30,451 nucleotides of DNA from a virus. The notes below the pieces were generated by a model, which made no database searches, had not been told where the DNA came from, and saw only the letters and a program-made list of their open reading frames with translations. The position numbers were made by a program, and so were the translations under genes. The DNA lies in IMG/VR virus record IMGVR_UViG_3300048136_000032, positions 1 to 30,451 of that record. The stretch is one strand, 5' to 3'. This document shows positions 1-30,451 of this stretch, piece after piece (positions within the stretch are counted from its first letter, which is position 1; each line of letters starts with the position of its first letter).

Positions 1-2464
1 TATAAGGAACTAAAATATCTGGACTAAAATATGTGTTAAGGGTAAAAACTTCATCTGCGCCAGAATTTGGATCACGTTGAGAAAAATAAAGCTGTCCAGT
101 TCTTACGGATGAAGTTCTCACCCTTGGTCTTATGTATTTAGAACCACCTGCATACCACTGAAACGGCCTCACTTCCGCAGAATTATCAGTATCAGCATAA
201 GTCATACGCCCATCCATAGCGATGGAGACTGACAGGGGGTTGATCTCGCGGACGCTGATGTTGCTAATTGTAGCTACTTCTCCTGCTCCCATTGAGTCTA
301 TTCGAAAAAGCTCGCTACCGTCTGACATAAAAATATTTGTAAATGTTTCAAAACCGCTGGTGGTTACGTTTATATTGTAATTCGGAGTCAGCGATGTAGC
401 ACGAAGCAACCCTATAGTGTCTCCGCCTGTGTCTAATGTTACAGAAAGCTCATAAAGTTTGCCGCTAACTAAATTTTGCGTTAAGCCGCCGTTTGCTGTG
501 GTTAACAAAAAATCTGCGCCGCTTGATGAATCAACATAAGTAATAACCGTATTACCACTTACGTCTTGCGTAACCGTATTCAAACCACTTGCTGTCCAAG
601 CGGACGGTGAAATGTCAGTCACCAACTCAGAGCCAATGTACTGCGGCGTAGGCCACGGTAGGTTAGCTGATGGGATAGTGAAGGTTTCTGCGGCGCGTGT
701 GACAGACGAGCCAGACGTTGGAATGAATGATGACGGAGGCGATGAAGTGGCCTCAAGTTGCGCTCCCCAGAAGTACATTCCAGATGTGCCGTCGCCTGTA
801 TAGGTTTTACCACTACTCGCAGGAGGAGCGCCGTTAACAAGAACGTCGTGTAACTGAATAATATATGCAGACGTTCCCGTTGCAGTAAAGGTAACTGAAC
901 AGCGGAACCAACCATTGCCGACATCTTGGATATTGACGGTAGCGTTTCCTGTGCCGCCGTTGTAAGCAATGCCGTTATCTACATCAAACTCAGGAAGCTC
1001 ATTAGAAGCGTACAAACCAGCCCCGCCGATAGAGAAGACAGTTCGTTCTTTCTTTTTGGCATAAACAGAAAATGTGTAAGTTGTACCTACAGTCGGAGTA
1101 GGGTTACCCATTGTTCTATGAGTACCTGTCCCTGAACTTTCTCTAAGAAAAATAGCGTCTTGTAAACCACTAGGAGAAACGGCTTGATCTTCTACAGTAG
1201 CCGACTGCGTGTTTGTCCATTGAGCGTCTGGTAATGCGCTGTATGTTTCTAGATTAACCCTAGACTCAGACTCCGCCAGAAGCCCCTCATTTGCCCATGC
1301 AGAGCCGTTGAAAACATGGTGGCCTATACGGGGTAGCTGTTTAGCAGATGACGTTGTAGGGACGTATGAGTCCCCACGCTCAGGGTTGTTTACCATGCCG
1401 CCTAAGTCAGAGCGGTAGAGGTGTGCGCCCCAGACGTAAGAAAAATCCCCAGAGCTAGAACTATAACCGCCATTCCCGACTGCCGCACGGATGATGTTTC
1501 CTGCCGTAAAGCTTGTTGTTATTTGGAACAACCACCAGCCGTCCGCTCCTTGTGTAGCAGTTGCGCCAGACGAGCCCGTTAGATATGTAATTGCTCCAGT
1601 GCTTAAATTTAATTTAGCGGCTACTAGATTGGTTCCTGTAGATTGATTTCTTATTAGCAGTGTTGTTTGTGCTGAAGCCGAAGACCCTTGCTTAAACCAA
1701 CAGGCCAAAGTCATTGACCCTCCGGTTCCTGAAGAAACATCTCTTCTAAGCTCATTAGTTGTAGAGGTGCTTTCTATTTTGTCAGCGGTTAGTGTTCCGT
1801 CTGGAGCCGTTACTTGATTGGCCGTTACTGTTGTATTTGTTTTAGTCCAAGCCGCATTAGAGAAATCTTCAGAGTACCTCAACAGATTATGCGGCGCCCA
1901 CTTCAAAACTGGCATCTCGCGTACTGATACGGAGTCTATGGTGCCAGCGAATGTCGATGAAGCCCAAAGCCTAACCTGCGTATTGCCAGTGTTAGCCTTA
2001 ATGTAATCTCTTTTGTAACCAGACGTTGTGTGTTCCGTAGCAGACGTATTAGTGCCGCCAATAAACTGAGTGCGTACATTCCCTGAGTCTATTTGTAAGT
2101 AATAAGAAATCTCATAGACGACATCAGCCGTTGGCGCAATAGTCTGAGCCAGTCCGCTTGTGGCTCCTGCATTACTTCTGTGAGCACTGCCATCAGAGAT
2201 ACTCCAGCCAGTACCCTTAGTCCAATCCGAATCACTATCGAACGTTCCATTGGTAACAAGCTCAGGCCCATAGCCGTCCGTCATAGTGGCATTGCCAGCA
2301 CGGGCGTGGTTTATGGCGCTGGCGAAGTTTGCTTTGCCCGGATACTTGTTCTTTATGAAGTCAGCAGTAAAGCCCGGCGTCTTACCAAGAACCGCGTACT
2401 CTGATATGGCCTTGCCGACAGCAGTCGCAAGCCTCGGTAATGAAACGCCAATAGCTGTACTCAT
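1..2464 (-). CDS. Large modular tail/adhesin protein, C-terminus cut by left edge
   Basis: An open frame reads from the ATG at 2464 off the left edge with no stop, giving at least 821 residues. It shows repeated modules. A jelly-roll-like segment begins with ELVTNG near residue 68. Segments of the NLLxYSEDF type begin near 195 and 403, each ending in a W-G-A-xL strand and an SF/SY-IPTS linker. A second ELVT-type segment begins near 612, and a different tail segment begins near 742 (SVSIAMDGRM). These modules are known from phage receptor-binding and appendage proteins and resemble carbohydrate-binding folds. The gene lies just downstream of the spike-base-like gene. The role is inferred as host-surface binding. 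The C-terminal length and any chaperone or enzymatic domain cannot be seen. Confidence 0.8.
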   Translation of the reverse strand, partial: MSTAIGVSLPRLATAVGKAISEYAVLGKTPGFTADFIKNKYPGKANFASAINHARAGNATMTDGYGPELVTNGTFDSDSDWTKGTGWSISDGSAHRSNAGATSGLAQTIAPTADVVYEISYYLQIDSGNVRTQFIGGTNTSATEHTTSGYKRDYIKANTGNTQVRLWASSTFAGTIDSVSVREMPVLKWAPHNLLRYSEDFSNAAWTKTNTTVTANQVTAPDGTLTADKIESTSTTNELRRDVSSGTGGSMTLACWFKQGSSASAQTTLLIRNQSTGTNLVAAKLNLSTGAITYLTGSSGATATQGADGWWLFQITTSFTAGNIIRAAVGNGGYSSSSGDFSYVWGAHLYRSDLGGMVNNPERGDSYVPTTSSAKQLPRIGHHVFNGSAWANEGLLAESESRVNLETYSALPDAQWTNTQSATVEDQAVSPSGLQDAIFLRESSGTGTHRTMGNPTPTVGTTYTFSVYAKKKERTVFSIGGAGLYASNELPEFDVDNGIAYNGGTGNATVNIQDVGNGWFRCSVTFTATGTSAYIIQLHDVLVNGAPPASSGKTYTGDGTSGMYFWGAQLEATSSPPSSFIPTSGSSVTRAAETFTIPSANLPWPTPQYIGSELVTDISPSAWTASGLNTVTQDVSGNTVITYVDSSSGADFLLTTANGGLTQNLVSGKLYELSVTLDTGGDTIGLLRATSLTPNYNINVTTSGFETFTNIFMSDGSELFRIDSMGAGEVATISNISVREINPLSVSIAMDGRMTYADTDNSAEVRPFQWYAGGSKYIRPRVRTSSVRTGQLYFSQRDPNSGADEVFTLNTYFSPDILVPY

Positions 2465-2471
2465 AATGAAC

Positions 2472-2744
2472 CTATACGATTAAAGCGTGGATTCCTGAAG
2501 CGGTTGTGCCTGTACTCTTAACTCGCTCAACAGAGCAAACCAGATAGAAAGTATCCGGCACAGTAACAGTACGTGCATCACCATCTTTAGTAATGAATGC
2601 AACATCTCCACCTGTCTCAATGTAAAGACCCACAGCTACGTTGTCAGTGCCAACATTGTCTGTGCTGTCGTTTGGTGTCACGGGGTATAGGTCATAGACC
2701 ATGCCGTGTAAATGTGAGCCTACGCCCTTAAATGGATTACCCAT
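2472..2744 (-). CDS. Spike-base-like virion protein
   Basis: This 90-residue protein has an N-terminal NPFKG...H segment, a VTPNDSTDN motif near residues 22-30, a YIETGGDV strand and a C-terminal VKSTGTTASGI segment. That pattern matches what I recall of the small spike base protein of Rhodobacter gene transfer agent (Rcc01079 family) and its phage relatives, which carries surface spikes or fibres. It sits directly upstream of the large modular tail protein, 7 bases away, so it may be that protein's attachment adaptor. The ribosome-binding site AGGAGAG lies a few bases before the ATG. Family assignment is by motif recall. Confidence 0.7.
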   Translation of the reverse strand: MGNPFKGVGSHLHGMVYDLYPVTPNDSTDNVGTDNVAVGLYIETGGDVAFITKDGDARTVTVPDTFYLVCSVERVKSTGTTASGIHALIV

Positions 2745-2774
2745 TGTTCTCTCCTAATGTGTTGTTTGCTACTG

Positions 2775-5096
2775 TCACTTAAATGCCTCCGGCAAAGGCT
2801 CGCCGGGTTCCCACCAGTAGCCTTGGTCATAATCTCTCATTCGATTACGCATAATGCGATTATACTTTCTCTGAGCGTCTGGGTCAGCCATTAGCTCTAG
2901 TTGATCAAACATTGCATTTTTGGCTGTTTGAATCTGCCAAATATCGGGCGTGTATCGCTCCGCAAAGTCTATAGTCTCGCTGAAGATATGGGTTTCTTCT
3001 CCGCGTATAGCCTCTTGAATATTGCCGATGCTAAGTCGTGCCGCCCTATTTACAAGATCACCAGCTGGCCCAAGCAGTGTAGACGCTGGGCCTGATCCAA
3101 ATCGGTTTTGATCTGAGAACAGGAAGTCTCCGAATATCCCAAGGCCGCCACCTTGTGCCATTGCCGCAATAACAAACTCAGATTTTAGTACTCCATCATT
3201 ATCTAGCATTGGCCTTGGCTCTCGACCCGCCGCAAGGTCTTTAGCTTGCAAGGTGATTCCGCCAAGTATTGTGGTAATTGCCATAAGTGCGCCAAAATAC
3301 TGCGCCTTCTTACCATTAGTATCTTGATAAAACCCTCTTACCCCATGCCCCATAAGGATCGTTATAGGGAATGACTTAAGTTGCATAACTGTGCGAATGC
3401 CCATGCCTGTTCCAGTGGCTCGTGACGTTCCCATAGTGGTTACGGCGCGAACCCTTGCGTCTGGCGTGGGTACGGCGAAATCGGTCTCAGATAAAACCAT
3501 CTGGTGAAACTTAACGCCACCCTCTTGCGTCATATCGGCATAAGGCGCACCACGCAACATCAATGGCGATTGCTTTCTGAACCCGTCCCAGTCTTGCTCG
3601 GTGATCCCGTATCTACCGAATGCGTCTTGCAATCCAGTTTCTAAGTCAGCAAATGACTTTTGAAAGTTATCAGCAAGCAGGGCAGAGAACTCCATGCCAA
3701 ATGCTTTGCGAGACGCATTGGTCCATGCCTCTAAGCCTGACGCCCGCATCACGCCCTCAGCCAACTTTGCGGCTTTGCCTGTGCCATACGTGTCAGCGTA
3801 TCTATTAGCCGCTGTCTGCCTTGCGGCGTTCTCAGCAGTTAGACCAAGGCGAGTGCCGAATATGCGATCGGCCTCATTGTCTGGCCTCATAAGAGACAGT
3901 TGTTGGCGTATTACTTTCAATGGCGCAATACCATTCATCTTTGCAGTCATTGCCACAAAGCCCGCATCACTAAGCGCAGAAATAAATGCGCCGCCCAAAG
4001 TAACTGACGTTAAAATATTTCGTGTGGCCTCTAGGCCATCTGCTAATCCGGTTAGTTCCCCAGCGTTTATTTGTCCAGCCGCAACCTTAAACACGGCATT
4101 GTTAAACGCCTCTTCTGGCCCGCTAATGTCTTCCTCTAGCTTCGCTTTGTTTAGCAAGAAATCAAACGTGCTACGGGGTGACGGGCCAAGAGTTTCCATG
4201 ACTGCAATGTCATTAGACATCATGTTGATATAGTCAGTTAGCGCATCAAAAACATTACCGCGACCAAATCTGTTCTGATACTTCATCCATGAGTTAGCAT
4301 CTTTGAAATATAGGAATCGCTTTTCGCCGCCCTTACGTGATAGCTTTTTGCCTAGCCGTGGAACACTTAGCCCCTTGGCTTTGTTTAGACCGCCAGTGCT
4401 AATGGTTTCGTATACAGCATCAAGCGCGACCTCAAACTGCTCATCACTTAATGGACGACCGGCCTCATCAACCATGAACTCACGATCAAGCAAATCCCTA
4501 ATCGTTTCCTTCCATGTCTCGACGCCAGCCTTTTTGATTGACGCTTGATCATGTCGCTGTGGCATCAACCACCGCTCATTCTTAGAGATAGATCCGCCAC
4601 GCGCATTAAATAAAACGCGCATCTGCTCGGCAGTCTCATGCCATGCGTCAGCCATTGCTTTTATTTTTGGATCGTCTACCTCTTCTCGATAGATAGCCTT
4701 CAGAAACTTTGTTAGCTCTTCTTCATCCTGCTCAATGCCGAACATACGAGATCGGAACTTAGCCAAAGCCTCAGCATTCATGCCGTGGAACTTGCCTTCG
4801 TAATACTTCGCTAAAAATTCGACGTTCTTATATTTGGCATTTCCGCGAGGGTCTTTGGTCATCAGGGCTGTAATACCAGCAGACATTCCTTGCGGGTGCG
4901 ATTTAACAGCGTCGTATGCCTGAGATATGCGTACTGCTTGTATAGCCGTCTCGCGCTTCTGGCGCGTTAGATTGCCAAGCACATCGTCAATAGCCTGATT
5001 GGGGTCATCAGAATCAAGGATTGCTTGCGCCACGTCCTTAGACAGACGATTCTGTGCAAGCGCCTCGTTGACACATCTTTCAAATCCGTTAGCCAA
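2775..5096 (-). CDS. Large internal virion (ejection) protein, C-terminal member of the set
   Basis: This 773-residue, mostly helical and charged protein follows two other long internal proteins. A hydrophobic patch near residues 360-395 (ILTSVTLGGAFISALSDAGF) and another near 600-625 (FGALMAITTILGGITL) could insert in membrane. The C-terminus is tryptophan- and proline-rich. In podoviruses such proteins are stored in the capsid and form a channel across the cell envelope. Position and size relative to the tail tube genes support this. I do not recognise an enzymatic motif. The start overlaps the end of the upstream gene by 8 bases, implying coupled translation. Confidence 0.7.
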   Translation of the reverse strand: MANGFERCVNEALAQNRLSKDVAQAILDSDDPNQAIDDVLGNLTRQKRETAIQAVRISQAYDAVKSHPQGMSAGITALMTKDPRGNAKYKNVEFLAKYYEGKFHGMNAEALAKFRSRMFGIEQDEEELTKFLKAIYREEVDDPKIKAMADAWHETAEQMRVLFNARGGSISKNERWLMPQRHDQASIKKAGVETWKETIRDLLDREFMVDEAGRPLSDEQFEVALDAVYETISTGGLNKAKGLSVPRLGKKLSRKGGEKRFLYFKDANSWMKYQNRFGRGNVFDALTDYINMMSNDIAVMETLGPSPRSTFDFLLNKAKLEEDISGPEEAFNNAVFKVAAGQINAGELTGLADGLEATRNILTSVTLGGAFISALSDAGFVAMTAKMNGIAPLKVIRQQLSLMRPDNEADRIFGTRLGLTAENAARQTAANRYADTYGTGKAAKLAEGVMRASGLEAWTNASRKAFGMEFSALLADNFQKSFADLETGLQDAFGRYGITEQDWDGFRKQSPLMLRGAPYADMTQEGGVKFHQMVLSETDFAVPTPDARVRAVTTMGTSRATGTGMGIRTVMQLKSFPITILMGHGVRGFYQDTNGKKAQYFGALMAITTILGGITLQAKDLAAGREPRPMLDNDGVLKSEFVIAAMAQGGGLGIFGDFLFSDQNRFGSGPASTLLGPAGDLVNRAARLSIGNIQEAIRGEETHIFSETIDFAERYTPDIWQIQTAKNAMFDQLELMADPDAQRKYNRIMRNRMRDYDQGYWWEPGEPLPEAFK

Positions 5097-7515
5097 GAGC
5101 GCACCTCAATACGTCTTCAATGTTCTTAATCTCGTCGTCAAGCGGCTTCATCTCAGCCTCAGCAACTTCGAGTATCTCTTGCATGATAGGGTCATCAGTA
5201 ATCCGCGCCCTTATAGGCGGTTGAGTAATAACACCTTCTGCCGATGTCCAATCAGGCATTAAGCCCATTTTTTGATCTGCGAATACAGTCTCTAAAACGC
5301 CAGCCGTTCTGTTGGTTTCTCCATACGGACCATAGTTCAGCCAACTGTTCTGACCTCTTGTTTCTGTGGTCAGTGCGCGTCTAGCTGGGCCAGTAAATAA
5401 CTGCATATGCGCTTGGAATGCGTTTTCTTCGCCACGCGCCCTAAATCCAGCGCCTTCTAGCGAGTGACCAAAGGCATCATGCACAGCTCGGAATAGATCG
5501 TTATTAGTAACAACCTGCTCCTTACCGTTTTGATCTTTCCATCTCAGTCCGCTGTCTTGGAGTAAAATTCTGTTTGGATCGCCTAGACTTTCTTTAAATT
5601 CATCGAGCGTACCAAAGCCGTCATACGTGCCATAAACAGCCATGCGCTTATTCTTTCGCAGATCACGCAGAGCGTTATAGGGGTTGCCGTCATACGGATC
5701 GGTCTTTGAGTCAAAGAATGTAAACTCATAACCATCTTCAATAAGTGCGTCGTATTGAGCGCGTGTTTGATTGGCTAGGTCTCGATAGGCTTCTTGAACT
5801 GCGGGATCAGAAGGGTTGTCCTCCATATCCTCAAAGGCTTGCGCTATACGCCGCGCTCGGTCCTCATCAACCTCTACGTATTCTGCTTGTCGGGAGAAAG
5901 GGAGTCCATTGGCTCTTGCGTACTTCTCTGCGGCATCGGTGATTCTAAGGTCTGGGCCTGTTGCGTCTCTGACGCTGGGCGCACCTTCGAGCGGTTGCTC
6001 GCGTGGAATTTGATCCGCTGTCGGCGCAGTGACTCGCTCCTGATCGCGTCGTCTTCTGTCTCCGGGGCGTTCGGGTCGTACTTCATCGGCTGTCCTTAGA
6101 TTGTTAAACGCCTCAATGTCAGCGTCGAAATCTTCTGCAATGCCATTCCTGACAAGTATATCACGCTGTCGCTCTGTAGTCGTTTGTGGTGCGGCCTTCT
6201 GCGGCTGTGGCTCTTCATACTTAGCCGGGATCTTTGAAGGCTGGTCATACATCTCGCTTCGGGTTTCTCTCTCCGAAAGGAACTGTATGTCTTGGTTGAT
6301 TTCTTGCTCGATCAAAATTTCATTGAGACGGCGTTCATACAGGGGCGGGATGACTCCCTGCTTGATTCGGTCTAAGTCGCCAAATGCCTCTCTCGCCACA
6401 TCATCTTGGCGCAACATCTCTTGAATACGGGTAACACGGTCTGATAGTCCCGCTCTTTGCTCTAGCGCAAGCTCTTCACCGCGTTCGATTGCCCGTTTCT
6501 TTGCTACTCGGGCCGGTACTCCGCGCTCCTTGATAACCTCTTCTGGAACGTCTGAGATCCTTTCTAGCCTAAACTCAAGGTCTTTTAACTCAGATTTAAG
6601 CGCTTTACGCTCGCCAGCCTCCAATCGGTTGCCAGCAGTAGCAGTTAGTTCCTCGGTAACTTCCCGTAAAAACTCAGCCTGAATAACATCTCTGTCGATA
6701 GGCGGAATGTCGCCACGCGATCTAGCGATCTCTAAGTCTTCAATGAGTCGTTCATTGGCCTCTCGAACCATTGCCTCGGGTGTATCAGGCTGTACAGCGC
6801 CAAGCTCATCGGCCTTGCTGTTGACCGCTCGGAGGTATCCAGCCAAGCCACCCGCTATACCCCCTAGCACAGCGCCTCCTACTGCCGCTGTAGCGATGTT
6901 CGCAAGCGCCTCTTGTGCTGAGTAGGGTGATTCAATATCGAGCTTGTGAGTGTATACAAGCGGCTGTATGGCTAGCTCTGTAGCCGCCGCGATACCAGCT
7001 TCAGCCTTAGCAACGCGCATTGCATTGGCGGTAATGCCCAAACCTCGGGCGGTGGTTAAGGATGCGCCAAGGCCCATTGTTGCAATGCTAATCGGATCGA
7101 GCATAAACGCAGTCATAGAGCCTGTGAACTGAGCCATGCCGCTACCACGAGCGATAACGTCTTCTGCGTACTCTCTGCGCTTTCTTAGCTTCTCGTTACG
7201 TCGGGTGCGCAACTCTTCATCGGTTGCAAGCAAGCCAGTGTCTTTTGCTATACGGTCGTAATCTATCCGGCCTCGACGGTCGGTATATGGGTCTCTGTCA
7301 AAGCCGTCATCGACCATGCCGCGTAATGCGGCTTGACGCTCCCGGTACATCTCGTTATTTAAGGCACTAGAGATTGACAATTCTTCATCAATCACAAGGC
7401 CAAGAGACGCACCAAAGACCTCGCCAAATGATGATTCAATAACTAAGTCGTCTGGAGTAAACAGTCTGTATGACTGATCAAATGTCCGCTTATCTCTGTC
7501 AGAAACAAAAGGCAT
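5089..7515 (-). CDS. Large internal virion (ejection) protein with an HDxFGH-containing domain
   Basis: This is an 808-residue protein. Residues 1-125 are charged. Residues 128-160 and 205-230 are glycine- and alanine-rich hydrophobic segments suited to membrane insertion. Residues about 250-560 are highly charged and probably coiled coil or disordered. Residues about 590-760 form a compact, well-conserved-looking domain with H679-D-x-F-G-H684, E696/E697 and H703, followed by ALTTETRGQNSW and NYGPYGE. I recall this signature from other phage ejection and polyvalent proteins but cannot name it. The histidine/glutamate spacing suggests a metal site (inference). It lies 2 bases after the preceding internal protein gene and overlaps the next one. 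Confidence 0.75.
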   Translation of the reverse strand: MPFVSDRDKRTFDQSYRLFTPDDLVIESSFGEVFGASLGLVIDEELSISSALNNEMYRERQAALRGMVDDGFDRDPYTDRRGRIDYDRIAKDTGLLATDEELRTRRNEKLRKRREYAEDVIARGSGMAQFTGSMTAFMLDPISIATMGLGASLTTARGLGITANAMRVAKAEAGIAAATELAIQPLVYTHKLDIESPYSAQEALANIATAAVGGAVLGGIAGGLAGYLRAVNSKADELGAVQPDTPEAMVREANERLIEDLEIARSRGDIPPIDRDVIQAEFLREVTEELTATAGNRLEAGERKALKSELKDLEFRLERISDVPEEVIKERGVPARVAKKRAIERGEELALEQRAGLSDRVTRIQEMLRQDDVAREAFGDLDRIKQGVIPPLYERRLNEILIEQEINQDIQFLSERETRSEMYDQPSKIPAKYEEPQPQKAAPQTTTERQRDILVRNGIAEDFDADIEAFNNLRTADEVRPERPGDRRRRDQERVTAPTADQIPREQPLEGAPSVRDATGPDLRITDAAEKYARANGLPFSRQAEYVEVDEDRARRIAQAFEDMEDNPSDPAVQEAYRDLANQTRAQYDALIEDGYEFTFFDSKTDPYDGNPYNALRDLRKNKRMAVYGTYDGFGTLDEFKESLGDPNRILLQDSGLRWKDQNGKEQVVTNNDLFRAVHDAFGHSLEGAGFRARGEENAFQAHMQLFTGPARRALTTETRGQNSWLNYGPYGETNRTAGVLETVFADQKMGLMPDWTSAEGVITQPPIRARITDDPIMQEILEVAEAEMKPLDDEIKNIEDVLRCALG

Positions 7516-7517
7516 TG

Positions 7518-9554
7518 TTATCGACCAGTGTTACGCCGCGACCTTCGCGGTATCATTTCGGTTACAACGGACTCATCGTACTTGAAGGTAAACGCATTCC
7601 CGTTTTTGTTGACCATTAAAACACCATCGCCAGTAACCAAGTTATATTCGCTCTTGTTGTTTGGAACGCTAACAACGCGGGCATTTTTAACCTGCTTGAT
7701 TGCTTGATTAACCGTCATCATTCCGATGCCGCCATACGCCTCAAGCCAATCCTCGTTGACTCTATCAAGCATTTTCTCGAACTGACTCTCTGTTACGTCT
7801 CTTGGTAGCTGGTACTTGCCTTTGTTGAACGTACCAATACCGCCAGTGATAGAAGCCAAAGAGTCTTCAAATGCACCTTTATCAAATACGCTTGGATCTG
7901 GGTTGCTTTTGGCATAGTGATTAAGAGCGGCTTGAATTACTAAACCGCGATTCTCTGATTGATAAACTTCACCGGCTGGCCCTAAATAATCGTCCGCTAC
8001 GCCTATGTAGTTCTGAAATGAAGGCAACTTGGCTTGGCCTTGCGCCACCATCTCTTGACCTTTGAGTGCAGTCTTTTGCACTGTCATGTCATTGGTTGCG
8101 CCAATCATTGCAAACAGTGGATCGCCAACCTTGCTGATCGTATTCCATACCGCTGGATCTTCATTAAGGCTTTGAGCCATGCTTATTTTTTCAGCGACTG
8201 TCATCTCTTCAAGACTATCGCTAAACGCATCAGCTTCCGCGTCAGTCATTGCCGGTATATCGCGACCGTAGTGGATGGATGCTTTCTTGGCCTCAGCCAC
8301 TCTGTCAATCCATGACTGAGGGTTGCTCATATCAAGCGCCGCGTCAGATACGATGCCTTGTTTAATAGCAAATCCCATTGGATCTTTATTAAGCTGAGTG
8401 TTAATCCCGCTCTGTGTCTTAATCAGGATTTCCGCTCTTTCAACTTCATCAAGACCAACAGCCTCAACCTGAGTTAGTACGGCAGATCGCTGTGAGGCAG
8501 ACATCAAGGCGAAGGTTCCGGCTTCTTCTACTAACTGAAACTCATCTTCGTATTCAGTGCCAGCAACAGCAGTGGCAAGCTCTTTCATCTCGCCGGGGTC
8601 TACTTGTATACCAAGTGAAACTGCGGTTGCCGCTTGGCCTACCTGCTCTTTGAGCGCGTCATCTGCGGCCTTAGTCGATGCTTCAAAAACAGATTTTTGA
8701 CGAGAAACAGTTTGCGCTGTAGCGGCCTTCCAAGCGTCCCATTCGGACGGCTCAAATTGATCTGGCCTTGGAGCATTAGCAATCAAGCCATAGGCGGTGG
8801 CAAAGTCATTATCAGACATAGCGAGCCGAACTTCTCGCATGATTCCGCCACTAGCAAGTGCCTTGTCTGCGCTTTTAGTTACGCCATCGGTATATCCCGG
8901 CTTTACATCTCCAGCATCTTCAAGCGCCCTAGCCGATGCCACGACTTCATTTCTTAACTGTAGTGCAAACCCAACATCTTCTTCTTCAGATTGCGTCGCT
9001 ATTTCGGATAGCTTGTTGTCGATGTTGTTGGTGGTGGTATCAACAGCAACAGCCCTTGCTCGCTTGCGGCCTAGCTCTGCAACTCTTACGCCATTACGCT
9101 CAAACGCCTCATCGTAGACAGAGCGGAGCATTGGCTGGAATCGCTCATCGACGTTTTGCGATAAGCCTTGAAAGTATTTGTTGGCATTCTCAGAAAACTG
9201 ATTAAAGTCACCATCTGACTCTACATTCATGCGATCAACAGCCGATCGTATGTCGGAGGTAACTTCGTTGATATATGCGTTTTCTACGGTCTGGTTGAAT
9301 GACTGATCATATATGCTGATAGCACTCAACAAGCCTTCTTTGATCTCAGGTGATCGGCCTTCTTCTGCCGCCGCCAGTGCTTCCGCCGATGCGTCTTCAA
9401 TGGCTTTTCTTTTCTGTATGCGACCGCCAACCTCAAACGCAATGTCACCGACCTGTTCAGCCAAGCCAGAGAGAGCCTGCAAGCGTTTAGCCTGAGACGT
9501 ATCTACACCTGTTGGTGTAAACCTGCCGTAGTAATCAATGCGCTTCTGAGCCAT
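7518..9554 (-). CDS. Internal virion protein, gp15-like position
   Basis: This 678-residue protein is dominated by predicted helices rich in Ala, Glu, Asp and Gln, with no signal peptide and no clear membrane segment. The N-terminus (QKRIDYYGRF) and the following helical region fit the long soluble ejection proteins of podoviruses. It sits between the small hydrophobic internal protein and the two very long internal proteins, which is where the T7 gp15 equivalent lies. I see no lytic transglycosylase Glu-Ser motif in it. Function is inferred from size, composition and gene order. Confidence 0.7.
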   Translation of the reverse strand: MAQKRIDYYGRFTPTGVDTSQAKRLQALSGLAEQVGDIAFEVGGRIQKRKAIEDASAEALAAAEEGRSPEIKEGLLSAISIYDQSFNQTVENAYINEVTSDIRSAVDRMNVESDGDFNQFSENANKYFQGLSQNVDERFQPMLRSVYDEAFERNGVRVAELGRKRARAVAVDTTTNNIDNKLSEIATQSEEEDVGFALQLRNEVVASARALEDAGDVKPGYTDGVTKSADKALASGGIMREVRLAMSDNDFATAYGLIANAPRPDQFEPSEWDAWKAATAQTVSRQKSVFEASTKAADDALKEQVGQAATAVSLGIQVDPGEMKELATAVAGTEYEDEFQLVEEAGTFALMSASQRSAVLTQVEAVGLDEVERAEILIKTQSGINTQLNKDPMGFAIKQGIVSDAALDMSNPQSWIDRVAEAKKASIHYGRDIPAMTDAEADAFSDSLEEMTVAEKISMAQSLNEDPAVWNTISKVGDPLFAMIGATNDMTVQKTALKGQEMVAQGQAKLPSFQNYIGVADDYLGPAGEVYQSENRGLVIQAALNHYAKSNPDPSVFDKGAFEDSLASITGGIGTFNKGKYQLPRDVTESQFEKMLDRVNEDWLEAYGGIGMMTVNQAIKQVKNARVVSVPNNKSEYNLVTGDGVLMVNKNGNAFTFKYDESVVTEMIPRRSRRNTGR

Positions 9555-9558
9555 GCCT

Positions 9559-9972
9559 TTACTCCGTAGGCGTCTGTGAAAGCTGTCCTGCTCTCACTCC
9601 AGATTGCAACAAAGTGCTTGCCGCCGCTAATCCTGCTGTTTGTGTTGCTTGTTTTGCCTGACGCTCTAATGATGATCTTCTTAGGCGTTCTGATAGGTCA
9701 ATAGTCATCTCGCTAAGACCTGCCTGCTTCGCGCTTTCCAAGGCCAGACTTGCTGGCGTACCTTCCCCACTAATTCCTGCCGTCGAGAGTGACGCGACAT
9801 TAGCCGCTAACGCTCGGTTAAGTTCTTGGCGTCGTGCTAGTTCTTGGCTTTCTGCCGCAAGTTCTTCCTGCTTGGCTTGCTCTTTGAGTGCTACCTTCTG
9901 AGCCTTGCCAGCCTGCACCTGCCCGTAAGCGCTAACGCCACCAGCCACTAATGCTAATATTTGAAAGATCAT
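9559..9972 (-). CDS. Small internal virion protein, gp14-like
   Basis: This 137-residue protein has a short hydrophobic N-terminus (residues 1-18), a long Ala/Gln/Glu helix (20-60), a GISGEGTPASL turn and a second amphipathic helix. That architecture is typical of the gp14-type internal proteins of T7-like and related podoviruses, which insert in the outer membrane during DNA ejection. Its place between the tail tube gene and the long internal proteins is the canonical one. The start overlaps the previous stop, so translation is probably coupled. Confidence 0.75.
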   Translation of the reverse strand: MIFQILALVAGGVSAYGQVQAGKAQKVALKEQAKQEELAAESQELARRQELNRALAANVASLSTAGISGEGTPASLALESAKQAGLSEMTIDLSERLRRSSLERQAKQATQTAGLAAASTLLQSGVRAGQLSQTPTE

Positions 9973-12506
9973 TAGCTACCTTCGACCTCGTATTCAATCA
10001 TCTGTATGTGCATGGGTAGAGGATCAGGAGCCGTAATCGTCGGCATGACCTCTCTATTCCACCCGCTAATATCGTAAACGTCCTCTATTATGCCACTGAC
10101 AGGGACAACAGAGTTGAAACCGCCCGTAACAAATGGGCCAAACTCGTTAATAGTAGTAGGCAAGTCATCAACCTTAATACCATACGACTCATTCACCCGG
10201 ATATTCATGCGGAGAATCTTCTTGAGGCGCATCTGATTCTGGCCCGATCCAATGTCTGTACTCAACGGCATGGGCTTAATCGTGCAAGTGAATGGCAGTC
10301 CCACTTCGTATGTCACAAGCGAATAACGCTCATCCTGATTTAATGTGATAGCTCCGCCCGACACCGTGTAAGACGACAGCACAAGGTTCTCGTATGCATC
10401 TTGGAAGCCCTGCCTTGTCACGACCTTGACCGTTTCATCCTCCAAATGGTCCAGTTCGTCGATGACGCCTGAGATATGAGAGCCTTTAATCGCGCAATCC
10501 ATGCGGTAATCGAAATCCCAGCGCTCTATGTATATCTTGTCAGAGCCATTTATGTTGCGCTCAACAGTCATATACAACTGATCATCTACTACGCAGACGC
10601 TTTTGATTTCTCCGTCTGTATTCCAGCTAGTGAAGCCGTTGATGTCCTGACTTCTCAGCGTATTCAAGATTGTTGCGGAGCCGTCACTGTTAACAATGAA
10701 CAGCCAGTTAGCGTCATCACTCGCAGTACCCGCCAGAAGCGCCATATCGACCGGCTGATTGATTAAATGCGAGGCTAGTACCGATCTATCATCTGTGGTG
10801 TAAGCGTCCTCGTTGAACGAATACAGGAAGCCTAAGAGGGACTTGCCGTGCCGGTCCACAAACAGGGTCGAGCCATCAACATCCTGCACCTCAATGTTGC
10901 TTGAGCCGTGCGATGTCTGTGGCTGAATACTGATATTCGATGGGGTGACGGGTCTGCTAGTAATTGAAAACTCCGCACCCGACGTAAAAATCTGCAAATT
11001 ACGACCGGGGTACACATCAACAATGTCATTCAGCTTGCGCGAAGAAATAGTCGCAAATATTGCCTCGTCGTCATCGCCGTCATCAATGTCGAAGTCAAAG
11101 AATGATCCAGTCTTGGACATAAAGATTGACTGAGGCTTTGACTCAGTGCCACCAAGCACCAATCGACCTTCGTAGAAACACGCGCTCTTTGGGTAGCCAC
11201 GAGTAGCAGACCAGACATCCTCTTTGCGCGGCGAGCCAGACGCTGACTTTGTAAACTCAATCTCGTGATTTGTAGAGCCTTCGGTCACATACGCAGAAAA
11301 CAGCTCGAAGTCTTTTGTAGACTCACCCGATATCGTGATCCTGTACGTGAGTGACGCTGTTCTCTCTACCAATACACCCGTCTCACCAAAGACCGGCATC
11401 TCTTGCAGATTCTTTTGGATATTGAAGACCGTCGCGGATTGCTCGTCTGCGCCAACATCGCCCGCAAACGTAATCGACTTAGACGTTACACCCTCGATAT
11501 CAAACTCAAAACGCTCGCCTTTCTTCCACGAACCGCTTCCTTGCCCGATGTCCATTATCTGAACTTCGTTAACAGGTGTCGGGCTTAACTCATCGTCAAA
11601 GTCGTACTGCGGAATGTTAGTAAACGGAATGTTGTCTGAGAACCAATCGGCATCTGCACCCAGATTGACTAAACGAATCGGATTAAAGTTACCGAATACC
11701 AGCATGACGTTTTCGATCTGCGCCACGCGTATCGTTGACACATCGACAGTTGAGTCATAGTTAGGCTTTATATCAGCAACCCGCGTTGTTTGATAATTAA
11801 GCCCAATAAGGCGCGTTCTAAATATTGCGATATTGTCTCGCGTAAACTCAAAGAGGTAATGACGGTCATCCTCAACGCTAAAATCTTCCAGCTTACAAGC
11901 ACTATCAGAACCCGTTTCTTTTGGTAACAAGAATCCTGCCAGCGTTACCGTTGCAGATCCCAAGTCGGTAGTGCCAACACGGACTAGACGCCAATATCGG
12001 GCATAAAAGCCAACTCTGATACGGAAATCTTGAGGGTTTGTGCCAATCAGGTTGAGACTGCCAGCATTGGTCCAAGTGGTGTTATTCGCTGAATACTGCA
12101 CTTTGAATTCATCAGACGTACCAGATGACAAACTGATCTGCCTAACGTCAACAAACTCTGTGTCTGCTGATTCGGTTGTGCCTCGGTCAGCGTGAATCAC
12201 GACGTAATTATCTGTCGTTCCTATTGCCGCCGTTGTTGATGTAGTGGTTGCGTCGTTGTCGTAGACAGTCGAAGCCGCTCCACCGTTAGGCATGGTGCCT
12301 AAGTATGAATGATCTACCAAAGCGCGAATAGTGGACGCCACAAACTCAGTACCGGGACGACGCTTCATGCCACCTTGAGGCACGATCACAACATTATCGG
12401 CAGTTTCCGCCGCCTGATAATACTGATTGATGTCAGTACGACCCTTCAACAGCGGAGACAGCTCCCCACTGACAAAGCTAGACTGGATGAATCGAGTCTT
12501 AGCCAT
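9972..12506 (-). CDS. Tail tubular protein B (nozzle-like)
   Basis: This 844-residue protein opens with SFVSGELSP (residues 10-18), GRTDINQYYQ and a PQGGMKRRPGTEF segment near 43-55, the hallmark N-terminus of gp12-type tail tubular and stabilisation proteins. The rest is beta-rich, with repeated Thr/Ser/Asp strands, as expected for a nozzle with blade-like domains. It follows the adaptor gene with an overlapping stop and start, matching the gp11-gp12 pair of podoviruses. The protein closes the head and forms the distal short tail. Confidence 0.9.
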   Translation of the reverse strand: MAKTRFIQSSFVSGELSPLLKGRTDINQYYQAAETADNVVIVPQGGMKRRPGTEFVASTIRALVDHSYLGTMPNGGAASTVYDNDATTTSTTAAIGTTDNYVVIHADRGTTESADTEFVDVRQISLSSGTSDEFKVQYSANNTTWTNAGSLNLIGTNPQDFRIRVGFYARYWRLVRVGTTDLGSATVTLAGFLLPKETGSDSACKLEDFSVEDDRHYLFEFTRDNIAIFRTRLIGLNYQTTRVADIKPNYDSTVDVSTIRVAQIENVMLVFGNFNPIRLVNLGADADWFSDNIPFTNIPQYDFDDELSPTPVNEVQIMDIGQGSGSWKKGERFEFDIEGVTSKSITFAGDVGADEQSATVFNIQKNLQEMPVFGETGVLVERTASLTYRITISGESTKDFELFSAYVTEGSTNHEIEFTKSASGSPRKEDVWSATRGYPKSACFYEGRLVLGGTESKPQSIFMSKTGSFFDFDIDDGDDDEAIFATISSRKLNDIVDVYPGRNLQIFTSGAEFSITSRPVTPSNISIQPQTSHGSSNIEVQDVDGSTLFVDRHGKSLLGFLYSFNEDAYTTDDRSVLASHLINQPVDMALLAGTASDDANWLFIVNSDGSATILNTLRSQDINGFTSWNTDGEIKSVCVVDDQLYMTVERNINGSDKIYIERWDFDYRMDCAIKGSHISGVIDELDHLEDETVKVVTRQGFQDAYENLVLSSYTVSGGAITLNQDERYSLVTYEVGLPFTCTIKPMPLSTDIGSGQNQMRLKKILRMNIRVNESYGIKVDDLPTTINEFGPFVTGGFNSVVPVSGIIEDVYDISGWNREVMPTITAPDPLPMHIQMIEYEVEGS

Positions 12507-13066
12507 TAGTACCTCACACTAGCGAATGGGTTGCTCCGTATCCGCTCAACTGGGGCTTGCTGAGAGTCTGTAAATCTAGCCATACGAGACGCATTTACGT
12601 ACGCCGCCGCCATCTCACCACGCGCCGCAGAGCTATCTCTAATGCTTGCCGCGAAGTCCATAGCTAATGCGTACTCAACAACCTTTGCAAAGTACACAGG
12701 CCAGTCGGCTTCTGCCACGTTGTAAATGTAATCAGCGTACAGCTCGTTAGATGAGTTGCTGTATAGCTTGTCACCATACACCTGATAGTTAGAGTCAGGC
12801 GAAACAGTAATCAGGAACAGCAAGTCAGTGGGTAGCTGGTAGATAGATGACCAGCCATTAGGATCTGGCGGAGTGCTTACCTGCTTAGTTATCTCAACTT
12901 GCTTACGAGCAAACGTCCAACGATGCTTTGTCAGCTCGTTTTGAACGATGTTGTCATATAGCTTGTCCGCAACAACTTCACGGCGCGTACCGCCATCCAG
13001 TGAGCTAATCGGAGTGTCCCCGATCAGAATGAGAGCATTGCTAATGAGGTCAATCTTGGTCGCCAT
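12506..13066 (-). CDS. Tail tubular protein A (adaptor)
   Basis: This 186-residue protein begins with IDLISNALILIGDTPI (near residues 5-20), followed by YDNIVQNEL and HRWTFARKQ. This is the recognisable helix-rich opening of gp11-type adaptors that sit between portal and nozzle. Length is normal for the family. It lies between the coat gene and tail tubular protein B and overlaps the latter. The 45-base spacer upstream contains a terminator-like hairpin that may lower its expression relative to coat. Confidence 0.88.
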   Translation of the reverse strand: MATKIDLISNALILIGDTPISSLDGGTRREVVADKLYDNIVQNELTKHRWTFARKQVEITKQVSTPPDPNGWSSIYQLPTDLLFLITVSPDSNYQVYGDKLYSNSSNELYADYIYNVAEADWPVYFAKVVEYALAMDFAASIRDSSAARGEMAAAYVNASRMARFTDSQQAPVERIRSNPFASVRY

Positions 13067-13086
13067 AACTCACCTAGAAATAGAAT

Positions 13087-13102
13087 GGCCCCCGAAGGGG
13101 CC
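13087..13102 (-). terminator. Terminator-like hairpin downstream of coat gene
   Basis: On the leftward transcript a perfect 6-bp GGCCCC/GGGGCC stem with a 4-base TTCG loop is followed by a U-rich run interrupted by other bases (ATTCTATTT). It lies between the coat stop and the adaptor start. It is probably a partial terminator or an RNA stabiliser giving coat a higher yield than the genes below it. The broken U tract argues for incomplete termination. Confidence 0.6.
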
Positions 13103-13111
13103 GGGTAAGAC

Positions 13112-13945
13112 TTATGCAGTCTTGTTGTACTCGACCTTAACCAAACCACCTGTGTCACGAACACAAGCACCGGCCTTCAACATACCGTTGGTGAGCCATG
13201 CTGTCTTCTGAGGCACGTAGTTGATTTCAGTCTTCATGTCGATACCGACAGCAAGACCAATCGCTGGACGCTGGAAGAACCAAGAGTCAACGACGTTGCT
13301 TGCTTCAGTCAGACCACCCTCAGAGCGAGTCTCAATAACGATGAACTGGAAACCACACAGAGAGTTGATCTCACCAGATACAAGCGCCTTGATAGCCTGA
13401 TAGTCGCCAGAAGTAGCCTTCTCATCGCTAAGAAGTCCACCAAGACCGCCAGCTTCGATGACTGCGAACAGCTCAGAGTTAGGTACACCCTGATCACGCA
13501 ATTCAACCTGCGCGTCAATGACCTTAGCCATTGTCAGGTTTGCACTGCCGTGAGCAATCGTAGTTGTGTCAGGAGTTGAAGCGTCCATTGCGTCGATAAC
13601 AAGCTGGTCGCAACGACGACCGAGAGCGCCAGCGATAGTGTTCGCAAGCTCTTGCTTCTCGTCAAAGTTAACTTCAGCGGCATCAAAGATGTCTGTGTAC
13701 TCTGGCGCGTTCCAGTTTGCCAAAGTAGCAGTGATCATTGAATGGCCTACGTCCATTGGATCAACATCAGCGGCAGTAGTCTTCTGGTTCGCTGTGCCTT
13801 TGCCCATCTTACGGAATTTGTAGGTATCACCTACGACGTTGTTTCGTACAGTGACAGCGTTCTTGAGCAAGCCCATACCTTGATAGGCGTGCTTCACCAT
13901 GCTGTCAAATTCAGTTACCGCTACTGCGGAGAGATTAATTGACAT
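13112..13945 (-). CDS. Major capsid (coat) protein
   Basis: This is a 277-residue protein. The N-terminal segment NLSAVAVTEFDSMVKHAYQ, a central region with GRRCDQLVIDAM near residue 110, and a beta-rich C-terminus resemble the P22-type or marine podovirus HK97-fold coat proteins. It lies directly downstream of a scaffold-like gene and upstream of the adaptor, the standard place. A strong ribosome-binding site (GAGGAGAC) lies 8 bases before the ATG, and the gene has its own structured leader and a downstream hairpin, as expected for the most abundant virion protein. No decoration domain is evident. Confidence 0.85.
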   Translation of the reverse strand: MSINLSAVAVTEFDSMVKHAYQGMGLLKNAVTVRNNVVGDTYKFRKMGKGTANQKTTAADVDPMDVGHSMITATLANWNAPEYTDIFDAAEVNFDEKQELANTIAGALGRRCDQLVIDAMDASTPDTTTIAHGSANLTMAKVIDAQVELRDQGVPNSELFAVIEAGGLGGLLSDEKATSGDYQAIKALVSGEINSLCGFQFIVIETRSEGGLTEASNVVDSWFFQRPAIGLAVGIDMKTEINYVPQKTAWLTNGMLKAGACVRDTGGLVKVEYNKTA

Positions 13946-13988
13946 GATTCAGTCTCCTCTATGTCAAATGTATAAAAATGATTAAGAG

Positions 13989-14042
13989 GTTTTAGACTGA
14001 GTACCCGGCAGTCGGTCAGTCGTTCAACCTAAAACTACCGGG
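13989..14042 (-). promoter_or_regulatory. Structured leader of coat gene with two crossing inverted repeats
   Basis: The 148-base region between scaffold and coat genes contains a 9-bp inverted repeat (14004-14012 with 14034-14042, one G-U pair). It also contains a 7-bp inverted repeat (13989-13995 with 14029-14035). On the RNA the two pairings cross and share two bases, so they are either mutually exclusive or form a pseudoknot. No good promoter hexamers are visible here. The structure may affect processing or stability of the coat message. No U tract follows it, so it is not a simple terminator. Confidence 0.4.
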
Positions 14043-14093
14043 CCTTAAGAAAGGGGTATCCGATGCGCCGATGATACCACAAACAATAAGTGG

Positions 14094-14828
14094 TTAGCCA
14101 ACCGTCCTATTGTACGGACGATCACCACCAAACTCTTGCATCATGCGCTGAATCTTACGCTCATGGTTCTGGTCAACAGAGCGAAGTAGCTGTCCATTCT
14201 CGTGCTTCTTGAACATCTCAGCTTCGATGTCATCCCACGTAATACCGCCCGGCTCAATGTGTCCGTCAATCGGTAGTTTAGCGGGGGCTGTTGCCTTGAT
14301 AAGCGCCTCAACCAGCTCAACAGCTTCAGCACTGTTCACGCCATAGCGAACACGCTCGTATGTGTCTGAATCGAGATTGTTCTTCATGTACTGCTCGACA
14401 ACCTTAACGCGTTCCACGCCATTATCGCCTAGCTTCTGAAGCTCCACCTCCATCGAGACTTCTTCGACTGCCTGTTCTTGTGCAGTCAAAATATCCCATG
14501 CGTCATTCAACGCCGATTGCGACATATTGGTGCGCTCACCGAACGAAACAAGCTCTTGCCAAAGTGAATCGTCCTGCTCAACGCCCTCAATTGTTGCGTA
14601 TCCCTCTTTTGGTGCGCCAGTAAACCCGCCGAACTTCTTCTCTAGCTCGGTGTATGCCTTGGCTTGCTCTGCAACTGATTTGTATTTGTCGGCTTTGTAC
14701 CACTCAGGTTGATCGCCAACGCCTTTGATGCCATCGCTCAAAAAGAATTCGCCTTCACCTAACGTAGGTTCTGCGGCGTCTACTAGTGAGGTCAGGGTAT
14801 CGTTACTCTCTACGGCCTGTTCGTCCAT
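14094..14828 (-). CDS. Scaffolding protein
   Basis: This 244-residue acidic protein (many Glu and Asp) has WYKADKYKSVAEQAKAYTELEKKFGGF near residues 43-69 and a helical, glutamate-rich middle. Its C-terminal part carries GGITWDDIE and a basic-acidic tail. The segment YKSVxEQAKAYxELEKKFG is a familiar feature of podovirus head assembly proteins. Position between portal and coat genes supports a role as the assembly core removed before packaging. No protease Ser-His signature is seen. Confidence 0.82.
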   Translation of the reverse strand: MDEQAVESNDTLTSLVDAAEPTLGEGEFFLSDGIKGVGDQPEWYKADKYKSVAEQAKAYTELEKKFGGFTGAPKEGYATIEGVEQDDSLWQELVSFGERTNMSQSALNDAWDILTAQEQAVEEVSMEVELQKLGDNGVERVKVVEQYMKNNLDSDTYERVRYGVNSAEAVELVEALIKATAPAKLPIDGHIEPGGITWDDIEAEMFKKHENGQLLRSVDQNHERKIQRMMQEFGGDRPYNRTVG

Positions 14829-14860
14829 GGTTTATCTCCAGTGATGTTGAAATGAAATCG

Positions 14861-15136
14861 TTACTCTCGTTCGGCTTGCTGTATGTAATGAATAATCAGC
14901 CTGATCACCCCTGCCTCGCCATTGTGATACGCCGATTCATACGCGACGTTCTGGCTAGACAAAGATGTAGAGTTGTCGAATAGAAAGCGCCGAGTCAGAT
15001 CTTCTAAAACCTTCTGCCCGTCCTCAGTGGCGAAGCACCGATGGTAGGCTCTGATGATTTCTGTGATCTGTTCTTGTGCTTTGGCGCGTTGCTTTTTAGC
15101 TTCCGGGCTTGCGCCCTCAATAGTTTCCCATGTCAT
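14861..15136 (-). CDS. Bbp19-like small phage protein
   Basis: This 91-residue, largely helical protein has a YHRCFATEDGQKVLEDL segment near residues 31-47 and a C-terminal helix. The pattern F-x-T-x-D/E-G-x-x-V-L-x-x-L resembles the small Bbp19-type family of BPP-1-like podoviruses, found next to portal genes and of unknown function. It overlaps the following small metallopeptidase-like gene by four bases (ATGA), so the two are probably translated together. Confidence 0.65.
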   Translation of the reverse strand: MTWETIEGASPEAKKQRAKAQEQITEIIRAYHRCFATEDGQKVLEDLTRRFLFDNSTSLSSQNVAYESAYHNGEAGVIRLIIHYIQQAERE

Positions 15137-15441
15137 AGAATAATTTTGTTCTTCTCATACCATTTAAGTTCGTTTGGATTTAGCGCATCGACCTGATTAG
15201 CTCGCGCCTCAACTTCATCCGGGTGATTGCGGTATCCATGCTTCAACGCCAGCCAGAGATAACGTGCGTAAAAGCGTACGACACCACGTTCCTGTATCTG
15301 ATAGCAGTGCTGTAGCTCATGCCGGAACAAGATTTTGTTCTGCGTTTCGGTTGTACAGGGGCGTACAAAGACAAAAGGCCACAATACGATTCCGTAGTAG
15401 CCGATAGGAAACCAGTTATTCCTTACAACCCAGAACTTCAT
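15133..15441 (-). CDS. Small HExxH zinc metallopeptidase-like protein
   Basis: In this 102-residue protein H41-E-L-Q-H45 is a canonical HExxH zinc motif. About 30 residues on, HPDEVEARA (E76/E78) offers a third ligand of the gluzincin or DUF4157-like kind. The region before it is hydrophobic (residues 12-27, IGYYGIVLWPFVFV), possibly a buried strand or membrane contact. It overlaps both the upstream Bbp19-like gene and, by four bases, the portal gene. Location suggests a role in head maturation or host interaction. Activity and substrate are inference. Confidence 0.65.
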   Translation of the reverse strand: MKFWVVRNNWFPIGYYGIVLWPFVFVRPCTTETQNKILFRHELQHCYQIQERGVVRFYARYLWLALKHGYRNHPDEVEARANQVDALNPNELKWYEKNKIIL

Positions 15442-16994
15442 TCAGCCGGTGCCGGTTGTTGTTGCATCTGTGCCTGTGCGCCAGCTTGGATGATCTGCTG
15501 TTTCTCAATGTCAGATCGCACTAGCTCCGACGGCATTCCCGTCTTCTGCGCCGCCCATGTACCGAAGTCTTCGGTCTTGTAAGCCATAAGCACTTGCTCG
15601 GGGCCAGACGTACCCAATACGAACTGTACAGCCTGTTGAACAGCTAACAGATCCTCACCATCCTGCGCTCGTGCCAATGGAGACGTGAACTTGATCTGCA
15701 CATCACGCCCATCTAGCTCGATAGGGACGATCAAGCCGCGTCGAGTCAATATAGCGACGACACGCTTGAGTATTGGTATGAGTACCTCGGTCTGAAGTCG
15801 CCCAAAGGCCGACCCGATCCGTTTTGCAAGCTCTCGGGATTCAATAGCAACTTCAGTGGCGCTACGAACAGGACCAGCAGGATCACGCAAGTCGTTGAAC
15901 AGTGCCAACTTGATAGCGTTCTGAAGCTCCACGATTTCGAATTGCGCGAGAGCAAGGTTCGATCCTGTATCGAGACGTTGAATAGAAGGGTTGTTGGTGT
16001 TGTTTGATCCGACTGGAATCACGACACCCGGTGCGATAACCATATTGTAAGGGTTAGTAACGCCGTCGTCAGTAGCCGTGTACATTCCTGCCAAATCTAT
16101 CGCGGCTTTTTGCAATACAAACTCTTTCGCCTTGTTCAATGAACGCACATCAGGCAACGCTTGCATCGCTGGACCGCGACCACGGACCTCACCAGCCACC
16201 TTTGTGTAGCGACCAGTAACCCATGGGCTAGATGCACCAAACTCTTCAGTCCATGAGAACCGCTCTTCGCCGTCTACCCATAGGCATCCGTAGTAGTTCT
16301 TGGTCTTGGGGTCGAATATGACGCCCTCAGACACCTTCACTTCGGAGTTAGGGCTGTTCTCAATGATGTTTGAGACCTTCTGCGATGGGCTAAACCCGCG
16401 CCACATACGCTCTAGCAACCGAGCCTTAACCTCAAACCGTCGCCAGTGCGTCTCAACGCCACCATACGGACCTTCTTCAAACGCAATGCCTTTCTGTGGG
16501 ATTGTGCTGAAGCAAATAGGGTTGGTCTCGTCGTCCGTTTCCTCAATCTTCATGGTGGCTGTGCCTACCAATAGATCAAGCGCCGCCTCATAGAACTGCG
16601 TGTGGAAGTTAGAACGGTTGATGTAGTCGAATACTAGCTCGCATTGATCGTCTAGGTTCGCCCGGATGTCCTCTTCGGACACATCGAACTGGCCTGTCTC
16701 GACAAGGCGGACTATTTCATCGGTAGGCTGGAAGGTAGCCCAGCGCGACATGATCGGAGCAATGTTCTCTTGTAGCTTGCTCGCACCCTGTTGGATAGCA
16801 GTCAACGCAGTCGAGTCGAAGATGCGATCCATCTTCTTCTGACCCTTGTCTTCACGCTCAAACAAGTTGCGTTGAGGTAGGAAATATTCATACACATCCT
16901 GCAACTGGTCATGCCACATTGCCTGAGTGTTGAACGCCTTTTGCTCTCGTTCCTTGATGTCTTGGATCGAGCCTAGATGCGGGGGCAAGCTCAT
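15438..16994 (-). CDS. Portal (head-tail connector) protein
   Basis: This is a 518-residue protein. Near the start, FEREDKGQKKMDRIFDSTA (residues about 40-58) and then GASKLQENIAPIMSRWATF are the characteristic podovirus head-tail connector signature. The centre contains RGRGPAMQALPDVRSLNK, and the C-terminal part is a helical wing and crown rich in Gln and Ala. Length matches the family (500-550). It forms the dodecameric ring at the packaging vertex. It sits between terminase and scaffold genes as usual. Confidence 0.92.
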   Translation of the reverse strand: MSLPPHLGSIQDIKEREQKAFNTQAMWHDQLQDVYEYFLPQRNLFEREDKGQKKMDRIFDSTALTAIQQGASKLQENIAPIMSRWATFQPTDEIVRLVETGQFDVSEEDIRANLDDQCELVFDYINRSNFHTQFYEAALDLLVGTATMKIEETDDETNPICFSTIPQKGIAFEEGPYGGVETHWRRFEVKARLLERMWRGFSPSQKVSNIIENSPNSEVKVSEGVIFDPKTKNYYGCLWVDGEERFSWTEEFGASSPWVTGRYTKVAGEVRGRGPAMQALPDVRSLNKAKEFVLQKAAIDLAGMYTATDDGVTNPYNMVIAPGVVIPVGSNNTNNPSIQRLDTGSNLALAQFEIVELQNAIKLALFNDLRDPAGPVRSATEVAIESRELAKRIGSAFGRLQTEVLIPILKRVVAILTRRGLIVPIELDGRDVQIKFTSPLARAQDGEDLLAVQQAVQFVLGTSGPEQVLMAYKTEDFGTWAAQKTGMPSELVRSDIEKQQIIQAGAQAQMQQQPAPAE

Positions 16995-17003
16995 AGCTTT
17001 TAC

Positions 17004-17312
17004 CTATGGAAGTTGAGGCATAGTGCCGGGATAGGTGCCGGGACGACCACCGCCACGACGAGGTGATGATGGCGATACTCCACCGCCTCCGCCAAGCATG
17101 GTGCGAGCTGGAGCGGCACGACCGCCACCAGTTGCCGCCGCTTGACGACTACGAGGTACGCCGCCCAACAGTGACTTGGTTCCTAGCTTACCGCGAGCCA
17201 TTGCACGGAAGCGCTCTTCCTGCTCCGCGATCTCTTCATCTAATGCCGCCGCTTGACGACGCTCTACAGCGATTTGCTGTGCTGTGGGCTTAGGTGCTTT
17301 CGGTGATTTCAT
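17004..17312 (-). CDS. Small basic, glycine-rich phage protein
   Basis: This 102-residue protein has an Ala/Glu/Arg helix (PTAQQIAVERRQAAALDEEI, residues 10-29) and then a Gly/Pro/Arg/Ser-rich low-complexity tail with little predicted fold. Similar short proteins between the terminase and portal genes occur in other podoviruses, with no known function. A basic disordered tail suggests nucleic acid or capsid contact (inference). It overlaps the preceding gene by 23 bases. Confidence 0.6.
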   Translation of the reverse strand: MKSPKAPKPTAQQIAVERRQAAALDEEIAEQEERFRAMARGKLGTKSLLGGVPRSRQAAATGGGRAAPARTMLGGGGGVSPSSPRRGGGRPGTYPGTMPQLP

Positions 17313-17640
17313 GTTTCAAATACCTATACAGTTGGTAGGGAGTCAAGATAAACGGGTTGTTGATCCCCAACACTTGCTTCGTATATCCAACGCAGGTGTT
17401 CAACATGAACAGCCAACGTCGGGGTTTTCTAATTACAGCCTTAACGATGATATCATTTTCGACAACATCGGTCACATCATCCGTTGTGTATATCTCAACG
17501 CCCTTTGCTGTCTTGCCAAACACAATCCACTTGCCATTCTCGGGCTTGATTACGTAACAGTGCCGGATAGTCGGATGGAGCATCGGACTCCACCAATGAT
17601 GGTCGTCATCGGTAAACACGACATAGCAATCAGAAGACAC
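17290..17640 (-). CDS. Conserved phage protein, possible permuted cysteine hydrolase fold
   Basis: This 116-residue protein has a histidine at 27 in a strand-like RHCYVIKPENGKWIVFG segment. Later comes NTCVGYTKQVLGI (C83) followed by ILTPYQLYRYL near 98-108. A His strand ahead of a Cys helix is the order seen in circularly permuted papain/NlpC-P60-like proteins. I cannot confirm the fold, so the call is tentative. It overlaps the terminase end by 11 bases and the next gene by 23, so it belongs to the packaging operon. Confidence 0.5.
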   Translation of the reverse strand: MSSDCYVVFTDDDHHWWSPMLHPTIRHCYVIKPENGKWIVFGKTAKGVEIYTTDDVTDVVENDIIVKAVIRKPRRWLFMLNTCVGYTKQVLGINNPFILTPYQLYRYLKHEITEST

Positions 17641-19090
17641 TAAACGACATCTCCGCCTTACGTATTGGACGCCTCACTTGACCGCTAGACAATGCCTGTC
17701 GGCCTTCACCTTCGCCCTGCAATGCGTACTCCAATGCCTCGACCGGGTGACTGTATTCGTTCTTGTCTGGCTCATCGGTGTACTTCTCGCCCGACACCTG
17801 AATGCGTCGATAGCAGAACCCGCCTTGTAATCCCTTGCGAATCATCTTTGCCTTGGGGCTGATTAGGAATCGTGGCTTGCCATCCATGCACAACTCTTTC
17901 ATCGGTAGTTCAAGCGCCGCACGTCGTAAAGCAGGGTCGTTGGACAGCGTTGGCGTGCAGGGTATACCAGCCGCTCGCATGATCTTGAATGGTGTGTCGG
18001 CATTCGCTTGGTTCTTGTTGTCGCCCGAGGGATCGCCCCAGCCACGGAACCTGATGTGAGGATAGTTAGCGTCTATGTATCGCTTTAGGCTTGGCGCAAA
18101 GTCTACAGCTCCGCTGTCGGTTAGGCAGAATTCGTCGAAGCAAATCCAGCGACCGAGCGAATCACGTTGTAGAAACGCACAAGCTGGTGTCCGACCGAAA
18201 TCAAAACCCAATACGACAGGTGTATCGTTATTAGGAATGTAAAGATCAGGCAAGCAGTGAATAGAGTCAGTGTATAGAGGATGTACCGGCTTACCGCTTG
18301 AGACGAAGCCATACTCGTTAGCCAGATTGACCTTAATCCAGTCATCGCTTTTGCCCTGTAGCCCTCGCCGGTAGTAGTCCTCTGGAAGGTTGTGGAGGTT
18401 CTCGGCTTTGGTATTGAGATACCAACCATCTCCCTCCCGATAGACGCCACCCGGTTGTCGATGAAACTTCCAATCTTCCGGCCTTTCCTCTTCAGCCAAT
18501 CGGTAATACCAGTGATCTTCGTCTGGGGCATTTGAATCTCCTATCATTCCGTAGTGTGTAGGGCGAACGCCTTCCTTCATCGACGGGTATCGACCACATC
18601 TAAGGTCGAGCATGTCCACAACGCTCTTGGAATGCTCCTTGGCCTCGTTTAGCCATACCCATGTAGTCTGGATACCTCGTGCCTTCTTGACGTGATCAGG
18701 GCGATCAAAGGCGATGAAGATGACTTCACTGCGTACGGTCGTGCCATCCTCTAACTTGAACTGGATCTTATGCGTGGGCGGTTCCTTGTTGCCCTGCTTG
18801 AACTCCCCCAGCTCCCCATGCACCTCTAACCAGTCTTTAATGGTCGTGGAGAATAGTTCGCTGTAAGTATTACGTGCCGCAATGATCCGACTGAGCCGAA
18901 CACCGTAGTTAGGATGCGTCTCCCGAGTGACTGGTGCTTGTTCGCACATCAGCTCTAGCATTTTAAGGATTACTTGGACTGTCTTGCCGGAGCCTAGTGG
19001 CCCCATGATGAAAGAGTTGCGCGCCCTACAATCGGCGAACTCTTCGAGAACTTTACCGGGTGGCTTGGTTATATATTCAATCTTCGCCAT
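17630..19090 (-). CDS. terL: Terminase large subunit
   Basis: This is a 486-residue packaging motor. Walker A is GPLGSGKT at residues 30-37. The Walker B-like strand is TTWVWLNE at 142-149, with Asn in place of the usual Asp before Glu149, a variant I recall in this podovirus subgroup. The nuclease half has GFDFGR (D297), WGDPSG (D353) and a C-terminal SHPVEALEYAL helix. It cuts concatemeric DNA and pumps it into the prohead through the portal. The start overlaps the small-subunit gene by 14 bases. Confidence 0.95.
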   Translation of the reverse strand: MAKIEYITKPPGKVLEEFADCRARNSFIMGPLGSGKTVQVILKMLELMCEQAPVTRETHPNYGVRLSRIIAARNTYSELFSTTIKDWLEVHGELGEFKQGNKEPPTHKIQFKLEDGTTVRSEVIFIAFDRPDHVKKARGIQTTWVWLNEAKEHSKSVVDMLDLRCGRYPSMKEGVRPTHYGMIGDSNAPDEDHWYYRLAEEERPEDWKFHRQPGGVYREGDGWYLNTKAENLHNLPEDYYRRGLQGKSDDWIKVNLANEYGFVSSGKPVHPLYTDSIHCLPDLYIPNNDTPVVLGFDFGRTPACAFLQRDSLGRWICFDEFCLTDSGAVDFAPSLKRYIDANYPHIRFRGWGDPSGDNKNQANADTPFKIMRAAGIPCTPTLSNDPALRRAALELPMKELCMDGKPRFLISPKAKMIRKGLQGGFCYRRIQVSGEKYTDEPDKNEYSHPVEALEYALQGEGEGRQALSSGQVRRPIRKAEMSFSVF

Positions 19091-19334
19091 CGAAGCGCTT
19101 ACGCTGAACCTGAATGACTAAATCACCACCTTCTGGGCCGGTTAGCTCGGTCGATTTGAGATCTGGCAGGAACTTTGATGTCAGCTTTAGATTCAGCTCT
19201 GCCGCTGTACGCATACGTTGAATGTCCAGAGCGTCATATTCTTCCTCTGGCTCCCTCAATTTGTTAGCGATCTCAATGACTTGCTCTATTAGCTTTTGCT
19301 TAGAAAGGAAGTCTCTCAACCCCTCTTGTCGCAT
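19077..19334 (-). CDS. Probable terminase small subunit
   Basis: With the ATG at 19334 the product is 85 residues. The frame extends upstream to 19448, but that part lies inside another small gene, and this ATG falls 4 bases after that gene's stop. The protein has two helices (residues 5-50) and a tail with KSTELTGPEGGDLVIQV, resembling the oligomerisation and C-terminal parts of small terminases. It directly precedes terL. No helix-turn-helix is visible in it, though a 60-residue HTH protein is encoded just upstream. Identity rests mainly on position. Confidence 0.55.
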   Translation of the reverse strand: MRQEGLRDFLSKQKLIEQVIEIANKLREPEEEYDALDIQRMRTAAELNLKLTSKFLPDLKSTELTGPEGGDLVIQVQRKRFDGED

Positions 19335-19338
19335 CTGT

Positions 19339-19509
19339 CTATTGAGCTGTGCCTTTGTCTTTGCCACCGAATATCCTATCCCAGTTATCAGCGTATGCCT
19401 TCCGGGTTTCTGCTGTTGATTTACGCGCTCTTGATCCTTTCCCGCCATTCCACTCTGGAAAGTGTCTGTCCCGCGTTTCCTTGTCTAGTTTACCACGTTG
19501 ATCAGGCAT
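19339..19509 (-). CDS. Small conserved phage protein (56 aa)
   Basis: The ATG at 19509 opens a 56-residue frame ending in TAG at 19339. The C-terminal segment RKAYADNWDRIFGGKDKG matches a short motif (RKAYxxNxDxIFGKK) I recall in many tailed-phage small proteins of unknown function. It overlaps the end of the upstream HTH gene by 8 bases and is followed by the small terminase ATG after 4 bases. This frame also explains why the small-terminase frame has a spurious upstream extension. Confidence 0.65.
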   Translation of the reverse strand: MPDQRGKLDKETRDRHFPEWNGGKGSRARKSTAETRKAYADNWDRIFGGKDKGTAQ

Positions 19510-19684
19510 CATTTACCTCAGTTGGATAGGGTCCCCAAAACGACTTCCCGTAACGCTCATACGCCCGAATGTATCGGCGAATAGTTGTTGGGCTTACATC
19601 AAAGATAGTGGCTAGGCTGTCGAACGTAACGCCATTGTGATTCAGCTTTGATGCTTCTTGTACATCCTTATAGGTCAGCTTCAC
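19502..19684 (-). CDS. Small helix-turn-helix protein
   Basis: This 60-residue protein has a clear helix-turn-helix, FDSLATIFDVSPTTIRRYIRAY (residues 21-42), of the resolvase/MarR-like or terminase-N-terminal sort. It may be a transcriptional regulator of the late block or, given its place three genes above terL, the DNA-recognition part of a split packaging complex. It overlaps the genes on both sides. Confidence 0.6.
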   Translation of the reverse strand: MKLTYKDVQEASKLNHNGVTFDSLATIFDVSPTTIRRYIRAYERYGKSFWGPYPTEVNDA

Positions 19685-19883
19685 AATCTACACCTCGAAA
19701 GTTTGGATGCCCGTTATCACCATTGGAGTCGATCCACATGGCGACGTTCTCACAGTAAAACTCGTATTGGCTGATCTCTTCTTCCATGTCGGCATTACCT
19801 ACGATGCCCAGCACAGTGATAAATAAGATAACCGCGCCAATTACTAAGCCCGGATTCTTGTTAAACATTTCTTGCTCGTACAT
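19668..19883 (-). CDS. Small single-span membrane protein
   Basis: In this 71-residue protein residues 11-30 (GLVIGAVILFITVLGIVGNA) form a membrane helix with few charged residues. The C-terminal part contains YEFYCENVAMW and a NGHPNFRGVDCE segment with two cysteines. I recall similar short phage proteins but no function. The cysteine-bearing C-terminus could face the periplasm. The ribosome-binding stretch GGGAATGGG lies before the ATG. Confidence 0.55.
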   Translation of the reverse strand: MYEQEMFNKNPGLVIGAVILFITVLGIVGNADMEEEISQYEFYCENVAMWIDSNGDNGHPNFRGVDCEADL

Positions 19884-19948
19884 GACCCATTCCCTTTTTT
19901 GAGGGGCAAGAAGCCCCGCGACCTTTTCGGCCTGTTATGTCCCCATGC

Positions 19949-20143
19949 CTAGTGACTGGGGTAATGTTTCGCCATCTCTAACGCTCGTGCATTCTCTAGC
20001 TTGTTGATAGCACATAGATCGAGATACTCGGACTCCGTGAGTCCTTTCAAACGCCCGATGAGTACACATACCTGATCGAGGTTCTCAATGTGCTTATAGC
20101 CGTTACGAGTGCAGAACATGGCTCGCTTCACTGTAGTACACAT
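19949..20143 (-). CDS. Small hypothetical protein at head of late block
   Basis: With the ATG at 20143 the product is 64 residues. A longer frame starts at 20176 inside the promoter, and an internal ATG at 20119 is also possible. The chosen start begins 6 bases after an extended -10 element, so the message may be leaderless from this ATG; the 20119 start would leave a short leader. The protein has four cysteines and a helical C-terminus (LTESEYLDLCAINKLENARAL). No family recognised. It is the first leftward gene of the late block. Confidence 0.45.
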   Translation of the reverse strand: MCTTVKRAMFCTRNGYKHIENLDQVCVLIGRLKGLTESEYLDLCAINKLENARALEMAKHYPSH

Positions 20144-20149
20144 TCGATT

Positions 20150-20176
20150 AGTATAACACAATTTGTCTGCTTGCAA
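20150..20176 (-). promoter_or_regulatory. Leftward promoter with extended -10 element
   Basis: On the leftward strand TGTTATACT gives a TGnTATACT extended -10 (20150-20155 for TATACT). A TTGCAA hexamer lies 15 bases upstream (20171-20176), short of the usual 17. The extended -10 can compensate for this. It would drive the small late-block genes and perhaps everything through terL. Confidence 0.5.
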
Positions 20177-20195
20177 CTATTTTTGTGTTTTGTCA

Positions 20196-20222
20196 CGGAC
20201 ATACATGGGGTCTTTGTGTCCG
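20196..20222. promoter_or_regulatory. Inverted repeat in divergent region, possible operator
   Basis: CGGACA at 20196-20201 and TGTCCG at 20217-20222 form 6-bp arms 15 bases apart, centred between the leftward and rightward promoters. The spacing, two helical turns between arm centres, suits a dimeric regulator. The rest of 20177-20334 is AT-rich promoter DNA with no gene. Confidence 0.3.
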
Positions 20223-20259
20223 CTCATTAAATTAATTTTAAAAAACAAACAAAAAGTGT

Positions 20260-20288
20260 TTGACTTTTGATTTTAGGTATGCAATCAT
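20260..20288 (+). promoter_or_regulatory. Putative rightward promoter
   Basis: TTGACT (20260-20265) is a good -35 element. At 17 bases the -10 would be AATCAT, which is poor, so the promoter may need an activator. A 5-bp hairpin (20298-20313, GGCTG/CAGCC) lies in the resulting leader, just before the ribosome-binding site AAGGGAGAAG. Confidence 0.35.
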
Positions 20289-20334
20289 CTGTTCATCGGC
20301 TGGGGACACAGCCATTAACCAAGGGAGAAGTAAC

Positions 20335-20484
20335 ATGCAAAACAATCAAGTAATCTACAAAGCAAGCAAACTCTGGATCAAGGCAGAGGTAGTAAAAAAA
20401 GTAGAGGGTGGTTACATCTTAAACTGCGGAAGCACCAAAGGGTTCTTCGTAGAAGATGAACGGGTTAAGAAGGTGGCCGCGTAA
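20335..20484 (+). CDS. Small rightward protein (49 aa), possible regulator
   Basis: The ATG at 20335 follows the strong leader AACCAAGGGAGAAG. The frame is open further upstream, but that part lies in the promoter. The 49-residue product is basic and beta-rich (LWIKAEVVKKVEGGYILNC, residues 13-31), resembling a small SH3- or OB-like barrel. No family recognised. Its stop TAA lies in the loop of a GC hairpin. It is first in a three-gene rightward operon. Confidence 0.55.
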   Translation: MQNNQVIYKASKLWIKAEVVKKVEGGYILNCGSTKGFFVEDERVKKVAA

Positions 20485-20490
20485 GCGGCC
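20475..20490 (+). promoter_or_regulatory. GC hairpin with stop codon in loop
   Basis: GGCCGC (20475-20480) and GCGGCC (20485-20490) form a perfect 6-bp stem around the loop GTAA, which contains the TAA stop of the first rightward gene. Only TTTA follows, so it is more likely an RNA stabiliser or attenuator than a full terminator. The downstream 13 bases are repeated at the next gene end. Confidence 0.5.
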
Positions 20491-20510
20491 TTTACCAAGG
20501 GAGAAAGGAA

Positions 20511-20774
20511 ATGAAAAAATTAGATCCAGTAGTCATCCACAAGATCGCTTCAGATACACAGGCGAATGACCACACCAACGCCCTGACTCGATTGGCGGCG
20601 GCTTTAGAAGAAAACTTTTTGGTTGATCGTCTTCTTGATATTGACGGCAAGCACTATACCGCTGGCGAGATGACTCAAGCCCTTCGGCAAGAGCGACAAA
20701 GCTACAGAAGCTGGCTCATGGCTCAAGCGCGAGTAGCTTACGAAAACTTTGACGAGATCCAAGCCGCGTTTTAA
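20511..20774 (+). CDS. Hypothetical helical protein (87 aa)
   Basis: This 87-residue protein is almost wholly helical (HTNALTRLAAALEENFLVDRL, then TQALRQERQSYRSWLMAQA). It is preceded by a GGGAGAAAGGAA ribosome-binding stretch. No family recognised. It is second in the rightward operon and, like its neighbour, ends with its TAA in a hairpin loop. Confidence 0.55.
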   Translation: MKKLDPVVIHKIASDTQANDHTNALTRLAAALEENFLVDRLLDIDGKHYTAGEMTQALRQERQSYRSWLMAQARVAYENFDEIQAAF

Positions 20775-20779
20775 GCGGC
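20763..20779 (+). promoter_or_regulatory. Second GC hairpin with stop codon in loop
   Basis: GCCGC (20763-20767) and GCGGC (20775-20779) flank a 7-base loop ending in the TAA stop. The 13-mer beginning with the last two bases of this stop (20773-20785) is identical to 20483-20495, so the two gene ends look duplicated. Confidence 0.45.
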
Positions 20780-20789
20780 CTTTACTATT

Positions 20790-20993
20790 ATGACAAGAGC
20801 AATTAATGACGACTACCTAATGACTCACCAAGAGATTGCCGATGAGCTAGGTATCACCCGGACTAGGGTGGCTCAGTTAGAAAAGAGCGCCCTGACTAAG
20901 CTCCGGGATCGTTTCATCCTTCGGCAGTATTATCTGGACTACGTTAGTTCCAGCTCTGAATCTCGTAATCAGGATCAAGTTCCTTACGCCTAA
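20790..20993 (+). CDS. Stand-alone sigma-70 region 4-like DNA-binding protein
   Basis: In this 67-residue protein, residues 11-38 (MTHQEIADELGITRTRVAQLEKSALTKLR) closely follow sigma-70 region 4.2, including the recognition helix TRxRVxQLExxALxKLR. No regions 2 or 3 are present, so it cannot be a full sigma factor. It may touch -35 DNA or compete for the RNA polymerase beta flap. The ribosome-binding site before 20790 is weak. Its last 50 bases overlap the opposite NinG-like gene tail to tail. It is a candidate switch from early to late transcription (inference). Confidence 0.65.
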   Translation: MTRAINDDYLMTHQEIADELGITRTRVAQLEKSALTKLRDRFILRQYYLDYVSSSSESRNQDQVPYA

Positions 20994-21342
20994 CCTCATC
21001 GCGGTAATGCGCCGCGATATCCTTCCTCAATAGTTTATTAGTCTTGTATATCTCGTTACTGACTAGCCGCAAATGATCCATGTGATCATCGCCAAACATC
21101 TCGCGCAACCAATCATGGAACGCTATCGGCTGTTCAGTGAACCATCGGTGACAGTAGTGGCAGAGGCTTACTGCATTACCCGGACCCGGCCCCATACTCC
21201 AGCGCAATCGCTTATTACGTCGGCCAAAAATATGAGCGCACTCAAGCCTATCTTGTTTGTGGCAGTGCATACACTTCCCATCGCGTAGCCTTACCGCCTT
21301 GCTAAACCAAATGTCCGCTTGATCTCTCTTGACTGCCATCAT
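20944..21342 (-). CDS. NinG-like HNH endonuclease
   Basis: The start is taken at 21342 (or 21339), just after a GAGGG ribosome-binding site; the open frame extends to 21399. The product is 132 residues. Counting from 21342: C24-x2-C27, then ECAHIFGRRN (His36) and CHYCHRWF (C60-x2-C63), a zinc-finger HNH pattern, followed by a helix. Phage NinG/Rap proteins and small HNH nucleases share this layout, acting on Holliday or branched DNA in recombination. Its 3' end is antisense to the sigma-like gene over 50 bases. Confidence 0.68.
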   Translation of the reverse strand: MMAVKRDQADIWFSKAVRLRDGKCMHCHKQDRLECAHIFGRRNKRLRWSMGPGPGNAVSLCHYCHRWFTEQPIAFHDWLREMFGDDHMDHLRLVSNEIYKTNKLLRKDIAAHYRDEVRRKELDPDYEIQSWN

Positions 21343-21478
21343 CGGCCCTCGTGTATTGACGCTCTCGGAGTATAGCCTTCTCGCTGTTCCCGCAGTCACA
21401 TGACCAGCCTTCCAGCTTGTGAGGGTATTCGCTCTTAAACTGGGGGACCATGGTTTTAAAGCACTCAGTGCAAGCCAT
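21302..21478 (-). CDS. Small zinc-ribbon protein
   Basis: The ATG at 21478 gives 58 residues. The pattern C-T-E-C (residues 3-6) and then C-D-C near 28-30 suggests a zinc ribbon. The frame extends upstream to 21514, but that lies inside the previous gene. It overlaps the upstream gene by 14 bases and the NinG-like start by about 40. Function unknown; a DNA- or RNA-binding accessory is plausible. Confidence 0.5.
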   Translation of the reverse strand: MACTECFKTMVPQFKSEYPHKLEGWSCDCGNSEKAILRERQYTRADDGSQERSSGHLV

Positions 21479-21710
21479 CTGGGGTAAATACGACCTCATA
21501 CTCCGGCTCTCCATCGTCTATCAATGCTGATACCCATATCTCTGCGAAGTCATCCAAACTTAAATCGACTGTGATTCCGTTAGCCGCCCAACCTAGTATG
21601 TAGACATCGCACTCTTTTGGATTCTTGCCACTAGTTGCGCCGCCGATGTCCTGTGTCTTGATCAGTGCTTGACCGCCACCGGGTAACGGACAGCTAATGA
21701 TTGGGATCAT
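21465..21710 (-). CDS. Hypothetical protein (81 aa)
   Basis: This 81-residue acidic protein has a Gly-rich N-terminus (PLPGGGQALIKTQDIGGATSG) and a helical acidic middle (LSLDDFAEIWVSALIDDGEPE). No family recognised. It is coupled (ATGA) to the metallophosphoesterase gene above and overlaps the zinc-ribbon gene below, so it belongs to the DNA-processing operon. Confidence 0.55.
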   Translation of the reverse strand: MIPIISCPLPGGGQALIKTQDIGGATSGKNPKECDVYILGWAANGITVDLSLDDFAEIWVSALIDDGEPEYEVVFTPDGLH

Positions 21711-22861
21711 GCTTTTGGCCTCACAGTTATACGGGCAACTTCACCATCAGTTGAGTCATAGGTTATCACCTTAGCGCCACGCTGTGACATAAGCCCTAGA
21801 CGGGTCGCATACGAGTCCCTTGAGGCTAGGGTAGGGTGTTGTTCTGTAATCGCCCCAGCGTCCTCTAAAACCCTCTCAGAGTGATAATGGCCCGAGTGTA
21901 TATAAGCTACCTTAGACCTTCCCCAGTCCTGCCTAAAACGCGGCTCGCTTGAAAATACCTTGGGCAAGCTACCCATCTTAGCTTTGTGACCATGATGGAA
22001 GCAGAGCATGATCTCGCCGTGCCTGTATGCGTAGTAAGGGAAGTCGTTATCAATGACCTCAAGCCTTGGCTCGTTTGCGTATAGCTTCCTAATGAACTTG
22101 CGTAGCCATATAGAGCCAGCAATATCATGGTTACCCTCAGCGCAAACAAAGACAACCTTTTCGTACTTCTCCAGCATCATGCGGACGGCCTCGTTCATAA
22201 CCGTCATAGCTATGTCTACGATGCGCGAGTATCTTGAATCGCCCTCAAGCAAATTTTTGCCGCTCGGAGTGAGCTGGTCCAGTCCGTCCCAGTGCAAAAA
22301 GTCACCGAGATTGCAAAGCAATCCGATCTTGCTTTTGGGCGTACTGTCGATCATTTCTTTAATGCTTGATAGGAATAAATCACGAGCCATGTTGGTGTCA
22401 TAGTCCTCGCTTGTCTCCTGACCCCAACAGTAGCTACCAAGGTGGAAATCCGTGATTACCAGCAAGCTCAAAAAGTCATCCTGCACTGCCTTCGGTTTCT
22501 TGATCGGCTTCCAAGGTGTTATTCCTTCACAAGCCAACTCGATCCGCTCAATCATCATTTGGAACTGAGCTTCTTTGTCAGCGACAGATTTCACCCACTG
22601 CCCAATAGGGTTCCCGTCCTGATTGTAGTAGGTTGACACACCACGGATTTTGAAGGTCTCCGGGACAGTGCGAGTCATGTCATGCTCGGGTGAATAGCCT
22701 TGGGCGGCGGCTTTATTTTTTACGCCTTTAATACAATCTCTAACACTAAGACGGCCAATACCTACCTGCTGGCCGATCTTCGTATAACCCAAGCCCTGCT
22801 CGTGAAGCTCCACGATTTGTCGTTGTCTGTCGGTAGTACAATACTCAAGTAATGACATCAT
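21707..22861 (-). CDS. Metallophosphoesterase with N-terminal helix-turn-helix
   Basis: This is a 384-residue protein. Residues about 11-50 (RQRQIVELHEQGLGYTKIGQ...LSVRDCIKG) form a helix-turn-helix of the kind that binds DNA. Residues 130-330 carry all five calcineurin-like metal motifs: D138-x-H140, G186-D187, G243-N-H-D246, H289-H-G-H292 and H322-x-G-H325-x-H327. The fusion suggests a DNA-targeted phosphodiesterase, perhaps Mre11/SbcD-like (inference), though substrates in this superfamily vary widely. A GGGGGGAG stretch lies right before two adjacent ATGs, and the second has better spacing. Confidence 0.85.
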   Translation of the reverse strand: MMSLLEYCTTDRQRQIVELHEQGLGYTKIGQQVGIGRLSVRDCIKGVKNKAAAQGYSPEHDMTRTVPETFKIRGVSTYYNQDGNPIGQWVKSVADKEAQFQMMIERIELACEGITPWKPIKKPKAVQDDFLSLLVITDFHLGSYCWGQETSEDYDTNMARDLFLSSIKEMIDSTPKSKIGLLCNLGDFLHWDGLDQLTPSGKNLLEGDSRYSRIVDIAMTVMNEAVRMMLEKYEKVVFVCAEGNHDIAGSIWLRKFIRKLYANEPRLEVIDNDFPYYAYRHGEIMLCFHHGHKAKMGSLPKVFSSEPRFRQDWGRSKVAYIHSGHYHSERVLEDAGAITEQHPTLASRDSYATRLGLMSQRGAKVITYDSTDGEVARITVRPKA

Positions 22862-22878
22862 CTCCCCCCGGATAGACG

Positions 22879-23274
22879 TTAGTTGCGCCTCCCGAATGGC
22901 ACGTTGATCGAGTATTTTTCGACAAGTAGTCTACTCAAGACCTCATAAATTTCGTTGACCTCCACGGGATTAATCTTTCTGGTGGACTCAACGCCTGTTA
23001 CAGCCTTTTGAATTGGTCGCCACATATAGTCCTTAATCAGGTACATAGTGGGGTCAATGGGTACGCCTTCTTTAATGACGGTCTTCATGTCCATACCATG
23101 AGCCGCCATAACACTGGCGACTTCTCTACAGTAAGCGTGAATAGCGTCGTTCTGCTTTCCGGTACGAGTGACAGGGATAATCTCGTAGATGTTCCCCTTG
23201 TCTTGGTTAGCCCGAATGTATTCACAAAACTGATCGGCTTGGAATTTGTTGTTGACGAACCATCGTTCGCTCAC
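22879..23274 (-). CDS. ninB: NinB-type recombination protein
   Basis: This 131-residue protein has features of the lambda NinB/Orf family: a helical start, VTRTGKQNDAIHAYCREVASVMAAHGMDMK near residues 36-65 and a PVEVNEIYEVLSRLLVEKY C-terminal helix. NinB binds single-stranded DNA and helps SSB-coated DNA into recombination. Neighbours include SSB, an annealing protein and a NinG-like gene. The start overlaps the previous stop (ATGA). Confidence 0.8.
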   Translation of the reverse strand: MSERWFVNNKFQADQFCEYIRANQDKGNIYEIIPVTRTGKQNDAIHAYCREVASVMAAHGMDMKTVIKEGVPIDPTMYLIKDYMWRPIQKAVTGVESTRKINPVEVNEIYEVLSRLLVEKYSINVPFGRRN

Positions 23275-23780
23275 GAGCTGTACCTCTTCTCCATAAATTT
23301 ACGCCAAAGCCATTCGATGGGGTGTAAATCAGGGATGTCCACAACTTCACGTTCACCATAGCCAAAGTCTTTTCTGTACGCCTTCCACTCAAACTCTTTA
23401 CGGCTCATGCACCCATTAATCTTCAACACGTCCTCGTCATCAGTAGCACCAACAAGAACCGCCACATCCGACTGAAACTTTTTCATACTGTCAAAAACCA
23501 AAGGCCCATCAATTCGGTTGGTCACCTTCACGTCTATCGACACATCACCAAACCACAAATCAACGCCGCCATCCGTTAAGACATTCACGACAGGTGGGTC
23601 AAGACAAAGCACTCGAGCAACAGCAAACTCAGCCTTAAATCCTAAAATATTAGCGTCAGTCCTTGATTGCTTTTCGTTTTCTAGCCGAGGTGGGAAGCCC
23701 TGCATTTCACAGAGCTTTACGGTATCAGCACCCATTAGTTTAGAGTCATGCAAGTCTCGCTTGCTTAGCCTAACTAACAT
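23271..23780 (-). CDS. PD-(D/E)XK-type nuclease-like protein
   Basis: In this 169-residue protein GFKAEFAVARVL (E51), GGVDLWFGD (D74) and SIDVKVTN (D83-x-K85) together give the E...D...(D/E)xK core of restriction-endonuclease-fold enzymes, with the expected spacing. It lies between the replication-helper-like and NinB genes, so a recombination or DNA-processing nuclease is likely. It might instead be an inactive structural relative. Confidence 0.65.
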   Translation of the reverse strand: MLVRLSKRDLHDSKLMGADTVKLCEMQGFPPRLENEKQSRTDANILGFKAEFAVARVLCLDPPVVNVLTDGGVDLWFGDVSIDVKVTNRIDGPLVFDSMKKFQSDVAVLVGATDDEDVLKINGCMSRKEFEWKAYRKDFGYGEREVVDIPDLHPIEWLWRKFMEKRYSS

Positions 23781-24153
23781 GAGTCACCCGCTCGCCTTCA
23801 AAGGTGACGTACTGCCCATACTTCTGGAGGCAGTAGGCTCGGAACTTTTCTGAGTTGAGGTAATCATGGGTGCAATCGTCTTCAAAGGTCCAAGACTTCA
23901 AGCCGATTTTACCAGAAGTTGTCTGCATTTTCTCGGCAAATGGAGACACCCCTCGCTCTTGCTGGGATGCTCGACTCAACCACGACTGTGCAAAGCGCTT
24001 ACCATCCTTCTTACGTTTCTTTGGATTAGCGTCACACCATGCCGCCATTGCACTCAGCTCGGCAAAGATATCTACCTTCGGAAAAGCATTCTGCCAAAAG
24101 ATGATTTGCTCATCGTCGGGTTCGTAGTAAGTACCGTCATTAAGAATGATCAT
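23770..24153 (-). CDS. Replication-helper-like protein (DnaT/O C-terminal type)
   Basis: In this 127-residue protein the segment MAAWCDANPKKRKKDGKRFAQSWLSR (residues about 36-61) strongly resembles the C-terminal NPKKRKT...FINNWLSRA motif of phage replication initiators and DnaT-like helicase loaders. The usual N-terminal winged-helix domain is missing, so this is a short form. It may bring host DnaB helicase to phage DNA. No other replication initiator is visible in the window. Confidence 0.55.
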   Translation of the reverse strand: MIILNDGTYYEPDDEQIIFWQNAFPKVDIFAELSAMAAWCDANPKKRKKDGKRFAQSWLSRASQQERGVSPFAEKMQTTSGKIGLKSWTFEDDCTHDYLNSEKFRAYCLQKYGQYVTFEGERVTHVS

Positions 24154-24386
24154 CGAAGATACCCCTTGTCTTTGTAAAAAAACTTATCCATAAAAGCATG
24201 GATAGTGCGATCTGGAGGGAACACGCCGGGGAACTTACGCCCATCGTCTAGCATCTCAAAAACCCTGTAAAAACTACCCTCGTATCTTTGTTCTAGCCTC
24301 TCCGCCGCATCCTGCGCCATCTCAAGCTCTAAGAACATTCCATCCATCATGCCTGTTCGCATATCGACTATTAAATACTTATTCAT
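24150..24386 (-). CDS. Hypothetical protein (78 aa)
   Basis: The ATG at 24386 is preceded by AAGGGAAG at good spacing; a GTG at 24395 is less likely. The 78-residue product has a helix AQDAAERLEQRYEGSFYRVFEM and a basic, aromatic C-terminus (FMDKFFYKDKGY). No family recognised. It overlaps the replication-helper gene by four bases. A 6-bp hairpin (24410-24423) lies just upstream in its leader. Confidence 0.55.
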   Translation of the reverse strand: MNKYLIVDMRTGMMDGMFLELEMAQDAAERLEQRYEGSFYRVFEMLDDGRKFPGVFPPDRTIHAFMDKFFYKDKGYLR

Positions 24387-24609
24387 AATCCACACTTCCC
24401 TTTTAATGCCGGAGCAAGCTCCGACAAATCAGTTAATTAGTAATGACGAGCTTTGATTACTGTATCGAATCTTGACATCTATCCGCTTGACCAGCTCTCG
24501 GCCTGCGGGGCGCATCATGGAGAGGGTCAACTCCGTCTCCGACGTTCTTAGGTTCGTCGGCCTAACGCCCAGTAATCTCTGACAAAAAAGTAGATGAGGG
24601 AGGATACGA

Positions 24610-24705
24610 ATGGGTATTGTAGTGTATAATCCATTCATCTTCTTCGTTGACCCCTTGAAGATATCACGTAGTCCCTCCCTTGGACAAGTGACATGGCCCC
24701 AGTGA
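24610..24705 (+). CDS. Possible small rightward peptide (31 aa)
   Basis: The ATG at 24610 follows GAGGGAGGAT at ideal spacing. The 31-residue product has a hydrophobic FIFFVD segment. Its TGA stop lies in the loop of the rightward terminator, the same arrangement as two genes of the 20.3-20.8 kb rightward operon. No good promoter is visible upstream. It may be real or a by-product of an RNA gene. Confidence 0.3.
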   Translation: MGIVVYNPFIFFVDPLKISRSPSLGQVTWPQ

Positions 24706-24720
24706 TGGGGCCTTTTTTTT
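24695..24720 (+). terminator. Rightward intrinsic terminator
   Basis: GGCCCCA (24695-24701), loop GTGA, TGGGGCC (24706-24712) and eight T residues (24713-24720) form a textbook Rho-independent terminator on the plus strand. On the minus strand no U tract follows the stem, so it does not stop the leftward operon. It ends rightward transcription just before the 3' end of the Cro-like gene. Confidence 0.85.
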
Positions 24721-24722
24721 GC

Positions 24723-24935
24723 CTATCTGTATGGCAGTTCAAGAAACGACTCAAAGTCCATCTTAAAGTAATCAGCTAACCTGACTATCTTCGTTAGGGT
24801 TGAGTCCTCGCTGTTGCGCCACCGTTGCACTGTCATCTCTGACACGTCGAAGTCTTTCGCCATCTGGCGGTTAGACACACTGCATTGCTTCTGCGCGGCG
24901 CGAATAGATTGCCCGATGTCAAAATGGAATGTCAT
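24723..24935 (-). CDS. Cro/CII-like helix-turn-helix regulator
   Basis: The start is taken at 24935, overlapping the SSB stop by 17 bases. The frame reaches 25034 but only inside SSB. In the 70-residue product, residues 22-41 (NRQMAKDFDVSEMTVQRWRN) form a clear XRE-type helix-turn-helix, followed by a short dimerisation-like C-terminus. It may act on the operator at 26380 or on the divergent region. It is last before the 327-base gap. Confidence 0.7.
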   Translation of the reverse strand: MTFHFDIGQSIRAAQKQCSVSNRQMAKDFDVSEMTVQRWRNSEDSTLTKIVRLADYFKMDFESFLELPYR

Positions 24936-25212
24936 CGAACTGCTCGGTTGGGGTTGCGACGGCTTGTCTGGCTTGCTGAACGCCATCCGCATGAACTTTT
25001 GCCGGGTCTGGCTCCCATGTGTCGAGCTTGGCATAAATCTTATCTCCGCTTTTTGCTTTAAGAACTTGAAGGTTCACCCAGTCGCCCGACTGAGCGTTTA
25101 AGAAGGGAATCATTTCCGACTTCTTGATTGACAGATTACACACCACAAAATCTGGTGCGTTCTCTTTACGCTTGCAGATCAATCCATCCGCGAACACTGT
25201 TTCCTTACTCAT
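24919..25212 (-). CDS. Single-stranded DNA-binding protein
   Basis: This 97-residue protein is a beta-rich OB-like body (VFADGLICKRK..., GDWVNLQVLKAKSGDKIYAKLDTW) followed by a linker and a C-terminal FDDIPF acidic tip, the hallmark through which SSB recruits partner proteins. It is shorter than bacterial SSB but typical for phage. It lies directly below the annealing-protein gene with an ATGA overlap, the usual recombinase-SSB pairing. Confidence 0.8.
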   Translation of the reverse strand: MSKETVFADGLICKRKENAPDFVVCNLSIKKSEMIPFLNAQSGDWVNLQVLKAKSGDKIYAKLDTWEPDPAKVHADGVQQARQAVATPTEQFDDIPF

Positions 25213-25802
25213 GCTGTCTCTCCCAAGATTAGCTTACGTGCTTCGTTAAACTCATTTGATTTGAGATCACTACGCTCGGCAGTTGTGAAGATGCCGCCCT
25301 TACTAGGTGCAACCCACAATGCTTTCTTGTCGTCGTTACTGATCTCGCCCCATGCTTCTGCTACAGCCTCCCATGCCTTCAATGCGAGGTGTTCTTTGAT
25401 GAAGTACACAGACGCATAGTTGCGCTGTAGTGCTTCGTTGTGAGCCATGATTGGCCCGGTGTCTTGTTGCTGTTGGATAGCGTTGGCAACCTCATCGGCA
25501 GACGCATACTCAGTACCGCCAAAGCCTAGAGCTGATAGACAGCGACCAATAGCCGAGGTCTCTGCGTTCTCTAGCGCACTGGTTGCATTGATCTTGCTGG
25601 CGGCACGTACCTCTTCTGAGTAGCCAGTAGCCAACAGACGACCATCGTTATCCAAGATGCTGGCCTTCATAATGACCAGTACATCATTGGCCTCGACCAG
25701 ATCAGTCGAGATTGTATAATCGGGATGAGCCGCCCTAAACTCTGCGACCCGAAGTGCCACGGTCTTATATTCTTTACCGTGGATTTTTACGACACCATTC
25801 AT
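25209..25802 (-). CDS. Probable ssDNA annealing protein (ERF/Sak-like)
   Basis: In this 197-residue protein the segment ALENAETSAIGRCLSALGFGG (residues about 76-96), with the preceding basic and alternating strands, is the signature of phage single-strand annealing proteins often annotated ERF-like. The following SADEVANAI helix is also typical. Such proteins anneal complementary strands during phage recombination and concatemer formation. It is paired with SSB and the NinB-like protein. The exact subfamily is uncertain. Confidence 0.65.
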   Translation of the reverse strand: MNGVVKIHGKEYKTVALRVAEFRAAHPDYTISTDLVEANDVLVIMKASILDNDGRLLATGYSEEVRAASKINATSALENAETSAIGRCLSALGFGGTEYASADEVANAIQQQQDTGPIMAHNEALQRNYASVYFIKEHLALKAWEAVAEAWGEISNDDKKALWVAPSKGGIFTTAERSDLKSNEFNEARKLILGETA

Positions 25803-26017
25803 GCTACTTCTCCTGCGACACTCGCCGCGTCCATCATTTGAATTAATTCATAACCACGGGCAAACCCTGCCTCGTAGTCCTGATCGGGTATATGGCGCTT
25901 GCCCCAATCATGGGCCATGCCATCTTCGAAACCACACCTGTACGCCCGGACCTTGGGGTCCATGTGCTGGCGTAATCCCTTGCTCAACACTTCTTCGGTA
26001 TCAAAAGTCACTGTCAC
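25799..26017 (-). CDS. Small hypothetical protein with GF/GY repeats (72 aa)
   Basis: The start is taken as GTG at 26017 after a GGGGG stretch; ATG codons further up lie deep inside the preceding gene. The 72-residue product has YRCGFEDGMAHDW and YEAGFARGYELI, a pattern of short phage proteins with a repeated (Y/F)xxGFxxG motif. No function known. It is coupled by ATGA to the annealing-protein gene. Confidence 0.5.
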   Translation of the reverse strand: MTVTFDTEEVLSKGLRQHMDPKVRAYRCGFEDGMAHDWGKRHIPDQDYEAGFARGYELIQMMDAASVAGEVA

Positions 26018-26360
26018 GTACCCCCAGATCAAGTGCCGTCTCAGGCTTGATATCCATTTCATAAGCGTACTTTGACTGCTCATCCGAAATGGCCTCAATG
26101 GTCATCGGCTTGGCGTAGTTCCAAAGCATTGTGCGGAGTTTGTTAACGACATCAGCAGGGTCCATCTGGTCGTTGAAAATCATGTCAACAAATTCCAGTT
26201 CAGATCCGGTTTGGTGTGCGGCGGTAGGTGCAAGCTCGGATGAGTCGCGTTCGACTTGACGCATTAAGTCACGGCGAATGTCCATGTCCTCAATGTAGTC
26301 AACATTCTCTTCCCAGCTAGGGAAGTTAGTAGCGATTTCGTAGAAATCAAATTCTGACAT
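26001..26360 (-). CDS. First gene of early leftward operon, hypothetical (119 aa)
   Basis: The ATG at 26360 has a strong CCAAGGGAGAAG ribosome-binding leader; the frame extends to 26402 but only through the operator region. The 119-residue acidic, helical protein (many Asp and Glu) has no recognised domain. It is the first gene after the presumed early promoter, a place often used by small host-takeover proteins (inference). Confidence 0.65.
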   Translation of the reverse strand: MSEFDFYEIATNFPSWEENVDYIEDMDIRRDLMRQVERDSSELAPTAAHQTGSELEFVDMIFNDQMDPADVVNKLRTMLWNYAKPMTIEAISDEQSKYAYEMDIKPETALDLGVRDSDF

Positions 26361-26379
26361 TTTGCTTCTCCCTTGGTTA

Positions 26380-26393
26380 GTTCCACATGGAAC
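26380..26393. promoter_or_regulatory. Perfect inverted repeat, candidate operator of early operon
   Basis: GTTCCA (26380-26385), CA and TGGAAC (26388-26393) form a perfect 14-bp operator-like palindrome 20 bases before the first early ATG. A TTTGCA hexamer on the leftward strand (26425-26430) could be a -35 element, but no good -10 follows. A dimeric HTH regulator such as the Cro-like protein could bind here. Confidence 0.5.
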
Positions 26394-26440
26394 ACCAAAC
26401 ACTTTACGTTATGTTTTAGGAGAATGCAAACAGTTTATGT

Positions 26441-26794
26441 TTATGAATAAGTCCACATGACCGGAGTGGTCTTTCGATTGTCAACGTGTACGAAGGTTCT
26501 AGCAACACCGATAGAGAACCCCATATTGATTGCCTCATGCACGATGTTCATACGCTCAAAGCCGTTAGACACAGCGATGTCAGCCGCGAGACCTTGGCAA
26601 TGATAGCCTGTACCGGGTTCGGCTTTACGCGCTTCAGAAGGGTGGGTTGCATCCCTGTAGCCAGAAGTAATGCGAAACGGGAATCCTACCTTTTCACGCA
26701 ACTCATCGAGCTTTACTAGAAACTCATGGTCCATCTCGTTGCGATTCGTGTGGGTACAGTTGAACTCTTCGAGTCTGAAAAACTTGTAGGTCAT
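26441..26794 (-). CDS. Endolysin, M15 peptidase family
   Basis: This 117-residue protein has SGYR (44-47), HCQGLAADI (H65 and D72) and FVHVD (H103 and D105), which reproduce the zinc-ligand and catalytic layout of M15 D-alanyl carboxypeptidase or L-Ala-D-Glu endopeptidase enzymes. It has no signal peptide, so it relies on the holin. It cleaves cross-linking peptides of peptidoglycan at lysis. It is coupled (ATGA) to the holin gene and is the last gene of its leftward block. Confidence 0.9.
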   Translation of the reverse strand: MTYKFFRLEEFNCTHTNRNEMDHEFLVKLDELREKVGFPFRITSGYRDATHPSEARKAEPGTGYHCQGLAADIAVSNGFERMNIVHEAINMGFSIGVARTFVHVDNRKTTPVMWTYS

Positions 26795-27186
26795 TGCTTT
26801 GCGACGTTCTTAGTTTTTTCTACGGTACGCATACCACCAAGCCCCAGCATCCCTAACAGGACAGGCATCATCTCGCTAACGTCCAGTGACGGGACAAGCA
26901 AGGGGTTCTCAGTTATAGAAAGAAACAAGTTAGTAAGAGGAATAACAAGAAAGTTGACGCCAAAACCGAGAACACATACCCAACCGGTGGCCGGACGCCA
27001 GCCGCCGATAAATACGCTACCGCTTTGGCTTTCAGCTCTGTTAACTTCGATTTGAGATTTTGCAATTTCATGTGCTTGCCTCTCAGCTAGGGTTGCGATC
27101 TCGTGGGCTAACTTAGCCTTCTGATCTTTGTCTTCTACAAACTTATCGAGTAGCCCAGTAACAGGACCTATGAGGTGTTCAATCAT
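26791..27186 (-). CDS. Holin, three-transmembrane type
   Basis: In this 131-residue protein a charged helical N-terminus is followed by GGWRPATGWVCVLGFGVNFLV (residues about 61-81), a second hydrophobic stretch and MMPVLLGMLGLGGMRTVEK near 105-123. The WRPxTGW motif and the glycine-rich third segment match the GTA-type three-TM holin family. It permeabilises the inner membrane for the endolysin encoded just below. Confidence 0.88.
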   Translation of the reverse strand: MIEHLIGPVTGLLDKFVEDKDQKAKLAHEIATLAERQAHEIAKSQIEVNRAESQSGSVFIGGWRPATGWVCVLGFGVNFLVIPLTNLFLSITENPLLVPSLDVSEMMPVLLGMLGLGGMRTVEKTKNVAKQ

Positions 27187-27380
27187 CGGATGAACTCTAT
27201 GACGCCGATGACTAACGGGATGACGGTCATAATAACTATGAGCTGGCGGTTCATTGCGGCATCTAGCTTATCAAAGCGAACGTTATGTTCATCAAGCTGG
27301 CGCTGGATGTTCTCGTATCTGATCAGGCACTCTTTCTCGTGCGCCTCTAGTTTAATCAGTGCTTCCTGTGCCACATCCAT
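27183..27380 (-). CDS. Small coiled-coil and membrane protein of lysis cassette
   Basis: The ATG at 27380, two bases past the previous stop, is preferred; TTG codons upstream extend the frame to 27404. In the 65-residue product residues 1-46 are an Arg/Glu/Leu coiled coil and residues 48-65 (QLIVIMTVIPLVIGVIEFIR) a C-terminal membrane helix. It resembles small XhlA-like lysis accessories. Coupled to the holin gene. Confidence 0.6.
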   Translation of the reverse strand: MDVAQEALIKLEAHEKECLIRYENIQRQLDEHNVRFDKLDAAMNRQLIVIMTVIPLVIGVIEFIR

Positions 27381-27381
27381 C

Positions 27382-27843
27382 TCATTTACCGCCCTTATCA
27401 ACAATTAACCAAATCAAAAATACAATGGGTATGACTCCGATTATACCAAGAATTCCTGCCAGTATTTTTTCTTTCAGTCTCTTTTGGTTGTAGATCGTCA
27501 GCTCACGTTCCCGGCTGATAGTCTTTTGTAGCTGTCTGAACTCCTCTAGACCATCATCGCCATAGGTATACTTGATTAGCAAAACGATCTCGCGCCTTTG
27601 CGCTCTTAGCTTTTGCTGTCTGGCAAAGCGTTCTAAGGCTTCAGCCTGTACACTCTTAGCAAATACCACCTTGCGGAAGGGCGACGGATCTTTCTTGTCG
27701 CACTCCATCGCGTCACTGTAATGCCCCCACCAAACGCCGATTTGAGATAGCGTGTCTTCAGCGGATCTACCGGCTTCGACCATGCCTCTAACCATGGCGT
27801 AGGCTTTGGCACATCCAGCGGCGGCAGTGACCGGATCAATCAT
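27382..27843 (-). CDS. Coiled-coil protein with C-terminal membrane anchor
   Basis: This 153-residue protein starts with IDPVTAAAGCAKAYAMVRGMVEAG, has a long charged coiled-coil region (70-125) and ends with a hydrophobic helix (ILAGILGIIGVIPIVFLIWLIV, residues about 128-149). C-terminal anchors like this occur in phage lysis or envelope proteins. No lipobox or named family is seen. The start overlaps the stop of the upstream 50-residue gene (TAATG). Confidence 0.6.
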   Translation of the reverse strand: MIDPVTAAAGCAKAYAMVRGMVEAGRSAEDTLSQIGVWWGHYSDAMECDKKDPSPFRKVVFAKSVQAEALERFARQQKLRAQRREIVLLIKYTYGDDGLEEFRQLQKTISRERELTIYNQKRLKEKILAGILGIIGVIPIVFLIWLIVDKGGK

Positions 27844-27995
27844 TACTTCCTTGCAGTCTTAGCCGCATCCTTAAACGCTTTAGCAGTTGGCGCGCCCTTA
27901 GCACCGGGCTTACGCATACGCTCACCAGAGCCAGACGCAATACGCTCTCGCTTCTTTTGTATGTTGTAGTACAAACCTTTCTTTGGCTTTCTCAT
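27843..27995 (-). CDS. DUF5872-like small basic protein (50 aa)
   Basis: The ATG at 27995 opens a 50-residue frame. It reads RKPKKGLYYNIQKKRERI, then SGSGERMRKPGAKGAPTAKAFKDAAK, a signature I recall from a widespread family (DUF5872) in marine phages and large algal viruses. It is very basic, with many Lys, and so may bind nucleic acid or pack in the head. It overlaps both flanking genes by TAATG. Family number is by recall. Confidence 0.75.
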   Translation of the reverse strand: MRKPKKGLYYNIQKKRERIASGSGERMRKPGAKGAPTAKAFKDAAKTARK

Positions 27996-28273
27996 TACCA
28001 TTTCACCTTGTTTGCCCAGTAAGCCGCAGACATCTTGCCTTTGGCTATGTTCTTAGCATGACGCGCCTTGAATGACTTCCTACGCTTACGTGCCGATTCT
28101 GATTCTCCACCTCTTGCCGGGGAGCCAGATACACCTTGTTGCCCAAAGCGTATAGTCTCAACCCGGTCACCCTCTTTCGCTACAACGACGTGCGATTTCT
28201 TTGGGTGCTTAGGGGTACGCTTGGGCTTGTTGTAGCCCGATACACCTATCCTGTCTAACAGGGATTGGCTCAT
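27995..28273 (-). CDS. DUF6321-like basic protein
   Basis: The ATG at 28273 overlaps the stop of the gene above (ATGA). The 92-residue product contains SHVVVAKEGDRVETIRFGQQGVSGSP and a long FKARHAKNIAKGKMSAAYWANKVKW C-terminus, matching a family I recall (DUF6321) shared by marine phages and giant viruses. Function unknown. Like its 50-residue neighbour it is strongly basic, and the two are often found together. Confidence 0.8.
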   Translation of the reverse strand: MSQSLLDRIGVSGYNKPKRTPKHPKKSHVVVAKEGDRVETIRFGQQGVSGSPARGGESESARKRRKSFKARHAKNIAKGKMSAAYWANKVKW

Positions 28274-28662
28274 AGCCAAACTCTCATAGGTTGCTCAGGT
28301 GTTACACCGTGTGACTCATCCAGTGCCTCTACAGTCTCACGCTGTGCGTCACCTACCAAGCGGATGTTTACATGCCAGCCTGCCATCGCTTGCATCTCAG
28401 GGTACTCGTTGCCTTCCTCGTCAGTCAGCATAGTGCCTGTTGGCTCGTGCAGTGTGCCTACCACGTCTATAGCGTAGTCGTGTGAATGAGTGACAAGGTA
28501 CGCGTCACCGTCTGCTACCTGAGTTTCTACACCCTCGTCGTCTATCTGAGTCACGTAGTCCTGTCGGTAGAACGCTGAGAGTACAGTCGGCATATCTGAC
28601 TCAGCCGATAGTCGTAGGTAGAAGTCACGCTTTGGTGCTTCAATGATTACTTCTTCTGTCAT
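28270..28662 (-). CDS. Hypothetical tail-associated protein (130 aa)
   Basis: This 130-residue protein contains HSHDYAIDVVGTLHEPTGTM (near 60-79) and WHVNIRLVGDAQRETVEAL (near 97-115), a pattern of short acidic phage proteins found just after tail or adhesin genes. It may be an assembly chaperone or a minor tail component (inference). It is linked to the tail gene above by ATGA. Confidence 0.6.
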   Translation of the reverse strand: MTEEVIIEAPKRDFYLRLSAESDMPTVLSAFYRQDYVTQIDDEGVETQVADGDAYLVTHSHDYAIDVVGTLHEPTGTMLTDEEGNEYPEMQAMAGWHVNIRLVGDAQRETVEALDESHGVTPEQPMRVWL

Positions 28663-30332
28663 GATGTTAGATCCTGTAGTTGTGCGTCACTAAGTCTTCG
28701 CGGGTAGTACTTGATGGACTTGATGTGGCCGTTGGCGTATCTCGAAGTGTGGTCAACGCCTATTTTTAGCGTTTGAATTGCTGTTGGTAATGCACTGGAA
28801 GTGTCCTCAGTGCCTAAAGATCCGTTAGCGGATGAGTTTGTACTGGTTGGGCTAAATGCAAGAGCTGTAATGGCGACTTCACCAGCATCAAAAATATTCG
28901 CGTTATGACCATCGGTATAGTATTTTGCAGTATCTACACCGCCCGTTCTTATAGATTGCCATCCATCGTTAACTAAAACACCTAAATCGATTCTATTATT
29001 AGTGTCTTCTACAAGCTGAACGAAGGCGTTGTATTGCGATGTTTGAGGGCTGATTATTGAAGACGTAACTACAACAGTCCCAGCACTCTGGTTATACCCA
29101 AAGTCAGCCACGGGGATAGACGCTACATCGGCAGAGCGTGTTGTCGTACTACCAGAATTACTCTTGATGTAACTTGTGGGGAACGAGCCTTCCTCGACTT
29201 GAGCGCCCCAAATGTAGATACCGCTAGTGCCGTCTCCAGCAAAAGAAACACAATCAAAGCTGTTTATTGAAGTTCCGTCGCTAATTCCAACAGTAAAATT
29301 TACCGACCCGCCATCAGATGACGTAATTACGGAAAGTCTCCACCAGCCATTACCAGCGTCTTGTACACGGTAGTCAGAAGTTGTCGGTGTACCTCTGGTG
29401 GAAGTATCAAAAACACTGCCGTCATCTAAATCAATAAATACAGAATATCCCGTACTTGGACTCGAATCTAAAAGCCTAATGCCGCCGTATTTATATTCTG
29501 CTTTTTTTAAGTAAACAGAACCTACTACATTCGTTGCTCCAGAAACAGTAGCGTCTTCTTGAATAATTTGTGTTCCTGTCCCTGAGGTAGCGAAAAGTTT
29601 CCAAACGCTATCTGACATGCTTGGAGACTCTGTTAAGCCTGAAGTGAGAGACGTGTCGCCTTTTTGTCCGTTAGCCCAACGACCTGATTGAACAGTAAAG
29701 TCCTCAGAGTAAGTCAGCAGATTAGTCCTAGCTTCCTCCACCAGCAAACCCAGCCTGTTACCGTCTGCATCGTACTCTACACGGGGGACATTCTCTGGAT
29801 GCTCGAACAGCGTTAGGGTACCGTCTGATTCGTCGAAGATGACTTCTTTGACGCTGATGTTGTCTGCTTTTCCTGTCACGCCGTTTGCTGTCGCCGTACC
29901 TATTGTTAGGTAGGTTGTTGAGGATGTTGCGACAAACTGAAAGCGAAGCGCAGTCCCTATGCCAAAATCATTTAGGTTGTTATAAGAGGATGAGCCTGAC
30001 GTTCCTGTGCCAGCTCTTACATATAACGCCGCACTAGAAACATCTAACGTAATAACGTAAATGCCACCAACATTTGTTGAGAGCGCCTGATATACCTTTG
30101 CATTATTGCTTCCGTCTACCCTTGGAATTGAAAGCTCCTCTAAAGAAACAGAAGCCGAAGAAGAGCCTATGCTTGCATCTGTCCAGCCAGTAAGATCACC
30201 GCTAGAAAAATCCCCATTAGTAACAAGCTCAGTCCCATAGCTAACAGGGCGCAATGCAGTCGCACGTCCGCCACCACTAGCCCTAACAAATGAGATTAAA
30301 TCTTCGTAGTTACTGTTAACTTTCGTACCCAT
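28659..30332 (-). CDS. Second modular tail/adhesin protein
   Basis: This is a 557-residue protein. The N-terminus (YEDLISFVRASGGGRAT) is a common phage appendage opening. Then comes a jelly-roll-like domain starting at ELVTNGDFSSGDLTGW (residues about 35-165) and the LVEEARTNLLTYSEDF module (about 197-395). Last is a beta-sandwich resembling LamG (about 415-557), ending in IKSIKYYPRRLSDAQLQ. The middle module is shared with the large tail protein at the left edge. It is a probable receptor-binding or decoration protein. Confidence 0.8.
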   Translation of the reverse strand: MGTKVNSNYEDLISFVRASGGGRATALRPVSYGTELVTNGDFSSGDLTGWTDASIGSSSASVSLEELSIPRVDGSNNAKVYQALSTNVGGIYVITLDVSSAALYVRAGTGTSGSSSYNNLNDFGIGTALRFQFVATSSTTYLTIGTATANGVTGKADNISVKEVIFDESDGTLTLFEHPENVPRVEYDADGNRLGLLVEEARTNLLTYSEDFTVQSGRWANGQKGDTSLTSGLTESPSMSDSVWKLFATSGTGTQIIQEDATVSGATNVVGSVYLKKAEYKYGGIRLLDSSPSTGYSVFIDLDDGSVFDTSTRGTPTTSDYRVQDAGNGWWRLSVITSSDGGSVNFTVGISDGTSINSFDCVSFAGDGTSGIYIWGAQVEEGSFPTSYIKSNSGSTTTRSADVASIPVADFGYNQSAGTVVVTSSIISPQTSQYNAFVQLVEDTNNRIDLGVLVNDGWQSIRTGGVDTAKYYTDGHNANIFDAGEVAITALAFSPTSTNSSANGSLGTEDTSSALPTAIQTLKIGVDHTSRYANGHIKSIKYYPRRLSDAQLQDLTS

Positions 30333-30451
30333 TAGTGCCTCCAGTCGCTTTCTAAGCTGTCCACACCAAGAAGCTCACAGCACTTAACTAAATCATCTGC
30401 TGTAAACCGTCTAAATTCAGTGGCACCATTAAAGTCTGCATCATGCAATGC
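30332..30451 (-). CDS. Small ORF cut by right edge (at least 39 aa)
   Basis: The frame is open from the right edge to a TAA that overlaps the next ATG (TAATG). The 39 visible residues (DADFNGATEFRRFTADDLVKCCELLGVDSLESDWRH near the C-terminus) are helical. No family recognised. If the molecule is circular, an in-frame TAG lies a few codons upstream across the join and TTG is the only usual start, giving 38 residues. Confidence 0.5.
   Translation of the reverse strand, partial: ALHDADFNGATEFRRFTADDLVKCCELLGVDSLESDWRH

Follow-up and report, generated by a model that had tools for sequence, protein, structure and literature searches.

What does the C-terminal part of a putative ejection protein do once it has reached the host? 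The question is raised by an ORF of 808 amino acids (5089-7515, minus strand) in the window, the whole stretch of 30,451 nucleotides of viral DNA that was analysed. The genes run from portal and major head through two tail genes and an internal virion protein to a 678-aa ORF and then the 808-aa ORF. In a PHROG profile search residues 29-380 of the 808-aa product matched phrog_342 ("internal virion protein with endolysin domain") with an E value of 5.9e-7. The ORF thus lies after the tail tubular genes and shows a match to an internal virion protein family, and on this synteny and homology it was considered a candidate internal virion (ejection) protein of the T7 type. The 678-aa ORF (7518-9554, minus strand), which is located directly upstream among the internal virion proteins, had no PHROG match at E values up to 1. 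A tail protein gene (phrog_5939; 28659-30332, minus strand) is found at the far end of the window, past the exonuclease gene and away from the other structural genes.

A preliminary description had drawn a compact, unnamed domain at 5230-5750 (residues 589-762) inside this ejection protein. Alignment and modelling confirmed a distinct domain there, but it starts about 70 residues before the drawn start. Because conserved positions (A558, Y577, Q587) begin some 60 residues ahead of that start and confidence in the model is high from roughly residue 526 onward, the domain is placed at residues ~516-757 (5245-5970, minus strand), based upon three family alignments, the AlphaFold2 model and phrog_3170. 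The protein is a candidate of the ejection type by synteny and PHROG match, as had been proposed, but the domain is C-terminal rather than internal. The His and Glu residues, the HDxFGH motif and the TTETRGQNSWLNYGP stretch after it were all located where they had been reported. HDAFGH (H679-D680-x3-H684; residues 679-684, 5464-5481) lies in a predicted helix (model positions 156-170). E696, within GEENAF, is on the next helix, 12 residues past H684 (5428-5430), and H703 is on the same helix seven residues further (5407-5409). E718 and Q722 are contained in TTETRGQNSWLNYGP (residues 716-730, 5326-5370), and Q748-K749 (5269-5274) are found near the C-terminal edge of the domain; all of these features are on the minus strand.

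Conservation was counted in 178 aligned rows from 176 loci, which include close relatives and repeat fetches (L002/L098, L003/L099, L004/L100, L005/L101 and L007/L118, among others). H679, D680 and H684 are unchanged in 176/176 covering rows, E696, H703 and Q722 in 175/175 and K749 in 174/174, while Q748 is kept in 95/98 rows of one alignment; the rows without coverage are pieces of L031 and L032, loci with a split reading frame. Residue 718 is Glu in 172 of 175 covering rows. The remaining three, from the IMG/VR loci L119, L120 and L121, have Gln at this position and keep every other conserved residue. Since 174 of the 178 rows carry the search pattern NDxFR[AI]VHD, the invariance of its N, F and R and of H679 and D680 is partly ascertained. 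H684, H703, E718, Q722 and K749 are outside both search patterns, and E696 is kept in 62/62 covering rows which were retrieved without the GE pattern. The two His and one Glu of the preliminary description are therefore conserved, but they belong to a larger polar set (H679, D680, H684, E696, H703, E718, Q722, K749). Variable His and Glu in relatives had been named as grounds for giving up the domain claim, an objection which fails because invariance is near-complete over the 178 rows. The pattern is typical of an active site, here a putative one.

The designation of the domain as unnamed holds: a profile search with the isolated domain returned no Pfam match at E values up to 10, and no NCBIfam model matched the domain. 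In six bacterial or MAG copies, solo or two-domain, the Pfam and NCBIfam matches within the domain region were at chance level, and the match of L040 to DUF7178 falls outside that region. Sixty-one residues around HDxFGH (671-731) matched phrog_3170, a family of unassigned function, with E values of 9.7e-15 for the whole protein and 4.6e-15 for the domain alone. PHROG_3170 proteins such as Bixzunavirus Pio gp110 and Gordonia phage Skog gp166 (E 4e-119) have the same domain, whereas here it is the C-terminal part of a candidate internal virion protein from a podovirus. No published name for the domain was found in the open-access literature, the PHROG numbers being sought within the accessible part of PMC12363180, and this literature yielded no paper on DUF7178 or DUF3293.

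AlphaFold2 modelling of residues 516-808 gave a mean pLDDT of 92.9 and a pTM of 0.84, and the domain is predicted to be alpha+beta with four short strands. A second model, of a solo copy from Micromonospora (L051), is likewise alpha+beta and had a pLDDT of 94.3. Comparison to solved structures produced nothing convincing, the best Foldseek match having an E value of 9e-3 with a TM of 0.16 and the best VIA match a Z of 2.8. With the model from the window, Foldseek gave no match at E 0.001 or better and the VIA matches were taken up by the C-terminal helix. PDB sequence searches with three family alignments gave nothing better than m4D2, a helical protein (E 0.16-0.35), and the first alignment only also gave two NPCBM/NEW2 chains at E 1.2-1.5. 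Kinship to helical heme-oxygenase-like diiron proteins or to HD-phosphohydrolases had been entertained because of their motifs and was dropped; these families were absent from the Pfam results and from the Foldseek matches listed. We conclude that this is a real, unnamed domain which is probably catalytic.

Relatives were detected by tblastn in 200 of 50,697 phage records, 187 of the 200 being Mycobacterium phages by name. Pattern and tblastn searches revealed at least 593 relatives among 599 IMG/VR stretches and 107 among 184 cellular genome contigs, and 80 were kept from each set. Cellular copies are rare, since the domain was found in 0/295 further genomes of the phylum sample for L038 and in 1/295 of that for L061. 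Four plasmid records were recovered for each of two bacterial queries. Solo copies of 188-305 aa occur in one phage, Streptomyces phage Dagobah (188 aa, terminal region), and in bacteria, where many are of 217-305 aa; from their existence it appears that the domain can work alone.

A search of BFVD with the L051 model gave close relatives followed by small solo phage proteins (ranks 21-31), for which the similarity between predicted structures had a probability of 0.82-1.00 and a TMt of 0.40-0.60. Pseudomonas phage LKA1 ORF7, Percy gp6 and AS12 gp05 were recognised among them by length and motif. LKA1 ORF7 belongs to PHROG_7806 and has relatives in 123 phage records. Eleven proteins of this type carry FR..HD..H (as HDLGH, HDCGH or HDATH; HDLDGH in Gordonia phage Yvonnetastic), a Glu some 12 residues later, [DE]T.xQ in most and a final Q, as in the domain. 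They differ from it in that most have HDxxH, one residue shorter, and in being products of a solo early gene. The Glu aligned with E696 is present in this family too, the position of E718 is mostly Asp, and an equivalent of Q722 was seen by eye in 9/11. The Yvonnetastic protein is the product of an unannotated ORF resembling LKA1 ORF7 (96845-97198; L224:939-1292), and the spacing of its HDLDGH is intermediate between the two families.

Comparison of the domain family with the LKA1 family by hhalign gave 94.4-94.7% (P 6-9e-8, score 55.9-57.5), which is above the decoys, the best of 82 scoring 24.6. Masking HDxFGH lowered the score to 28.3-29.8, and masking the whole NDxFRAVHDxFGH block lowered it to 16.7-17.0, which is noise. 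Because masking abolishes the score, the sequence evidence for kinship sits mainly in this block; the evidence from the predicted folds is separate from it. Judged by sequence and predicted fold, PHROG_7806, a T7-like phage early gene family, is a distant member of the same superfamily, which is a new assignment. The phi15 ORF2 gene (1329-1820) follows sigma70-like promoters and precedes the RNA polymerase gene (4009), and Pf-10 p01 is preceded by a sigma70-like promoter. From these positions an early role is likely for the solo family. The earlier suggestion that the domain is an early effector gains in plausibility through these distant early proteins, while delivery itself is predicted.

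Gene neighbourhoods were counted in the 80 cellular loci kept of the 107. Genes were called by a crude longest-ORF procedure, which picked some antisense ORFs in high-GC genomes, and the named neighbours were verified by Pfam or PADLOC in the loci given. The neighbourhoods are not phylogenetically independent, as 16 loci are from one family, several Microbacterium loci are near-identical and L049 and L050 are from one genome. An S-adenosylhomocysteine-hydrolase-like (SAHH-like) gene is located near the domain in 15/80 loci, the other 65 having none inside the fetched stretch. In L038 this gene overlaps the start of the domain gene by 4 bases, and AdoHcyase domains were confirmed by Pfam in all four SAHH-like genes tested. 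Eight genomes were examined; SAHH is beside the domain in 8/8 and a further strong SAHH is present elsewhere in 6/8, so the neighbouring gene looks like a second copy. Where any SAHH match passed the cut-off there were 1-3 per genome (4.5-8.6 Mb), and the chance of one falling in a 12-kb stretch would be well under 1%. DUF3293 was identified in 11/80 loci. In eight it is a separate ORF, every one in an SAHH locus, and in three, L043 and the duplicates L049 and L050, one ORF holds both it and the domain; Pfam confirmed it in L041, L046 and L043. Three-gene sets of a short SAHH-like gene, the domain and DUF3293 are seen in Bacteroidota and Proteobacteria (L038, L039, L041, L042, L044-L047 and L063; DUF3293 in 8/9).

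In 16/80 cellular loci the domain gene is adjoined by a divergent gene homologous to the type I methyltransferase of L068 (L068, L072, L073, L080-L082, L084-L086, L088, L091-L093, L095-L097). Among these a kinase is present in 13, a Cas3 homologue in 11, a UvrD homologue in nine and direct-repeat arrays in 11. L068 alone was scanned by PADLOC and Pfam, which identified MTase_I (5.8e-110), a PD-T4-6/mad6-like kinase, a GajB-like helicase and Cas3e; the domain protein of this locus matched no PADLOC model. Micromonosporaceae membership was verified for two of the genera, and we take the remaining named genera to belong there as well. The conserved cluster of this family consists of a type I methyltransferase homologue and the solo domain, often accompanied by a Ser/Thr kinase, a UvrD-like helicase, Cas3 and arrays like those of CRISPR I-E; it could represent a defence island that has so far gone unrecognised. 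Other actinobacterial loci that were inspected have adenosine deaminase, methyltransferase, Cys/Met-metabolism or PmbA/TldD genes nearby. The association of cellular copies with SAHH and DUF3293, and with methyltransferases in Micromonosporaceae, is new.

Three long proteins with the domain, two phage- or prophage-like and one from a MAG, also contain ART-PolyVal, LPD22, LPD38 or DUF3293, and the 808-aa protein has only the N-terminal internal virion match and the domain by Pfam and PHROG. In such relatives the domain shares giant proteins with ART-PolyVal, LPD22 or LPD38, like the polyvalent proteins of Iyer et al. 2017 (PMC5512222), which combine several disparate domains in one injected protein, but no Pfam LPD model matches the domain. 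DUF7178 shares an ORF with the domain in 12 loci and has an ORF of its own in three, Pio, Skog and Dagobah being included. The gp205 protein of Rhodococcus phage E3, annotated as "structural protein", carries both the domain and DUF7178. In L015, L016, L017 and L040, DUF7178, fused to or beside the domain, has a VDTHxxRV-like stretch. Skog gp165, which contains DUF7178, is annotated as "glycosylase"; this annotation and a motif raised the suspicion that DUF7178 may be a DNA glycosylase, but no useful match came from a PDB profile search with it, in which the best E value was 0.047, for a Csy3 chain.

Several other readings of the domain were weighed. It could be a zincin-like metallohydrolase in which HDxx(x)H replaces HExxH, E696 on the next helix is the third ligand and D680 the base, with processing of the polyvalent protein or cleavage of a host protein as its task; we regard this reading, together with that role, as rather unlikely. 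The order of elements in both models, beta-alpha-beta-beta-beta-alpha(HDxxxH)-alpha(E), resembles that of the N-terminal part of zincins, and IrrE (3dti) was the sole chain found by VIA with Z of at least 2 for the L051 model (Z 2.8, rmsd 3.9, 85 aligned). Other metallopeptidases occur among the weak matches, namely selecase (4qhi, TMt 0.38) and, at rank 2 in Foldseek, dipeptidyl-peptidase III (E 0.59). Polyvalent-protein peptidases with HEXXH and with HEXXXH are both described in the part of PMC5512222 that was available, and the present superfamily likewise has both HDxxxH and HDxxH. However, every structural match to metallopeptidases is weak, the catalytic Glu of zincins is replaced by Asp in 176/176 rows, so that neither HExxH nor HExxxH is present, and the metabolic gene neighbourhoods are not suggestive of a peptidase. 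Membership of the M49 and M78 families was considered and dropped when profile comparison gave no support (hhalign 1.6-2.8% against M49 and 0.07-0.08% against M78; 6.2% for the LKA1 family against M78).

Of the early ideas, homology to the aromatic amino acid hydroxylases (PF00351) had the most in its favour. HDxFGH is the hydroxylase motif of the aligned Biopterin_H proteins (FHDVFGH) and conforms to H-[DE]-x-x-G-H, the six best Foldseek matches of the L051 model were tryptophan and phenylalanine hydroxylases (E 9.2e-3 to 0.71; next 3.3), and hhalign against 21 hydroxylases gave 43.6-45.7%, compared with 0.3-0.4% for the reversed alignment. Yet masking the six HDxFGH columns reduced the last value to 0.1%, so the sequence match is that of HDxFGH alone, and the idea of homology was dropped. 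The Foldseek alignments superpose poorly (TM 0.16-0.17, rmsd ~18), the fold not being superposable as reported, and hydroxylases are absent from the best 50 Foldseek rows for the model from the window. VIA listed no hydroxylase with Z of at least 2 among 239 chains, where a missing family is not thereby excluded. The LKA1 family gave 1.7% against the hydroxylases by hhalign, PF00351 matched neither the domain of the 808-aa protein (E up to 10) nor nine domain-bearing relatives (E up to 1), and Gln at position 718 in three loci does not suit a triad of H679, H684 and E718. A non-heme iron oxygenase with this triad, related to or working like these hydroxylases, was kept as a functional analogy and is unlikely. 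It is very unlikely that the domain is a catalytically inert structural or DNA-ejection part of the virion; its place in an internal virion protein and the annotation of E3 gp205 would agree with this, but solo early-gene and chromosomal versions exist and the polar residues are invariant. The wall-modifying enzyme of the preliminary description is extremely unlikely. The endolysin in the name of phrog_342 speaks for it, but that match is confined to residues 29-380, nothing in the profile, fold and neighbourhood searches with the domain hints at peptidoglycan, and its solo copies adjoin SAM/SAH, DNA methyltransferase or phage early genes instead.

The reading that we prefer, at about an even chance, is a metal-dependent enzyme that acts inside the host early in infection, after delivery with the phage DNA. 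The C-terminal domain would be an enzyme of an unnamed superfamily in which a single metal ion is bound by two His (H679, H684) and a carboxylate, and the substrate is surrounded by D680, H703, Q722 and K749. E696 is preferred to E718 as the third ligand because it is invariant and aligned in the LKA1 family, while E718 varies (Gln, Asp). The internal virion protein would carry the domain into the host along with the phage DNA, and it would work in the cytoplasm as soon as infection begins, taking the part that an early gene plays in T7-like Pseudomonas phages (the LKA1 ORF7/phi15 ORF2 family). Based upon the bacterial neighbours (a second SAHH, DUF3293 and DNA methyltransferases), the favoured chemistry is one connected with the SAM/SAH cycle or with defence by methylation, a link which is possible and put forward tentatively. 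Counter-defence and host-takeover activities have previously been found among the early proteins of T7-like phages and among ejected proteins, and the domain is a promising candidate for a host-takeover enzyme that has yet to be characterised.

The phage SAM lyase, or T3 SAMase (PMC8406200, PMC7877911), is an early phage protein which acts on SAM metabolism against restriction; the likeness is in the way of working only, and no kinship is claimed. Two phage families without assigned function, giant proteins predicted to be injected and solo bacterial genes are here joined in one superfamily, which comes with a defined set of residues for mutation, and the two independent lines of context, SAH metabolism and DNA methyltransferase islands, make the substrate testable. 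It may be, though we consider it doubtful, that this one superfamily stands on both sides of a conflict over methylation, delivered by phages or expressed early on one side, and on the other encoded by bacteria next to either a dedicated SAHH with DUF3293 or a type I methyltransferase with kinase and CRISPR I-E genes. Its reaction, a metal-dependent step of a new kind on SAM/SAH or on a methylated product, would then, if true, represent an anti-restriction strategy other than SAM lyase.

Follow-up and report, generated by a model that had tools for sequence, protein, structure and literature searches.

The gene SIG4, at positions 20790..20993 on the plus strand of the window (the whole 30,451-nucleotide viral record analysed here), encodes a 67-aa stand-alone helix-turn-helix (HTH) protein resembling region 4.2 of sigma-70, and we judge it, with a probability of roughly 0.58, to be a DNA-binding regulator near the early/late junction that acts via the host sigma70 polymerase and promotes late transcription. 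The translation of the open reading frame (ORF) is MTRAINDDYLMTHQEIADELGITRTRVAQLEKSALTKLRDRFILRQYYLDYVSSSSESRNQDQVPYA, with the HTH at residues 12-39 and a C-terminal helix extending to about residue 60. This is a known domain in a new arrangement: a stand-alone half-domain at such a position appears to be undescribed, and the literature searches, which covered freely accessible papers, turned up no account of a phage regulator consisting of region 4.2 by itself. Counted for the regulator reading are (i) the match to the HTH half of the sigma domain, (ii) a profile that aligns with SigA and RpoD, (iii) the dN/dS values, (iv) the position shared by 70 loci, (v) the lack of a T7-type polymerase, (vi) the confident HTH of the AlphaFold model, with sigma-4 domains among its main fold matches, and (vii) the recurrence of the family in two other phage groups. 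Counted against it are the lack of a co-varying DNA target, four loci without SIG4, the near-neutral charge of the protein, weak Foldseek E and VIA Z values, and the copies in two further groups of relatives, which lie beside replication genes.

The earlier note had described a stand-alone protein retaining only the −35-type HTH of sigma-70, and this description is borne out by the Pfam family Sigma70_r4 (PF04545), which matches SIG4 with E=1.2e-9 and 38 bits against a curated gathering cut-off of 24.1. Residues 11-39 correspond to profile positions 21-49 of 50, i.e., to region 4.2 only, and the match falls short of the whole domain (4.1 plus 4.2). The ORF starts ~10 residues upstream of the HTH, such that region 4.1 would fall before the start codon. 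The same Pfam cut-off is also exceeded in 14/14 related genomes. NCBIfam sigma models match SIG4 with E-values down to 2.5e-6, every one under its full-length cut-off. A PDB search with the SIG4-family profile returned region 4 of RpoH, SigA and RpoD at E 6e-8 to 1e-6, and the single sequence likewise returned all three. The KorA/TrfB repressor family (PF16509) scores under its cut-off (18.9 vs 26.7 bits).

The AlphaFold model of SIG4 contains a confident HTH (block pLDDT 89-94) and a less certain C-terminal helix; for the whole model, the mean pLDDT is 74.8 and the pTM 0.47. Foldseek matches are weak (best E 0.22) and VIA Z values are under 5, for which the small size of the domain is the expected cause. 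Comparison with sigma-70 region 4, which had been proposed as a check, gave a divided answer: sigma-4 domains are among the main fold matches, but NarL-type and YlxM-like HTH proteins are listed with them, DeoR too, and neither the Foldseek nor the VIA list tells these apart from sigma-4. Sequence profiles do separate sigma-4 from the NarL-type HTH. YlxM (UPF0122) and further sigma-4-like HTH proteins that stand alone may share the fold (Z 4.0 and rmsd 6-7.7 for 1s7o and 1xsv), but YlxM-type proteins are longer, were found by structure only, and belong to a family unlisted in the Pfam scan of SIG4.

The residues T12, E15, I16, A17, R24, E31 and K37, which are invariant in the family, are sigma70 framework positions. 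Compared with region 4 of the primary sigma factors RpoD and SigA (PF04545), SIG4 has the region 4.2 HTH and the framework residues, but it lacks region 4.1 as well as regions 1-3, is a 67-aa stand-alone phage protein, and differs at two of four positions that we compared by alignment with E. coli sigma70. We take R24 and Q29 to be the equivalents of R584 and Q589, both kept, and T25 and A28 to be those of E585 and R588, both changed. R24 is invariant across the family and Q29 is retained in the lineage of the window, whereas the positions of T25 and A28 vary among relatives, whose recognition helices fall into the classes TRSRVAQ, SRVRVRQ, SRQRVKQ and SRQTIRI.

These residues bear on the suggestion that SIG4 is a −35 competitor or repressor, binding −35 boxes that resemble TTGACA in early or host promoters, which would then be shut off. 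The sigma-4.2 fold reads the −35 box in sigma factors, and the retention of R24 and Q29 is consistent with such a role, but canonical TTGACA is an unlikely target, and unlikely to be the one shared by the family, because the equivalents of E585 and R588 are T25 and A28 and vary among relatives. The suggestion is therefore weakened, and we consider it unlikely. The lack of region 4.1 would leave simple DNA binding unaffected, so SIG4 may act as a repressor at another site.

The region 4.1 half of sigma normally docks on the beta flap of RNA polymerase. It has also been suggested that SIG4 redirects the host polymerase by replacing or displacing host sigma region 4 at the flap, as a co-activator, an anti-sigma or one half of a split sigma. 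Its sequence does resemble region 4.2 of primary sigma, and homologues in the second group of relatives retain the final C-terminal helix, LRxFLDH-like, as in primary sigma. In agreement with the claim that the window holds no RNA polymerase gene, the T7-type polymerase family (PF00940) was silent in the genomes G000-G014 and again, with Pantoea phage LIMEzero (9.5e-88) as a working positive control, in six re-tested records; all of these records are classed as linear and may be fragments. However, docking on the flap in the manner of sigma is disfavoured because SIG4 has no 4.1 half (the profile match begins at position 21), which supplies a large part of the surface that binds the flap. A split sigma is disfavoured because region 2 (PF04542, Sigma70_r2) was found in none of the same 15 genomes, whose records may be incomplete, while the controls were positive. 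The split sigma SigO/RsoA is similar in that a region 4-type half resides on its own polypeptide, but it has a separate region 2 subunit, of which no counterpart was found in those 15 genomes, and SIG4 differs from it in lacking region 4.1. Action on the host polymerase by these routes thus appears improbable. What remains is a predicted DNA-binding regulator with a specificity of its own.

SIG4 is a real gene under strong purifying selection, with dN/dS of 0.02-0.23 against 22 relatives over codons 1-51, to which the analysis was limited as the part free of ninG sequence. Because the serine-rich tail shares its DNA with the 3' end of ninG on the opposite strand, conservation of the tail is not creditable to SIG4 alone. 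A first search yielded 79 environmental viral loci, which divide into three groups: L001-L030 are close relatives, L031-L075 form a second group at ~50% identity, and L076-L079 make up the third. A second search used the neighbouring gene g19949 (19952..20143, minus strand), which avoids selecting on SIG4 itself, and returned 80 loci. SIG4 is present in 70/80, while 6/80 end before its place and 4/80 (L199, L209, L217 and L218) span the place without it, giving 70/74 usable loci. No prophage or host copies were found in a scan of GTDB genomes, and tblastn against phage records gave no annotated cultured relatives, returning only sigma factors and low-coverage unannotated fragments. For the SIG4-like protein of group 2, no close cultured relatives were found; the group 2 helicase is 48% identical to that of Pelagibacter phage HTVC115P. 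Gene order in the largest relative (L019, 38 kb) matches that of the window, and no integrase is recognisable among its listed ORFs. Two divergent copies of a 678-aa virion protein and tail gene region, one per end (L085:2598-7987 and L086:15310-18187), were observed in the 38 kb relative, and it is possible that this two-copy relative is a chimera or a joined assembly.

In all 70 loci carrying it, SIG4 occupies the interval that separates the nin/exonuclease block from the terminase genes. In 37/70 it is inverted, as in the window, with NinG and g19949 on either side; in 33/70 it shares the strand of its neighbours and of the late genes and is flanked by g19949 and the g19502/terminase block. 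The placement of SIG4 on an opposing operon thus holds for the lineage of the window and fails for the 33 co-directional loci. The co-directional order, as in L160, is exo, g21465, g21302, NinG-like, g19949, leader hairpin, small ORFs, SIG4, g19668, g19502, TerS and TerL; in this lineage, too, SIG4 is preceded by the shared leader hairpin, and the terminase genes come after it in the same orientation. The two arrangements imply that SIG4 keeps the junction between early (recombination) and late (packaging, structure) genes through relocation with a flip. A part in the early-to-late switch, as the earlier note had proposed, fits this position in either orientation, and it is because of the position that the late switch is the likeliest process for SIG4.

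In the window, the gene next to SIG4 on one side encodes a NinG/Rap-like HNH endonuclease (20944..21399, minus strand; PHROG 5034, E=7e-15), the 3' end of which has 50 bases in common with the 3' end of SIG4. Over 20944-20993 the two genes are convergent and overlapping, space for a terminator is absent, and their transcripts should run antisense into each other. On the other side, g19949 encodes a 64-aa protein of unassigned function that heads the late leftward unit and is 84-98% identical in most relatives.

SIG4 occupies the place that the Q gene has in lambda, where the nin region gives way to the late genes. The likeness is one of gene position; Q is an antiterminator, and no similarity of SIG4 to it was seen. 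The Ltr genes occupy an early/late boundary position (PMC13123087). SIG4 resembles the Ltr, RinA and ArpU late regulators of Gram-positive phages in lying at this boundary beside terminase (70 loci), but those are small basic proteins of ~130 aa, whereas SIG4 is about half that size, near neutral (9 K/R, 10 D/E) and of sigma-4.2 sequence. It also differs in being on the opposite strand in the lineage of the window. A possible link in sequence consists of weak matches of the SIG4 family to PHROG 36, 'transcriptional regulator' (E 0.14 to 9e-4).

The neighbourhood also suggests a different role, in which the HTH binds a phage DNA site such as pac/cos or an origin, rather than a promoter, and SIG4 is an accessory of packaging or replication. 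Terminase genes adjoin SIG4, residues 4-61 match PHROG 57 (terminase small subunit) weakly (E=0.0044), and family members from groups 2 and 3 are found with replication genes (helicase and polymerase) instead of terminase. However, a separate candidate gene for the small terminase subunit, assigned by position only, adjoins terL (19077-19448), and the sigma-family matches to SIG4 are far stronger, which makes an accessory role quite improbable. Somewhat less probable still is that SIG4 is a passenger of a variable small-ORF cassette, of the host takeover or anti-defence type, outside phage regulation. The cassette ends with SIG4 and turns over in its other ORFs, and a DNA methyltransferase-like ORF is found there in some loci, but SIG4 itself is the one fixed gene, present in 70/74 usable loci and found without the cassette in three relatives (L012, L023 and L028), where it directly follows the divergent gap.

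The window comprises an otherwise leftward genome with three small plus-strand genes, of which SIG4 is the last in the sole rightward unit. The first (20335..20484, plus strand, 49 aa), present in only some relatives, and the second (20511..20774, plus strand, 87 aa), in frame with SIG4, are variable cassette genes. The TAA stop of the second ORF lies 15 bases upstream of the SIG4 start, and translation of the two may therefore be coupled. An in-frame fusion of SIG4 with the upstream ORF was considered and rejected, the upstream sequence being unrelated or absent in relatives. No Shine-Dalgarno sequence is present at the SIG4 start of the window (20770-20793); many relatives have GGGG a few bases before the ATG. 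The candidate rightward promoter (20260..20288, plus strand), TTGACT-17-AATCAT, does have the poor −10 attributed to it previously. A scan for consensus promoters alone gave a count no higher than in shuffles, and the rightward promoter region is conserved in relatives. In the operon leader, a hairpin (20298..20313, plus strand), GGCTG-GGGACA-CAGCC, is conserved in both gene arrangements with a nearly unchanged stem (GGCTG-N6-CAGCC), and no Rfam match was found to mark it as a known structured RNA.

A perfect AACA-N5-TGTT operator occurs exactly twice in the window, at the −35 of the rightward promoter (20248..20260, plus strand) and at the early leftward promoter (26429..26441, minus strand; AACATAAACTGTT), a count that is weak by itself because shuffles reach two in 10/100. 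With a matrix built mainly from relatives, the top four sites in the window are these two and two that were held out of the matrix: a second operator at the early leftward promoter (26398..26410, minus strand; AACGTAAAGTGTT; rank 3) and an operator-like site (20155..20167, minus strand; GACAAATTGTGTT; rank 4). The latter adjoins the −10 of the leftward late promoter (TATACT, preceded by TGT; 20150..20155, minus strand), which is conserved in relatives. Sites are thus found at the rightward, late leftward (with one mismatch allowed) and early leftward promoters, and they too are conserved. The late promoter and the operators stay largely constant while the recognition helix of SIG4 changes across relatives, and SIG4 was rejected as the first choice of operator reader. 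The best candidate is a 70-aa Cro-like HTH protein (24723..24935, minus strand), the recognition helix of which, EMT(V/I)xRWR, is near-constant; because the sites ignore the changes in SIG4, this putative Cro-like protein probably reads AACA-N5-TGTT. The promoters near 20150 and 26430, which had been suggested for footprinting with SIG4, share this operator and are hence a better fit for the Cro-like protein. No DNA element co-varying with the recognition helix of SIG4 was found, and the classes into which the g19949 promoter and the rightward promoter fall do not follow the helix classes.

We propose that SIG4 is a regulator built, as its sequence suggests, from the HTH of region 4.2, plus the helix after it, of a primary-type sigma factor. 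Since its promoter shares an operator with the early promoter, SIG4 is probably expressed early. SIG4 would most likely act at the junction on one or more phage promoters used by the host sigma70 polymerase, and, judging from its position, would favour the move to late (terminase, structural) transcription, as Q, RinA and Ltr do. A broader reading, which we put forward tentatively and regard as doubtful, is that SIG4 belongs to an undescribed class of late-switch factors, carried by phages that lack a polymerase of their own, in which sigma region 4.2 alone, deprived of the half that docks on the flap, sends host RNA polymerase to late promoters, a class that would occur in at least three phage groups in differing contexts and would be flipped against the genes it controls in the lineage of the window. 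Few models of late-gene timing in small phages without their own polymerase are known outside laboratory phages. A 67-residue, near-fixed junction regulator with natural variation in its recognition helix offers a direct handle on late timing in an uncultured phage group, and SIG4 also allows a minimal test of which portion of sigma region 4 suffices for promoter action.

Two further features of the cassette were observed. Hairpins at the ORF joints (20475-20490, GGCCGC-GTAA-GCGGCC, and 20763-20779, GCCGC-N7-GCGGC), whose loops contain or adjoin the stop codon, occur in the cassettes of most relatives and nowhere else in the window; they are terminator-like in some relatives and look like joints for cassette exchange. 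Cytosine-methyltransferase-like ORFs, judged by eye and starting MKVLDLFAGIGGF, are present at the SIG4 junction in three loci (L156:605-1636, L199:2943-3965 and L209:3601-4365), which suggests that the junction is a site for anti-restriction cassettes.
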